From an uncultured Bacteroidia bacterium (GTDB lineage Bacteria > Bacteroidota > Bacteroidia > Bacteroidales > Prolixibacteraceae), in the NCBI GenBank assembly GCA_903923905.1, contig CAIXZH010000034.1, forward strand, positions 1 to 53,265: a stretch of 53,265 nt of DNA, given 5' to 3'. Every line of letters starts with the position of its first letter. The stretch's first letter is position 1. Made by a program: the position numbers and the translations under genes. The notes beneath the pieces were generated by a model that worked only from the letters and a program-made list of their open reading frames with translations, ran no database searches and was not told the DNA's origin. Positions 1 through 53,265 of the stretch are shown here, one piece after another.

Positions 1-151
1 CATTCGGAGTAATATTTCATGAAAGGAACCGAAAAAATATCATAGATCCGGAAAGCAATAGAAATTCGCTGAAAAATTTGCTCAAGCGAAAAAAAAGTTT
101 TAAAAATAAATGACTTTAAAGACAGACTCTAATTAATATGCAAATAATCAT

Positions 152-182
152 TTTGTAATTATTCTAATTATTCTAACTTTAG
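152..182 (+). promoter_or_regulatory. Candidate promoter of the first gene
   Basis: A TTTG at 152-155 is followed after 18 bases by TAACTTTA at 174-181. This is one mismatch from the Bacteroidota pattern TTTG-N19-TAnnTTTG. It lies about 27 bases before the ATG at 209. The region is AT-rich, so a chance match is possible. Confidence 0.4.
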
Positions 183-208
183 AACCTAAATCTTTTCTAA
201 AAATAAAT

Positions 209-760
209 ATGATGGCTGAATCAAAAATTGATTTTTCGTTTGAGAACCTTCACTTTTCGTGCGAAGGCGATAAGGATTGGGTTGAAATGCAATTAAACCA
301 GATACTTAACCGCATTTCTGGCCTAAACAAGTCTGAGTTATCTATTACTTCAGAAATAGTTAAATCATCTTCCGTTCCGGATTTTTCCAAAAGAAAATTG
401 GCAGAAACTGAGAAAAAAGAAGATCTAAAACAGCGACGCAGACTTAAGTCAGTCAATACGTTGACAACACCGGAACACTCCAATGATCCGCTTATGGAGT
501 TTCTGAAAGAAAAAGATGCCGATAAGAATCAGGTGAGAAAATTTTTGGCTACTGCTGTCTTTCTACACTCAAAAGGGGTAGAAAAATTTTCAACTCCAAT
601 GGTTTCAAAACTGCTTAAATCCACTCATATTGAAAAGCTTATTAATGCCAGTGATTGTCTGAACAAGAATGAGAAGAAAAGATTCTGCATCAAAGAGGAT
701 AAAGAATTTATCCTCACTGAGGCTGGAATCCGTTCAATCATAGGGGGCAATGAAGGATAA
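209..760 (+). CDS. Conserved-looking protein of unknown function, possible winged-helix C-terminus
   Basis: I do not recognise a named family in this 183-aa soluble protein. It has no signal peptide or membrane segment. The N-terminal 35 residues look like a small alpha/beta unit (FSFENLHFSCEGDKDWVE). Residues about 50-95 are charged and probably disordered, and the last 80 residues are helical with a final short strand-like stretch and LTEAG. That pattern resembles a winged-helix domain that ends by reading 'fiLTEaGi'. Two ATG codons are adjacent at 209 and 212 and either could be the start. It converges with the thiamine-type receptor gene, 16 bases away. A DNA- or RNA-binding role is a guess only. 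Confidence 0.7.
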   Translation: MMAESKIDFSFENLHFSCEGDKDWVEMQLNQILNRISGLNKSELSITSEIVKSSSVPDFSKRKLAETEKKEDLKQRRRLKSVNTLTTPEHSNDPLMEFLKEKDADKNQVRKFLATAVFLHSKGVEKFSTPMVSKLLKSTHIEKLINASDCLNKNEKKRFCIKEDKEFILTEAGIRSIIGGNEG

Positions 761-776
761 GTAATATAGTATTGGA

Positions 777-3221
777 TTAAAATCCTATACTGACACTTAA
801 AATAAAGTTAGTGCCAGCCTGTGGAAAATAGCCATCCATTTTATTTCTTTTCCCGTTGTATAAATAGGAATAAACCCAGGCATTACTTTCGTATTGCTCA
901 TTCAGAATATTATTAATCAGCAACTTAAGTTTTAGCTCCTGAAAGCGTTTTTGCTTCAGTTTATAGTCAAATCTTAGGTTGTTGATAAAATAGGGATTCA
1001 GTTTCCTGTCGTTACTTGCTGTATTGTCAATATACTGTTTTCCGACACAGTAAGATAGAATACTGATTTCCAGTCTGTTGTAAGGCCTGTAGGTAAGCAC
1101 ACTATTGGCTGTCAGTTGGGGAGAGAATGCAAGATCTGTTTTGCCGATTACGTTTGCTTTGGTTCCTCCATTATCCCAGTCTTCAACAAATTCGGTGAAA
1201 TTGTCAATCTTATTGCTACTGAGCGTGGCATTCACGTTCCAGTTTAGTTGCTTAAGAATCTTAACTCCTGCCATTATTTCGAGTCCGGTCCGATGACTCT
1301 TGACGGCGTTGGTCATAATTGCATTGCCAACATCATTGATCTGGCCGGTCAAAATCAATTGGTTGTTGTAATACATGTAATAATAATTGGCTCCCAGTAT
1401 TAATTGGGGAGACTTATATTTATATCCCAACTCGAAGTCATTCAATGTCTCGAAAGTTGGTTGCTTTCCGGTAGGATTGGCGTCAGTAAGATTATCATGG
1501 GTTGGCTCATGATTGCCATGGCTAAAACTGAAGTAGGCATCATGGTGAACTCCTGGTGAATAAAACAACCCAAATTTAGGGTTGAAGAAGGTATATACAT
1601 GGTTCTGGGTTATGTTCCGCAGGTTACCATCAATGCCATTAATCTCATAATTGATATACCGGTACTGCAAATCTGCCGACGCATTCAATTTATCTGAAAA
1701 TTGAACGTTATATCGGACATAAATATTGTTATCCTTTTTTGATCCTTTGCTTCGGTACCACTCATAATCTATATCTGCATTGCCAGCTACCTGCGCCCAG
1801 ATCACCCGTCCATAATGCTGGCCGTCATAACTGTTTGCACCACCTCCGACAGTCAGTGAATTTTTCCCTTTTTTATAATTCAGGGAAAATATCATTCCGT
1901 AAAACACATTATCGAGCCACTTACGGGTGATCATATCTGTTTTATCGACCGGAGTTCCATTGATTACCGGGTAAGGAAGCTGGTAGTTCGCATAATCCTG
2001 GCCGGTTACGTATTCCTCGTAATAACCACGGCCATAAACGCAGAATGCTGATGTATTGAGACTCAGGTATTGAGTGAATTGGTGAGAATACTGAAGTTGA
2101 TAATTGTCCTGCTGGTAATGATCCACCTGATTTTTATAGGTATACAGGTTATAGGTGCGGCTATTGGAATTAAGCATGTTTTGTTCCTGTGCCAAGGTAT
2201 ACAATCCATCTGTGTAATACTGTTCCATCCCGGTCAGATCATTGTTTAGTCTTACGGAGGGAACCCCGTTCCATGCCTGGTAAGTTTGTTCGAAGCCTGA
2301 AAAGGCAGTGATTTTAAGAATGGTATTGGGTGTGAAATATCCACCTGAAAGATAAAATGACTTCAGATCAGCAGAGGCCCGGTCAATAAATCCCAATGAG
2401 TTGATTTTCGAAAGTGAAACATCCATTGCAAATTTATCGTTGATCAGACCGGTCCCGACGGATACGTTATTGCGGTAAGTATCAAAAGATCCTGCAGATG
2501 AGTTGTAAATGGCATATGCTTTCGGATTTAATTTGCTGGTCTGGAAATCGATGGTTGCACCAAAGGCTGCAGCTCCATTGGTTGAATTTCCGACTCCCCG
2601 TTGTATCTGAATATTTTCTGTTGAGGCAGCCATATCAGGAATATCTACGAAATAGGTGCTCTGGGATTCTGCATCCGACATTGGTATTCCGTTAATGGTC
2701 ACATTGATTCCGGTAGGGTCTGTCCCCCTGATCCTGAAATTGGTATATCCCACACCGTTTCCGGCATCTGATGTTGCAACAAAAGATGGGGTATAATTCA
2801 GCATATAGGGAATATCCTGTCCAAAATTCGATGCCTTAATATCTTCTTTTCCGATATTGGTATAAGCCACCGGAGATTTTTCACCTGCTCTGGCAGCAGA
2901 TATCAGAACCTCTTCTGTCAATATGTTTGTGGGTTCCATTGCCACTTCCAGATTCAGAGAGCTATTCATTATTAGCTCTTTAGTGAAATTCTTGTATCCG
3001 ACAAAAGTAATTTGAACTGTGTATTTCCCATTTTTGAGGTTCATGAATTTAAATTCACCCGTTATTCCTGCGGTGGTTCTGTCAAAGGTATTTACGAGCA
3101 TTACATTAGCTCCACTCAATGCTTCACCATTCATATCTTTGACAATTCCGCTCAGCGATAATTGCCCAAAAACTACAACTGTGAATAACTGCAATGCCAA
3201 AAATAATCCGAATTGTTTCAT
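777..3221 (-). CDS. TonB-dependent outer-membrane receptor under TPP riboswitch control, probable thiamine transporter
   Basis: This 814-aa protein begins with a signal peptide (residues 1-19, ending VVVFGQ). A carboxypeptidase-like regulatory fold spans about 22-105, including LSGIVKDMNGEALSGANVML. A TonB plug covers about 110-225 (FRIRGTDPTGINVTINGIPM). A long beta-barrel follows and ends in a terminal Phe (LSVSIGF), the usual signal for outer-membrane insertion. The plug and barrel are the architecture of ligand-gated importers driven by TonB-ExbBD. The leader carries two TPP aptamers, so I infer that the substrate is thiamine or a thiamine precursor. TPP-controlled receptors of this kind are described in Bacteroidota as OMR1. 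No pnuT or thiamine pyrophosphokinase gene is adjacent, so the inner-membrane partner must lie elsewhere. The gene appears monocistronic. Confidence 0.9.
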   Translation of the reverse strand: MKQFGLFLALQLFTVVVFGQLSLSGIVKDMNGEALSGANVMLVNTFDRTTAGITGEFKFMNLKNGKYTVQITFVGYKNFTKELIMNSSLNLEVAMEPTNILTEEVLISAARAGEKSPVAYTNIGKEDIKASNFGQDIPYMLNYTPSFVATSDAGNGVGYTNFRIRGTDPTGINVTINGIPMSDAESQSTYFVDIPDMAASTENIQIQRGVGNSTNGAAAFGATIDFQTSKLNPKAYAIYNSSAGSFDTYRNNVSVGTGLINDKFAMDVSLSKINSLGFIDRASADLKSFYLSGGYFTPNTILKITAFSGFEQTYQAWNGVPSVRLNNDLTGMEQYYTDGLYTLAQEQNMLNSNSRTYNLYTYKNQVDHYQQDNYQLQYSHQFTQYLSLNTSAFCVYGRGYYEEYVTGQDYANYQLPYPVINGTPVDKTDMITRKWLDNVFYGMIFSLNYKKGKNSLTVGGGANSYDGQHYGRVIWAQVAGNADIDYEWYRSKGSKKDNNIYVRYNVQFSDKLNASADLQYRYINYEINGIDGNLRNITQNHVYTFFNPKFGLFYSPGVHHDAYFSFSHGNHEPTHDNLTDANPTGKQPTFETLNDFELGYKYKSPQLILGANYYYMYYNNQLILTGQINDVGNAIMTNAVKSHRTGLEIMAGVKILKQLNWNVNATLSSNKIDNFTEFVEDWDNGGTKANVIGKTDLAFSPQLTANSVLTYRPYNRLEISILSYCVGKQYIDNTASNDRKLNPYFINNLRFDYKLKQKRFQELKLKLLINNILNEQYESNAWVYSYLYNGKRNKMDGYFPQAGTNFILSVSIGF

Positions 3222-3275
3222 CTTTTAAAACTTAATATGGTTAAAATCTTACCAATGAGGAGGTGATTATCCATT

Positions 3276-3355
3276 CGCCATCCCTACACCGGCATTACCC
3301 GGATCAGGTTCGGTGGGTATGATCTCAGCCTGTAATTTTCAGGCACCCCATTGCG
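3276..3355 (-). promoter_or_regulatory. TPP riboswitch, proximal copy
   Basis: Read on the minus strand this contains the THI-box hallmarks in order: GGGGTGCC, GGCTGAGATCATACCC, GAACCTGATCCGGGTAATGCC and GTAGGGA. A closing P1 helix can form between CGCAAT (3350-3355) and ATGGCG (3276-3281), with one A.G mismatch. All canonical ligand-contact segments are present. It ends 54 bases before the receptor ATG. The intervening CCTCATTG (3253-3260) can pair with CAATGGGG (3346-3353) of the aptamer's 5' side, which would give a P1-competing alternative fold. Confidence 0.95.
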
Positions 3356-3450
3356 TAATTAAATCTAAAGAACCTGAAAATACCGGAATGATAAATTCAA
3401 GCACTTGTTGTAAATATTAAAAGAAACCTTAAAACGGATTGATTTGTCAT

Positions 3451-3525
3451 TTTCCCTTTCCGGCATTACCCGGACAGGTTCGATGGGTTTGATCTCAGCC
3501 CGTTTTATTAAGGCACCCCTTTATT
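3451..3525 (-). promoter_or_regulatory. TPP riboswitch, distal (upstream) copy
   Basis: A second THI-box sits about 95 bases upstream of the first in the same transcript. On the minus strand it reads GGGGTGCC, GGGCTGAGATCAAACCC, GAACCTGTCCGGGTAATGCC and AAAGGGA. It differs from the proximal copy by losing the A of CTGAT (here CTGTCC) and the GCGT before AGGGA, and I see no good P1 helix. A CCGTTTTA downstream (3430-3437) can pair with TAAAACGG inside the aptamer (3500-3507) and is followed by a T-rich stretch. It may be a diverged but functional aptamer, or it may be decaying. Confidence 0.85.
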
Positions 3526-3535
3526 ATTTCGGGAG

Positions 3536-3566
3536 CAAAGATAGGATTAAATGTGCTAAAACCAAC
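3536..3566 (-). promoter_or_regulatory. Promoter of the riboswitch-receptor transcript
   Basis: On the minus strand the -7 box TATCTTTG (3536-3543) matches TAnnTTTG exactly. It is preceded after 19 bases by GTTG (3563-3566), 3 of 4 to the -33 TTTG. Transcription would start near 3529, right at the 5' edge of the distal aptamer, giving a leader of about 305 bases that holds both aptamers. The 240 bases beyond this, up to the GH51 stop, show nothing I can name. Confidence 0.6.
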
Positions 3567-3806
3567 CGGAAATGTGATAAAAGTTAAAAAAGCAAAAACT
3601 GAATTCCGGAATATTTGGCTAATTGCCTTACAGACAACGCCTCAATTATTGGTAGTTGATTAGTAATCTTTCAACAGTTATAGGAGGTTATAGGAAATCC
3701 GGGTTCAATAATGAATTGAGTGGGTAGAGAAGTCTTTAATTAAGACATTAGGTTATTGTTTTGCTACTTGCGTTTAGCCGCTGGCTGCCGGCTTAAATCC
3801 AGGTAA

Positions 3807-5429
3807 TCATTTGGTTTTTATTTTAAATCTTAAAAAATTGATCGAAGCAGGTGGAATCATGATCTCAAATCCTGAATCTGAATTCTGAAACTGATTCGTT
3901 TTGATTTCATTGACGCAATTCTTTCCAAAAGTATTTGTTGTACCCAGGGAAGGGGCAGTGTAACCAATGTGCTCCAGAAATTGCAATTGGCTGTTTTTAC
4001 CCGGAAGTTTAAATACGACTTTGGTTGAAATTGCTTCATTTACTGAGAGATTTAGTAACGAGATGACTAATTCTTTGCCATCTGCCGAAATCGTTGCCGT
4101 TGCATCAATGGATTTAAGGTTATCGTTTAAAAGGGGAGAAGTTACCCCGATCGGAAGATGATTTTCAAGGCTGTACCTCCTGAATGCCTGTAAAGGAGTA
4201 TAAACGGTCTGGCAGAATGAGCCCTCCTTACTGGTCATAACCGGAGCCAGAACATTAACTGTCTGGGCCCAGGTAGCCAAACCTATTATATCTGAATTGC
4301 GCTGAAACAGGTTCAGAAATTTGCCGACAGCCAATGCATCTGCCCAGTTATAAAGATATTCCAGCTGATATGTTCCGGTACCTTTGCCGGAACTCATATC
4401 CCAGATGCCCCATTCATCGATGGCCAGTTTTACCGGATTCTGACGGGGCGGGAAGCGATACCAGGGAGAGAAATCCTTAACCTGACCGGGGACTGTCCGA
4501 ATGATCGTTCTCATAGAATCAAAACTCAGATTGAAATTCTCGACACTCTGAAGCAGACTGTCATAGGTCGAATCGGCTGGCATGGCATAAAAATGAACAG
4601 ACAAAAAATCGCAAACCGGGTTCATTTCAGCCATTATCTTTCTTCCCCAATTCAAATCTGCAGGATTTCCATCCAGCGTAATTTTAATGGTTGGATCCTG
4701 CAATTTCATGAGCTTGACAAACTGCCATCCGTCTTCAATATATTTACTGACTTTCTGATCTTTCCCGGCATCGGGAACTGCGCTCTCTTCATTTCCAATT
4801 CCCCAGTATTTTACATTGAACGGTTTTTCATATCCATGTGATCGCCTAAGGTTGGCGTAAAAAGTATCTCCTGTGCCGTTGCAATATTCAACCCAGTTGG
4901 AGGCTTCTTCAGGGGTTCCGGTTGCCATGTTGACTACCAGAAAAGGTTCGGCACCTATTTCGTGACAATATTCAATACACTCAGCAGTCCCAAAATGATT
5001 GTCAATGACCCCGCCCCATATGAGATTCTTCCTTGGAGGGCGTTTATTTTCATCTCCGATTCCATCCTCCCAGTGATATATTTTTGTCACTGTTCCACCC
5101 GGAAATCTAATGATAGTCGGCTTTAACTCCTTAACCGCCTGAAGAACATCTTTTCTAAATCCATTTGTTTCCGACAAAGGGGAACCCTCCTCATAAATTC
5201 CGCCATCAATGCACCGTCCCAAAAACTCAATAAATTGACCATAAATAAGTGGTGAAATTGCATTAGGATGTTGGGAAAGATCCACCAAAATGGCGGCTTT
5301 TTCAGGATTATTTCCTGCATAGTCCGGCTTAGTATCTTTATTCCCTTCTGTGAAGAACTGTCCGGAATCCGGGAATCCAGCGATGCATATAAACAGAAAG
5401 GCAGTAATTAATAATATCTTCTTACCCAT
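3807..5429 (-). CDS. Alpha-L-arabinofuranosidase, GH51 family, exported
   Basis: The 540-aa protein should release terminal arabinofuranose from arabinan or arabinoxylan side chains. A hydrophobic N-terminus (residues 1-18) suggests export. No clear lipobox is seen. The (beta/alpha)8 domain carries family landmarks: YGQFIEFLGRCIDGGIYEE near residue 63, RFPGG near 108, the acid/base Glu in WGIGNEES (E214) and the nucleophile Glu in IDEWG (E339). The C-terminal 150 residues form the usual beta-sandwich. Length fits the family. It is 15 bases downstream of the tocopherol-cyclase-like gene on the same strand, so the two are probably co-transcribed. It could act with the xylose operon in hemicellulose use, although the two loci are 17 kb apart. 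Confidence 0.92.
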   Translation of the reverse strand: MGKKILLITAFLFICIAGFPDSGQFFTEGNKDTKPDYAGNNPEKAAILVDLSQHPNAISPLIYGQFIEFLGRCIDGGIYEEGSPLSETNGFRKDVLQAVKELKPTIIRFPGGTVTKIYHWEDGIGDENKRPPRKNLIWGGVIDNHFGTAECIEYCHEIGAEPFLVVNMATGTPEEASNWVEYCNGTGDTFYANLRRSHGYEKPFNVKYWGIGNEESAVPDAGKDQKVSKYIEDGWQFVKLMKLQDPTIKITLDGNPADLNWGRKIMAEMNPVCDFLSVHFYAMPADSTYDSLLQSVENFNLSFDSMRTIIRTVPGQVKDFSPWYRFPPRQNPVKLAIDEWGIWDMSSGKGTGTYQLEYLYNWADALAVGKFLNLFQRNSDIIGLATWAQTVNVLAPVMTSKEGSFCQTVYTPLQAFRRYSLENHLPIGVTSPLLNDNLKSIDATATISADGKELVISLLNLSVNEAISTKVVFKLPGKNSQLQFLEHIGYTAPSLGTTNTFGKNCVNEIKTNQFQNSDSGFEIMIPPASINFLRFKIKTK

Positions 5430-5444
5430 ATTATTGTCTGATTG

Positions 5445-6419
5445 TTAATTTACCATGATCTCTTGTATTTTGCCTGCCACTTCAAGCCCTGCATTCCTTC
5501 CGGTATCTGAGAATATCGTATGCCTTTGTTTGCGATCGATGAGATTTACCTCCACTACGGAGGTCATGCTCTCTTCGATTCTCCCGTCCATTAAACCCAA
5601 AACAGGCGAAGCCAGTGCCGTAGCTTTGTCGCGGTGCGCTAAAAGTTCGATCCTGAAATTGCTGTTCTCAAACACTAATTCCACCGTTTTTTCATCGATA
5701 AATGATTTGCGGAGCCGGGTCCCATTGTACGTTGTAAACCTGAACAAGCGATCGTGTACCCACAGACCTGCAATGAAACCAACAAATGATTTTGTAATCC
5801 AGGGAATTTTCGCAACCGAGGCTTTCAGCGAGATTCCAGGTACGGAAAAATGGTTTGTCTGCACCCAGGTATAGGCGCTCGGGAACGAATGACCCCAGTC
5901 CTTTTCAATGTAACCCCTTCCTTTATCAAAATTAAGAGGCTCGCCTTTGTATTCGATCTGACCACGAATGGTATGATCCATACTCACAATTCCGTGATAA
6001 CATTCCATAAAAGGGGCAAATGAGTAGGGTCCCATTATTCCGGGTGAATACCAGTGCTTTGGCCAGGGAACCTGATCACTGAATTGCAGTTCTCCCGTGA
6101 TTCCCGGCAACCGGATTTTCAGGATTTGATCGGAGAAAAAACTGGCCCCGATGTTCAGGTTAAATCTTCCGGCAACCGGAATAAATTCTTTTGCCTCGAA
6201 GAGGTGATGAACACTTGTCCGTTCTTTCCCGTCAAGCACCTGAATAAATGCATGTTTCCGCCCGGTTTCATCCATCGCAATGCCCGGAATAAAGGCAAAG
6301 GCCTTTGTTTCATCGGCATTGACGACCTTGAAATACCATCCTTCAAAATACTTCTTTGTTTTACCCCAACCCTGGAACTGTTCAGGATTAAAAAAGGATT
6401 GAACCTTTCGTCTGATCAT
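5445..6419 (-). CDS. Tocopherol-cyclase-like domain protein
   Basis: This 324-aa protein has the hallmarks of the tocopherol cyclase-like family. These are FEGWYFKVV near residue 25, WYSPGIMGPYSFAPFMECYHG near 122, and the strongly conserved GYIEKDWGHSFP near 170. In plants and cyanobacteria this fold closes the chromanol ring of vitamin E. In heterotrophic Bacteroidota and Firmicutes the same family occurs without the rest of that pathway, and its substrate there is unknown to me. There is no signal peptide, so it is probably cytoplasmic. It sits directly upstream of the arabinofuranosidase gene (15-base gap). I am confident of the family but not of any reaction. Confidence 0.85.
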   Translation of the reverse strand: MIRRKVQSFFNPEQFQGWGKTKKYFEGWYFKVVNADETKAFAFIPGIAMDETGRKHAFIQVLDGKERTSVHHLFEAKEFIPVAGRFNLNIGASFFSDQILKIRLPGITGELQFSDQVPWPKHWYSPGIMGPYSFAPFMECYHGIVSMDHTIRGQIEYKGEPLNFDKGRGYIEKDWGHSFPSAYTWVQTNHFSVPGISLKASVAKIPWITKSFVGFIAGLWVHDRLFRFTTYNGTRLRKSFIDEKTVELVFENSNFRIELLAHRDKATALASPVLGLMDGRIEESMTSVVEVNLIDRKQRHTIFSDTGRNAGLEVAGKIQEIMVN

Positions 6420-6508
6420 CTTCTAAAAATAGTAAAAATATGGCCGAATTGATAGGTCTGACTCAAATAACGACATCTTATATCCAACAGTGTTCCCGAA
6501 TTTTCGAA

Positions 6509-9205
6509 TCAGATCGAGAACCAATAGTTAAACTTAATCAGGAAAAAATTGGTTGGAACAGTATTGGTCAACCTTCCTGCAGCACTATGTAACGGCTCAT
6601 TCCCGGGATTTAGGAAATCGGTCCGGTCGCTGGACCACACCAGAAAAATTTGCGAACCGGGGCGGTATTCCCATCGAAAAACCATATTCGAGCGGAACTG
6701 ATTAAAATTGAAGTCTGGCTTCTTAAAGCTATAATCCGCCAAGTTATCAATGTTCTTATCAATCTGGTATACACTGCCGTTTACCAGGAGTGGATTCTTA
6801 ATGATGCTGAACCGGTTGTTGAAATTTTGATCCCCTGGTTTGGTTACGACTTTAAATTCATCATAAGTACCCTGAGTAGCAAAAGGACTTCCGTAATACT
6901 GGAGAGATATTTCGGGGGTAATATTGTAGTCGATCCGAAAGGTCACTCCGAGTGTTTCCTGGTTTAGCCGTCCCAGAATGCAACGATTTGTCTGATTGAT
7001 TAATTCGGTATCAACATATTGCAGCCTGTCAGTCTTGTTTGAATAATCGATGTTCATCGACACAAGGAGTGTATTTACCGGCCGCAAAGTTATACCGGCA
7101 GAATATTCATTAAAATGGTAGGAATGATCTCCTGAAAAAGAGGTTGTCGTAAAGCAGGTCATTGTTATCTTTCTGGACTGGTCGCTCTTCAATAAAAAAG
7201 TTTCAATCCAGTTTGAAGGGATGAGCATTGCATTACCTCCGCGCAGAATCCGGGTATCGAGGGTTTCATTCCTGAATTTCAAGGTATTCGCAAATCCCCA
7301 TTTATTTTTAAAGTCCGCGGCAATGGTGGAGAGGATATCTGATGAAAGGTATTGCCCGCCATAATTCCAGTTATTGTTTTGTTCCAGGGCGACTGAATAG
7401 GTTCGGAAGATTGATTTAGGTTTATTTATAAAGTAAGAAAGCATATTTTTCTAGTGGATCAGGTCGGCAGTTTGCAGATAACCGATATCATTTAAATCCA
7501 GTCCCGGAGAACGCCATCCGACTTCAGTCGAATATTTCCATAACCCCTTACTCCCTTTTCCTATTTTGATCTTTCCTCCATGACCTGAAAGTGAGGTTAA
7601 CGTGCTGTCATAGTGCAGATATCCGGCATCTGGGCGTTGGTAATAACGGGCAGAGGAGAGTTGAAGGTTTTGAATGGCTTCCTTTTCTCCATGAATATCA
7701 CTACCGATAACATGCGCTTCGAGAAAATATTCTTTCTCTTTCCAGAAATGCATAAGATCCAGACCGCCTGAAAAGGCTCCTTTATTTAAAAAATAGAGAT
7801 CCGGACTATTGATTGACCGGTTTGTTGATGTTAAAATGCCCCCAAACATGGTGTTGCTCTGATTGAAATCCTGTTGAACCCGGGCCACGGCGTAACTTGT
7901 GAATGGCTCCACACTTACTTTCCGGTCTCCCAATGGGGAATTGATTGTTGCCTTTTCGTTGGCCGTAAAGCTTTGAAGTGCTCCGACAGACAAGCCGCCT
8001 GCTGTTTTACCGCTAAATTTAATGGCACTTAAAATAGTGGTGTGATCCGGAGTTTGAATGTAATTTTTTTCTCCCAGGGACGGTTGAAAGGTGGGAGTAT
8101 GGCCGATTCTTCGGCTGTAGAACAGGCTTAAATCATCAATGTCATAATTGAAAATACTCTTCCCTTCCAGGAAGAAAGGGCGTTTTTCCTCGTAAAAGGT
8201 TTCAAATGCGGTAAGGTTCATCACTGATGGATCCGACTCAACCTGCCCGAAATCGGGATTTACTGTCATATCCACGTTGAAATTGCTGCCTATTCCAATT
8301 TTGGCATCCAAACCGATATTTCCTTTGAGAAGATGCCCTCTATTGGCAAAAGGGTTTGCAACATCTTTTTTGAATGTCTTTAATTCTCCAAGTGTATAGG
8401 GTATTAATTCAATGCGTCGTGATTTCATTAACCCTTTAATTCCGCGGAGTTCCCCGAAAAGATAAAGCATTCCTGGTCCTGTTGAAGATTGTTTTTCCCA
8501 GTCGCTCTCTTCCTGAAAACGGTCAATCCAACGCCAAACGTGCAATCCCCATACCTGTTCGTACTGGTTACTGTATCGCAACTGGCTCAACGGAATCTGC
8601 AGTTCCTCAACCCATGCCGAATCCTGGTAGCCAACTTTGCCATACCAAACCGCATCCCAGTTCATGTCGCCTATCCCCGAATTGGGCAGAATCGCATCAA
8701 TCTTCTGCCTGCCTGCAGTCATATCGAATTCGAAACCTGTCCGATGATCGTGGTAGCTATCGAAAGTAATCCCTGCCATATCGCCGGTCATTTCATCCCG
8801 TCTGCCCCCTTTCCGGCTTATTTTCAGAGGCTCACGATCAACTGCGCGGATTGCGACATACAAATTTTTATCATCATATAAAATCTTCACAAAGGTTGGA
8901 AAGGATGGTTTCGCCCCTTCATTTGGGATCCACTGCACAAAATCACCTGCCCAGGTCCCTGTTTTCCAGCAGGCATCATCCAGAATGCCATCAATGACCG
9001 GTTTCGCAGTACTTAACCTTTCAGTATTGTAAACCCTGATCTCTCTGGATTTGATTTTAGTTTGTATGGTATCTCCAACTGATTGAATCCTGGCAAATAA
9101 AAATAAAGGGAAAAAGAACATGCTCAGAAGGAAAAAAATAGCAACACAACTGCCTTTTGAAGGTCTTGGTATAGGGAAATAGTTGATCATTATATCAGCC
9201 GGCAC
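6509..9205 (-). pseudogene. DUF5916 / CBM9-like outer-membrane protein gene interrupted by an in-frame TAG
   Basis: Two consecutive reading frames belong to one gene. The upstream part (7451-9205, 584 aa) has a signal anchor (AIFFLLSMFFFPLFLFA), a CBM9-like domain (VIDGILDDACWKTGTW, about 70-260) and the start of a beta-barrel. It stops at TAG (7451-7453) after GYLQTADLIH. The very next codons (AAA AAT ATG) continue in the same frame into 311 aa of barrel ending in FNYWFSI. Together they give about 898 aa, a normal length for this family. A CAG-to-TAG change would explain it. TAG also ends genuine genes here (recR, for example), so general recoding is unlikely. Either the gene is dead in this strain, or a suppressor or sequencing error is involved. 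Met5 of the first part is an alternative start. Confidence 0.85.
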
Positions 9206-9379
9206 TTATATATTAATAAGTTTGCAAGATACCATTTTGGCAGCAGATTAGCTTTAAAAAACAATCTAATTTCTGGGTGATTTCAGGTTTGCCGATCAAT
9301 AAAAGTGCTACAATTCGAATTGGTTAAAAACCGATAAAGAATTCTTTCACTGGTATGAATTGCATGTAAGGACTCTTAT

Positions 9380-9387
9380 TAACTTTG
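9380..9387 (+). promoter_or_regulatory. Promoter -7 box of recR
   Basis: TAACTTTG matches TAnnTTTG exactly, 18 bases before the recR ATG. The upstream half is weak: ATTG at 9359-9362 lies 17 bases away. The leader would be very short. Confidence 0.5.
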
Positions 9388-9405
9388 GAAAAATAAAATG
9401 ACGGA

Positions 9406-10029
9406 ATGACAATTGATAATTTTCCATCCAAACTCCTGGAAAATGCTGTAAATGAATTTTCTAAGCTTCCAGGTATCGGAAAAAAAACGGCTTTAAGACT
9501 GGTCCTTCACCTGCTAAAAAAGGAAACTGATGAGGTTCTGCGGTTTAGCAGGGCATTAACCCAGCTTCGCGAAGAGGTGAAACATTGCCGCATCTGCCGA
9601 AATATTTCTGACCATGATATGTGCAATATCTGCAGTAATCCTGCACGTGATCACCGGATGGTGTGCGTGGTCGAGAATATCCGTGATGTAATGTCAATTG
9701 AGAATACGCAGCAATACCGGGGTGTTTATCATGTGCTGGGAGGGATTATCTCGCCTATGGACGGAATAGGTCCGGCCGATCTTGAGATTGATTCCCTCTT
9801 GTCAAGGGTTGAAAAAGGGGAGACGAATGAAGTGATTTTTGCCTTAAGCACAACCATGGAGGGGGATAGCACAAACTTTTATATCTTTAAGAAATTAAAG
9901 GATTACCCGATAAAGATTACGACACTGGCTCGGGGCGTCTCAATTGGCGACGAAATTGAATATACCGATGAAATAACCCTCGGCCGTTCGATCGTAAACA
10001 GGATGCTTTTCGAAAATTTTATGGGATAG
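9406..10029 (+). CDS. recR: Recombination mediator RecR
   Basis: RecR works with RecO (and RecF) to load RecA onto single-stranded DNA at gaps. The 207-aa length is typical. A helix-hairpin-helix lies at residues 9-35 ([12 protein letters not shown]). A four-cysteine zinc finger follows (C61, C64, C73, C76 in CRICRN...CNICSN). A Toprim domain starts near 84 ([14 protein letters not shown]), and the expected [13 protein letters not shown] motif is present near 122. The next gene starts 5 bases after the TAG stop, so the acetyltransferase is probably co-transcribed. Confidence 0.97.
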
Positions 10030-10034
10030 CGGAT

Positions 10035-10562
10035 ATGAAAAAATACCTCTCCAACTACAAAATCACGCTGCGGGCAATTGAACCTGAGGATATTGATTTG
10101 CTTTATGCCTGGGAAAATGATCCTGAGATCTGGGAGGTGAGCCATACGCTGGTCCCCTTTTCCAAATATATCCTGGCGCTCTATATCCAGAATGCAGATA
10201 AAGATATCTACGAAAGCAGGCAATTGCGTCTTATGATCGATACTTCTGAGGGGAAAACCATTGGTGCCATCGATCTTTTTGATTTCGAACCCTATCATTC
10301 GAGGGCCGGAATTGGTTTGCTGATCCATGCGAAGCAGGACCGTTCGAAAGGTTATGCATCAGCTGCCCTGGACCTTTTGATCTCCTATTGTTTTGGTAAG
10401 CTGAATCTCCATCAGCTCTACGCCAATATTGAGACCAGTAATCTGGTCAGCCTGGCACTGTTCGAAAAACAAGGTTTCGTGAGTTGCGGCACTAAAAAAG
10501 AGTGGCTCATGACAGATACAGGCTGGAAGGACGAGATAATGTTGCAACTGATTAATGGTTAA
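10035..10562 (+). CDS. GNAT acetyltransferase, RimJ/RimL-SpeG type
   Basis: This 175-aa protein has the GNAT fold. It opens with ITLRAIEPEDIDLLYAWENDPEIW, the usual start of RimJ/RimL-like enzymes. It carries the acetyl-CoA pyrophosphate loop DRSKGYASAALDLLI near residues 97-111, followed by LHQLYANIETSNLVSLALFEKQGF. It should transfer an acetyl group from acetyl-CoA to an amine, such as a protein N-terminus or a polyamine, but the acceptor cannot be read from the sequence. It is in an apparent operon with recR. A 230-base convergent region containing the heptad repeat follows. Confidence 0.9.
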   Translation: MKKYLSNYKITLRAIEPEDIDLLYAWENDPEIWEVSHTLVPFSKYILALYIQNADKDIYESRQLRLMIDTSEGKTIGAIDLFDFEPYHSRAGIGLLIHAKQDRSKGYASAALDLLISYCFGKLNLHQLYANIETSNLVSLALFEKQGFVSCGTKKEWLMTDTGWKDEIMLQLING

Positions 10563-10664
10563 TGTAATAATGGTTAGTGCTTAATGACATAAATAGATAA
10601 AATCAATGCCTTTCAGTATTAACCCTTAACCATATATCTGAGAATAAACCATTTATTATAAGGT

Positions 10665-10790
10665 ATTACCCATTCAGCATTACCCATTCAGCATTACCCA
10701 TTACCCATTCAGCATTACCCATTACCCATTCAGCATTACCCATTCAGCATTACCCATTCAGCATTACCCATTACCCATTACCCATTCAGC
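10665..10790. repeat. Heptanucleotide tandem array of two 7-base words
   Basis: These 126 bases are exactly 18 heptads with no mismatch, made only of X = ATTACCC (11 copies) and Y = ATTCAGC (7 copies). The order is XYXYXXYXXYXYXYXXXY. Most units pair up as a 14-base XY, and extra X words are interspersed. It starts about 100 bases after the GNAT stop and ends 1 base before the stop codon of the minus-strand HsdR-N gene, so it lies in a convergent intergenic space. A degenerate ATTAACCCTTAACCAT lies upstream near 10618. No coding potential is suggested. Confidence 0.95.
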
Positions 10791-10791
10791 A

Positions 10792-11250
10792 TTAATCCAG
10801 CTCCAGATAATCGGGTATTTCGGGTAAGAAAGTATAAGTTAATTGATCCTGGTCGAACCGGCAGCAATAATGGTTCATTCCATTGGTGACAATCAGGTAG
10901 TTTACTCTAAGTTCCATATTGTACCGGGCAATCTGGTCGAAAACATCCTGCGAGATCTTCACCTCAGGGGATTTGCATTCAACGGCAACAAGGGGAATCC
11001 CCGTTCTGGCAAAGAGGACAATGTCGGACCGAAAATCCTGCTGATTAATTCTTAAAGAGCGCTCAATCGCCACCAGTGAAGCAGGGAAATGCTTGATCTC
11101 AGTAAGGTAACGGGCAAAATTCTGCCTGACCCACTCTTCAGGCGTAAGGATGACCCATCTCCGGCGAAAACTATCGAAGATCAGCTTTTTACCAGCGTGC
11201 TCCTTGATGCGAAAAGAATAATATGGCAGATTAAGATCCATTTCTGACAT
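10792..11250 (-). CDS. Type I restriction HsdR N-terminal domain protein (HSDR_N_2), stand-alone nuclease-like domain
   Basis: The 152-aa protein is essentially only the PD-(D/E)xK nuclease fold found at the start of HsdR restriction subunits. Residues near 50-115 include the catalytic set D...ECK in RSDIVLF...LVAVECKSPEVKIS, followed by QIARYN. There is no helicase and there are no hsdM or hsdS genes nearby, so it is not a restriction system. Small proteins of this type sit next to holA in many Bacteroidota, which fits this locus. The role is unknown. The start is either ATG 11250 or ATG 11241 (MDLNLPYYSF). The second gives a more usual N-terminus and more room for the promoter. Confidence 0.85.
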   Translation of the reverse strand: MSEMDLNLPYYSFRIKEHAGKKLIFDSFRRRWVILTPEEWVRQNFARYLTEIKHFPASLVAIERSLRINQQDFRSDIVLFARTGIPLVAVECKSPEVKISQDVFDQIARYNMELRVNYLIVTNGMNHYCCRFDQDQLTYTFLPEIPDYLELD

Positions 11251-11260
11251 TTAAATCATT

Positions 11261-11268
11261 CAAAGCTA
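11261..11268 (-). promoter_or_regulatory. Promoter -7 box of the HsdR-N gene
   Basis: Minus-strand TAGCTTTG fits TAnnTTTG. It lies 10-20 bases before the candidate starts. The -33 region reads only TTGG. Confidence 0.4.
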
Positions 11269-11309
11269 ATTTTTATTTTCAATTGAACCAAGAATCAGCA
11301 AAAACCAGA

Positions 11310-11317
11310 TATTTTTG
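11310..11317 (+). promoter_or_regulatory. Promoter -7 box of the AMP nucleosidase gene
   Basis: TATTTTTG fits TAnnTTTG exactly and is 14 bases before the ATG at 11332. No clear -33 TTTG is seen at the usual distance. Confidence 0.4.
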
Positions 11318-11331
11318 CATAAAATCAGGAG

Positions 11332-12102
11332 ATGAAAACAAAAGAAGAGATTGTAAACAATTGGCTTCCCCGCTATACCGGACGGGAGTTGGATGATTTT
11401 ACCAAATACATTATACTCACAAACTTCCAGAACTATGTGGAGAATTTTGCTGAAAAATTCGGGGTTGCTGTAGTGGGCGAGGACAAATCAATGCCTAACG
11501 CCAGTGCACATGGGATTACCATCATTAACTTTGGGATGGGGAGTCCAAATGCAGCAACCATCATGGACCTGTTGAGTGCAATTATGCCCGAGGCAGTACT
11601 CTTTTTAGGAAAATGTGGAGGTCTGAAACGAAAGAGTGAACTTGGCAGTTTAATTCTTCCGATTGCCGCAATCCGGAGTGAAGGTACTTCCAACGATTAT
11701 CTGCCGATTGAAGTGCCGGCCTTACCCGCCTTTAGTCTTCAGCGGGCCGTATCCTCAACGATTCGTGATATGGGGCTCGACTACTGGACGGGTACTGTTT
11801 TCACAACCAATAAAAGAGTATGGGAATACGACGAAAGGTTTAAAAAATACCTGAGCAAAACCCGTGCGATTGCCATCGATATGGAGACGGCAACTATATT
11901 CACGGTTGGTTTTTATAACCAGATTCCAACCGGTGCATTGCTGCTGGTCTCTGATCAGCCAATGATCTCAGCCGGTGTTAAAACTGCAGAAAGTGACCGG
12001 GAGGTTACCCGCAAATTTGTCAATCGTCACCTTGAAATAGGAATTGGCGCACTTTCTGAGATTATCAATGACGGAAGGTCTGTAAAACACCTAAAATTTT
12101 AA
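11332..12102 (+). CDS. amn: AMP nucleosidase (short Bacteroidota form)
   Basis: The enzyme hydrolyses AMP to adenine and ribose 5-phosphate and so helps set the adenylate pool. The 256-aa chain is a nucleoside phosphorylase/PNP-UDP fold without the long N-terminal regulatory domain of the E. coli Amn protein. Visible family features are IINFGMGSPNAATIMDLL near residue 64, LFLGKCGGL near 86, and the substrate-binding IDMETATIFTVGF near 186, followed by LLLVSDQPM. The gap to holA is 2 bases, so the two are co-transcribed. The divergent HsdR-N gene completes a recurrent Bacteroidota arrangement. Confidence 0.92.
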   Translation: MKTKEEIVNNWLPRYTGRELDDFTKYIILTNFQNYVENFAEKFGVAVVGEDKSMPNASAHGITIINFGMGSPNAATIMDLLSAIMPEAVLFLGKCGGLKRKSELGSLILPIAAIRSEGTSNDYLPIEVPALPAFSLQRAVSSTIRDMGLDYWTGTVFTTNKRVWEYDERFKKYLSKTRAIAIDMETATIFTVGFYNQIPTGALLLVSDQPMISAGVKTAESDREVTRKFVNRHLEIGIGALSEIINDGRSVKHLKF

Positions 12103-12104
12103 TC

Positions 12105-13109
12105 ATGGATTATGCCCAGATTATTAAAGAGTTAAAAGATAAGAAGTATGCTTCGGTTTATTTTCTCGAAGGGGAGGAACCCTATTTTATGGATCAAATC
12201 AGCCATTTTATCCTTGAACATGTACTCTCTGAAGAAGAGAAAGGGTTTAACCAGTCGATCCTGTATGGAAAGGATTTAAGCATTGACGCCATCATGACTG
12301 CCGCAAAGCGGTTTCCAATGATGGCTGAACGGCAGGTTGTCGTTATCCGTGAGGCTCAAAATATCCGGAATATTGAGGATTTGGCTACCTACGTTGAAAA
12401 TCCTATGCGATCCACGATCCTGGTGGTTAATTACAAATACAAAACGATTGATAAGCGGAAAAAACTTTATAAGACGTTGCAGAAAAATGGGATTTATTTG
12501 GAATCTAAGTCACTGTATGAAAGCAATATCCCAAACTGGATTACCAATTATCTGAAAGAGAAAAATCTGGGAATCGACCCCCGCGCCGCACAAATGATCA
12601 CTGACTTTGTTGGAAGTGATTTACAGCGGATTGTGAACGAGCTTGAAAAAGTAACCATCTCAATGGTTCCTGGAACCAGTATTCTGCCAGAAGATGTAGA
12701 GAAAAACATAGGAATAAGTAAAGATTTCAATATGTTTGAATTGCAGAAAGCGCTTGGGAATAAAGATATTCTTAAATCAAACCTGATTGTCAACTATTTC
12801 ATCGATAATGAGAAACAAAATCCGCTACCGGCAATCCTTGGGATGCTGGTCGGCTTTTTTCGGAAAATATTGATCTATCACTCTATTGAAATCAAATCAG
12901 ACCGGAATAATATGGCTCAGAAGCTGGGTGTAAATCCCTATTTTATTAACGATTATATCAGTGCCGGACGCAATTTCACGCTTGATAAGGCGATCAATAT
13001 CATCTCCATGATGCGGGATTATGATCTGCGGTCAAAAGGAGGGCGAGGCGGCACAACCGAAAACGGTGATCTGTTACGTGAACTTACCTTTAAAATTCTT
13101 CATATTTAA
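12105..13109 (+). CDS. holA: DNA polymerase III subunit delta
   Basis: Delta is the clamp-loader wrench that opens the beta sliding clamp. The 334-aa length is normal. The N-terminal domain shows VYFLEGEEPYFMDQI (residues 18-32), the family's typical opening. Next come RFPMMAERQVVVIREA near 67 and the domain III features of the AAA+-like clamp-loader fold (ALGNKDILKSNLIVNYF). It begins 2 bases after amn and is followed 11 bases later by the rhomboid gene, so the three probably form one transcript. Confidence 0.95.
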   Translation: MDYAQIIKELKDKKYASVYFLEGEEPYFMDQISHFILEHVLSEEEKGFNQSILYGKDLSIDAIMTAAKRFPMMAERQVVVIREAQNIRNIEDLATYVENPMRSTILVVNYKYKTIDKRKKLYKTLQKNGIYLESKSLYESNIPNWITNYLKEKNLGIDPRAAQMITDFVGSDLQRIVNELEKVTISMVPGTSILPEDVEKNIGISKDFNMFELQKALGNKDILKSNLIVNYFIDNEKQNPLPAILGMLVGFFRKILIYHSIEIKSDRNNMAQKLGVNPYFINDYISAGRNFTLDKAINIISMMRDYDLRSKGGRGGTTENGDLLRELTFKILHI

Positions 13110-13120
13110 CACAAAATCCT

Positions 13121-13735
13121 ATGACATTAATATTGATTCTTATAATAACTCTGGTCTCTGCGGTTGCCTTTTCACAAAGAGGCACCATGGCTCAATTGCA
13201 GTTCAATGCATACCAGATTTCTCACCGTAAACAATATTACCGGATAATAACCCACGCGTTTGTGCACGCCAACTGGGAACATCTGATTGTGAACATGATT
13301 GTGCTCTATTCCTTTGGAATGGTAGTTGAACACTACTTTGCAATGTATTTTGGGATTCCGGGCAAGGTTTATTACCTGATCCTGTTTTTTGGATCGGTGA
13401 TCTTCTCGAGTCTGTGGTCGTTATATAAGCAAAAGAATAACCCCTATTACAATGCTGTTGGTGCTTCAGGAGCCGTTTCAGCGATACTCTTCGCAGCTAT
13501 TTTCTTCGATCCGTGGAACAATATTTACTTTTTTGGAGTCCTGCCTATCCCGGGAATTATTTTCAGTGGTTTGTATCTCTATTATTCATATTATATGAGC
13601 ACTAAAAAGGCGGATAATATTGGTCATGATGCTCATTTTATGGGGGCTATTTTCGGGTTTATCTTCCCTATTCTAATAAAACCGTCCTTGCTGAACTTGT
13701 TTTTTGACTTGCTTTTTGGACGGATTTCGATGTAG
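13121..13735 (+). CDS. Rhomboid family intramembrane serine protease
   Basis: This 204-aa polytopic membrane protein has the rhomboid catalytic dyad. Ser116 lies in the GASGA motif (NAVGASGAVS) and His172 in GHDAHFMGAIFG. The conserved HANWEHLIVNM segment near residue 49 contains the oxyanion-side His and Asn. Six hydrophobic helices can be picked out. It should cut membrane-spanning substrates within or near the bilayer, but the substrate is unknown. It is probably translated from the amn-holA transcript. The first helix is short but complete. Confidence 0.93.
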   Translation: MTLILILIITLVSAVAFSQRGTMAQLQFNAYQISHRKQYYRIITHAFVHANWEHLIVNMIVLYSFGMVVEHYFAMYFGIPGKVYYLILFFGSVIFSSLWSLYKQKNNPYYNAVGASGAVSAILFAAIFFDPWNNIYFFGVLPIPGIIFSGLYLYYSYYMSTKKADNIGHDAHFMGAIFGFIFPILIKPSLLNLFFDLLFGRISM

Positions 13736-13916
13736 TGTGATTGTTTTTTCGGAAATGTAACTTAATTTTTAGATTGCCTAATTAAAAGCTAACATAATTA
13801 AGAAGTAAGTGAGCCGAATGAATTAATGTCGCATTTAGTTCCTGATAAATTAAAGATAGTCAATTAGGAAAGGCATTGAAAATTGAACATTATTAATTGA
13901 TAATTAATTCTATACA

Positions 13917-14756
13917 ATGAAAGGTGGCTTTAACCAGTTCAACGGTAAATTTTTTCGTGAAAGTGATCCGCTGTTCACCGGAGCTGATCTGATCAGGTTA
14001 AACTCCGGTATCTGCGAATCTTTCAGGGCCGAGAATAATCGGGTTGTTTTTGCCCGGGAGAACTTCAACTTCCTCATCGATTCATTGTCAGCAATTGAGA
14101 TACCGACACCTGCCGACTGGGATTTTCCCCGCTTTCAAAAAGATGTGTCCAGATTACTGAATAAGAATCATCTCTACCTTTCGGCAAAGGTGGTCATTCA
14201 TTTGATTCCCGGGATTTCGGGAACTGATTATTTATTGACAGCAGAAGAGATGGAGAACAGATTTTTTGTGGTCAAAGATTCCGGATTACTGATTGATTTC
14301 TATGAGGATGGGGCCAAGGGGAGTTCCAACTACTTTAATTATGAGCCATCCAGCAGATCATTGTGGGCAATGGCAACCCGTTCAGCAGGCCTGAAATCAA
14401 AACAGAATCACATCCTTTTGAATAATAAAGGGTTTGCCTGTGAATCGATTGGTGGAAGCTTTGGTTACCTCACTAGTCAGACAGCTTTTTTCCCTTCCCT
14501 GGAATCCCAGGGATACTTTCCGCCTATTGCCAATGTGGTAAAGGGTTGTGCAGAAGAGGCTGGCTATCAGATTCAGGAAAAAACAGAGATCAATCGCAGT
14601 GATTTGCTGGATGCCGATGAACTTTTTCTGATTGATAATTGCCATGGTATTCAGCCGGTACTGGGGCTTTACGCCAGACGATACTATACAACCGGAACCA
14701 TGGTCATAGCGGCAAGGTTGAGTGAGATAGCCAGAACGGAACCACTTCCTATGTAA
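13917..14756 (+). CDS. Class IV aminotransferase-fold protein lacking the PLP lysine
   Basis: The 279-aa protein follows the fold of branched-chain aminotransferases and aminodeoxychorismate lyase (PabC). An alpha/beta N-terminal domain leads to the small-domain motifs CESIGGSFGYL near 175 and DELFLIDNCHGIQPVLGLYARR near 242. Aligned by eye without gaps to PabC LKHLNRLEQVL, the local sequence is YEPSSRSLWAM. The Arg and all spacings to the following strand match, but the PLP-binding Lys is Glu143. A PLP Schiff base therefore seems impossible unless another Lys substitutes (K134 is near). It may be a pseudoenzyme with a binding role, or it may be evolving under relaxed selection. It stands alone, with a 180-base gap upstream and a decayed gene downstream. 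Confidence 0.8.
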   Translation: MKGGFNQFNGKFFRESDPLFTGADLIRLNSGICESFRAENNRVVFARENFNFLIDSLSAIEIPTPADWDFPRFQKDVSRLLNKNHLYLSAKVVIHLIPGISGTDYLLTAEEMENRFFVVKDSGLLIDFYEDGAKGSSNYFNYEPSSRSLWAMATRSAGLKSKQNHILLNNKGFACESIGGSFGYLTSQTAFFPSLESQGYFPPIANVVKGCAEEAGYQIQEKTEINRSDLLDADELFLIDNCHGIQPVLGLYARRYYTTGTMVIAARLSEIARTEPLPM

Positions 14757-14882
14757 CATTTCGTTAGCAGTATAAAGAAAATAATATCAAAGACTAAATT
14801 AATGAATATCAACTTTTTGGTTAGAAATAGAACAGTCTGTTTACCTTAAAAAGAAAGATCCTTGCAAAATATTCATCGACGA

Positions 14883-15271
14883 ATAATCCCTTTAGAACCG
14901 GATGTGAGCAGGATCAGAAATAATGATAAAGTTTTTATGGTCGGCTATGACAACAAAAATAAATTGGAAATTTTGCAGATTTTGTAGGTTCTCCGGTTGT
15001 CGACAGGAATGGAAAAGTAGTTGGTGTATTTAACAGGGCATACCGGTTGAAAATAGATCATAAGGGAAGGATCATTAACGAAAGCAAGGTGGTCAGTGAT
15101 TTTCATTTTGACTATTTTGTTCAAGCCACCTCAATGAGATCCATATTAGGGAAAGATTACGTTAAAGAATCAGAGAACACTAAGTTACGACCTCCAAAAC
15201 AGCTGCTTTTTTACACTGTTTTTGATCACTTCAAAAGATATATCGCACCCAATTCATTATCTTTAAATTAA
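14883..15271 (+). pseudogene. Decayed trypsin-like protease remnant
   Basis: Two frames together read like the end of a chymotrypsin-fold protease. Frame one (about 14883-14986) gives PLEPDVSRIRNNDKVFMVGY and ends at TAG within the AT-rich junction. A second frame, open from 14963, gives ADFVGSPVVDRNGKVVGVFN and runs on to the TAA at 15269-15271. The motif position expected to read GxSGSP has Val in place of the catalytic Ser. No proper start codon exists for the second part (a TTG at 15047 is internal). I interpret this as a frameshifted and truncated gene remnant. Only about 130 codons survive, so the family call is tentative. Confidence 0.5.
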
Positions 15272-15282
15272 AATTTAAAACG

Positions 15283-15831
15283 ATGGAAATAGTGATTGCC
15301 TTTGGAATTTTAAGTCTTCCGATTATTGCTCTTTCCTGGCGAACACTCACAAAACTTAAAAGCCACGGCTTTTATCGTTTCTTCTGTTGGGAATGTATCC
15401 TGTGGCTGCTTATTTCCAACCTGAAATATTGGTTCGCTGATCCCTTTTGCATCCGGCAACTGATTGCCTGGTTTCTCCTGTTTGTAGCTCTTTACCTGAT
15501 CATTGCGGGGGTAATTCTGTTGCGAAAGTTCGGGAAACCCAATAAGAACCGGGATGGAAGGGAGCTTTATTCCTTTGAGAAAACCTCAGAGCTCATCGAT
15601 ACCGGTCTGTACAAATACATCAGACATCCGCTCTATGCTTCCCTACTCTACTTAACATGGGGGATATTTCTAAAGCAAACCACCTTTCCATTATTTCTAA
15701 TTTCGCTATTTTCAACCCTCTTTCTCTGTTTAACGGCGGTATCTGATGAGAGAGAGTGTCTCGAATATTTTGGAGGAAAGTATAAAGAGTACATGAAGCG
15801 GACAAAAAGGTTTATCCCCTTCATATTCTAA
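15283..15831 (+). CDS. Isoprenylcysteine/phospholipid methyltransferase-like membrane protein (ICMT/PEMT superfamily)
   Basis: The 182-aa protein has four or five hydrophobic helices and the superfamily's C-terminal SAM-binding signature. This is TGLYKYIRHPLYASLLY near residues 107-123, then DERECLEYFGGKYKEYMKRTKRFIP near 153-177. The RHPxY and E...Y..Y..RT elements are those of bacterial ICMT-like methyltransferases. The acceptor in bacteria is generally unknown. The ATG at 15283 follows the decayed gene by 11 bases. It converges with yqgE-like gene 15841, 9 bases away. Confidence 0.85.
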   Translation: MEIVIAFGILSLPIIALSWRTLTKLKSHGFYRFFCWECILWLLISNLKYWFADPFCIRQLIAWFLLFVALYLIIAGVILLRKFGKPNKNRDGRELYSFEKTSELIDTGLYKYIRHPLYASLLYLTWGIFLKQTTFPLFLISLFSTLFLCLTAVSDERECLEYFGGKYKEYMKRTKRFIPFIF

Positions 15832-15840
15832 GAAAACGAC

Positions 15841-16425
15841 TTAATTGGAATTTGGATCCTCCGGAAAGTTCTGCCACGTTTCATAATGTCCACCTGCATT
15901 TCGGACACTTTCATTCCAAAAATTGCGGTCACTGTTCATGACCAGTCTGGTCTCTGCTTCAGCAACCAGCCAGGAATTCTCTTTAATTTCATTTTCAAGC
16001 TGTCCCGGACTCCATCCAGAATATCCTACAAAGAATTTCACCTGCCCCGGTCCGACATTCCCGGAAGCAATGGCCAGTTTTAAGGCCTCGAAATCTCCGC
16101 CCCAATATAATTCGTCATTTACGTGACTACTCCCTTTAATTTGCTCCCCAAGAGTATGGATATAAAACAGGCTATCGCCACCCACCGGACCACCAACAAA
16201 TAATTGGGGAATATAACCGGTAGGCATAATGAACAGTTCATTGATTTTCGCTTCCAGTGGCTTGTTCAGAATAAAGCCCACTGAACCATTCGCAGAATGT
16301 TCAACAAGTAAAACGGTAGATCTCCCAAAGAAATTTCCCGACAATAAGGGTTCAGAAATGATTATTCTTCCTTTCCTGGGCACAAGCTTTCGGTGTATCT
16401 TAAAAAAATCAAAATCAATTTTCAT
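15841..16425 (-). CDS. YqgE/AlgH family protein (DUF179)
   Basis: The 194-aa protein matches the YqgE/AlgH fold. Evidence is GRIIISEPLLSGNFFGRSTVLLVEH near residues 19-43, then GSVGFILNKPLEAKINEL, the glycine-rich LFVGGPVGGDSLFYIH near 75, and VKFFVGYSGWSPGQLENEI near 128. It is a cytoplasmic protein widespread in Gram-negative bacteria, and its molecular role remains unclear. It starts 21 bases after the FtsB-like gene on the same strand, so the two are likely co-transcribed. Confidence 0.93.
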   Translation of the reverse strand: MKIDFDFFKIHRKLVPRKGRIIISEPLLSGNFFGRSTVLLVEHSANGSVGFILNKPLEAKINELFIMPTGYIPQLFVGGPVGGDSLFYIHTLGEQIKGSSHVNDELYWGGDFEALKLAIASGNVGPGQVKFFVGYSGWSPGQLENEIKENSWLVAEAETRLVMNSDRNFWNESVRNAGGHYETWQNFPEDPNSN

Positions 16426-16445
16426 CCCAATAAATTGAGTTTAAA

Positions 16446-16751
16446 TCATTTCTTTTCAATAATGACGAAAATGTCTTCATTCTTTCGCTTCATCAGGAAC
16501 TGCTCTCTTGCAAATTTTTCAAGATTTTTTGAGCTGGTCTGCAGCTCTTTTAACCGCTCACTGTCAGTCAGAATCTTCTCTTTATAGTAATTACTCTCGA
16601 TTTTGTACTTCTTCAGTTTGTTCAGATTTTGACGCAAAAACAAGATGTTATGATCATCCAGAAAGATCATCCAAACACTGAAAATCAGGAACACAACCAG
16701 GTATTTATTCCTGATGGTCCTGAAAAACGCTTTAAGGATAATCGGTTTCAT
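16446..16751 (-). CDS. FtsB/DivIC-like septum formation initiator protein
   Basis: The 101-aa bitopic protein has a short cytoplasmic N-terminus and one membrane helix (YLVVFLIFSVWMIFL, about 16-30). An extracytoplasmic leucine-rich coiled coil follows (LRQNLNKLKKYKIESNYYKEKI, about 38-60), then the family's terminal FAREQFLMKRKNEDIFVI. FtsB/DivIC pairs with FtsL and FtsQ to activate septal peptidoglycan synthesis. I chose the ATG at 16751 rather than an upstream start at 16907, because the added 52 residues look non-coding and would put a second hydrophobic stretch before the real one. Confidence 0.85.
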   Translation of the reverse strand: MKPIILKAFFRTIRNKYLVVFLIFSVWMIFLDDHNILFLRQNLNKLKKYKIESNYYKEKILTDSERLKELQTSSKNLEKFAREQFLMKRKNEDIFVIIEKK

Positions 16752-17140
16752 CGTAAAATTAAATATAATTAAAATAACTGTCTGATGCTTAATATCCTGT
16801 GCTACTGACCTGCAAAAAGCTATTTCGATACAAATTAACTGAATCCTATTCAGATTAAAAAGCCGGTAGGTTATAAAGTTTGAATGTAGATCCAAATAGA
16901 GGGGCATGGAAATTTATCCATTCTCAAATAGTGTATCTAAGGATTGCCGGCAGCTTGCTTCCTGGTGCTGGCGGAACTTCCTGACAGGAATTGTTGGTCC
17001 GAGGTATAAATAGGATCGGCTGAAAAACTAGCAACTAATTGTTATTTAAATCTATATAAATTAATTTAATCGTTGAAGTACAAAGAAAATTGAATTATAA
17101 ATGCAAAATCCGTCCATCCAAATATCTCCAACGTTAGTAA
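16752..17140. other. Gene-free stretch upstream of the FtsB-like gene
   Basis: These 389 bases contain no convincing gene. The only structures I see are a 13-base palindrome, TTCCTGACAGGAA, at 16978-16990 and AT-rich sequence near 17035-17100. The FtsB-like promoter should lie here, but I cannot place it with confidence. Confidence 0.5.
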
Positions 17141-17369
17141 AAATCCGGAAAGGATTTAATGTAAATAACCCCCAGCGAAGTGAAACGAAACTGGGGGTTT
17201 AGGATCCAGTGAAAACTGGAACCCCGACAGGGTTCAATATTAACAATTTAACCTAACATTCAGCCCTATTCGGGGCTGCTGTTATATCGTTCATTCCCCT
17301 TGTTTCGGTGTAGAGACGTAAGATTTTACGTCTCTACACCGGGGGTTATTCATCCGTCGGCTGACGGAT
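17141..17369. repeat. Hairpin array, seven inverted repeats partly enclosed by a 10-bp terminal inverted pair
   Basis: Seven stem-loops follow one another. They are 17141-17157 (AAATCC/GGATTT), 17167-17199 (AACCCCCAG/CTGGGGGTT), and 17205-17220 (TCCAGT, GAAA tetraloop, ACTGGA). Next are 17219-17235 (GAACCC/GGGTTC), 17261-17278 (CAGCCC/GGGCTG), 17306-17341 (16-bp arms, described separately) and 17352-17369 (ATCCGTC/GACGGAT). AATAACCCCC at 17164-17173 is matched by its exact inverse GGGGGTTATT at 17341-17350, so part of the array is bounded like a small non-autonomous element. I see no target-site duplication. It lies between the divergent-oriented FtsB-like leader and the 3' end of pruA. Confidence 0.85.
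17306..17341. repeat. TGTAGAGACG-family palindrome, copy 1
   Basis: A perfect inverted repeat with 16-bp arms (CGGTGTAGAGACGTAA and its complement) and a 4-base GATT centre. The inner TGTAGAGACG arm is shared with palindromes near 42.5 kb and 45.9 kb. Confidence 0.9.
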
Positions 17370-17446
17370 AACCACTTCATAGTTTAAAATAGATTTTCAG
17401 CAGACTAAATATTAATTGTCAATTATCCACCTAGATCTGAGAATAA

Positions 17447-19084
17447 TCAATCGTTATCCGGAAGGAAATTGGGGTACATAAAATCGGTAGCCGGAACAAA
17501 TGTCTCTTTAATGGTGCGGATTGAAACCCAGCGAAGCATATTAAAGACTGAACCTGCCTTATCATTGGTTCCTGAGCCTCTGGCTCCCCCGAATGGTTGC
17601 TGTCCAACCACCGCTCCGGTTGGCTTGTCATTGATATAAAAATTACCGGCGGCATTGCTCAGCCGTTTGGTCATGTGTTCGATCGCATAACGGTTTTGTG
17701 AAAAGATCGCCCCTGTAAGCGCATACGCGGAGGTGTTGTCAACGAGGGTCAAAGTCTCCTCTATCTTTGCGTCATCATAAACAAAAATAGTGACAACCGG
17801 CCCAAATAGCTCCTCTTTCATCGTGATATAGTCCCCTTTTTTGGCAAGAATCACGGTTGGTTGAATAAAATATCCTTTTGATTTATCGCAATTTCCGCCA
17901 TAAATCACCTCTGCATCCTGATCCTCACGGGCACGGTCAATAAATCCCTTTAATTTGTCAAACGAAGCTTCGTCAATTACGGCATTGACAAAATTGGTGA
18001 AATCCTCCGGAGGTCCCATCTTCATCTTTTTCAACTGCGAAACAGCTTCCTGCCAGGTCTTCTTCCAGATCGAGGCAGGCACGTAAACCCTTGAAGCTGC
18101 AGAGCATTTCTGCCCCTGATATTCAAATGATCCGCGAACAATAGCAGTGGCCAATGCTTTTGAATCGGAGGTGGGGTCTGCAAAGATAAAATCTTTGCCA
18201 CCGGTTTCTCCGACAATTCGGGGATAGGATTTAAACCTGAAAATATTCTCTCCGATTGTCTTCCAGATATCCTGAAAAACACCTGTTGAACCTGTAAAAT
18301 GGATACCGGCAAAATCTGGATGGCTGAAGATTATCTTCCCTGCAGCCGGACCGGATACATAAACCAGATTGATCACGCCGTCAGGTAGTCCTGCCTCTTT
18401 TAAAATTTCCATGATCACTGCTGCAGAATAAACCGCTGTTTTTGATGGTTTCCATACGCAAACATTACCCATCATTACCGGAGCCACAGGCAGATTGCCT
18501 GCAATTGAGGTAAAGTTGAATGGGGTCAATGCGAAGACAAATCCCTCAAGCGGCCTAAATTCGTTGTAATTCCACATTCCCGGATTCGACTCAGGCTGCA
18601 TTTCGTAGATTTGAGTCATGCACTTTACTCCATATCGGTAAAAATCTGCCAATTCGCAGGCTGCATCAATCTCAGCCTGAAAGGCATTTTTTGATTGTCC
18701 CAGCATCGTAGCTGCATTTATTTTTGCCCGATACGGTCCGGCAAGCAAATCGGCTGCTTTTAAAAAGATAGCTGCCCTGTGTTGCCAGCCTAATTCGGAC
18801 CATGCTGTACGCGCCAGCAATGCCGCATCAATTGCCTGTTTAACATGTGATTCATCTCCCTGATAAAAGTAGCCAAGGAGATGATTGATATCGTGTGGCG
18901 GATGCATTTCGATTTTACGGGCACTTTTTACTTCCTTGCCTCCAATAAACATGGGAAGTTCAACAACTTTAGAGCGCATAACTGCAATCAAAGCTTTTAG
19001 CTCCTTCCGTTCGGGGGAACCCGGGCTGTAGCTCTTTACGGTTTCATTTTTGGTAACCGGTACATTGAAAAAACCTTTGGTCAT
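17447..19084 (-). CDS. pruA: 1-pyrroline-5-carboxylate (L-glutamate gamma-semialdehyde) dehydrogenase
   Basis: The enzyme oxidises glutamate semialdehyde to glutamate with NAD+, the second step of proline catabolism. The 545-aa chain is the long P5C dehydrogenase type common in Bacteroidota. Within the aldehyde dehydrogenase fold I see GFVFALTPFNFTSIAGNLP (181-199), the cofactor loop HFTGSTGVF near 272, Glu293 in VGETGGKDF, the catalytic Cys327 in EYQGQKCSAASRVY, and GGARGSGTNDKAG near the end. The first enzyme, proline dehydrogenase, is encoded separately at 29217-30128, so the pathway is not a PutA fusion here. Its upstream region contains ATCTGTTCT, similar to the candidate xylose operator word, possibly by chance. 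Confidence 0.96.
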   Translation of the reverse strand: MTKGFFNVPVTKNETVKSYSPGSPERKELKALIAVMRSKVVELPMFIGGKEVKSARKIEMHPPHDINHLLGYFYQGDESHVKQAIDAALLARTAWSELGWQHRAAIFLKAADLLAGPYRAKINAATMLGQSKNAFQAEIDAACELADFYRYGVKCMTQIYEMQPESNPGMWNYNEFRPLEGFVFALTPFNFTSIAGNLPVAPVMMGNVCVWKPSKTAVYSAAVIMEILKEAGLPDGVINLVYVSGPAAGKIIFSHPDFAGIHFTGSTGVFQDIWKTIGENIFRFKSYPRIVGETGGKDFIFADPTSDSKALATAIVRGSFEYQGQKCSAASRVYVPASIWKKTWQEAVSQLKKMKMGPPEDFTNFVNAVIDEASFDKLKGFIDRAREDQDAEVIYGGNCDKSKGYFIQPTVILAKKGDYITMKEELFGPVVTIFVYDDAKIEETLTLVDNTSAYALTGAIFSQNRYAIEHMTKRLSNAAGNFYINDKPTGAVVGQQPFGGARGSGTNDKAGSVFNMLRWVSIRTIKETFVPATDFMYPNFLPDND

Positions 19085-19498
19085 GGCATTAATATTTTAA
19101 TAGATTCACAGATCTGTTCTCGAATCTTGTTATTTATGACAAAACTATCGCTTCGGGGAGACAAATTTGCTAATAAATATCATCTTTCAGTCAAGGTAAA
19201 TTATTTCCGATGAAGTTGGCCCATGGGAATCCTGGATTATCCGGTTCAGGTTATGGGTCTTCTCACTCAGACTGCCCAATGGAGAAAGACATCCCGGGCC
19301 AGATGAGAATCAAAGACACCCTAAAATTCAGAAAAAAAACAAAATCAGGGGCAAAAGCAGTTTTTCTACCTATACCATTCAATAAAGTTCAGGTTCTGAT
19401 CATTTTTGAGAAATATGAATGAAAAACTATTAAAATTCAGTCAGGTTTAAACCTTTTTAAGATTGAAGAATCAAAAGGGAAAATTCACAAAAAACAAA
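19085..19498. other. Intergenic region between divergent pruA and an outer-membrane receptor
   Basis: About 410 bases with promoters expected for both flanking genes. On the minus strand TAGTTTTG (19140-19147) fits a -7 box for pruA. A perfect 12-base palindrome, AGGTTTAAACCT (19443-19454), lies about 45 bases before the receptor ATG and is followed by T5. It could be an operator. A 70-codon frame at 19210-19422 has no recognisable content and I do not call it a gene. Confidence 0.4.
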
Positions 19499-21988
19499 AT
19501 GAAACGAATTATTTTATCAATTGCTATTTCTGCGTTAATTGCCATGGTACTTACAAAAGAAGCAGACGCTCAAGGGTATGCACGTGCCGGAGCTCAGGTC
19601 CAGGCAATAAAGGATGGTAAAATTGCCGGAATAATTATTGATGGAAACACCAATCAAACCATTCCCTATGCTAGTATTGCTGTTTACAACTCAAAAGATT
19701 CCACTCTGATTACCGGTGTCCTGAGTCAGGATAACGGAAGTTTTTCGCTGGAAAAATTGCCCTATGGTAAGTTCTATCTCATAGTGACCTTTGTTGGATA
19801 TAAGAAACACCGGGTGAATGATATAGTACTAACGGCGTTGAAAAAGTCTGTGGTCCTGGGTCAGATCAAAGTAATTACGACCACAACTACCCTTAAGGAG
19901 GTTGAAATTGTTGGGAATGCGCCTACGGTATCTTACCAGATCGACAAGAAGGTGGTTAATATTGCCCAAAGTATTACCGCAGCAGGTGCGACTCTGGCTG
20001 AAGCGCTTCAGAATGCTCCATCTGTTCAAACAGATGTGGAAGGAAATATTACCCTTCGGGGAAGTTCCAGTTATACTGTATTGATTGACGGAAGACCTTC
20101 TCCCGTTGCCGGAAGTGAGGCTTTGCAGCAAATACCGGCAAACCTGGTGCAAAATGTTGAACTGATCACCAATCCTTCGGCAAAGTATGATGCTGACGGA
20201 AGTGCCGGGATTATCAATATTATTATGAAGAAACAAAAAATACAGGGTTCAAGCGGAATGGTAAATCTTACGGCCGGCACAGGCAATAAATACAGTGGCA
20301 ACCTGAATCTGAGTTACAAGATATCAAAATTCACGTTTACCCTGGGTGGTGATTTTACAGACAACCAATCTCCGTTTAAAAGTAAATCAAATGTGACTGA
20401 CACACTTAGTAAGTCATTAAAAACTCAGTTAATCGCCGGTTCAGGGAATCTGCATCGATTGGGAAAGGGACTTAACGCATCAATTGATTATGCAATTGAC
20501 GACAAGAATTCTTTAACACTTACAGGAAGCCTGGGTCATCGGGACTTTATCCGTTCCACAAGTTCGGACTACAGCGATGTTTATAGTTCGGGTTCGACGA
20601 CTCTTGCAAATATTAATTATACCAATTCAACTCATCCGGATAACCAGCGGGATTATAAAAGCATCAACCTGGACTATCAGCATAAATTTGACAGCAAAGG
20701 GCAAAAACTATCTGCTTCAGCCTATTTAACTGGAGGACCCAGCAATAGTGTTAGTAATTTGCAGGTCGATACAACCAGTGTGAACGGGCAACCTTCTGGT
20801 GGTTCCTTAACTCAGCTTTCCGCTCAAAACAGTAATCAAACCGATTTTCGTACCAAAATTGACTATGAATTGCCATTTGGCGAAAAAGGGAAGCTTGGAG
20901 CAGGTTACCAGGGTCGGTATTCCAATAGCAATTCAGACGATTATCTGAAAAATTATGTTGAGAATTCCTGGGTAGAAGATCTTTCTCAAAGAGATAAGGT
21001 ATACTTTAAAGATCAGATCCAGGCCGGTTATGTAACACTTTTAAATACCATGCCCCTGTTTGATTACCAGCTTGGCTTACGTGCCGAATATGAAAACAGA
21101 TACCTGAATCAGGAAATTCAGGATAAGCAATTTAAAGTGAATCGCATCGATTTCTTTCCAACCATTCATTTAACCAGACAATTGCCCTGGCAATTGCAAC
21201 TCCAGGCAAGCTATACGCGTCGTATCGACCGTCCAAACCCAATGAATATTAATCCATTTGTTATTCACCTCGATCCTCAGACTATTCGTGAGGGAAATCC
21301 GGGATTGCTGCCTCAGTTTGCACATTCCTATGAGTTGAATCTTGAGAAGAAACTAACTGATGCATCATTTGTCTCTATCGAGGGATTCATGCGGGAAACT
21401 TATGGTTTGATTCAGCAAATCAGCATTTTTGATCCTTCTACCCAAATCACAACCAATACTTTTGGGAATATTGATCATGATCGTTCCATGGGAGCTGAAT
21501 TTATGATAAACCTTCAACCTGTTAAATGGTTTAACCTGAATTCCTCCTTTAATATATTTAATTATCACATGTTTGGCACCCCTATTCCATCGGTTGCCAG
21601 CAGTACCAATACCTGGAATTTCCATTTTAATCCGACTTTCCACTTAAGCCCCACAACAACTCTACAGGTGAATTATATGTACAATGCACCTACGATTACA
21701 GCCCAAGGTACAAGGTCCGGATTTTACTTCTCAACAATTGCAGTCAAGCAAACTTTGCTCAATCGCAAAGCCAGCCTGACACTGCAGATGCGGAATCTGA
21801 TTGGAAACACAGTCATGTCGAATACGACTGAGAGTGCTCACCAATATAAATATGGCAACATGCAGCGCGAATCGCAGGTTTTTATGCTCACCTTTAGTTA
21901 CCGTATCAACAATTACAAGGCGACTCAAAGCCGCAGGCAAAACCAGGATGATTCCAATGGAAGCAAGGAACAGGATATGGAAGAATAA
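19499..21988 (+). CDS. Outer-membrane beta-barrel receptor, TonB-dependent type with carboxypeptidase-like domain (OMP_b-brl_3 family)
   Basis: From ATG 19499 the protein is 829 aa. I prefer this over an upstream TTG at 19463, because MKRIILSIAISALIAMVLTKEADAQ is then a clean signal peptide. A carboxypeptidase-like fold (GIIIDGNTNQTIPYASIAVYN) occupies about 42-125. A plug domain lies near 140-250 (ITLRGSSSYTVLIDGRPSP, SAGIINIIMKKQ). A large barrel with YTRRIDRPNPMNINPF, the signature of this receptor subfamily, follows. The substrate is not indicated. Unlike SusC proteins it has no SusD partner. It ends in an Asn/Asp/Glu-rich tail rather than a terminal aromatic residue, which is common in this subfamily. 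Confidence 0.88.
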   Translation: MKRIILSIAISALIAMVLTKEADAQGYARAGAQVQAIKDGKIAGIIIDGNTNQTIPYASIAVYNSKDSTLITGVLSQDNGSFSLEKLPYGKFYLIVTFVGYKKHRVNDIVLTALKKSVVLGQIKVITTTTTLKEVEIVGNAPTVSYQIDKKVVNIAQSITAAGATLAEALQNAPSVQTDVEGNITLRGSSSYTVLIDGRPSPVAGSEALQQIPANLVQNVELITNPSAKYDADGSAGIINIIMKKQKIQGSSGMVNLTAGTGNKYSGNLNLSYKISKFTFTLGGDFTDNQSPFKSKSNVTDTLSKSLKTQLIAGSGNLHRLGKGLNASIDYAIDDKNSLTLTGSLGHRDFIRSTSSDYSDVYSSGSTTLANINYTNSTHPDNQRDYKSINLDYQHKFDSKGQKLSASAYLTGGPSNSVSNLQVDTTSVNGQPSGGSLTQLSAQNSNQTDFRTKIDYELPFGEKGKLGAGYQGRYSNSNSDDYLKNYVENSWVEDLSQRDKVYFKDQIQAGYVTLLNTMPLFDYQLGLRAEYENRYLNQEIQDKQFKVNRIDFFPTIHLTRQLPWQLQLQASYTRRIDRPNPMNINPFVIHLDPQTIREGNPGLLPQFAHSYELNLEKKLTDASFVSIEGFMRETYGLIQQISIFDPSTQITTNTFGNIDHDRSMGAEFMINLQPVKWFNLNSSFNIFNYHMFGTPIPSVASSTNTWNFHFNPTFHLSPTTTLQVNYMYNAPTITAQGTRSGFYFSTIAVKQTLLNRKASLTLQMRNLIGNTVMSNTTESAHQYKYGNMQRESQVFMLTFSYRINNYKATQSRRQNQDDSNGSKEQDMEE

Positions 21989-22043
21989 TCCATCTGAACT
22001 TTAATGAAATAACCCGATTCCCCAATATCACTGAAAAATTAAT

Positions 22044-22439
22044 ATGGTAATCAGAAATAGTAATCACATTTACAAAAGCCTTCTCAATAAATCAGAGCGG
22101 TTTGCGGGCTGGAGTACCAAGGCTGTAGGAACAATTAACTTCTTCTTTTTAATCCTGTTCTGGACGATATGTTGGCTGGGCTGGAATATGCTTGCCCCAA
22201 AAATATTGCGTTTTGACCCGTATCCCGCATTTGTATTATGGTTGTTCATATCGAATATGATTCAGATATTTTTAATGCCATTGATTATGGTAGGGCAGAA
22301 TCTACAAGGTAAACATGCAGAGGTGAGGGCTGAAAATGATTACGAAATTAATCTGAAAGCTGAAAAGGAGATAGCAGACCTGAAAAAAGACCTGGAAGAG
22401 ATAAAAAATCTGCTCAAACTATACCTGCCTAAGGATTAA
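22044..22439 (+). CDS. DUF1003 small membrane protein
   Basis: The 131-aa protein has two membrane helices (INFFFLILFWTICWLGWNML and FVLWLFISNMIQIFLMPLIM) joined by LRFDPYPA, the DUF1003 hallmark. A cytoplasmic coiled coil rich in Lys/Glu follows (EKEIADLKKDLEEIKNLLKLYL). The function of the family is unknown. It lies 55 bases after the receptor stop and may be co-transcribed. It converges with the xylose transporter gene. Confidence 0.88.
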   Translation: MVIRNSNHIYKSLLNKSERFAGWSTKAVGTINFFFLILFWTICWLGWNMLAPKILRFDPYPAFVLWLFISNMIQIFLMPLIMVGQNLQGKHAEVRAENDYEINLKAEKEIADLKKDLEEIKNLLKLYLPKD

Positions 22440-22510
22440 TTTCAGATTGGTTTTTAAAAATTCCGAGTCTTTTTATTTTTAGGTCATTCTTTGAATAAAA
22501 TCAAACTTAA

Positions 22511-24193
22511 TTACTTTTTCTTCATCCATAATCCTTCCATTGCCTCCAATGTTTTCCCCTTGGTTTCAGGGACCAATTTCCATACAAAGAGTGCTGAAAG
22601 AATCCCCATTATGCCGTATATCCAGTAAGAGAAGCCGTGATTAAACTGGTTAGTCAGCCATACATTGTCGTTCATCATAGGGAAAGTCAGCGAAACAATC
22701 CAGTTGGCAATCCATTGTGCCGCAACGGCAATAGACATGGCTGCACGGATAGAATTGGGAAATATCTCAGACAGAAGAACCCAGCAAACCGGCCCCCAGC
22801 TCATAGCGAAAGCGGCAGTGTATAAAAGCATAAATGCTAATGCTGCATATCCTTGTAACGGTGTAAGAACACCTCCGGTTTGTCCAAGAAAAAAAGTAAG
22901 ACCAAGCGCCAGCATGCTAACAGCCATCCCCAGGGACCCGATAATCATCAGCGGTTTGCGTCCGAATTTATCAACCGTCAGAATGGCTACGATTGTAAAG
23001 GCAAGGTTGACGATACCTACAATAATGGTTTGCAGCAGGGAGCTGTCGGTTGAGGCTCCCATGTTACGGAAGATATTTCCGGCATAATAGAGTACTACGT
23101 TGATGCCAACAAACTGTTGAAAAACAGAGAGCATGATTCCAACGAAGATGATTAAAAATCCATAAGATAACCAGGGTGCATTCGCTTCGTGAAGTGTCCC
23201 TTTGATCTCTTCAAGGATTATACCAGCCTGATCATTCCCAGCAATTTTCTTTAGAACTTTAAGCGCTTTATCCTCCTCTCCATTCAGGACCAGGAAGCGG
23301 GGTGTTTCAGGAACAAAAAAGAGAAGGATGATAAAAATACCGGCAGGTATAGCACCGGAAAGAAACATCAGACGCCAGCCATCGGTGATCAGCCATTGCT
23401 CATTTCCCTGTTTGGCAATGAAATAGTTGACAAAATAAATAACCAGCATCCCGAAGATAATCGCAAACTGATTAAATGACACCAGTTTACCCCGAATCTT
23501 AGCCGGAGCTATTTCGGCAATATACATGGGTGAAATCATCGAAGCCAATCCAACCCCTATGCCACCAACAATCCGATAGACAACAAATGAGTACACGTCG
23601 AGTGTTCCGAACACATTAAAAGTCTCTGGCCTCCATGCACCTATTGCTGAAATGAAAAAAGCAATTGCTGCGATAAAGAGTCCGTTTTTGCGACCAAGAG
23701 CCCGCGAAATAAAGCCCGCCACCGAGCCACCTATAACACATCCAATCAGGGCACTGGCAATCACAAACCCCTTAATGGTATCGACAGAATCTTTTAATGC
23801 AGAGGCATCGGTTGGAATGGCCCTGGATAAAAAACTAATTATCCATACTGCTAAAATCCCCAGGATGATAGCACCTGAAATCAAACCCCTCTTTTTCCCC
23901 AACAGCTTGATAAATTGACCGGAGATAATTCCAAAAACCAAAAAAAGAACCAGGGCCATCATGATCTTGTATTGGGTGATTATTTTTACCGCATAGGCAA
24001 AATTTGCAGGATCGGTGATTTTTGAAATATAGAATTCCACCAGTGATTTTTCTGCTCCGTTCACTACTGCAGTATCATATCCAAATAAGAGTCCGCCGAG
24101 TGTCGCTACTAATGTTAGCAGCACAATATACATCGGATTCCCTTTTTGGTATGAGCTTGATGCTGATTTTGAGAATGTGTCAATAAAGGCCAT
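22511..24193 (-). CDS. Sugar:H+ symporter, major facilitator superfamily sugar porter (XylE-like)
   Basis: This 560-aa inner-membrane protein has twelve predicted helices and the sugar-porter signatures. These are GGLLFGYDTAVVNGAEKSL near residue 33, RALGRKNG after helix 4, PETPR at the central loop, DKFGRKPLM after helix 8 and PETKG at the C-terminus. QQFVGINVVLYYAG near 362 is the substrate-contact QQxxGxNxxxYY motif. Adjacency to xylA, xylB and a regulator indicates D-xylose uptake. It is the last gene of the minus-strand operon and is preceded by a strong hairpin that may lower its expression relative to xylA. About 60 extra residues occur between helices 2 and 4 compared with E. coli XylE. 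Confidence 0.92.
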   Translation of the reverse strand: MAFIDTFSKSASSSYQKGNPMYIVLLTLVATLGGLLFGYDTAVVNGAEKSLVEFYISKITDPANFAYAVKIITQYKIMMALVLFLVFGIISGQFIKLLGKKRGLISGAIILGILAVWIISFLSRAIPTDASALKDSVDTIKGFVIASALIGCVIGGSVAGFISRALGRKNGLFIAAIAFFISAIGAWRPETFNVFGTLDVYSFVVYRIVGGIGVGLASMISPMYIAEIAPAKIRGKLVSFNQFAIIFGMLVIYFVNYFIAKQGNEQWLITDGWRLMFLSGAIPAGIFIILLFFVPETPRFLVLNGEEDKALKVLKKIAGNDQAGIILEEIKGTLHEANAPWLSYGFLIIFVGIMLSVFQQFVGINVVLYYAGNIFRNMGASTDSSLLQTIIVGIVNLAFTIVAILTVDKFGRKPLMIIGSLGMAVSMLALGLTFFLGQTGGVLTPLQGYAALAFMLLYTAAFAMSWGPVCWVLLSEIFPNSIRAAMSIAVAAQWIANWIVSLTFPMMNDNVWLTNQFNHGFSYWIYGIMGILSALFVWKLVPETKGKTLEAMEGLWMKKK

Positions 24194-24227
24194 GATTTAC
24201 CGGTATTAGTTTTTATGGAAATGATAG

Positions 24228-24260
24228 AACCAGCCGGAACCTGGAGTGTTCCGGCTGGTT
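24228..24260 (-). promoter_or_regulatory. Intercistronic hairpin between xylA and the symporter gene
   Basis: A perfect 13-bp stem (AACCAGCCGGAAC and its complement) with a 7-base loop lies 22 bases after the xylA stop and 35 bases before the symporter start. No T-run follows on the minus strand. It therefore looks more like an mRNA-stabilising or attenuating hairpin than a full intrinsic terminator. Confidence 0.75.
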
Positions 24261-24281
24261 TGATAATTAATAGCAGGCGAG

Positions 24282-25607
24282 TTAAATATAAAAGTTAATC
24301 AGTTGTTCGAATTTCTCCTGTTTCCCGCTGATCTGTTCAGGCTCTCCAAGATCAGAAGCAATTTCCCTAAGATCTTCAAAAGTAAGTTTTCCGGCTTCAT
24401 ATTCAGCCCCTTTGCCGGTGTCATATGAACTGTAGCGCTCTTTCCTTAATTTAAGATAATCGGATTCTTTTAAAAGTTTATCAGCTACTACTAAAGCTCT
24501 GGCAAAGACATCCATCCCTGAAACATGGGCAATGAATATATCTTCCAGATCTGATGAGGAGCGACGCGTTTTGGCATCGAAGTTAATTCCTCCATTTATA
24601 AAACCCCCTGCCTGAATAACTTCTATCATTGCCTCGGTTACCTCATAAATATTGGTAGGGAATTCATCAGTATCCCATCCATTCTGGTAATCCCCCTTGT
24701 TGGCATCCATTGATCCGAAAACACCGGCATCAGCAGCCATCCGCAATTCATGTGAGAAGGTATGTCCAGCCAGGGTGGCATGATTGACTTCGATATTCAT
24801 CTTAAAATCCTTATCGAGTCCGAACTGACGCAGGAATCCAATAACGGTTTGTGTATCAAAGTCATATTGATGTTTTGTTGGTTCCATTGGTTTAGGTTCG
24901 ATCAGGAAGTCCCCTTTGAATCCTTGTTTCCGTGCATAATCACGCGCCATCTGAAGGAACCGTCCCAGGTGTTCGATCTCCCGCCTGGTATTGGTATTAT
25001 GAAGTGTCATATATCCTTCACGCCCGCCCCAGAAAACGTAGTTGGTTCCGCCAAGTGCAATAGTGGCATCAATGGCATTTTTAACCTGAACAGCTGCATT
25101 GGTTAAAACGCTGAAATCCGGATTGGTTGATGCTCCATTCATATAGCGGCGATTGGAGAATACATTCGCAGTACCCCAAAGGAGTTGAACTCCTGAATCT
25201 TTTTGCATCTGCTGAATCACCGGTACGACCTGTCCCAATCTTTTCTCAATCTGGAAAACAGAACCGTCTCCCACAACATCAGTGTCGTGAAAACAGTAAT
25301 ATGAAGCCCCTATTTTAGTGATAAATTCAAATGCAGCATCAACTTTGTTGTAGGCTGCCTCCAACGGATCAGCTGCACCTGTCCATGGAAAATTTTTTGT
25401 TCCGGGACCAAACGGATCGCCGCCATCACCGCAGAAAGTATGCCAATAAGCAATTGCAAACCGCAAATGATCCTTCATGGTCTTTCCATTAATCACTCTG
25501 GTTTCGTCGTACCATTTAAAAGCCAGGGGGTTTCTGGATTCTACTCCTTCAAATTTAATCTTCCCTATTCCGGGGAAATACTCTTTTTTTCCAATAAATG
25601 CATCCAT
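24282..25607 (-). CDS. xylA: Xylose isomerase
   Basis: XylA converts D-xylose to D-xylulose using divalent metal ions. The 441-aa length marks the class II type. Catalytic and metal-site motifs are readable: [13 protein letters not shown] near 104 (catalytic His and Asp), [10 protein letters not shown] near 192, [15 protein letters not shown] near 235, [16 protein letters not shown] near 273 and [10 protein letters not shown] near 343. It lies 60 bases downstream of xylB and 88 bases upstream of the symporter gene. Confidence 0.97.
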
Positions 25608-25667
25608 AATTATTCTGTTTGTTTCGTTAAAACTACTTTATATTATTAAATATCAAATATATAACTC

Positions 25668-27158
25668 TTAATTTTTAATGAATTTATTCAGGTTATTTTC
25701 CCATGTTTGATAGGCTTCATTAATCAATTCAGTCACTTTCAAATCTGGTTCCACGAGGTCGAGTTTTTTCAGCCCGGAAAATGCTTCGGTGAATGAGGCA
25801 TAATAACCAAGGCCAACGCCTGCACCTCTAGCGGCGCCTGCTGCACCATCCGTATTGTACAATTCAATCGATACTCCTGTAACATTGGCCAGGGTTTCAC
25901 GGAAAACCGGGCTGAGGAACATATTGGCCTGGCCTGCCCGAATCACTTTTGCCTCAATTCCGGTTTCTTTAAGGATATCCATTCCATATTTAAAAGAGAA
26001 GACAATCCCTTCCTGGGCAGCCCGGAACAAATGTCCCTGACCATGACGGTTAAAATCAACCCCGCAGATCTGAGCGCCGATATTCCTGTTTCCCAGAACA
26101 CGTTCTGCGCCATTTCCGAAAGGAAGAACCGAAACGCCTTCCGAGCCGGTTGGAACCCTTACCGCCAACTCATTAATCTGTTCGTATGAATAACTTTTAT
26201 TGCCTATATTCTTATTCATCCACGAATTGAGAATCCCGGTTCCGTTGATGCAGAGCAAAACTCCCAAACGATCTGCATTTGAGGAATGATTCACATGAGC
26301 AAAGGTATTAACCCTTGACTGAGGATCATATTTGACTTCTCCGCTTACCCCATAAACCACACCTGAGGTACCCGCAGTCGCTGCAATTTCACCGGGATTC
26401 AGAACATTCAGAGATAATGCATTATTGGGCTGATCCCCGGCCCTGTAGGTAACCGGAATGCCTGGCTTTAAACCTAGTTCGGCTGCTATAGCTGGAGATA
26501 CAAATCCCTGAATACCAAAAGTATCCACCAGTTCAGGGATCAGTTCTTTTCGAAAGCCATAATAATTTAGAACGAGATCAGACACCCCATTTTTCCTAAA
26601 ATCCCAAAACATCCCTTCAGATAATCCGGAGGCAGTTGTCCGGATCTCACCGGTCAGTCGCATGGCAATATAATCGCCAGGCAACATTATTTTATCGATC
26701 TTATCGTATATTTCAGGCTCATTTTCTTTTACCCATTTAAGTTTGGAAGCGGTAAAATTTCCGGGTGAATTCAGTAAGGAATGCAGACATGCCTCATTCC
26801 CGATTTCATTGAAAGCCTGATTCCCGATTTCAGTTGCGCGGCTGTCGCACCAGATAATTGAGGGCCGCAACACATTTTGTTCCTTATCAACGACGACAAG
26901 GCCATGCATCTGATATGAAATTCCAATCCCGCCAATATCATGACCCGATATTTTCGCTGTGGTTTGCGCTCCGCGGATCGCCAATTTAAGGTTTTCCCAC
27001 CATTGAATGGGTTCCTGTTCGGCCCATCCTGATTTACGTGCAAGGATAGTCATCTCATCTTTAGGATAATACGAAGACCCCACTATCTCACCTGTCTCAC
27101 CGTTCATGATGGAAGCCTTCACCGATGAACTTCCAATGTCAATACCTAATAAATACAT
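25668..27158 (-). CDS. xylB: Xylulokinase
   Basis: XylB phosphorylates D-xylulose to xylulose 5-phosphate for the pentose phosphate pathway. The 496-aa FGGY-family kinase has the N-terminal phosphate loop LLGIDIGSSSVKASI, then YQMHGLVVVDKEQNVLRPSIIWCDSRA near 84. The hinge and active-site segment YRAGDQPNNALSLNVLNPGEIAATAGTSG begins near 239; it is normally D-[NG]-x, here DQPNNA. The C-terminal GAARGAGVGLGYY motif is also present. It is the first structural gene of the operon, 51 bases after the regulator gene, with a copy of the ATCTGTTCTG word in that gap. Confidence 0.95.
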   Translation of the reverse strand: MYLLGIDIGSSSVKASIMNGETGEIVGSSYYPKDEMTILARKSGWAEQEPIQWWENLKLAIRGAQTTAKISGHDIGGIGISYQMHGLVVVDKEQNVLRPSIIWCDSRATEIGNQAFNEIGNEACLHSLLNSPGNFTASKLKWVKENEPEIYDKIDKIMLPGDYIAMRLTGEIRTTASGLSEGMFWDFRKNGVSDLVLNYYGFRKELIPELVDTFGIQGFVSPAIAAELGLKPGIPVTYRAGDQPNNALSLNVLNPGEIAATAGTSGVVYGVSGEVKYDPQSRVNTFAHVNHSSNADRLGVLLCINGTGILNSWMNKNIGNKSYSYEQINELAVRVPTGSEGVSVLPFGNGAERVLGNRNIGAQICGVDFNRHGQGHLFRAAQEGIVFSFKYGMDILKETGIEAKVIRAGQANMFLSPVFRETLANVTGVSIELYNTDGAAGAARGAGVGLGYYASFTEAFSGLKKLDLVEPDLKVTELINEAYQTWENNLNKFIKN

Positions 27159-27185
27159 ATCATACTAATATTGAATATTTAATAT

Positions 27186-27195
27186 ATCTGTTCTG
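27186..27195. promoter_or_regulatory. Second copy of the candidate operator word before xylB
   Basis: ATCTGTTCTG occurs exactly both here, 27 bases before the xylB start, and inside the palindrome ahead of the regulator gene. A shared 10-mer at both operon positions is suggestive but not proof of an operator. Confidence 0.4.
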
Positions 27196-27209
27196 TTGTG
27201 TCATGCTGT

Positions 27210-28205
27210 TTAGAGCGATTCCCGGATAATTAATTCTGTCGGAACACGAAAATTAAGCTTCGAATTAGATACTGCAAACTCAGCCGCTTTCTGTCCCATC
27301 AGTTTAAAATCGGTTGAAATCACTGTAATTCCCTTAGAGATAAACTTCTTCATTGGGGTGTCATTATAAGAGAGGATTCCAAAGTCGTCCCTGAGCCTGA
27401 ATTTTTTACTATTCGCCTGTTCCAATATTGCTGCAAGATCAATATCCTCAAAAACAAGATAGACTTTACCAATCTGAATGTCAAGATCCTTGATGTTATA
27501 TATAATGCTGAATTTTAAATTATTATCCTCACAAAAACGGCTTACATTTTCAACAGATTCCATGGGATGAAAAGTATACTCGGGATATACACAAACCAAT
27601 TCGTTATATTTTCGGAGCAAGTGCCATCCTGAGGAGAGACAACGATATACAGATTCTCCGAAATCCTGGTAAACTTTTGCCTGCCCGGCCTGGGAATGGA
27701 TCTGCCAATCAATAAGAAGCAATTTTTCAGGATCAATTTCGCTGACAATTCCCGGAATTTCAGGATGATTAAAATTCATGATAATATAGGAATTGAACTT
27801 CCCGATGCTATTCCGAATAATTGATTCAAACAGGTCAAAATTATAATGATGGAAATTAATATCAACCATTACATTGCGTGGAAGGCTCTGTTTAAAGGAG
27901 TTATAAAGGACCTCTTTATAAGCTTTAAAGGTATCCAGGAAAAGAAATACCTGTTTTTGGGACCTGGTCACAAAATATCCTTTATTCGGTATTGCTTCGA
28001 CAATTCCACGTCTTTTCAGTTCTGTATAGCTTTTAAACACGGTATCGCGGGATAATCCCGATTCCTTCATCAGATCATTAACCGATGGGAGCGCATCACC
28101 TTCGCGAAGCATCTTAAAATTGATGGATCGGAGCAGCGCATCAACAAGCTGCTGAACTTTTGATATTCCGGAGTCTAGATTAGGTTTAAAATTGAATTTC
28201 TTCAT
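27210..28205 (-). CDS. GntR-family transcriptional regulator with sugar-binding-type sensor domain, likely xylose operon regulator
   Basis: From ATG 28205 (preferred over a TTG two codons upstream) the protein is 331 aa. Residues about 10-80 form a GntR winged helix (LREGDALPSVNDLMKESGLSRDTVFKSYTELKRRGIVEAIPNKGYFV). The remaining 240 residues look like a periplasmic-binding-protein/LacI-type effector domain, ending in NFRVPTELIIRESL, typical of LacI/AraR-like sensors. This AraR-like combination usually represses pentose genes until the sugar binds. It is the first gene of the xyl operon, so it probably regulates itself and xylBA plus the symporter. The ligand (xylose) is inferred from context only. 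Confidence 0.88.
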   Translation of the reverse strand: MKKFNFKPNLDSGISKVQQLVDALLRSINFKMLREGDALPSVNDLMKESGLSRDTVFKSYTELKRRGIVEAIPNKGYFVTRSQKQVFLFLDTFKAYKEVLYNSFKQSLPRNVMVDINFHHYNFDLFESIIRNSIGKFNSYIIMNFNHPEIPGIVSEIDPEKLLLIDWQIHSQAGQAKVYQDFGESVYRCLSSGWHLLRKYNELVCVYPEYTFHPMESVENVSRFCEDNNLKFSIIYNIKDLDIQIGKVYLVFEDIDLAAILEQANSKKFRLRDDFGILSYNDTPMKKFISKGITVISTDFKLMGQKAAEFAVSNSKLNFRVPTELIIRESL

Positions 28206-28216
28206 GCACAAAAGCT

Positions 28217-28241
28217 AACGGTTCATCTGTTCTGATCCGTT
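28217..28241. promoter_or_regulatory. Candidate operator of the xylose regulator
   Basis: A 25-bp imperfect palindrome has arms AACGG-N-TCA and TGA-N-CCGTT around a 7-base centre. Within it lies ATCTGTTCTG, followed at 28235 by the near-copy ATCCGTTCTG. It sits between the likely -7 box and the ATG of the GntR gene, where a bound repressor would block transcription. An inverted ATCTGTTC core recurs at 28341-28348. Confidence 0.5.
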
Positions 28242-28244
28242 CTG

Positions 28245-28252
28245 CAAACTTA
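28245..28252 (-). promoter_or_regulatory. Promoter -7 box of the xylose operon
   Basis: Minus-strand TAAGTTTG matches TAnnTTTG exactly, about 40 bases before the regulator ATG and directly abutting the candidate operator. No good -33 TTTG is visible 19 bases upstream, as might be expected for a regulated promoter. Confidence 0.45.
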
Positions 28253-28401
28253 ATCTTTTATTTATGTCAGTGTACCATTTTTTTAATGTTATTAAACATG
28301 TAAAATATTGGGACTGGTCTGATCGAATACCAATTTATGTGAACAGATCAGTGAAAAAACGATTATCTTTATACATCTCAAACTGATTAATAAAAGCTGC
28401 T

Positions 28402-29181
28402 ATGAAAAATCCAAATTTTAGGCGAGTTGTATTAATCGTGCTGATTATTAATTTATCAATAATCGGTGTGGAAGGACAGATTGTTCCTGTAAAGAGTCAC
28501 AAATCTGTTTTTATTACAGGAATTGCATTTGATAGCCAAACCAAGGAACCGCTTTCCAGAGCCAATTTCAGCATTAATCATCAAAGTACGTTGGCAACCA
28601 ATGAAACGGGGCGTTTTTCATTTTATGGTTTTCCGAACGATACGGTGGTATTTACGTACCTGGGTCATCAACCTACAATGGTTGTTGTGCCAGACACCTT
28701 AAATTCACAGGAATATGTCATGGGTGTTTTTATGAAAGAGCAATCGGTAAAATTAGCTGAAATCATCATTTTGAGAAGAATCAACGCATCATCAATCATG
28801 ATTAAACCGGTTCAAACGGATCAAAATACTATGAATATAGCACAAAGTAATGTCAATAAAGCAGTTGTGGAAGGACTGACACGTGCACCCAAAGTTTATA
28901 ATTCGGATATGAATGTCAGGTTAACGATGCTGACAAATCAGATCCGCAGCGAGTACAAAGGGATGCTTGTTACTCCTGAAAACAGTTTCGGGTTGTCAAC
29001 CCAGGGTTACAAGACTTACAGGGTGATTTACGGGTTACCGGTTATCGTCTCCGGGAAAACTGCTAAACAGCTGATTACCAGCTATGAGTGCGAAATTCTT
29101 TTGCAGCATTTCGACGCTGTCAGAAAAGCAATTCTTCATCCTGAAGCTACAACAGATACAATACCAAATTCAGAAAAGTAA
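28402..29181 (+). CDS. Exported protein with carboxypeptidase-like regulatory domain, unknown function
   Basis: The 259-aa protein starts with a signal peptide (residues 1-26, ending VEGQ). It contains a carboxypeptidase regulatory-like beta-sandwich at about 35-120 (ITGIAFDSQTKEPLSRANFSIN, ETGRFSFYGFPNDTVVFTYLGHQP). This domain normally precedes TonB receptors, but here no plug or barrel follows. The remaining 140 residues match nothing I know. Similar small exported proteins are frequent in Bacteroidota. It is transcribed divergently from the xylose regulator, sharing a 190-base spacer, but nothing else links it to xylose use. Confidence 0.8.
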   Translation: MKNPNFRRVVLIVLIINLSIIGVEGQIVPVKSHKSVFITGIAFDSQTKEPLSRANFSINHQSTLATNETGRFSFYGFPNDTVVFTYLGHQPTMVVVPDTLNSQEYVMGVFMKEQSVKLAEIIILRRINASSIMIKPVQTDQNTMNIAQSNVNKAVVEGLTRAPKVYNSDMNVRLTMLTNQIRSEYKGMLVTPENSFGLSTQGYKTYRVIYGLPVIVSGKTAKQLITSYECEILLQHFDAVRKAILHPEATTDTIPNSEK

Positions 29182-29216
29182 AGACGATAATTTATTGAAA
29201 GTTAACTGATGGTATC

Positions 29217-30128
29217 TTATTTCCGAATGAAGATAGCTTTAATAATATGCCATACCATAGCAGGGTTTTCCTTAAGCCTTCGGGTTGAATATCCAAACCA
29301 TTGTTTTCCATATGGAACGTAAACCCTCATCCGGTGCCCTTTTCCCAGAATGGAACTCCTTAACTGAGGTGTGACTCCAAATAGCATCTGAAACTCGTAT
29401 TTATCCTTCGGTACTTTTAACTGATCTATAAGCTCATAGGCTTTATTGATCAGATATTTGTCGTGAGTCGCAATTCCAACGTAAATGCCGTTTGAAAGCA
29501 TGAAACGCAAATCTTCGACAAAATGATCCCTGATTTCCTGGTGCCCCTTGTAGGCGATTTGGGCTGATTCAATATATATTCCTTTACAAAGCCTTAGATT
29601 CACAGGAGCTTCTGGCTGGTTTAAATCCAATAAACTTTTAACATCCCCGAGTGTCCGATGCATATATGCCTGAACAACCAATCCTACACAGCAAGGAAAT
29701 TCTGTTTTTAAACGCCTGAAAATATCGAGCTCAACTGAAGTACAACACGAATCTTCCATGTCAATTCTGATGAACGTGTTACATTTCTCAGCAACTCCGA
29801 CTATCTCACGCAAATTCTGATAACAAGCCTCACTATCGATCAATAAACCGAACATAGAGGGTTTAACAGAGAAATTACCATCAATATTTTCGGTGGTGAA
29901 TCTTTCAATTAGTTCAATGTAAAGCTCTTTATAGTAAGTTGTTTCTTCCAGTTTATTAATATATTCACCCAATAAATCGGCTGAAACCATTATCCCGGCG
30001 AGGTTGAGTTTCCTCGATTCGTCAAGTGCATTGCTGATATATTCTCCTGCAATATACCGTTTAGAAAAAATCCACACGATTCTTTTGGGAAAATAGGGGA
30101 GCATTCTGGCAATTAATTGATTGATCAT
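29217..30128 (-). CDS. Proline dehydrogenase
   Basis: This FAD enzyme oxidises proline to pyrroline-5-carboxylate and passes electrons to the quinone pool. The 303-aa (beta/alpha)8 barrel shows the family motifs FIRIDMEDSCCT near 118, VVQAYMHRT near 150, NLRLCKGIYIES near 177, FQMLFGV near 255 and the terminal substrate loop YSTRRLKENPAMVW. It is the single-domain (PutB/FadM-type) form. The partner dehydrogenase pruA is at 17447-19084 on the same strand, 10 kb downstream. No regulator is adjacent. It converges with the preceding exported-protein gene. Confidence 0.93.
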   Translation of the reverse strand: MINQLIARMLPYFPKRIVWIFSKRYIAGEYISNALDESRKLNLAGIMVSADLLGEYINKLEETTYYKELYIELIERFTTENIDGNFSVKPSMFGLLIDSEACYQNLREIVGVAEKCNTFIRIDMEDSCCTSVELDIFRRLKTEFPCCVGLVVQAYMHRTLGDVKSLLDLNQPEAPVNLRLCKGIYIESAQIAYKGHQEIRDHFVEDLRFMLSNGIYVGIATHDKYLINKAYELIDQLKVPKDKYEFQMLFGVTPQLRSSILGKGHRMRVYVPYGKQWFGYSTRRLKENPAMVWHIIKAIFIRK

Positions 30129-30344
30129 CTTTTAGATTATGCTTAAGATTTAATTGATATTGCTTTTATTTTAAGGTCAATTGGAAATAACATCATTCTT
30201 TTATTTTTGTAAAATTAGGGTGGTGGAATCAAATGATCTATGATGTTTATCAATACATCTGATCATTTTTGATATTTTTACAGTGCGAAAGATTAGTCAG
30301 TAATTAAAAATTAATCACCTGGTTTTCTGATTCGACTTTTCGAT

Positions 30345-30352
30345 TATATTTG
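30345..30352 (+). promoter_or_regulatory. Promoter -7 box of the OmpH-like gene
   Basis: TATATTTG fits TAnnTTTG exactly, 43 bases before the ATG at 30396. A TTTT at 30323-30326, 18 bases upstream, is a plausible -33. Confidence 0.5.
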
Positions 30353-30395
30353 TCATTCAAAAATTATCTAAGAGAATAAGACATAAATACTATTT

Positions 30396-30986
30396 ATGAA
30401 GAACTCGACAATTGTTAATATCGTTTTGGCACTTGCAGTAGCAGGTTTATACCTGATCCATCTAACAGGAAATAATAAAGACAAGGCAAGTAGTCCTGAA
30501 ACATCAAAAGGGATAAACCATCAACTGACGATTGCCTATGTGAAAATGGATTCGATGCTATTCACGTATGAACTTGCAAAAAAACTAAACGCAGAATTTT
30601 CCGAGAAAAAAGAAAATTTCAGAAAAGAATATACCGACAAACGGATTAAATTCGAGCGAGATGCCGCAAATTTTCAGGAAAAAGTTCAGCGCGGAGGTTT
30701 TTTGACTGAGGAACGAGCTAAACAGGAGCAGGAGCGACTTGTTGGAGCACAACAGGAGATTCAGAAACTTGATTATGAGCTGACCCAGAAATTAAATGAG
30801 ATGCAAGGGCAGATTAGTCAGCAAATTTCAGATAGCATTGCTTCTTATATTAAAAGTTATAATGAGATCAAAAAATACGACTTCATTTTGAACAGTCAAT
30901 ATATGCTCGAAGGCTCACCCCAATTTAACATCACCAAAGAGGTGACCAAAGGGCTAAATGACCGCTACAAATCATTGACAAAATAG
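30396..30986 (+). CDS. OmpH/Skp family periplasmic chaperone-like protein
   Basis: The 196-aa protein has an uncleaved or cleaved N-terminal hydrophobic segment (VNIVLALAVAGLYLIHL). A core starting IAYVKMDSMLFTYELAKKL near 45 follows, the typical opening of OmpH/Skp domains ('iayvd...l'). Residues about 65-150 are strongly charged and predicted to form the two long coiled-coil tentacles (KQEQERLVGAQQEIQKLDYELTQKL). The family holds unfolded outer-membrane proteins in the periplasm on their way to BAM. The gene appears monocistronic, not in the usual bamA-skp order. Confidence 0.9.
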   Translation: MKNSTIVNIVLALAVAGLYLIHLTGNNKDKASSPETSKGINHQLTIAYVKMDSMLFTYELAKKLNAEFSEKKENFRKEYTDKRIKFERDAANFQEKVQRGGFLTEERAKQEQERLVGAQQEIQKLDYELTQKLNEMQGQISQQISDSIASYIKSYNEIKKYDFILNSQYMLEGSPQFNITKEVTKGLNDRYKSLTK

Positions 30987-31196
30987 AAGTGCAAGAACCT
31001 TAGGTTCGATTTAATTGGGATATTGGTTGTAAATACTTGGATGAGATGCTTCTGTTATCTGATCTTATTGAAGTCAATTTTGAAGGAATATGAACTTCCC
31101 CGGGATCTGACTTGAAACAAGTTGGTATTGGCCTTTTTAATTAAGCGCATTGGTTTTGCACAACTCCCTTTAATTCTATACATCTCTAATAATCGG

Positions 31197-31204
31197 TAGT
31201 TTTG
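31197..31204 (+). promoter_or_regulatory. Possible -7 box of the 31.2-kb glycosyltransferase gene
   Basis: TAGTTTTG fits TAnnTTTG, 16 bases before the ATG. No -33 element is recognised. Confidence 0.35.
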
Positions 31205-31220
31205 GTTACCACTTTATTAA

Positions 31221-32525
31221 ATGCAGGCACCAGATATTTTCCAGAGATACCTTAATCAGCAGAATGGCCAGTACTCTCATTGTCTGGATCAGCCAGCAAT
31301 TCAGGCTTCAATTTTTGTTGTAATTCCCTGTTATAACGAGCCAGATGTCCATGCCACGATAAATTCACTGGCAAATTGTTTTCCTCCTGACGAAATTGTT
31401 TCGTTACTCATTGTCGTCAACGATGCAGCAGATGCGCCGGCCGAAGCAATAACTCAGAACATAATGACGCTCGAATTGATTGAAAAGTGGCAATTTCAGC
31501 ATCCGGATTGTTTTTTTAAGATTCAACGGATTTATGCACATGCCCTTCCACAAAAATGGGCAGGAGTAGGGTGGGCCCGTAAATTGGGAATGGATGAAGT
31601 TATAAGGCAAATCGTTAAAAGCGAATTGGCCGATGGTATAATTATTTCTCTGGATGCAGACAGTATAGTGTCCCCTAACTTCCTCCAGAGCATTACAGGA
31701 GCCTTTCGTGAAAATCCGCTATCCAACTTCTTTACCATTCACTTCGAACATCCATATAAGAATACTGAAATAAGTCCACCTGTTCGCGAAGGAATTATCC
31801 GCTATGAACTTCATATGCGGTATTTCAGAAATGCCCTGCAATGGTGTGGTTATCCACATGCTATTTATACTGTGGGTTCGAGTTTTACAGTTAAAGCCTC
31901 ATCCTATGTTAAGCAGGGAGGGATGAACCGGCGAAAAGCAGGAGAAGATTTTTACTTTCTGCAAAAGCTCGTGCTTCTGGACCATTATGGGAATATCTCT
32001 GTGACAACTGTGTTTCCTGCATCACGAATATCTGACCGGGTTCCTTTTGGAACCGGTGCAGCTCTGAAAAAATGGATCAATGGGAGTTCAGAACTCTATA
32101 CAACTTATTCACTAGAGGCTTTTTATCACTTGAAACCCCTTTTTACCCATGCTTCTCAGTTTTGGTCGATGGACTTGTCTGAAATAGCTTCTTTTTTTGG
32201 AAGTCTGAATCAAACCTTGCAATCCTATTGTGAAAACTTGCAAGCTGTGGCTCATCTTCTGGAACTCAAGGAGAATTGTTCGACAGCACAAATCTTTGCA
32301 AAGAGAATCTTTCACCTGTTTAATGCATTTTGGATATTGAAATACCTCAATTATGCTCATGAAACTACCTTTTCACGTGCTGAATTGGTGCATGAGTCGG
32401 TAAAATTGTTGCATAATCTCGGAATTCAATTCGATAATAAGCTTCCAATTGAGGATATAATTGAAACTTATAGAAATTTGGATAAGGGCATTATCAAAAT
32501 CTTTGACCCGGTTTTCTCTGAATAG
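31221..32525 (+). CDS. Family 2 glycosyltransferase, soluble
   Basis: The 434-aa protein has a GT-A fold. It opens with FVVIPCYNEPDVHATINSL near residue 32, the nucleotide-sugar site. The metal-binding DxD equivalent is IIISLDADSIVSPNFL near 140. GSSFTVKASSYVKQGGMNRRKAGEDFYFLQKL near 219 contains the ED motif expected for the catalytic base region. There is no membrane helix, so it is cytoplasmic or peripheral. The acceptor is unknown. About 150 residues at the C-terminus are helical and not recognised. It is alone, with 230 bases upstream and 160 downstream free of genes, and may not belong to the lipid-sugar module that follows. Confidence 0.85.
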   Translation: MQAPDIFQRYLNQQNGQYSHCLDQPAIQASIFVVIPCYNEPDVHATINSLANCFPPDEIVSLLIVVNDAADAPAEAITQNIMTLELIEKWQFQHPDCFFKIQRIYAHALPQKWAGVGWARKLGMDEVIRQIVKSELADGIIISLDADSIVSPNFLQSITGAFRENPLSNFFTIHFEHPYKNTEISPPVREGIIRYELHMRYFRNALQWCGYPHAIYTVGSSFTVKASSYVKQGGMNRRKAGEDFYFLQKLVLLDHYGNISVTTVFPASRISDRVPFGTGAALKKWINGSSELYTTYSLEAFYHLKPLFTHASQFWSMDLSEIASFFGSLNQTLQSYCENLQAVAHLLELKENCSTAQIFAKRIFHLFNAFWILKYLNYAHETTFSRAELVHESVKLLHNLGIQFDNKLPIEDIIETYRNLDKGIIKIFDPVFSE

Positions 32526-32657
32526 AACAAAATAAATCAAGATTTTATGTCCGAGTAGTCGGAATATTATTTCTCTCCAATTTCCTAATTTGATTCCAGC
32601 TGAGCAAAAAATATTCAGATTTGATCAGATTGAGTCAATTCTGAAACGATAGGTTGT

Positions 32658-32665
32658 TATCTTTG
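32658..32665 (+). promoter_or_regulatory. Possible -7 box of the PAP2-GT39-GT2 operon
   Basis: TATCTTTG fits TAnnTTTG exactly, 19 bases before the PAP2 ATG. The upstream element is unclear. Confidence 0.4.
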
Positions 32666-32684
32666 CCAGATATTTTTTTATTCA

Positions 32685-33383
32685 ATGGGTCAAAATTATA
32701 GGAAAACATCATTTATAGGTCAGGTTTTCGGTGCGAACCGGCATTTTTTCGTTCCGTTCCTTCTTTTCACAGCACTGTTTTTTACACTCCTGGGGATCTA
32801 CGGAAACGCAAAGTTCTTCCTTTTCGTCAATCGACATTACTCCAATTTTGCCGATTTTTTTTTCGTATATCTGACCAACCTGGGTGATGGAATCATTGCG
32901 GCCTTACTAATTATCCTGTTGCTTTGGATTTCATTCCGCGATGCGCTTACATTCTTAATTATAACCTTATTGATTACTATCATTGTGAATTTATTAAAGG
33001 ATCATATCTTTCCGGAATTAAACCGACCTGTTGCTTATTTTGGGTCTTCTGAAATACTTCATCTCATTCCAGGTTATACTCCTCCTGAGCTAAGTACCTT
33101 TCCCTCAGGACACACTGCGACTGCCTTTAGTGTTGGATTATATATCTCCATGTTAATCAAAAACCGATATCTGAAACTGCTATTATTCGTGATGGCCTTT
33201 TGGGTAGGTTATTCCAGGATGTATATTTCGGCCCATTTCCCGGCGGATGTGGTTGCCGGAGCTTTGATCGGAGTTTTTACTACCTTGATATGCTATTACC
33301 TAAGTAGTTTAGTAAAAAGTTCATGGGTTGATCAGAGAATCAAATATATCCCTAGGATTTTCGTCAAACAACAAACTTTATGA
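32685..33383 (+). CDS. PAP2-family membrane phosphatase
   Basis: The 232-aa protein has five or six membrane helices and all three PAP2 motifs. These are KDHIFPELNRP near residue 105, FPSGHTATAFS near 142 and SRMYISAHFPADVVAG near 183, with the catalytic His in each of the last two. Members remove phosphate from undecaprenyl pyrophosphate, phosphatidate or lipid A. Its ATGA overlap with the GT39 gene (33380-33383) and the neighbouring dolichol-phosphate-sugar-synthase-like gene suggest that it recycles or dephosphorylates a polyprenyl carrier, or trims lipid A before sugar transfer. Confidence 0.93.
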   Translation: MGQNYRKTSFIGQVFGANRHFFVPFLLFTALFFTLLGIYGNAKFFLFVNRHYSNFADFFFVYLTNLGDGIIAALLIILLLWISFRDALTFLIITLLITIIVNLLKDHIFPELNRPVAYFGSSEILHLIPGYTPPELSTFPSGHTATAFSVGLYISMLIKNRYLKLLLFVMAFWVGYSRMYISAHFPADVVAGALIGVFTTLICYYLSSLVKSSWVDQRIKYIPRIFVKQQTL

Positions 33384-35023
33384 TTAAGAATATCTCTTTG
33401 GAAACACGGCTGCGGGTTTTAATTGTGATTATCGGCCTACTTTTGTTTTTGCCATTTAATGGATTAGTCCATTTATTCGATTGGGATGAAATCAATTTTG
33501 CTGAGTCTGCCCGGGAAATGTTGGTTTCAGGCAATTTTAGCACCGTAAGCATCAATTTTATCCCTTTTTGGGAAAAACCCCCTTTATTTATCTGGATGCA
33601 GGTAATCAGTATGAAATGCTTTGGTATTAATGAATTTGCAGCCCGTTTCCCGGATGCAATTTGTGGAGTGCTTACCTTGCTGGTCTTGTTTGAGATCGGT
33701 AAAGGATTAAAGAACTATAAGTTTGGATTGCTCTGGGCCCTGGCTTTTGGTGCCTCTATTTTGCCTTTCCTGTATTTCAAATCCGGGATTATCGATCCAT
33801 GGTTTAATCTTTTTATTTTCCTGTCCTTATATTTTGCCTTCCGGCACTTCAGTCATAGGGCATTTAATCCAAAGGGTTATAAAAGAGTAATACTTTCGGC
33901 TGCTATCCTTGGATTGGCGGTATTGACAAAAGGGCCGGTTGCTATTCTCCTTTTTGGAACCACGCTGCTCTTGTTTATTGTGACAGAGAGACAGCTGAAA
34001 AATATAAAACTAACTGATATAATGCTATTTACATTAGTTTTAATTCTTTCAGGAGGAGCCTACCACATTTATCAGATTTTAGCTGGGAATTGGCAATTAG
34101 TATATGATTTCTTTAAATACCAGGTGCGTCTGATGCGAACCGAAGACGCAGGGCACGGAGGCAGTATCTTCTATCATCCGTTGGTCCTGTTTTTAGGGGT
34201 GTTTCCATCCTCGATTTTGGCTCTTCGGGGTTTCTTTAAAAAGGAGAATCTTAATAATGACTTCCGGAAACTGATGATTATATTATTTTTAGTAGTACTG
34301 GTTATTTTTTCGCTGGTACAGACAAAAATCGTTCATTACAGCTCACTGTGTTATTTTCCATTAAGTTATCTTGCGGCACTGTCTGTTTATGAAATCTATT
34401 TTAATGGTGCAAGGCTGGAAAAACTGAGTAAGGTTTTACTTCTGATTGTTGGGATCATTTATGCGCTGATTCCCGGAGCCCTGCAATTAATTGCAACATC
34501 TATTTCACCCGATGCCTTGCGGACCTTTATCAAAGATGACTTTGCAATTGCTTGCATCGACAGGACAATTCACTGGGGAGGTTATGAATTCCTGGTTGGA
34601 GTGTTTTTGGGATTAAGCCTGATCATTTCGGTTTTTTATTGGCGCAGTTCCAAACAAGTACTGGGGATTTTTGGAAGCACTGTTCTTTTTGTCTTCATGC
34701 TTATGATATTAATCGTTCCGAAAATAGAGAAGTACTCACAAGGTCCGGCAATCGCCTATATTGAATCGTTTAAAGATAAGCCTGTTTGGGTTTCAACAAT
34801 AGGTTATTACAGTTATGCTCCGTTTTTTTATGCCAATAAAATGCAAAGAGCCTGTGTGGATTGTAATGAGGAGGAGTTTTTCCTTCATGGAGCTGTAGCC
34901 TGTGATGTTTATTTTGTGACAAAAGTTACCGCTTTACAATCAGTTGTCGATCAAAATCCTCAACTTGAAGTTGTTGAAAAAAAGGGGGGATTTGCTTTGC
35001 TTAAAAGAATTTATAAAAAATAG
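33380..35023 (+). CDS. Polyprenyl-phosphate sugar transferase, GT39/ArnT-like (PMT_2)
   Basis: The 547-aa integral membrane protein has about 11 helices and the GT-C start GLVHLFDWDEINFAESAREML (Asp-Glu near residue 33). It continues with FWEKPPLFIWMQVISMKCFGINEFAARFP, the diagnostic periplasmic loop of ArnT and related enzymes. It should move a sugar from undecaprenyl phosphate onto an envelope acceptor such as lipid A on the periplasmic side. It overlaps the PAP2 gene by four bases and is followed 3 bases later by the GT2 gene that would make the lipid-linked donor. The sugar is not identifiable. The neighbouring genes do not include ArnA/B-type aminoarabinose enzymes. Confidence 0.9.
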   Translation: MIKNISLETRLRVLIVIIGLLLFLPFNGLVHLFDWDEINFAESAREMLVSGNFSTVSINFIPFWEKPPLFIWMQVISMKCFGINEFAARFPDAICGVLTLLVLFEIGKGLKNYKFGLLWALAFGASILPFLYFKSGIIDPWFNLFIFLSLYFAFRHFSHRAFNPKGYKRVILSAAILGLAVLTKGPVAILLFGTTLLLFIVTERQLKNIKLTDIMLFTLVLILSGGAYHIYQILAGNWQLVYDFFKYQVRLMRTEDAGHGGSIFYHPLVLFLGVFPSSILALRGFFKKENLNNDFRKLMIILFLVVLVIFSLVQTKIVHYSSLCYFPLSYLAALSVYEIYFNGARLEKLSKVLLLIVGIIYALIPGALQLIATSISPDALRTFIKDDFAIACIDRTIHWGGYEFLVGVFLGLSLIISVFYWRSSKQVLGIFGSTVLFVFMLMILIVPKIEKYSQGPAIAYIESFKDKPVWVSTIGYYSYAPFFYANKMQRACVDCNEEEFFLHGAVACDVYFVTKVTALQSVVDQNPQLEVVEKKGGFALLKRIYKK

Positions 35024-35026
35024 CGG

Positions 35027-35770
35027 ATGATTTTAAATAAAAAAGTTGCAGTTGTAATGCCGGCTTATAATGCCGAAGAGACGCTTGAAATGACACTTAA
35101 TGAGGTGCCATACGATATTGTGGATTACGTGATTCTTGTTGATGATAATAGCATAGACGATACCTCTGCTCTGGCTTCAAAGCTTAATATACAGTATGTT
35201 ATCCGGCACGATAAAAACAAGGGTTATGGGGGGAATCAGAAGACCTGTTACAACAAGGCTCTGGAAATCAATGCGGATATCGTCGTAATGTTGCATCCTG
35301 ACTATCAGTATACTCCGAAGCTTATTCATTCGATGTGTTATCTGATTGCAAATGGAGTTTACCCGGTAGTTTTCGGGAGTCGTATTTTAGGCGTAGGTGC
35401 ACTCAAAGGGGGAATGCCACTGTACAAATACATTGCAAACAGGTTCCTTACCCTGTTTCAAAATTTTATTATGGGTCAGAAATTGTCGGAATATCATACG
35501 GGTTACCGGGCCTTTAGCACTGATGTACTCCGAAAAATCCACTTCAACAGTAATTCTGATGATTTTGTCTTCGACAATGAATTTATTGCACAGATTTTCA
35601 GCGCCGGATATGAGATTGCAGAAATTACCTGTCCTACCCGCTATTTTGAGGAAGCCTCTTCAATTAGTTTTCTTCGAAGTGTCAAATATGGCCTTGGGGT
35701 ATTAAAGGTTACCATCAGGTATCGGTTACATAAATGGAAAATACTCAAATATAGTCTGCTAGAGGGATAA
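35027..35770 (+). CDS. Family 2 glycosyltransferase, dolichol-phosphate mannosyltransferase-like
   Basis: The 247-aa protein has the DPMS-type layout. KVAVVMPAYNAEETLEMTL is at residues 5-23, and VDYVILVDDNSIDDTSALA contains the DDxS motif. IVVMLHPDYQYTPKLI is the DxD-like metal site (here HPDYQY, as in many DPM1-like enzymes), and TGYRAFSTDVLRKI is near 157. There are no clear transmembrane helices at the C-terminus. It should charge a polyprenyl phosphate with a sugar from a nucleotide donor, supplying the ArnT-like enzyme upstream. It is the last gene before a strong terminator. Confidence 0.92.
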   Translation: MILNKKVAVVMPAYNAEETLEMTLNEVPYDIVDYVILVDDNSIDDTSALASKLNIQYVIRHDKNKGYGGNQKTCYNKALEINADIVVMLHPDYQYTPKLIHSMCYLIANGVYPVVFGSRILGVGALKGGMPLYKYIANRFLTLFQNFIMGQKLSEYHTGYRAFSTDVLRKIHFNSNSDDFVFDNEFIAQIFSAGYEIAEITCPTRYFEEASSISFLRSVKYGLGVLKVTIRYRLHKWKILKYSLLEG

Positions 35771-35822
35771 TAATTTAATTTAACTATCTGATATTGAGTG
35801 GAATCAAGACCTTTAAGGAAAA

Positions 35823-35860
35823 TAAAAGAGGGTTTCTCGCAATCGAGAAACCCTCTTTTA
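35823..35860. terminator. Bidirectional intrinsic terminator
   Basis: A perfect 17-bp stem (TAAAAGAGGGTTTCTCG and its complement) with a 4-base CAAT loop lies between convergent genes. The A/T ends provide a T-tract on both strands. It lies 52 bases after the GT2 stop and 19 bases from the biotin-carrier stop. Confidence 0.95.
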
Positions 35861-35879
35861 TATGGTAAAGAATCCTTTT

Positions 35880-36200
35880 TTATTCCAATGTGATCATCAC
35901 AGTGTTTTTGGGGATTCGATCACCTTTTTGGATATTGATACTTTTAATTACGCCATCAAAAGGCATCTCAATTTTGGTGTACATTTTCATGGCATCAAGC
36001 GTCAGCAATATTTCACCAGCCTTCAACTTTTGTCCGGGAGTGACATAGATCTCGATCACCGATCCGGGAATAATTGAACGGATCTCCTTAGGATCTGTTG
36101 GCTGGTATTTCTTTCGCCTGTCATATTTTGTTGTAGTCAATGTCAGATATCTGGCACTGTTGACAACAAAAACCTGATAATTCAAATTGTTATCTTCCAT
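35880..36200 (-). CDS. Biotin carboxyl carrier protein (biotin/lipoyl attachment domain)
   Basis: From ATG 36200 the protein is 106 aa. An upstream start at 36272 would overlap the carboxyltransferase gene and add unrelated residues. The C-terminal 75 residues are a biotinyl domain (IIPGSVIEIYVTPGQKLKAGEILLTLDAMKM...MPFDGVIKSI) with the biotinylated lysine K72 in DAMKM. It carries CO2 on biotin between partners. The carboxyltransferase is encoded 28 bases upstream. No biotin carboxylase or OadB/OadG-type decarboxylase subunit is in the window, so the complete enzyme cannot be assigned. Confidence 0.93.
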   Translation of the reverse strand: MEDNNLNYQVFVVNSARYLTLTTTKYDRRKKYQPTDPKEIRSIIPGSVIEIYVTPGQKLKAGEILLTLDAMKMYTKIEMPFDGVIKSINIQKGDRIPKNTVMITLE

Positions 36201-36228
36201 AATTAATTTTGTTATACAGAACTTCAGA

Positions 36229-37773
36229 TCAGAATGGTGGGATACCATGTTTCTTGGCGGGACGCTGATCAACCTTACTCCCTGAAACCTCCAATGAATG
36301 AATCAGTCTGGCCCTGGTTTCAGAAGGTTCAATCACTTCATCAATGTATCCCTTAGATGCGGCAACAAACGGGTTTGCAAATTTATCTTTGTATTCCTGT
36401 ATTTTTTGTTTCCGCATTTCTGCCGGATTTTCTGCCTCTTCGATCTCCTTCTTGAATACGATATTTGCGGCACCTTCCGGACCCATCACGGCGATTTCAG
36501 CAGTAGGCCAGGCAAATACAAAGTCAGCGCCAAGATGTCTTGAATTCATCGCTATATAACCACCACCATACGCTTTACGGATGATCACGGTTACTTTTGG
36601 AACGGTAGCTTCACTATAGGCATAGAGCAATTTGGCTCCATGCCTGATTACACCGGCATGTTCCTGATCTACACCAGGCAAATAACCGGGCATATCTTCC
36701 AGGGTAACGATCGGGATATTGAAGGCATTGCAATAGCGGATAAAACGGGCAGCCTTATCCGAGCTGTCACAGTCAAGAACTCCTGCCAGATACATGGGCT
36801 GATTGGCCACAAAACCAATCGTATTTCCCTGAATACGGCCGAATCCTATGACAATGTTTTTTGCAAAATATTCCATGATTTCAAAAAAGTCGGAACCATC
36901 GGTAACGGCTTTAATGATATCGCGAATGTCATAAGGATTATGCGGATCAACAGGAACGATCTCTTCGATACTCTTTTTGATCAGAGGCTGTTGTATTGGA
37001 AATTTAAGCGCTTTTTGAGCGTTGTTCCAGGGGATAAATGTAATCAGCTTCTTGATTTGGGCAAAACATTCGTCCTCACTTTTGGCAAAGAAATGGGCAT
37101 TTCCGGTAATTTCGCTGTGGACCATGGCTCCACCCAATTCTTCCATCGAGATCTCTTCACCAAGCACGCTTTTGATTACACCGGGGCCGGTAATAAACAT
37201 CTTCGAGATATTTTCAACCACGAAAACAAAATCGGTCAGTGCCGGGGAGTAAACAGCGCCTCCGGCACATGGCCCAAGGATAACTGAAATTTGGGGGATA
37301 ACACCAGAGGCAATCGTATTGCGATAAAATATTTCGCCATATCCGGCAAGGGAGTTTACCCCTTCCTGAATCCGGGCGCCACCCGAGTCATTAATCCCGA
37401 TAAGCGGAACACGCATCTTGAGTGCATGATCCATGATTTTAGTAATCTTCCGTGCATGCATCAATCCCAATGACCCACCTGCAACGGTAAAATCCTGAGC
37501 ATAGATTGCCACCGGTTGATTGTACATGGTTCCGGTTCCGATAATGACACCATCGCCGTGCAATACCTTCTTTTCCATGTCGAAATCACGCCCGGTGTGT
37601 TCAACAAAAAGATCATACTCGTGAAATGAGTTCTCGTCAAGAATGGCTTTGATTCTTTCCCGGGCTGTTTTCTTGCCCATCGCCACCTGCTTCTCAATGG
37701 CCTTTTCGCCACCTCCCTGCTGAGCCTCCTTTTTTCTTTTCCGGAGGTCAAGGATGTTTCTCTTAAATGACAT
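36229..37773 (-). CDS. Acyl-CoA carboxylase carboxyltransferase subunit (propionyl-/methylmalonyl-CoA type)
   Basis: The 514-aa chain has both crotonase-like halves of a carboxyltransferase. These are GKKTARERIKAILDENSFHE near residue 33, GINDSGGARIQEGVNSLAGYGEIF near 129, ILGPCAGGAVYSPALTDF near 165, LEDMPGYLPGVDQEHAGVIRHGAKLLYAY near 357 and VIIRKAYGGGYIAMNSRHLGADFVFAWPTAEIAVMGPEGAANI near 391. It moves the carboxyl group between biotin and an acyl-CoA, most likely propionyl/methylmalonyl-CoA, in the succinate-propionate pathway. It is co-transcribed with the biotin carrier. It could belong to a Na+-translocating decarboxylase or to a carboxylase. The sequence alone does not decide. Confidence 0.93.
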   Translation of the reverse strand: MSFKRNILDLRKRKKEAQQGGGEKAIEKQVAMGKKTARERIKAILDENSFHEYDLFVEHTGRDFDMEKKVLHGDGVIIGTGTMYNQPVAIYAQDFTVAGGSLGLMHARKITKIMDHALKMRVPLIGINDSGGARIQEGVNSLAGYGEIFYRNTIASGVIPQISVILGPCAGGAVYSPALTDFVFVVENISKMFITGPGVIKSVLGEEISMEELGGAMVHSEITGNAHFFAKSEDECFAQIKKLITFIPWNNAQKALKFPIQQPLIKKSIEEIVPVDPHNPYDIRDIIKAVTDGSDFFEIMEYFAKNIVIGFGRIQGNTIGFVANQPMYLAGVLDCDSSDKAARFIRYCNAFNIPIVTLEDMPGYLPGVDQEHAGVIRHGAKLLYAYSEATVPKVTVIIRKAYGGGYIAMNSRHLGADFVFAWPTAEIAVMGPEGAANIVFKKEIEEAENPAEMRKQKIQEYKDKFANPFVAASKGYIDEVIEPSETRARLIHSLEVSGSKVDQRPAKKHGIPPF

Positions 37774-37844
37774 AAGTGTGTTTTAAATTACTAATTCATC
37801 AGTTGTTACAAAAAACAAACGCTTTTGGGCTAAAAACCCGGGGA

Positions 37845-37852
37845 CAAAAGTA
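37845..37852 (-). promoter_or_regulatory. Possible -7 box of the carboxyltransferase operon
   Basis: Minus-strand TACTTTTG fits TAnnTTTG, about 70 bases before the ATG at 37773. No convincing -33 element. Confidence 0.35.
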
Positions 37853-37945
37853 CAACAAATTATACTTTTTACTCTCCGGATTATCAATTAAACTTCCTAA
37901 TACTTTATAAATCAAAGAATAGACTATTCCGGTGAAATGTTCAAT

Positions 37946-39037
37946 TTATTTGGAGGCCCATCGATAGAGTCCGATTGCTATCAGGGAATAGATCATATTT
38001 GGAAGCCAAACTGCAAGTAATGAATTGAAACCTACTTTCACCGCAAAGATAGTGGAAACCTGCATAAACATGATGTAGGAGAAACTTAGCAACAGTCCCA
38101 GACCCAAATGGATTCCAAGACCACCTCTCATCCGCCGGGAAGCTAATGAAACGCCAATTACTGATAAGATAAAGGTACTTACCGGCCCAGCGGTACGTTT
38201 GTAATTTTCCTGTTCATAACGGGCAACATTATCTACACCCCGAAGTTTTAAATCCTTGATATAGGCATTGATTTGTCGGTAATCCATGGTCTCTTCCTTG
38301 GCATTTTGCTGTCCAAAATCGGCGGGTAACATTCTCAAAGATACATCCATGGCAGTCCCACTTCGGATGATCTCTTGCGGACCGTGCATGTCCCGTTCAT
38401 AAAAATTCTGGATTACCCATTTTTTACGTTCCCGATCCCATTTGACACTCTCCGCCATGATTTTGGAAACCAGTCGTTTACCATCAAATCTTTCAAGTGA
38501 AAACCTGTACCCCACATCCAGTTTATTGTTATAGCTCTGCATATAGACATACATTCCGGGCTCCAGTTGGCGATGAATATTCTTGTCTACGTTTACATAA
38601 TCATTACTAATATAGGTATTCCTGAAATTCACACGGGCCTCAGTTGCTGAAGGTATTACGAAATTACCTAAAACCCAGGACATGAGTGCAATAACTCCAG
38701 AGGCAATCATATACGGACGCATCAACCGTTTGTAAGAGACCCCGCTCGCAAGAATTGCAATGATCTCAGAATTATAAGCCATCTTACTCGTGAAAAAGAT
38801 CACCGCAATAAAGGTGAACAGGGCACTGAAAAGATTGGCATAATAGGGGATGAAGTTCAGGTAGTAATCCAGGATAATAGCCTTTAAGGGGGCATTTTTG
38901 GTGATGAAATCATCAATGTTTTCCGATACATCAAAAATCATGGATATACTGATTATCAGAGCAATAGCAAGAAAGAATGTTCCCAGGTATTTTTTGATGA
39001 TATACTGATCAATTCTTTTTATGTATTTTATGGCCAT
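37946..39037 (-). CDS. LptF/LptG family lipopolysaccharide transport permease
   Basis: The 363-aa inner-membrane protein has six helices, three on each side of a periplasmic beta-jellyroll (about 130-260), the YjgP/YjgQ layout. The N-terminus KRIDQYIIKKYLGTFFLAI and the segment FTSKMAYNSEIIAILASGVSYKRLMRPYM near 85 are characteristic, and the latter is the coupling helix region touching LptB. LptF and LptG form the ABC exporter that extracts lipopolysaccharide and feeds it to the LptC/A bridge. Whether this is F or G cannot be told. It lies 33 bases downstream of tgt on the same strand, a pairing common in Bacteroidota. Confidence 0.93.
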   Translation of the reverse strand: MAIKYIKRIDQYIIKKYLGTFFLAIALIISISMIFDVSENIDDFITKNAPLKAIILDYYLNFIPYYANLFSALFTFIAVIFFTSKMAYNSEIIAILASGVSYKRLMRPYMIASGVIALMSWVLGNFVIPSATEARVNFRNTYISNDYVNVDKNIHRQLEPGMYVYMQSYNNKLDVGYRFSLERFDGKRLVSKIMAESVKWDRERKKWVIQNFYERDMHGPQEIIRSGTAMDVSLRMLPADFGQQNAKEETMDYRQINAYIKDLKLRGVDNVARYEQENYKRTAGPVSTFILSVIGVSLASRRMRGGLGIHLGLGLLLSFSYIMFMQVSTIFAVKVGFNSLLAVWLPNMIYSLIAIGLYRWASK

Positions 39038-39070
39038 TCGTCTATAGTTTATTTAAAGATATAAAAAATA

Positions 39071-40201
39071 TTAAAGCCGTTTTCCAATTTGCTTAACCAT
39101 TTGTTCCTTCCATCCCTTGAAAGTACCGGCTAGTATTTGTTGCCGTGCTTCTCCCACCAGCCAAAGATAGAAAGCAAGATTATGAATGCTTCCGATCTGG
39201 GCCCCCAGCATCTCTTTTGCATTGAAGAGATGGCGCAGATAGGCTTTGGAGTATTGGTGGTCGACAAAAGAGGTACCTTCCCGATCGATGGGAGAGAAAT
39301 CATCCCGCCATTTGTTGTTTTTTATATTGATAATCCCATTCCGGGTAAATAACATTCCATTTCTGCCGTTTCGTGTTGGCATCACGCAATCAAACATATC
39401 GATACCCCGGTCGATGGCCTGCAAAATATTTACAGGCGTTCCAACACCCATAAGATACCGTGGTTTATCCTGCGGAAGAATTTCATTCACAACTTCAATC
39501 ATCTCGTACATATCTTCTTCCTTTTCTCCAACAGAGAGTCCTCCAATGGCATATCCGTCGCTTTGAAAAGAAGCAACATGCTCAGCCGCATTCCTGCGCA
39601 AATCACTGAAGACACAACCCTGAACAATCGGAAAGAGCGATTGGGAATAACCATATTTGGGTTCTGTTTCATCAAACCGCCGGATACATCTTTCGAGCCA
39701 TCGCTGCGTTAGTTCCAGAGATTTTTTGGCATAATCATATTCTGCATCCCCGGGGGTACATTCATCAAAGGCCATGATGATATCAGCTCCGATAGATCGC
39801 TGGATATCAATCACGTTTTCAGGGGTGAAAAGGTGTCTTGAGCCGTCAATATGCGACTGAAACCTCGCCCCCTCTTCGGTTAATTTCCGGATATCACCCA
39901 GCGAAAAAACCTGAAAACCACCACTGTCGGTTAAGATGGGCTTATCCCACCCATTAAACAGGTGAAGTCCTCCTGCTTTTTCAATAATATCCACTCCGGG
40001 GCGAAGATAAAGATGGTAGGTATTGCCAAGAATGATTTGGGCCCTTATATCTTCCTTAAGATCTTTGAAATGGACACCTTTGACAGAACCAATAGTACCA
40101 ACAGGCATAAAGATAGGTGTATCTATATGTCCATGAGCTGTTTCTATTCTTCCGGCCCTTGCTTTTGAGAACGGAGTCGTACCTTGAAGTTCAAATTTCA
40201 T
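39071..40201 (-). CDS. tgt: tRNA-guanine(34) transglycosylase without the zinc cysteines
   Basis: Tgt swaps G34 for preQ1 in tRNAs for Asp, Asn, His and Tyr. Starting at ATG 40201 (MKFELQGT), preferred over an upstream ATG at 40222, the protein has 376 aa. The general-base Asp92 is in LTDSGGFQVFSL, the nucleophile Asp271 is in MFDCVMPTRNGRNG, and the substrate loop is GGLSVGE. In most bacteria CxCxxC plus His bind zinc. Here the aligned stretch reads EGTSFVD (G309, S311, D314), and only the His (H340 in SIHNL) is kept. The rest is intact, so I expect activity without this zinc site. I believe this is common in Bacteroidota but cannot check. Confidence 0.96.
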   Translation of the reverse strand: MKFELQGTTPFSKARAGRIETAHGHIDTPIFMPVGTIGSVKGVHFKDLKEDIRAQIILGNTYHLYLRPGVDIIEKAGGLHLFNGWDKPILTDSGGFQVFSLGDIRKLTEEGARFQSHIDGSRHLFTPENVIDIQRSIGADIIMAFDECTPGDAEYDYAKKSLELTQRWLERCIRRFDETEPKYGYSQSLFPIVQGCVFSDLRRNAAEHVASFQSDGYAIGGLSVGEKEEDMYEMIEVVNEILPQDKPRYLMGVGTPVNILQAIDRGIDMFDCVMPTRNGRNGMLFTRNGIINIKNNKWRDDFSPIDREGTSFVDHQYSKAYLRHLFNAKEMLGAQIGSIHNLAFYLWLVGEARQQILAGTFKGWKEQMVKQIGKRL

Positions 40202-40327
40202 TTTCAAAATTTCGCGCCGCAAAGATAGTCATTAAAGAAGAATATCGGGGAAAGTGAAAAAAATGTGAAAAACCATCAATGTTAGGAAGTCAATTTGTAA
40301 TTTTGACCCGTTTCGTTGATACTAATT

Positions 40328-41458
40328 ATGATAGAAATAAGCGGATTTTCATTTGGAATTTTAGAACTGGGACTTCTGGTTGGATTTTTACTGACATTTT
40401 TAATACAGTTGTTTTATCAACTGCTAATAAATGTGTTTACTTTAAGTGGCAGGAAAAAAGAGAAACAAGGTGAATATCCTTCTATCTCAATTATTATACC
40501 CTCGCGTAATTACGAAGAGAACCTCAGAGAACTGATACCGACACTTCTTGACCAGGACTACCCTGATTTTGAGGTTGTTGTTGTGGATGATTGTTCCTCG
40601 GATGGCACTGAATGGTACCTTGCAGGACTTAAACTGGAATCAAGCCGCATTAAAACAAGCCGGATAATTCAGGAAACTGATTTTCCCAATGCTCTGGTAA
40701 TCACCATAGGAGTTAGAGCTGCCACTAAAGAGTGGCTCATATTTTTGAATCCACTATGCCGGGTTAGAAGTAAAGATTGGTTAAAGTCATTTGCTGCCGG
40801 AATGAATCAAAAAACGGAGGCTGTATTCGGGTTTGTAAGTTATGTGAATCATGAAGGTTCGATGCAAAAGCTGATCAGGTACGAGAATTTCGATTTATTC
40901 CTACTTTCTGGTTCAGCCCGTTATTTTGGAATGCCGATGCCGGTAACCGATATGAATATGGCTTATAAACGGGAGCAATTTTTGGATCTTAAAGGATTTG
41001 CAGGCGTTCTGGATGCACGATTCAGCGAAAATGAATTGTATATCAATAAAATATCCAACCGGAAAAATACCTCCTTTCTTCTGGATCGAACTTCAATAAT
41101 TGATTTTAAGGGAGATACTGACTGGCACGATGGTATGAACTACAAAAAGAAGCAGTTAATGCTTAAACGGAAGTTTACTGTCGGACAAAACGTTTATCTC
41201 TGGATTAATAGCCTGAGCCGGTTGGCTTTTGATGTTTTAATGATCTTGTTGCTGATTATTTCACCCTGGAGATTATATGTTGCCGGGGTGTATTTGTTTA
41301 AAATTATCCATGAATTAGTCTGGGGAATCGTGGCAGCAAAACGTCTTGGTGAAAGGAAACTGCTCCCAAGTTTATTTATATACAGGTCCCTTGTGCCGTT
41401 CTTAAACTTTATACTGTCTGTAAAACAGCTTTTTACCCATAAAAAACGCAGAAGGTGA
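40328..41458 (+). CDS. Family 2 glycosyltransferase with membrane anchors
   Basis: From ATG 40328 (an upstream TTG at 40316 is less likely) the protein has 376 aa. One N-terminal membrane helix (FGILELGLLVGFLLTFLIQLF) precedes the GT-A domain. That domain shows SIIIPSRNYEENLRELIPTL, VVVVDDCSSDGTEWYL and the DxD-equivalent region IFLNPLCRVRSKDWL. The last has Asn-Pro rather than the usual Asp-x-Asp. Two more C-terminal helices follow near 290-330. It is an inner-membrane enzyme with its active site in the cytoplasm. Donor and acceptor are unknown, and the altered metal site makes catalytic activity less certain. rsmG follows after 22 bases, probably in the same transcript. Confidence 0.85.
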   Translation: MIEISGFSFGILELGLLVGFLLTFLIQLFYQLLINVFTLSGRKKEKQGEYPSISIIIPSRNYEENLRELIPTLLDQDYPDFEVVVVDDCSSDGTEWYLAGLKLESSRIKTSRIIQETDFPNALVITIGVRAATKEWLIFLNPLCRVRSKDWLKSFAAGMNQKTEAVFGFVSYVNHEGSMQKLIRYENFDLFLLSGSARYFGMPMPVTDMNMAYKREQFLDLKGFAGVLDARFSENELYINKISNRKNTSFLLDRTSIIDFKGDTDWHDGMNYKKKQLMLKRKFTVGQNVYLWINSLSRLAFDVLMILLLIISPWRLYVAGVYLFKIIHELVWGIVAAKRLGERKLLPSLFIYRSLVPFLNFILSVKQLFTHKKRRR

Positions 41459-41480
41459 AAGAGGTAAATCTACAGGAAAT

Positions 41481-42107
41481 ATGTTGAGAATCATTCATTA
41501 TTTTCCGCAGTTAACCCCAGAGCAGGTTCTCCAATTCGAAAAAATGGCCCCTCTTTATCGGGAATGGAACGAGAAAATCAATGTTATTTCACGCAAGGAT
41601 ATTGATTCATTGTATGAAAAACATGTTCTTCATGCCCTGGCTATTGCTAAGATAATCACTTTCAGACCAGGAACATCGATTCTGGATGTGGGTACCGGTG
41701 GCGGCTTTCCAGGTATACCCCTAGCAATCCTGTTTCCGGATTGTCAATTTAAATTAATCGATTCAATCGGGAAAAAAATCAAAATTGTGCAGACGGTTTC
41801 GGAAGAACTTGGTCTTAAGAATGTAACCGCAATCCATACCCGGGTTCAGGAGTTGAAGGATGAATTTGATTTCGTAATTTCGAGAGCAGTTACTGCTTTT
41901 CCTGACTTTGTCGGATTAGTAAGGAATAACATCTCACGCCAACCCAGAAATTCACGTCCTAACGGTATTATTTATTTGAAAGGTGGTGATTTTCAGGATG
42001 AAATTAAAAATTTCAAAAATATTATCGAAGTGTCTGAGATCTCCGGGTTTTTTAGTGAACCTTATTTCGAAACTAAAAAAGTGATCTATCTGCCTATAAA
42101 TAGGTAA
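41481..42107 (+). CDS. rsmG: 16S rRNA (guanine527-N7)-methyltransferase
   Basis: RsmG methylates G527 in the 16S rRNA 530 loop. The 208-aa length is typical. The start MLRIIHYFPQLTPEQVLQFEKM and LYREWNEKINVISRKDIDSLYEKHVLHAL (about 28-57) are family hallmarks. The SAM-binding loop is ILDVGTGGGFPGIPLAILFP near 70. The conserved FDFVISRAVTAFPDF region is near 133. It closes the operon with the GT2 gene. Confidence 0.96.
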   Translation: MLRIIHYFPQLTPEQVLQFEKMAPLYREWNEKINVISRKDIDSLYEKHVLHALAIAKIITFRPGTSILDVGTGGGFPGIPLAILFPDCQFKLIDSIGKKIKIVQTVSEELGLKNVTAIHTRVQELKDEFDFVISRAVTAFPDFVGLVRNNISRQPRNSRPNGIIYLKGGDFQDEIKNFKNIIEVSEISGFFSEPYFETKKVIYLPINR

Positions 42108-42142
42108 TGGTTGAAATATATTTATTCTAAATTACTTTTTAC

Positions 42143-42173
42143 TTTGTCATCAACGAAAAAAGTCTTATTTTTG
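42143..42173 (+). promoter_or_regulatory. Promoter of rpmH
   Basis: TTTG (42143-42146), a 19-base spacer and TATTTTTG (42166-42173) match the Bacteroidota sigma-factor consensus exactly. It lies 140 bases before the L34 ATG, so the transcript has a 130-base leader. This is the clearest promoter of the window and serves as a reference for the others. Confidence 0.85.
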
Positions 42174-42312
42174 CACACCAATTTAGAAAAGATAGAGTTC
42201 AATTAATAAAAATATTTTTCAGAGATGAAACGAGCCTGAAGGAAATCATCCTTTTTTTTAGGAAGGTGATTTTGGCGAGTTCCATATGACAATTAAAACA
42301 AATTAAAAGCAT

Positions 42313-42471
42313 ATGAAAAGAACATTTCAACCATCGAATAGAAAAAGAAGAAACAAACACGGTTTCCGTGAAAGAATGTCTACCGCTAATGGCCGTAAAG
42401 TTTTGAAAGCCCGTCGCGCTAAAGGACGTAAAAAACTCAGCGTTTCGGACGAACCTCAGCACAAGAGATAA
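42313..42471 (+). CDS. rpmH: 50S ribosomal protein L34
   Basis: A 52-aa, very basic protein begins [20 protein letters not shown] and continues [20 protein letters not shown], the almost invariant L34 sequence. The C-terminal 12 residues ([12 protein letters not shown]) are a short extension seen in Bacteroidota. It is too short to appear in length-filtered gene lists. It has a perfect promoter and is followed 22 bases after the stop by a large palindrome, which can serve as its terminator. Confidence 0.98.
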
Positions 42472-42493
42472 AAGGTTGTTGTTCGGTAATCTT

Positions 42494-42543
42494 ACACAAA
42501 ATGTGTAGAGACAGTGCATGCATCGTCTCTGCACATTTTGTGT
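42494..42543. repeat. TGTAGAGACG-family palindrome, copy 2
   Basis: A 50-bp palindrome with only three mismatched pairs has outer arms ACACAAAATGTG and inner arms with AGAGAC/GTCTCT around GCATGC. It lies between rpmH and the PASTA gene and can fold into a long hairpin on either strand. The flanking ACAAAATG is also shared with the 45.9-kb copy. Confidence 0.9.
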
Positions 42544-42601
42544 TTACTGGAATATTCTGTTTAATTTTGTTCCCATTGAATTACATCTGAAACAAACTGG
42601 T

Positions 42602-43408
42602 ATGCGGCTTAAAGAATTTCTCTTCCATAAAATCTTTCTCAAAAATTTGGGAATAGCTGTATTACTGACGGTTGCATTAATCTGGATCACCTTATTTATG
42701 CTTTCGCTTTATACCAACAAAGGAGAGAATTTTCCTACGCCCAGTTTAAGGGGATTGACAATCAATCAGATAGATGTGCTTACCAAAGATCATAATTTTC
42801 GTTTTGTAGTTGAAGATTCCGTTTTTCGGAAAAACTTTATCCCGGGAACGGTTGTATTTCAGAATCCTGCTGCCGGTCACAAAATAAAACCAAACAGGTT
42901 GATATACCTCACAGTTGCTTCCTTTACACCGGAACAGGTGGAGGTTCCTAAACTGACTGATGTTTCTATCCGTCAGGCGAGGGAACTCCTTGAATCCAAA
43001 GGATTTGAACTTGGGAATATCATGTTGCGTCCTTCAGAATTTGATGATCTCGTCCTGGAACAGAAACATGAAGGGCAAACAATCATCCCAGGTTCAAAGT
43101 TAGGAAACGGGTCGGCGATTGACCTTGTTGTTGGAAAAAAGATGCTCGGAGGGTCAACAATAATTCCGGATCTTAAATCTCTCACCCTTTCGGTAGCTCA
43201 AAATGTTTTAAGAAGCAGATCACTGACTACCGGTTCCCTAATTTATGATCCTGCGATTCGGAGTAAGGCAGATACCCTGAGTGCTGTTATCTGGAAACAG
43301 ATTCCACCTCCTGATTCCATAACACGGGTAATGCCGGGAGTATCGGTCGATTTATGGCTTAAAATTAAATCCCAATCAACGGATTCCACATCTCTAAAAA
43401 TCAACTGA
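42602..43408 (+). CDS. PASTA-domain membrane protein
   Basis: From ATG 42602 the protein is 268 aa. A nearby in-frame upstream start at 42518 lies inside the palindromic repeat and is rejected. One membrane helix (FLKNLGIAVLLTVALIWITLFML) is followed by three PASTA domains at about 45-110 (TPSLRGLTINQIDVLTKDHNF...GTVVFQNPAAGHKIKPNRLIYLTVA), 112-180 and 187-260. PASTA domains bind unlinked peptidoglycan or beta-lactam-like ligands in kinases and PBPs. Here there is no kinase or transpeptidase, so a peptidoglycan-sensing or scaffolding role is inferred. It is 7 bases upstream of rluD, as in other Bacteroidota. Confidence 0.9.
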   Translation: MRLKEFLFHKIFLKNLGIAVLLTVALIWITLFMLSLYTNKGENFPTPSLRGLTINQIDVLTKDHNFRFVVEDSVFRKNFIPGTVVFQNPAAGHKIKPNRLIYLTVASFTPEQVEVPKLTDVSIRQARELLESKGFELGNIMLRPSEFDDLVLEQKHEGQTIIPGSKLGNGSAIDLVVGKKMLGGSTIIPDLKSLTLSVAQNVLRSRSLTTGSLIYDPAIRSKADTLSAVIWKQIPPPDSITRVMPGVSVDLWLKIKSQSTDSTSLKIN

Positions 43409-43415
43409 CAATTTA

Positions 43416-44477
43416 ATGAGTAGTATTACGAATGATGAAGATCCGGATGAATTGGATGACACCGGGGAGGAAATCAGTCAGTTTGAGCACTACCGGTTTG
43501 TAGCTGATCAGGGACAAGGATTGTTGAGAATTGATAAGTTCCTGGTCAATCGGATGGAGGGAACTTCCCGTAACCGAATCCAGACTGCCGCGGAGGCAGG
43601 AAGTATCTTCGTAAATGGGGCTCCTGTAAAATCGAATTATCGCGTTAAGCCCGGCGAAGAGGTAACTATTATGCTCGATTACCCCCGACGCGAACTAAAA
43701 CTTATCCCGGAAGATATCCCGCTCAATATTGTTTATGAAGACGAAGAGCTGATGATTATCAATAAGCCGGCCGGTCTGGTAGTCCATCCCGGACATGGGA
43801 ATTACAGCGGAACACTTGTTAACGGTCTGGTTTATAAATATCAGAATCTCGAATTATATGGCGGAAATGATCCAAGGCCTGGTTTAGTGCATCGGATAGA
43901 TAAAAATACCTCTGGATTATTGGTGGTGGCAAAAACCGAATTAGCCAAATTGAACCTGGCTCTTCAGTTTTTCAAAAAAACCACCAGACGCAAATATGTG
44001 GCACTGGTTTGGGGTAACCTGGCTTCAGATGAAGGAACAATCGAAGGAAATATTGGAAGGAGCCCGAATAATCGTCAGGTCTTTACTGTATTCCCGGATG
44101 GAGACCATGGAAAACCGGCAGTCACCCATTATCGCGTCATCGAACGGTTAGGATATGTCAATCTTGTGGAATGCGTTCTGGAAACCGGGCGGACCCATCA
44201 GATCAGGGTCCACATGAAGCATATTGGTCACCCTCTTTTCAATGATGATGTTTATGGCGGTGACCGGATTCTAAAAGGGACTACCTTTGCGAAATACAAA
44301 CAATTTGTCGAAAATTGTTTCACCTTGATTCCCGGTCAGGCACTGCATGCCAGGATCCTCGGATTTGTCCATCCGGTAACCAAAGAAGAGATGATTTTTG
44401 ATTCAGAATTACCTGATAACCTGGAGCAATTGGTTAATAAGTGGCGCAATTATATATCAAACAGGGATATAGAATAA
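43416..44477 (+). CDS. rluD: Ribosomal large subunit pseudouridine synthase, RluA/RluD family
   Basis: The 353-aa protein has an acidic N-terminus, an S4 RNA-binding domain at about 36-85 (LLRIDKFLVNRMEGTSRNRIQTAAEAGSIFVNGAPVKSNYRVKPGE), and the RluA catalytic domain. The catalytic Asp152 is in RPGLVHRIDKNTSGLLVVAKT, and the downstream LETGRTHQIRVHMKHIGHPL is present. RluD forms pseudouridines 1911, 1915 and 1917 in helix 69 of 23S rRNA. The S4 domain and the motifs favour RluD over RluA, but other RluA-family targets are possible. It is in an operon with the PASTA gene. Confidence 0.9.
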   Translation: MSSITNDEDPDELDDTGEEISQFEHYRFVADQGQGLLRIDKFLVNRMEGTSRNRIQTAAEAGSIFVNGAPVKSNYRVKPGEEVTIMLDYPRRELKLIPEDIPLNIVYEDEELMIINKPAGLVVHPGHGNYSGTLVNGLVYKYQNLELYGGNDPRPGLVHRIDKNTSGLLVVAKTELAKLNLALQFFKKTTRRKYVALVWGNLASDEGTIEGNIGRSPNNRQVFTVFPDGDHGKPAVTHYRVIERLGYVNLVECVLETGRTHQIRVHMKHIGHPLFNDDVYGGDRILKGTTFAKYKQFVENCFTLIPGQALHARILGFVHPVTKEEMIFDSELPDNLEQLVNKWRNYISNRDIE

Positions 44478-44883
44478 ATAGCTTTTGGTGAGATATACTG
44501 TTTAAAACACGATTTTGATATCGAAAGTAACGGGCAACTCGCCTCTGACAGAACAAATTGGGGAGAAAAATAGCGTTTCTGAACAAGGTTATTTTTTATA
44601 TTTTTATGTTCCTTTGGAACAAAATATGGGTAGAATGCAATTATTTTGGATTAGTATTTCGTCCTGGACGGGACGAAACCGTATATTTCAACCTTTTTTC
44701 TACTCCAATTAAATCTCTGACGGGATAATAACATTAATTTTAAACAGCCTATAAGAATAAAAGGCAAGCAGGGAAGATTTTCCGGCTAGAGGCCAGTAGC
44801 CAACAGCCAGCATCAAATAATTCCATATCAATTGGTCTTACTTATCCGTGCCTTTCGTTTATGAACCATATAATATTAAACTC
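44478..44883. repeat. Gene-free region with a hairpin-bearing intergenic repeat
   Basis: Within these 406 bases a structured segment runs from about 44600 to 44740. It has TGTTCC-TTT-GGAACA (44607-44621) and TTTCGTCC-TGGACG-GGACGAAA (44657-44678). GTAGAA (44630-44635) is mirrored by TTCTAC (44698-44703) around the second hairpin, and TGACGGGATAATAACATTAA follows. I recall similar pieces (GGTAGAA with inverted TCGTCC/GGACGA units) from intergenic repeats in other Bacteroidota, and this copy looks partly decayed. The part nearest ddl has CAGTAGCC and CAGCCAGC but no recognised element. Confidence 0.6.
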
Positions 44884-45870
44884 ATGAGCAAAAAAAATAT
44901 TGCCATAGTAGCAGGAGGAGACTCATCAGAATATGTTGTATCCGTAAGAAGTGGTGCAAATGTTATGAAGGCCATCAACCAGGAGCTTTTTATCCCCTGG
45001 TTAATCAGGATAAAAGGGGAGGAGTGGATTGTCCTTGATGGAGAAAACCAGATAGCGGATATAAATAAATCGGATTTCTCCTTTACCCTGGCTGAACAAA
45101 GATACAAATTCGATTATGCCTATATCATCATACATGGAACCCCCGGAGAAGATGGAATATTACAGGGGTATTTTGAAATGCTCAAGATTCCATACTCTAC
45201 CTGTGGGGTACAATCATCTGCACTTACTTTTAATAAATTCTTCTGTAATAATTACTTAAAGAGTTTTGGCATTCCCATGGCCAATTCTGTCCGCCTGATT
45301 GCAGGTGAGAGGTACAGTGCCGCCGGTATCGTTGATTCTTTGGGCCTTCCTTTGTTTGTGAAACCCAATGCCGGGGGATCGAGCTTTGGGGTCACTAAAG
45401 TAAAAAAAGAGGAAGATCTTGTTGACGCTGTAAATAAAGCACTCGGTGAAAGCACGGAAGTTATTATTGAACAATTTATTGACGGAAGTGAGTTTACCTG
45501 TGGTGTGGTCAAAATTGGGGAACGTAAACTTGTTTTTCCGGTCACTGAGGTGATTCCCAAAAATGAATTCTTCGACTTTGAGGCCAAATACATACCCGGG
45601 ATGGCAGACGAGATAACACCGGCACGAATCTCAGAATCCCTTACATATGATATTCAGCGGCGCTCTGCTGAAATCTATGATCTTTGCAGCTGCAAAGGGA
45701 TCGTTCGCGTGGATTTTATCCTCCGGGGAGATATCTTTTACTTTTTAGAGGTAAACACAGTCCCGGGCATGACCGAAACCAGTTTTATCCCGCAACAAAT
45801 AAAGGCCATGGGTCTTAACCTGACTGATTTGCTGACGGATATTATAAATGATGGGTTAATATTCGGGTGA
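44884..45870 (+). CDS. ddl: D-alanine--D-alanine ligase
   Basis: Ddl joins two D-alanines for the peptidoglycan precursor. From ATG 44884 (preferred to an upstream GTG at 44848) the protein is 328 aa. It starts MSKKNIAIVAGGDSSEYVVS and has an ATP-grasp fold. VDSLGLPLFVKPNAGGSSFGVTKVK near 150 binds ATP, IIEQFIDGSEFTCGV is near 198, and FYFLEVNTVPGMTETSFIPQQIKAMG is near 280. The product feeds the MurF domain encoded 2 kb away at 47883-50372, which in turn is fused to the alanine racemase that makes D-Ala. The three activities of D-Ala supply and addition therefore sit in one locus. Confidence 0.96.
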   Translation: MSKKNIAIVAGGDSSEYVVSVRSGANVMKAINQELFIPWLIRIKGEEWIVLDGENQIADINKSDFSFTLAEQRYKFDYAYIIIHGTPGEDGILQGYFEMLKIPYSTCGVQSSALTFNKFFCNNYLKSFGIPMANSVRLIAGERYSAAGIVDSLGLPLFVKPNAGGSSFGVTKVKKEEDLVDAVNKALGESTEVIIEQFIDGSEFTCGVVKIGERKLVFPVTEVIPKNEFFDFEAKYIPGMADEITPARISESLTYDIQRRSAEIYDLCSCKGIVRVDFILRGDIFYFLEVNTVPGMTETSFIPQQIKAMGLNLTDLLTDIINDGLIFG

Positions 45871-45873
45871 TTT

Positions 45874-45957
45874 TGTAGGGACGTTGCATGGAAAATGTGT
45901 AGGGACGTTGCATGGAAAATGTGTAGAGACGTTGCATGCAACGTCTCTACACATTTT
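45874..45957. repeat. TGTAGAGACG-family repeat, copy 3: two 24-base units plus a perfect 42-bp palindrome
   Basis: Two identical 24-base units (TGTAGGGACGTTGCATGG + AAAATG; 45874-45897 and 45898-45921) run into a perfect palindrome of 42 bp (45916-45957) with core TGTAGAGACGTTGCA and its complement. The direct units carry GGGACG where the palindrome has AGAGACG. The block begins 3 bases after the ddl stop and can form a very long hairpin that may end ddl transcription. The 220 bases after it, up to dnaB, hold nothing I can name. Confidence 0.95.
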
Positions 45958-46177
45958 GTTTGTAACCCTGTTCATAAGATGTTGACAATTTTCGTGAAAC
46001 GGCCAAAGTTCTGAAATGGGAAACGATACCCCTAGTTTCGAACAAATTCCGGTTGTCTATTCCAAAATTGCATACTATTTTTGAAGAGATAAGCGTACTT
46101 TCAATCGTTGGAATTTTATTGGAATTAATTATCATTAAAGTACTTATTCTTAAGCTTTTCTTTTAAAACAGATCCCT

Positions 46178-47737
46178 ATGCCTGCCGATCAAAATAATTT
46201 TCGTAACCGTGCCAAACCCAAAATGACGGTTGAACAGCTCAATGCCCAGTATGGAAAGATACCACCGCAGGCTCCGGAAGTGGAAGAAGCGGTTCTGGGA
46301 GCATTAATGCTGGAACGGGATGCTTTTACAGGTATTGCCGCAATTCTCAAAGCAGAAAGCTTTTATAAGGAGGAGCACCAGAAAATATATACGGTCATCC
46401 AGCATCTGGTGGCCAACGAAAAACCGGTGGATCTTCTGATGGTAACCCAGGAGTTGAAAAACAGACAGGAGCTTGATGAGGTGGGAGGTCCGATCTATAT
46501 CACTCAGCTCACCAGCCGGGTGGCCTCGGCTGCACACATCGAATTTCATGCACGGATAATTGCTCAGAAATATATTCAGCGTGAGTTGATCCGGATCTCG
46601 TCCGAAATTCAGGTAAAATCGTTCGATGACTCCATGGAACTGGACGATCTGATCGATTATGCCGAATCATCCCTTTTCAAAGTCACTGAAGGGAATATAT
46701 CCAAGGAATCACAACCCATTAAACCGTTGCTACGGGAGGCCATTGAACGGATTGAGGAAAACGCCAAAAAACCCGATGGATTATCAGGAATTGCATCCGG
46801 GTATTCGAAACTGGATAAGATTACTTCTGGCTGGCAAAATACAGATTTAATGATTGTTGCTGCCAGACCAGCCATGGGAAAAACGGCATTTGTCCTTTCA
46901 ATGGCTCGTAACATGGCCGTATTAAAGCAAGTCCCGGTTGCCTTCTTTTCTCTTGAAATGTCCTCCATGCAGTTGGTTCTTCGGTTAATCGCTGCTGAGA
47001 CTGAACTTGGATCCGAAAAAATTAAAAGTGGGAAACTTGAAGATTGGGAATGGGAATTATTTAACCGCAGGATTAAAAACCTGGAAAATGCCCCGATTTT
47101 TATAGATGACACTCCGGCGTTATCCATTTTTGAATTCAGGGCCAAGTGTCGCCGGCTAAAAATGCAGCATGACATTGGTATTGTCATCGTCGATTATTTG
47201 CAGTTAATGACTGCAGGGAATGATGTAAAAGGGAACAGGGAACAGGAAGTCAGCACGATCTCCAGAAACCTGAAAGCGATTGCCAAAGAGATTAACGTGC
47301 CAATCATCGCATTGTCTCAGCTGAATCGTTCTGTTGAATCACGGGATGGGAAACGTCCTCAGCTTTCTGATTTGCGCGAGTCGGGAGCTATTGAACAGGA
47401 TGCTGATATGGTTATGTTTATCCACCGTCCTGAGTATTATGGAATTACCCAGGATGCCGATGGGAATTCATTACTTGGAGTGGCTGAAATTATCATTGCA
47501 AAGCACAGAAACGGCTCAGTGGGAGATGTGCAGCTTGCATTTAAGGCATCGCTGGCCAAGTTCAGTAATATTGATGAAATCTCGATGAGTACAATGCCTG
47601 ATGACCTCGGAGAAGGTAAGAAGGAGTCCATTTTCAGGTCAAAAATGAATTATGAAACGTCTACCGCAGGAACCAGCATCCCATCCACCGGTTTTGGAAG
47701 ACCCGGTGATCAATTGATCGAAGGGGCACCATTTTAA
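46178..47737 (+). CDS. dnaB: Replicative DNA helicase DnaB
   Basis: DnaB is the hexameric 5'-3' helicase of the replication fork. The 519-aa chain has the N-terminal primase-interaction domain (IPPQAPEVEEAVLGALMLERDAF, about 28-50) and the RecA-like motor. Walker A is PAMGKTAF (231-238), FFSLEMSSMQLVLRL is near 263, the Walker B-containing IVIVDYLQLMTAG is near 340, and LSQLNRSVESR is near 382. No intein interrupts it. A Ser/Thr/Gly-rich C-terminal tail of about 40 residues is unstructured. The gene is alone between the palindromic repeat and the convergent murF-alr gene. Confidence 0.97.
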   Translation: MPADQNNFRNRAKPKMTVEQLNAQYGKIPPQAPEVEEAVLGALMLERDAFTGIAAILKAESFYKEEHQKIYTVIQHLVANEKPVDLLMVTQELKNRQELDEVGGPIYITQLTSRVASAAHIEFHARIIAQKYIQRELIRISSEIQVKSFDDSMELDDLIDYAESSLFKVTEGNISKESQPIKPLLREAIERIEENAKKPDGLSGIASGYSKLDKITSGWQNTDLMIVAARPAMGKTAFVLSMARNMAVLKQVPVAFFSLEMSSMQLVLRLIAAETELGSEKIKSGKLEDWEWELFNRRIKNLENAPIFIDDTPALSIFEFRAKCRRLKMQHDIGIVIVDYLQLMTAGNDVKGNREQEVSTISRNLKAIAKEINVPIIALSQLNRSVESRDGKRPQLSDLRESGAIEQDADMVMFIHRPEYYGITQDADGNSLLGVAEIIIAKHRNGSVGDVQLAFKASLAKFSNIDEISMSTMPDDLGEGKKESIFRSKMNYETSTAGTSIPSTGFGRPGDQLIEGAPF

Positions 47738-47846
47738 TGAAGCAATGAGAGAATGTGACAATGTGCCAATCGGAATTATTGGGTTTAATGATTGGGTTTT
47801 TTCTCATTGACAGACCTATCATTATTGGATTGCTGAATTCGTATTA

Positions 47847-47878
47847 GCAAATTATCAAATTAGCAAATTATCAAATTA
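47847..47878. repeat. Short tandem repeat beside the murF-alr 3' end
   Basis: Two exact 16-base units (GCAAATTATCAAATTA) end 4 bases before the murF-alr stop codon, between convergent genes. The unit is itself made of two nearly identical octads (GCAAATTA and TCAAATTA). This mirrors the heptad array at 10665-10790, which also abuts a convergent stop codon. Confidence 0.85.
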
Positions 47879-47882
47879 CAAC

Positions 47883-50372
47883 CTATTCCTTAAAATAGAC
47901 CCTTTTTACCCGCTGGCCTATTGATGTGAGAATTTCATACGAGATTGTTCCCAATGTTGAGGCAACTTCGCTTACCGGCAGATCTTCGCCAAAAATTATA
48001 GCGCGGTCACCTTCCCTGGCAATAACCCCGGTAATATCTACCATACACATATCCATGCAAATAGTACCAACAATCGGAACCTTTGTTCCCCCAATCAATA
48101 CCTTTCCTACACCATTGCTCAACCTGCGGTTTAGTCCGTCGGCATAACCAATAGGCAGGACTGCAATGGTCATCGGTTTTTCGGCAAAACCTTTCCGGCC
48201 ATAACCGACGGTTTCACCTGCATCAACTGTTCTAACCTGAGATATCGTTGTTTTCAGTGTTGCAACATTTCGCAATTCGTTCTGGACTTTGGGGCTTGCC
48301 CCGTAAAGACCAATCCCAAGCCGAACCATGTCCAGTTCCATCTCGGGAAATCGCTCAATTCCCGAAGAATTCAAGATATGCCGTAATATCTCATAGTTGA
48401 ATGAATCAGTGACAATATCACAATATTCCCTGAATCGGCTGAACTGCAAATTTGTAAACAAATCACTTGCCGGATCATCGCTCACCGCCAGATGCGAGAA
48501 GACTGAACGAATATACATTGTATCACGCACCCTGATATAGGCCGTTACCTTCTTTACCTCCTCCGGGTGATCAAATCCAAGCCGTTTCATTCCGGTATCC
48601 ACCTTAAGGTGAACAGGAAAATTATTGACTGCATTTCGTCTCAAAGCTTCATCAAATTGCTCCAATAGCTCAAAACGGTAAATATTTGGTTCAAGACGGT
48701 TCTCGATCATTGCATCAAAACTATGCTCCTCGGGATTCATCACCACAATAGGCACTTCAATCCCATTATTCCGGAGTTCAATCCCTTCATCGGCGATAGC
48801 TACTGCAAGAAAATCTATTTTCCGGTATTGTAACACTTTGGCAATTTCGATCGATCCGGTTCCATATGAAAACGCTTTGACCATAGCCATTACTTTGGTC
48901 GACAGACTAAGTTTGGAGCGATAATAGTTCAGGTTGTGAACCATCGCATCGAGATCAATCTCCATAACAGTCTGGTGTGCTTTCTCCTGAAGCAGGGATG
49001 AAATTTTGTCAAAACGGAATTGACGTGCCCCTTTTAACAGAATTATCTCCTGATTAAAGTCGGTCTCCCTGAAATGAAGTAAAAACTCAGCTGAGGATGG
49101 GAAGAAGCGTTTGTCGGGTATGGTAAACATATCACAGAAACGGCTAATTTCCTTTCCAATCCCGATAATTCGGTCAATATGCCGCATTTGAATGTAATCA
49201 GCGATTTCACGGTAAAGTAATTCGGGGTTTTCGCCTGACTGCAGAATATCTGAGATGATTACAGTACACCGATTTTTCCGGTTATCCGACTGCTGTCCAA
49301 TGAAATCGAGAGCATTTACCAGTGAAGCCGTATCCGAATTATAGGAATCGTTAATAATCGTGCAGCCATTTATCCCTTTTTTTAGTTCAAGCCGCATGGC
49401 TATGGGAGAAATTTTTCGGAACCTTTCCTGAATATCTTGCGGAATAAAGGAGGTTGCCAGCATATATGCCCAGCAATGAATCGCATTTTCGATGCTGGCA
49501 TCATCGGTAAAAGGGATACTGATTGAGATCCTTTCCGATTCATATTCTGCTTCAATCCGTGTGGAACTTTCACTTTTTATCCTCTGAGTAACCCTAAGAT
49601 CAGCATAAGAATCAACTGATGACCAGCTGAAAAACCTTGGAGAATTATTGAATGTTGCCCGGTCAATGGCCTGGCCAAGCAATTCGAAATCTTTGCAATA
49701 TATGATTAAACGACTGTTTGTAAAAAGCTTTAACTTTTCGTCAACAAGCTCTTCAATGGACCCAAAATTCTCGAGGTGAGCTTTCCCGAGATGGGTAAAA
49801 ATCCCATGGTCAGGTTGCAATATACCCTGGAGCTTTTCCATTTCACCGGGTTTGGAAATTCCGGCTTCAAAAATTGCAAGATTGTACCGGTCGTCCATCA
49901 GCCATACGGACAGAGGATTTCCAATCTGCGAATTGTAGCTTCTGGGACTTCTTACAATCTTAAAATCGGGACTTAAAAGTTCTCCAAGCCACTCCTTAAC
50001 AATGGTTTTGCCATTACTCCCGGTGATTCCTGCAACTGGATAAGTGAACCTTCTCCGATGAAAAGCAGCCAGCTTCTGAAGAGCTTCCAGAGAACTTGAG
50101 ACGATAATAAAACGGGCATGAGCATTAGCCTGTGTTGGCTGGGGTAACACTTCAACGACAAACATCGACACCTCTCTGGAAATAGCGTCCTCAATAAATC
50201 GGTGCCCGTCGTCCCGTTCACTTTTGAGGGCGAAAAATAACGTCTCCTTACCCGAAAGGATAGTTCGGCTATCGAAAGAGAGGAACCGGACAGATTGAGG
50301 ATCAGCTGTGTCCGGATCAACTAATTGTCCTCCGATAATATTGAAAATTTCTGTGAAAGAATGGGAAATCAT
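47883..50372 (-). CDS. Bifunctional UDP-MurNAc-tripeptide:D-Ala-D-Ala ligase / alanine racemase
   Basis: From ATG 50372 the fusion is 829 aa. The longer frame to 50480 would overlap the divergent gene's promoter. Residues 1-455 are MurF: N-terminal substrate domain, ATP loop AGITGSNGKTIVKEW (114-128), and GAGISKPGEMEKL-type central motifs (here FEAGISKPGEME). Residues about 465-829 are a fold-type III alanine racemase: VMAMVKAFSYGTGS holds the PLP lysine, LKVDTGMKRLG is present, and YGASPKVQ, GYGRKGFAEKPMTIAVLPIGYADGLNRRL and GTICMDMCMVDIT follow. The fused protein makes D-Ala and attaches D-Ala-D-Ala to the muropeptide, a known Bacteroidota fusion. ddl, which links the two, is 2 kb away. Confidence 0.95.
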   Translation of the reverse strand: MISHSFTEIFNIIGGQLVDPDTADPQSVRFLSFDSRTILSGKETLFFALKSERDDGHRFIEDAISREVSMFVVEVLPQPTQANAHARFIIVSSSLEALQKLAAFHRRRFTYPVAGITGSNGKTIVKEWLGELLSPDFKIVRSPRSYNSQIGNPLSVWLMDDRYNLAIFEAGISKPGEMEKLQGILQPDHGIFTHLGKAHLENFGSIEELVDEKLKLFTNSRLIIYCKDFELLGQAIDRATFNNSPRFFSWSSVDSYADLRVTQRIKSESSTRIEAEYESERISISIPFTDDASIENAIHCWAYMLATSFIPQDIQERFRKISPIAMRLELKKGINGCTIINDSYNSDTASLVNALDFIGQQSDNRKNRCTVIISDILQSGENPELLYREIADYIQMRHIDRIIGIGKEISRFCDMFTIPDKRFFPSSAEFLLHFRETDFNQEIILLKGARQFRFDKISSLLQEKAHQTVMEIDLDAMVHNLNYYRSKLSLSTKVMAMVKAFSYGTGSIEIAKVLQYRKIDFLAVAIADEGIELRNNGIEVPIVVMNPEEHSFDAMIENRLEPNIYRFELLEQFDEALRRNAVNNFPVHLKVDTGMKRLGFDHPEEVKKVTAYIRVRDTMYIRSVFSHLAVSDDPASDLFTNLQFSRFREYCDIVTDSFNYEILRHILNSSGIERFPEMELDMVRLGIGLYGASPKVQNELRNVATLKTTISQVRTVDAGETVGYGRKGFAEKPMTIAVLPIGYADGLNRRLSNGVGKVLIGGTKVPIVGTICMDMCMVDITGVIAREGDRAIIFGEDLPVSEVASTLGTISYEILTSIGQRVKRVYFKE

Positions 50373-50439
50373 AGAGCAAAAATAACCAAAATTAATGAAC
50401 TGGTTTTTTTGTATTTTTACTTTCGAAAAAATAAGACCG

Positions 50440-51189
50440 ATGGAACCAAAAATACTTCTCCAGTTAATCCGGGACGACATCTCACATCTTCAGGGAATTG
50501 CCAGCGAATTCAGTAATGAATTGCAACTGACTCCTGAAGAGGTGGAATTGGCAATTGTCAGGACAAATGGGCTGCTTCGTCAGCTCGAATTACTGCATAA
50601 ATTATTAGTTAAAGCCGACAAGAGCCTCTTACAAATGGAGACGAAATTTGAAACTATTAAAAATTCCTATGCTGAGAGGGGCCAGAACATATTATTTGTG
50701 GAAACAAGTGACAAAAACCCGGGTGAAAATCTGGTTGAAACTCCTGAGCCGGTCGCTGAAATTGAATTGTCATCTCTGGTCTGTCAGGAATCAGTAGATA
50801 CCCTAAAGGTAATTATTCCTGAAATTAAGGACAATAAAGAGGAGGTATCCACAGGCTTGCCGGATCAGGAGTTTAAAAATCAAAGTGAAGAATCGCGTGA
50901 ATCCATTCAAATGGTAAATGATTTGCTCGTTAAAGGGAAAAGTGAATCAGGCTATCAGATAATTCCGATAAAAAGTATTTGGGATGGAATAGGGATCAAC
51001 GACCGGATTCTTTTTGTTCGCGAATTATTTGAAAATGATAGTTCAATGTTTGAAACTGCCGTAACAGCTCTAAATCAGTTGTCCACAATTCAGGAGGCAG
51101 TAAATTATTTGAAAATGAATTTCAAGTGGCGCAAAACAGAAGCCAGTCAGCATTTTTTGATTTTAGTTAAACGCCGGTTTACAATTTAG
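50440..51189 (+). CDS. Protein of unknown function with N-terminal helical and C-terminal conserved domains
   Basis: From ATG 50440 (MEPKILLQ; an upstream ATG at 50395 is less likely) the protein is 249 aa with no signal peptide. Residues 1-75 are helical and coiled-coil-like (NGLLRQLELLHKLLVKADKSLLQMETKF). About 80-160 is acidic and probably disordered. The C-terminal 70 residues look compact (IWDGIGINDRILFVRELFENDSSMFETAV...AVNYLKMNFKWRKTEASQHFLILVKRRFT). I believe this C-terminal part recurs in Bacteroidota proteins but know no function. It is 3 bases upstream of rsmI and divergent from murF-alr, which suggests an envelope or translation link without proof. Confidence 0.75.
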   Translation: MEPKILLQLIRDDISHLQGIASEFSNELQLTPEEVELAIVRTNGLLRQLELLHKLLVKADKSLLQMETKFETIKNSYAERGQNILFVETSDKNPGENLVETPEPVAEIELSSLVCQESVDTLKVIIPEIKDNKEEVSTGLPDQEFKNQSEESRESIQMVNDLLVKGKSESGYQIIPIKSIWDGIGINDRILFVRELFENDSSMFETAVTALNQLSTIQEAVNYLKMNFKWRKTEASQHFLILVKRRFTI

Positions 51190-51192
51190 GCG

Positions 51193-51903
51193 ATGGGGAA
51201 ATTATATATCGTGCCTACTCCGATTGGAAATCTTGAAGACATTACCCTTCGGGCGTTGCGAATTTTAAAGGAAGTGGACCTGATTCTTGCAGAAGATACC
51301 CGCACTTCTTCAGTTTTGCTGCGACATTATCAAGTAGCTACCCGGTTATCTTCGCATCATAAATTCAATGAGCATAAAACGGTAGAGCATATTGCAGAGT
51401 TGATTCTAGGCGGAGAAAATATTGCATTGATCTCCGATGCAGGTACCCCTTCGATATCTGACCCCGGTTTTTTGCTGACCAGGACCTGTCTAAGTATGGG
51501 CGTTGAAGTGGAGTGTCTTCCCGGAGCAACTGCCTTTGTCCCTGCCCTGGTCAACTCCGGATTTCCGAGCGACCGGTTTTGTTTTGAAGGGTTTTTACCC
51601 CAGAAAAAGGGGAGACAAAAGAAGTTGAAGGAGTTAGTCGAAGAAACCCGAACCATGATTTTTTACGAATCCCCATTTCGCCTGGTTAAAGCTCTGGAGC
51701 AATTTGCCGAATATTTTGGTTCTGAGAGAAGGGTGTCGGTTTCACGCGAACTTTCCAAACTCTTTGAAGAAAATTTCAGAGGTACAGTGGCTGAGGTCCT
51801 GGCACATTTTAAGTCTAAGACCGTTAAAGGTGAGATTGTAATTGTATTGGAAGGGAAACCTGATCCAAAATTGAATGGTAAAGAAGAAGATGAGGAAGAT
51901 TAG
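51193..51903 (+). CDS. rsmI: 16S rRNA (cytidine1402-2'-O)-methyltransferase
   Basis: RsmI methylates the ribose of C1402 in the 16S decoding centre. The 236-aa protein is of the tetrapyrrole-methylase fold. MGKLYIVPTPIGNLEDITLRALRILKEVDLILAEDTRTS at the start is diagnostic. IALISDAGTPSISDPGFLL near 75, VECLPGATAFVPALVNSGFPSDRFCFEGFLP near 110, and FYESPFRLVKAL near 156 follow. It is shorter than E. coli RsmI at the C-terminus, ending in a Lys/Glu/Asp run, as usual in Bacteroidota. It follows the unknown gene at 3 bases and shares its transcript. Confidence 0.96.
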   Translation: MGKLYIVPTPIGNLEDITLRALRILKEVDLILAEDTRTSSVLLRHYQVATRLSSHHKFNEHKTVEHIAELILGGENIALISDAGTPSISDPGFLLTRTCLSMGVEVECLPGATAFVPALVNSGFPSDRFCFEGFLPQKKGRQKKLKELVEETRTMIFYESPFRLVKALEQFAEYFGSERRVSVSRELSKLFEENFRGTVAEVLAHFKSKTVKGEIVIVLEGKPDPKLNGKEEDEED

Positions 51904-52022
51904 GAATTAATAACCATTTCACCTCTTTAGGGTTAGGCTACAAAAAGCTTAATAATTGCTATAATCTTGTCAGCCCCTCGGGCTTCGAATATTCCAAATT
52001 TTAATTTCAAGTTCGATTTAAT

Positions 52023-52823
52023 ATGCCTCAAAAAAAATACACCCACCTTTTTTTTGATCTGGATAATACGATATGGGATTTCAATTCCAATTCGTATGAG
52101 GCATTGCAAACAACACTGGATAAGCTGGATTTGCTGAAAATGATTGGCTCTTACGATCTGTTTTTTAAGATTTATGGTGAGGAGAATGACCGTTTATGGG
52201 AGCTGTACAGGAACGGGCTAATGCCAAAAAAAGCCTTAAGTATCCAACGTTTTGAGGCCTCCTTTGAAAAAAACGGAACACCTTTGAAGATAGATGGGGG
52301 AGTTGTTAATGATGCCTATCTGGCGGAGATGGTCAATCAAACTAAATTGGTCGACGGAGCCCGTGAAGTTCTGGAATACCTGCATGGACGTTATCAAATT
52401 GCCCTTATAACCAATGGTTTCAGAGAGGTCCAATACGATAAAATTAAAAGAGCTGAATTATCGAAATATTTCAGAAAAGTCTTTATCTCGGAAGAGATAG
52501 GAACGCCAAAACCCGGAAGAAAGATCTTTGAATATGCGATCAAGTCGATGAATGCCCGGAAAAAAGGCTCACTGATGATTGGTGATTCATGGGAGGCCGA
52601 TATTATAGGGGCTATGAAATTTGGAATCGATCAGGTCTATTTTGATCCACATATTATTCAATCGGCAATCCAAATAGTATCTTTTTCACCCTCTAATCAT
52701 AATTGTAATACAATTTGTATCGATACCCCGTCAACAGGTGCCCCTAAACCGGAACAAAATCACAATACAAAAGTCAACACTGCCTTTATTTCCCATCTGG
52801 AACAATTATTGATTATCCTGTAA
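52023..52823 (+). CDS. HAD-family phosphatase, YjjG-like pyrimidine nucleotidase
   Basis: The 266-aa protein has all HAD motifs: HLFFDLDNTIWDF (catalytic Asp12 and Asp14), LITNGFR near 132, Lys in GTPKPGRKIF near 162 and GDSWEADIIGAMKFGIDQVYFDP near 183. The cap region is all-helical as in YjjG, a house-cleaning nucleotidase that dephosphorylates non-canonical pyrimidine nucleotides such as dUMP. About 35-40 residues between QVYFDP and the last helix (TAFISHLEQLLIIL) are extra compared with the usual length of about 230. That stretch is low-complexity (SPSNHNCNTICIDTPSTG) and unlikely to affect catalysis. It is preceded by a 119-base gap after rsmI. Confidence 0.88.
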   Translation: MPQKKYTHLFFDLDNTIWDFNSNSYEALQTTLDKLDLLKMIGSYDLFFKIYGEENDRLWELYRNGLMPKKALSIQRFEASFEKNGTPLKIDGGVVNDAYLAEMVNQTKLVDGAREVLEYLHGRYQIALITNGFREVQYDKIKRAELSKYFRKVFISEEIGTPKPGRKIFEYAIKSMNARKKGSLMIGDSWEADIIGAMKFGIDQVYFDPHIIQSAIQIVSFSPSNHNCNTICIDTPSTGAPKPEQNHNTKVNTAFISHLEQLLIIL

Positions 52824-53230
52824 TTAATTTTTAATCATTCTATCCAAGCGTTGGGTAAAACTTGAATAGGCTTACTATTCTTCAGATAACTAATCAAATA
52901 GGCGGTTAATCCAAATGTCTGATTTCTAAAAACATGACAAAAGTCACGTTAACAAACTATTAAGTTCTTCCTTCTCTGTTACAAAAATATTGCAGAATAT
53001 TTTTCTTTAAATATATTTGCAAGTAATAACAAATTTTAACAACTTTGTGGTTATCGTTAACAGATTACTACAAAATTTGGCTTATCGACTCTAATCGAAC
53101 ATAGCCAAGCTATTAGATATAGAGGAATCATTATCTTAATTTCAATTAAGGATAAAGATTGGATTCAGTTTCAAAAATCAATTCTTATCTATTATAATTC
53201 ATTTTTTTGTTAAACATTAAATTTTAGTCT
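52824..53230. other. AT-rich region holding a promoter and a long leader
   Basis: The 407 bases before the last gene contain no convincing frame. The only recognised element is a promoter at 52989-53019. A short inverted pair, ATAGC-CAA-GCTAT, lies at about 53102-53114 within the predicted leader. Confidence 0.5.
52989..53019 (+). promoter_or_regulatory. Promoter of the gene at the right edge
   Basis: ATTG (52989-52992), a 19-base spacer and TATATTTG (53012-53019) match the -33/-7 pattern with one mismatch in the -33. Transcription would start near 53026, leaving a leader of about 205 bases before the ATG at 53231, long enough to contain regulatory structure. Confidence 0.6.
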
Positions 53231-53265
53231 ATGAAGAAAATTTCGCTGTTGCTTGCTTTTCTAGG
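53231..53265 (+). CDS. 5' end of an exported protein, truncated by the window edge
   Basis: Only the first codons are visible: MKKISLLLAFLG. A Lys-Lys start followed by a run of hydrophobic residues is the beginning of a signal peptide, so the product is probably exported or an outer-membrane protein. The family cannot be named from 11 residues. The start is supported by the promoter 210 bases upstream and by the absence of any competing frame. Confidence 0.6.
   Translation, partial: MKKISLLLAFL

Follow-up and report, generated by a model that had tools for sequence, protein, structure and literature searches.

Results

A Cluster of Hairpins Lies Within an IS5-Type MITE

The locus lies in a window of 53,265 nucleotides (the whole stretch of DNA that was analyzed), between an aldehyde dehydrogenase gene that we take to be PruA-like and a short ORF that is presumably FtsB-like. 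The inverted repeats described by the original prediction, which was made from the letters alone, are present where it had placed them, as seen in the sequence and in an inverted-repeat list. There is an inverted pair (AATAACCCCC at 17164–17173 with GGGGGTTATT at 17341–17350), a 9-bp stem (17167–17175/17191–17199), a GAAA-loop stem (~17206–17219), and a perfect 16-bp stem (17306–17321/17326–17341), accompanied by smaller hairpins that can be read off the sequence at 17141–17157, 17219–17235, 17261–17278, and 17352–17369. The left arm can, as had been claimed, pair alternatively with the adjacent hairpin (17191–17199), or else with 17331–17350. When the folding energy of 17130–17380 was compared with that of 200 dinucleotide shuffles, z was −7.70 and −9.24 for the two strands, and none of the 200 shuffles was as low. 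The hairpins at 17141–17369 are real and not a product of chance.

As for a possible RNA, no Rfam family scores over its gathering threshold at 17141–17369, and a permissive search returned only weak matches, far below the thresholds. A simple scan of the plus strand found two terminator-like hairpins versus 0.6 expected. Elsewhere in the window, a TPP riboswitch (RF00059, 76 bits) lies on the minus strand at 3264–3360.

Table 1. Features at the hairpin locus and in its immediate surroundings (window coordinates)
Feature	Position	Strand	Basis or remark
ORF of 153 aa (neighbor)	16446..16907	-	without Pfam match
Left target-site duplication, TAAATA (likely)	17007..17012	.	sequence; direct repeats among elements with the same TIRs
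Nonautonomous IS5-type MITE carrying the hairpin core	17013..17405	+	393 bp; copies elsewhere, TIR common to a 1.66-kb IS
Left TIR	17013..17030	+	aligned copies, whose consensus is GGGTCTGCTGAAAAACTA
Y1-type end, left copy	17143..17237	-	R1 58.9 bits, E 3.7e-11
Hairpins of the left end	a' 17219-17235; b' 17167-17199; c' ~17141-17157		
Center of 21 nt	17238..17258	.	place of the Y1 gene in gene-bearing elements
Y1-type end, right copy	17259..17384	+	R1 match 17259-17354, 22.6 bits, E 0.0033
Hairpins of the right end	a 17261-17278; b 17296-17299 with 17341-17345; c 17370-17384		b interrupted; c region placed by alignment with other copies
Dispersed GTAGAGACG palindrome inside hairpin b	17306..17341	.	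the 16-bp stem of the original prediction
Extra small hairpin before c, ATCCGTC..GACGGAT	17352..17369	.	similar sequence in two copies (L010, L013)
Right TIR	17390..17405	-	aligned copies; 2 bases shorter than in other copies
Right target-site duplication, TAAATA (likely)	17406..17411	.	sequence
Aldehyde dehydrogenase gene (neighbor)	17447..19084	-	PF00171

DNA searches with 17100–17420 as the query found copies at five further places in the same genome, with 68 to 81% identity. One of these matches nearly the whole query (C115, 73%), and the others are partial (C21, 81%; C103, 72%; C71, 68%; C32, 71%), while many shorter matches in this genome correspond to one hairpin alone or to the GTAGAGACG palindrome. 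Matches at E ≤ 0.001 occur in 15 of 61 genomes, 12 of these 15 being from the same genus when the genome of the window is counted, and a query with the copy of a congener matches 14 of the 18 genus genomes at E ≤ 1e-8. The copies, when aligned together with their flanks, are alignable over approximately 17007–17412, identity stops at terminal inverted repeats (TIRs), and the flanks are unrelated. The search for copies that the original prediction had suggested thus succeeded, but not with the predicted borders. The mobile unit is 17013–17405, and the 10-bp pair that had been taken for its termini is part of two mirror-image ends in its interior.

Fuller copies have at their ends an inverted repeat with the consensus TAGGGTCTGCTGAAAAACTA. 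With up to two mismatches allowed, the TIR pattern occurs at 40 sites in the 18 genus genomes, versus none for a reversed-pattern control. Twelve elements have two repeats, and target duplications could be checked in 10 of them: 6 are bordered by direct repeats of 6–7 bp (TATTTA, TAAATA, or TAAAATA), 2 by TA alone, and 2 by none. In the window, TAAATA counts as a duplication if the right TIR is taken as 2 bases shorter, and on that basis a target duplication of the MITE is likely. Within 17013–17405, no ORF reaches 80 aa. Other short elements (87–454 bp; L064, L065, L067, L080, and L081) have TAGGGTCTGCTG repeats.

The element is absent from the corresponding place in relatives. Among 12 loci with the neighboring aldehyde dehydrogenase gene, one of which (L107) stops short of the site, none has a match to 17013–17405. 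In 7 of the 12, the genes beyond the site also show a long match, which indicates that gene order is kept, and the MITE is absent there.

The TIRs of the MITE are also those of an insertion sequence (IS). At three loci in congeners (L078, L079, and L083), they bound an IS of 1,656–1,659 bp with a transposase of 524–525 aa. This protein scores over the cutoff of NF033578, the NCBIfam model for IS5 (365.7–370.7 bits; cutoff 275), and contains DUF772 and DDE_Tnp_1_2 domains. Relatives of this transposase are found in 7 of the 18 genus genomes. None was detected at E ≤ 1e-20 in the draft assembly to which the window belongs, a matching transposase in the same genome being no strict requirement for an IS5-type MITE. 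Beyond the TIRs, MITE and IS show no significant likeness, since 25–800 of 1,000 shuffles scored as high in 15 comparisons, which leaves unsupported a descent of the left part of the MITE from the IS by internal deletion.

Together, the shared TIRs, the duplications, and the absence at the loci of relatives show that the outer layer is an inserted, nonautonomous IS5-type element, one of the possibilities that the original prediction had entertained. Judging from the TIRs, its most likely mover in trans would be the DDE transposase that the same-TIR IS encodes. As in other MITEs of IS5-type ISs, there are TIRs of ~20 bp in common with an autonomous IS, a short AT-rich target duplication, and no transposase gene. 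In contrast to them, the element has a foreign core of HUH type as its interior, and beyond the TIRs it bears no significant similarity to the IS.

A Group of Y1 Genes Is Flanked by Conserved, Covarying Ends

A search for Y1_Tnp (PF01797) in the 18 genus genomes, combined with a reading of the flanks, yielded a group of 148-aa Y1 genes (L139/L140/L141, L146, L161, L169, and L177), one of which (L161, on C93) is in the same genome as the window. Among the flanks listed, those of the group share an order of hairpins that runs outward as a, spacer, b, GGTTATT, and c.

A scan of a collection of species genomes with five proteins of the group confirmed 438 loci. We used the top 80, which by their titles are mostly from Bacteroidota, with a few others. 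A loose pattern for the 3' flank selected 49 of the 80, and 31 of those entered a first alignment (A2). The remainder were omitted as too close to the genus of the window (L179–L182 and L208), as misparsed (L189, L198, L219, L226, and L233), or without a fixed rule (L191, L225, L241, L248, L249, L251, L252, and L258). A2 was abandoned because hairpin b was misaligned where its loops are long; removal of eight long-loop rows gave the alignment A3, with 23 rows of 3' flanks of Y1 genes. The three stems of A3 have standard pairs in 92.5% of cells versus 75.2 ± 1.1 in shuffled data, a percentage that is biased upward since the rows had been picked among flanks fitting the loose pattern. This bias bears less on the double changes and slid controls: 83 cells show a double change, versus 27.0 ± 4.0 in shuffled data and 5–14 with the partners slid by 1–3 columns. 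Conserved unpaired letters lie around GG(T/C)TATT, and no conserved GTAG is found in A3.

From A3 we built a covariance model (R1), which contains only DNA beside the Y1 (HUH) genes of other bacteria. All 57 loci outside A3, misses included, served as the test set. A correctly oriented end was found downstream (within 120 nt) in 48 of these 57 loci, upstream (within 260 nt) in 48, and on both sides in 41, versus wrong-strand matches in the same ranges in 8 and 7 loci, which occur because these regions hold arrays. In the 57 loci, none of 172 R1 matches falls inside the Y1 gene, and the downstream end, in the 48 loci that have one, starts no more than 31 nt from the last matched codon in 43. 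Matches on the two sides of a transposase gene, with opposite orientations, are what DNA ends would give, and they argue against a structured RNA.

Most loci of other Y1 classes that were searched with R1 are without such ends. In a first set of 10 loci with other Y1 classes (L138, L144, L160, L162–L166, L170, and L178), R1 matched L166 alone (18.8–29.5 bits). A further 21 Y1 loci, including L129–L131, where a motif scan found no motif, gave three with matches: L132 (34.7 bits, ~900 nt from the gene), L151, and L155 (both 21.0–25.6 bits). With so few matches in these loci, other Y1 classes were discarded as the source of the core. R1 has no matches in 12 aldehyde dehydrogenase loci or in seven IS loci (L078, L079, L083, L086, L087, L090, and L092).

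The MITE Core Looks Like a Y1 Element Without Its Gene

In the 53,265 bases of the window, searched on both strands, the only R1 matches below E 0.01 are two ends inside the MITE, which are divergent and 21 nt apart (Table 1). The right end scores low because its hairpin b is interrupted, and its E value in a whole-genome R1 search is 0.335. The GAAA-loop stem falls in the variable spacer that separates hairpins a' and b'. Judged by eye, without counting, it appears weaker in other copies. Both ends of the core are thus homologous to the flanks of Y1 genes, in inverted order and with stems that covary. This core looks like a Y1 element deprived of its gene, with a REPIN-like build, although by eye its hairpin sequences are not closely like those of the Y1 copy in the same genome. 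The next R1 match in the window (1515–1586, minus strand, 14.5 bits, E 0.2) is perhaps a decayed end.

Inside hairpin b lies a third layer, the GTAGAGACG palindrome. It is found at eight places in the genome versus zero for a control, and it is absent from the corresponding hairpin of the other aligned copies. The bases outside its constant arms are complementary, though different in sequence, in six of nine places examined, one of which has an imperfect arm. Palindromes of the form GTAGAGACG...CGTCTCTAC occur in the window at 45923–45950 and 17310–17337, with constant arms and variable, often complementary inner and outer bases. A link of this palindrome to Y1 genes was considered and rejected, since no GTAGAGACG arm is found in 30 Y1 loci. 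A composite of palindromic elements, another of the readings first offered, describes the locus well: mirrored Y1-type ends with a dispersed palindrome inside. Neither the lack of a second copy nor the lack of conserved stems, both named at the outset as arguments against a mobile element, is observed, since there are copies in the same genome and in congeners and the stems of related ends covary.

Y1-Type Ends Are Common in the Genus

Whole-genome counts of ends are lower bounds, as 150 candidates were scored per genome. In the genome of the window (150 of 1,936 candidates scored), there are at least 45 ends at E ≤ 1, versus a single Y1 gene of the group by motif and length. Six divergent gene-less pairs have a center of 20–21 nt (C16, C21, C34, which is the window, C71, C93:125466, and C115), and this includes some weak single members, namely, the right end in the window and one C21 end (E 0.016). 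Other divergent pairs have a center of 9–10 nt (C37 and C93:93282) or 105 nt (C54) or overlap (C63), and one pair encloses the Y1 gene (C93, L161; 549 nt). The remaining ends are convergent, tandem, or single, and some copies form tandem arrays. At E ≤ 0.001, ends are present in all 18 genus genomes, with a total of at least 535. The same plan, with a center of 19–21 nt and different hairpin sequences, is found in G006 (C102), G008 (C418), and G015 (C139).

Some cores are independent of the MITE described above. Those at C16 and C21 are without these TIRs (no TIR site at up to three mismatches). A core of this type also fills short, 247-bp elements in G003 whose terminal repeats are different, GAGTCCACTCCG(G/A)AAAGT (loci L289–L300; e.g., L290:613–859), both ends being found at four places. 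The GAGTCCACTCCG repeat occurs in 9 of the 18 genus genomes. There are thus two MITE-like families with such cores and with different terminal repeats, and an IS partner was identified for one of them. If the G003 elements are a second MITE family, cores would have been captured more than once.

The Y1 Group Compared with Known Systems

The gene-bearing form resembles IS200/IS605 elements in that it encodes a Y1 HUH transposase (PF01797) and has hairpins just outside the gene. NF033573 is over its cutoff for three of four group members tested, and the best solved-structure match is the ISHp608 transposase. To our knowledge, IS200/IS605 elements move by cut and paste of a single strand and leave no target duplication, their ends are not inverted repeats, and their gene-less derivatives are PATEs. 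The ends described here differ: they are inverted copies of each other, with conserved AATAACC/GGTTATT next to hairpin b.

As for the protein class, TnpA-Y1 subclass 1.2 is described with a Y---Q--HH signature together with DH[IV]H and WQ motifs (PMC6006769). All five group proteins carry the signature, as do other Y1 groups of the genus; two of the five have DHIH and the rest DHLH or DHMH, while one has W followed by Q and the rest A. Because the DH[IV]H and WQ fit is partial, membership in subclass 1.2 is likely rather than settled. The small size of the protein (148 aa) and its occurrence mainly in Bacteroidetes are, like the signature, shared with the subclass (PMC6006769). Its members are reported to have a low genomic copy number and to be close to IS200/IS605 transposases, but not to share IS properties, and in general to lack the typical IS200 structures at their termini (PMC6006769). 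In contrast, conserved, covarying ends flank the genes here (on both sides in the 41 of 57 held-out loci), a result that, for this Y1 group, disagrees with the published lack of terminal structures. Conserved, covarying ends of such genes seem to be new to the openly searchable literature (ISfinder lay outside the search). Subclass 2.6, which is reported to have atypical structures with copies elsewhere (PMC6006769), is a possible parallel to these ends.

The arrangement also recalls REP-RAYT systems. REPINs and BIMEs, as defined in PMC8049555 and PMC8266576, have inverted palindromic ends and a short center. Like them, the gene-less pairs have two inverted palindromic ends and a short center without a gene, they are dispersed and also form tandem arrays, and related ends flank a Y1 gene. 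However, each end has three hairpins instead of one REP, and there is no GTAG tag. Moreover, the Y1 protein has YxxNQxxHH and, unlike TnpA-REP, is not of RAYT type by its REP_Tyr_transpos score (19.6–28.4 bits in the four members tested; cutoff 80).

Discussion

An important implication of these findings is that the locus is very probably a nested nonautonomous element, an IS5-type MITE that carries the ends of a gene-less Y1 (HUH) element in a REPIN-like arrangement. The three hairpins of each end would form on single-stranded DNA, such as the lagging-strand template, where the cognate Y1 protein may bind and cut them. This protein would once have copied gene-less pairs of ends around genomes, and the core would then, or alongside, have been carried along inside the MITE, the whole of which a DDE transposase could move. 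An unrelated palindrome would have come to lie in one hairpin of the window copy as a third layer. Such movement by Y1 is our inference. On a wider scale, Y---Q--HH Y1 proteins could be the transposases of a REPIN-like three-hairpin system found across Bacteroidota, its pairs being amplified in trans and repeatedly captured by MITEs, so that two chemistries spread the same hairpins. We advance this generalization tentatively, as something that may equally turn out otherwise.

The order of events might have been the reverse. As has been suggested for RAYTs, the gene-less pairs would then be primary, and Y1 would be a host gene situated between two such pairs. This scenario partly coincides with the nested-element reading, from which it departs in what came first. 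It gains from ends being far more numerous than genes, both in the genus (at E ≤ 0.001, at least 535 ends across the 18 genomes) and in the genome of the window (at least 45 versus one), and from the low copy number reported for subclass 1.2 (PMC6006769). Nevertheless, the spacing of the downstream end, within 31 nt of the last codon in 43 of 48 loci, is tight enough for gene and ends to form a unit, and we consider a pairs-first origin rather unlikely.

It is improbable that the locus is no more than an IS5-type MITE with a palindromic interior of independent origin, resembling Y1 ends by chance or convergence. TIRs and target-site duplications would account for the outer mobility, but a model made from Y1 flanks alone matches both halves of the interior in the right order and orientation, and cores exist without these TIRs (C16 and C21) and within elements with other repeats (G003). 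Most improbable of all is a structured noncoding RNA or cis-regulatory element between both genes, with stems kept for RNA function: the strong folding predicted for both strands and the two plus-strand terminator-like hairpins would suit it, and compensatory changes would look alike for an RNA, but there is no Rfam family at threshold, the position is unconserved (the orthologous locus in relatives gives no match, and copies lie at unrelated loci), target duplications border elements with these TIRs, and the stems form mirror-image pairs around a transposase gene, which leaves this part of the original prediction without positive support.

With the nested element as the preferred reading, the Y1 group gains a concrete candidate for its DNA substrate, an end of 85 positions with covarying hairpins, and hairpin-rich DNA of a kind common in the genus (the ≥535 ends counted) is accounted for. 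It also provides a case in which a MITE of a DDE system carries an HUH-type core. Y1 genes of other groups (L132, L135, L143, and L166) lie amid hairpin repeats of their own, which are different, and such end structures may be more general.
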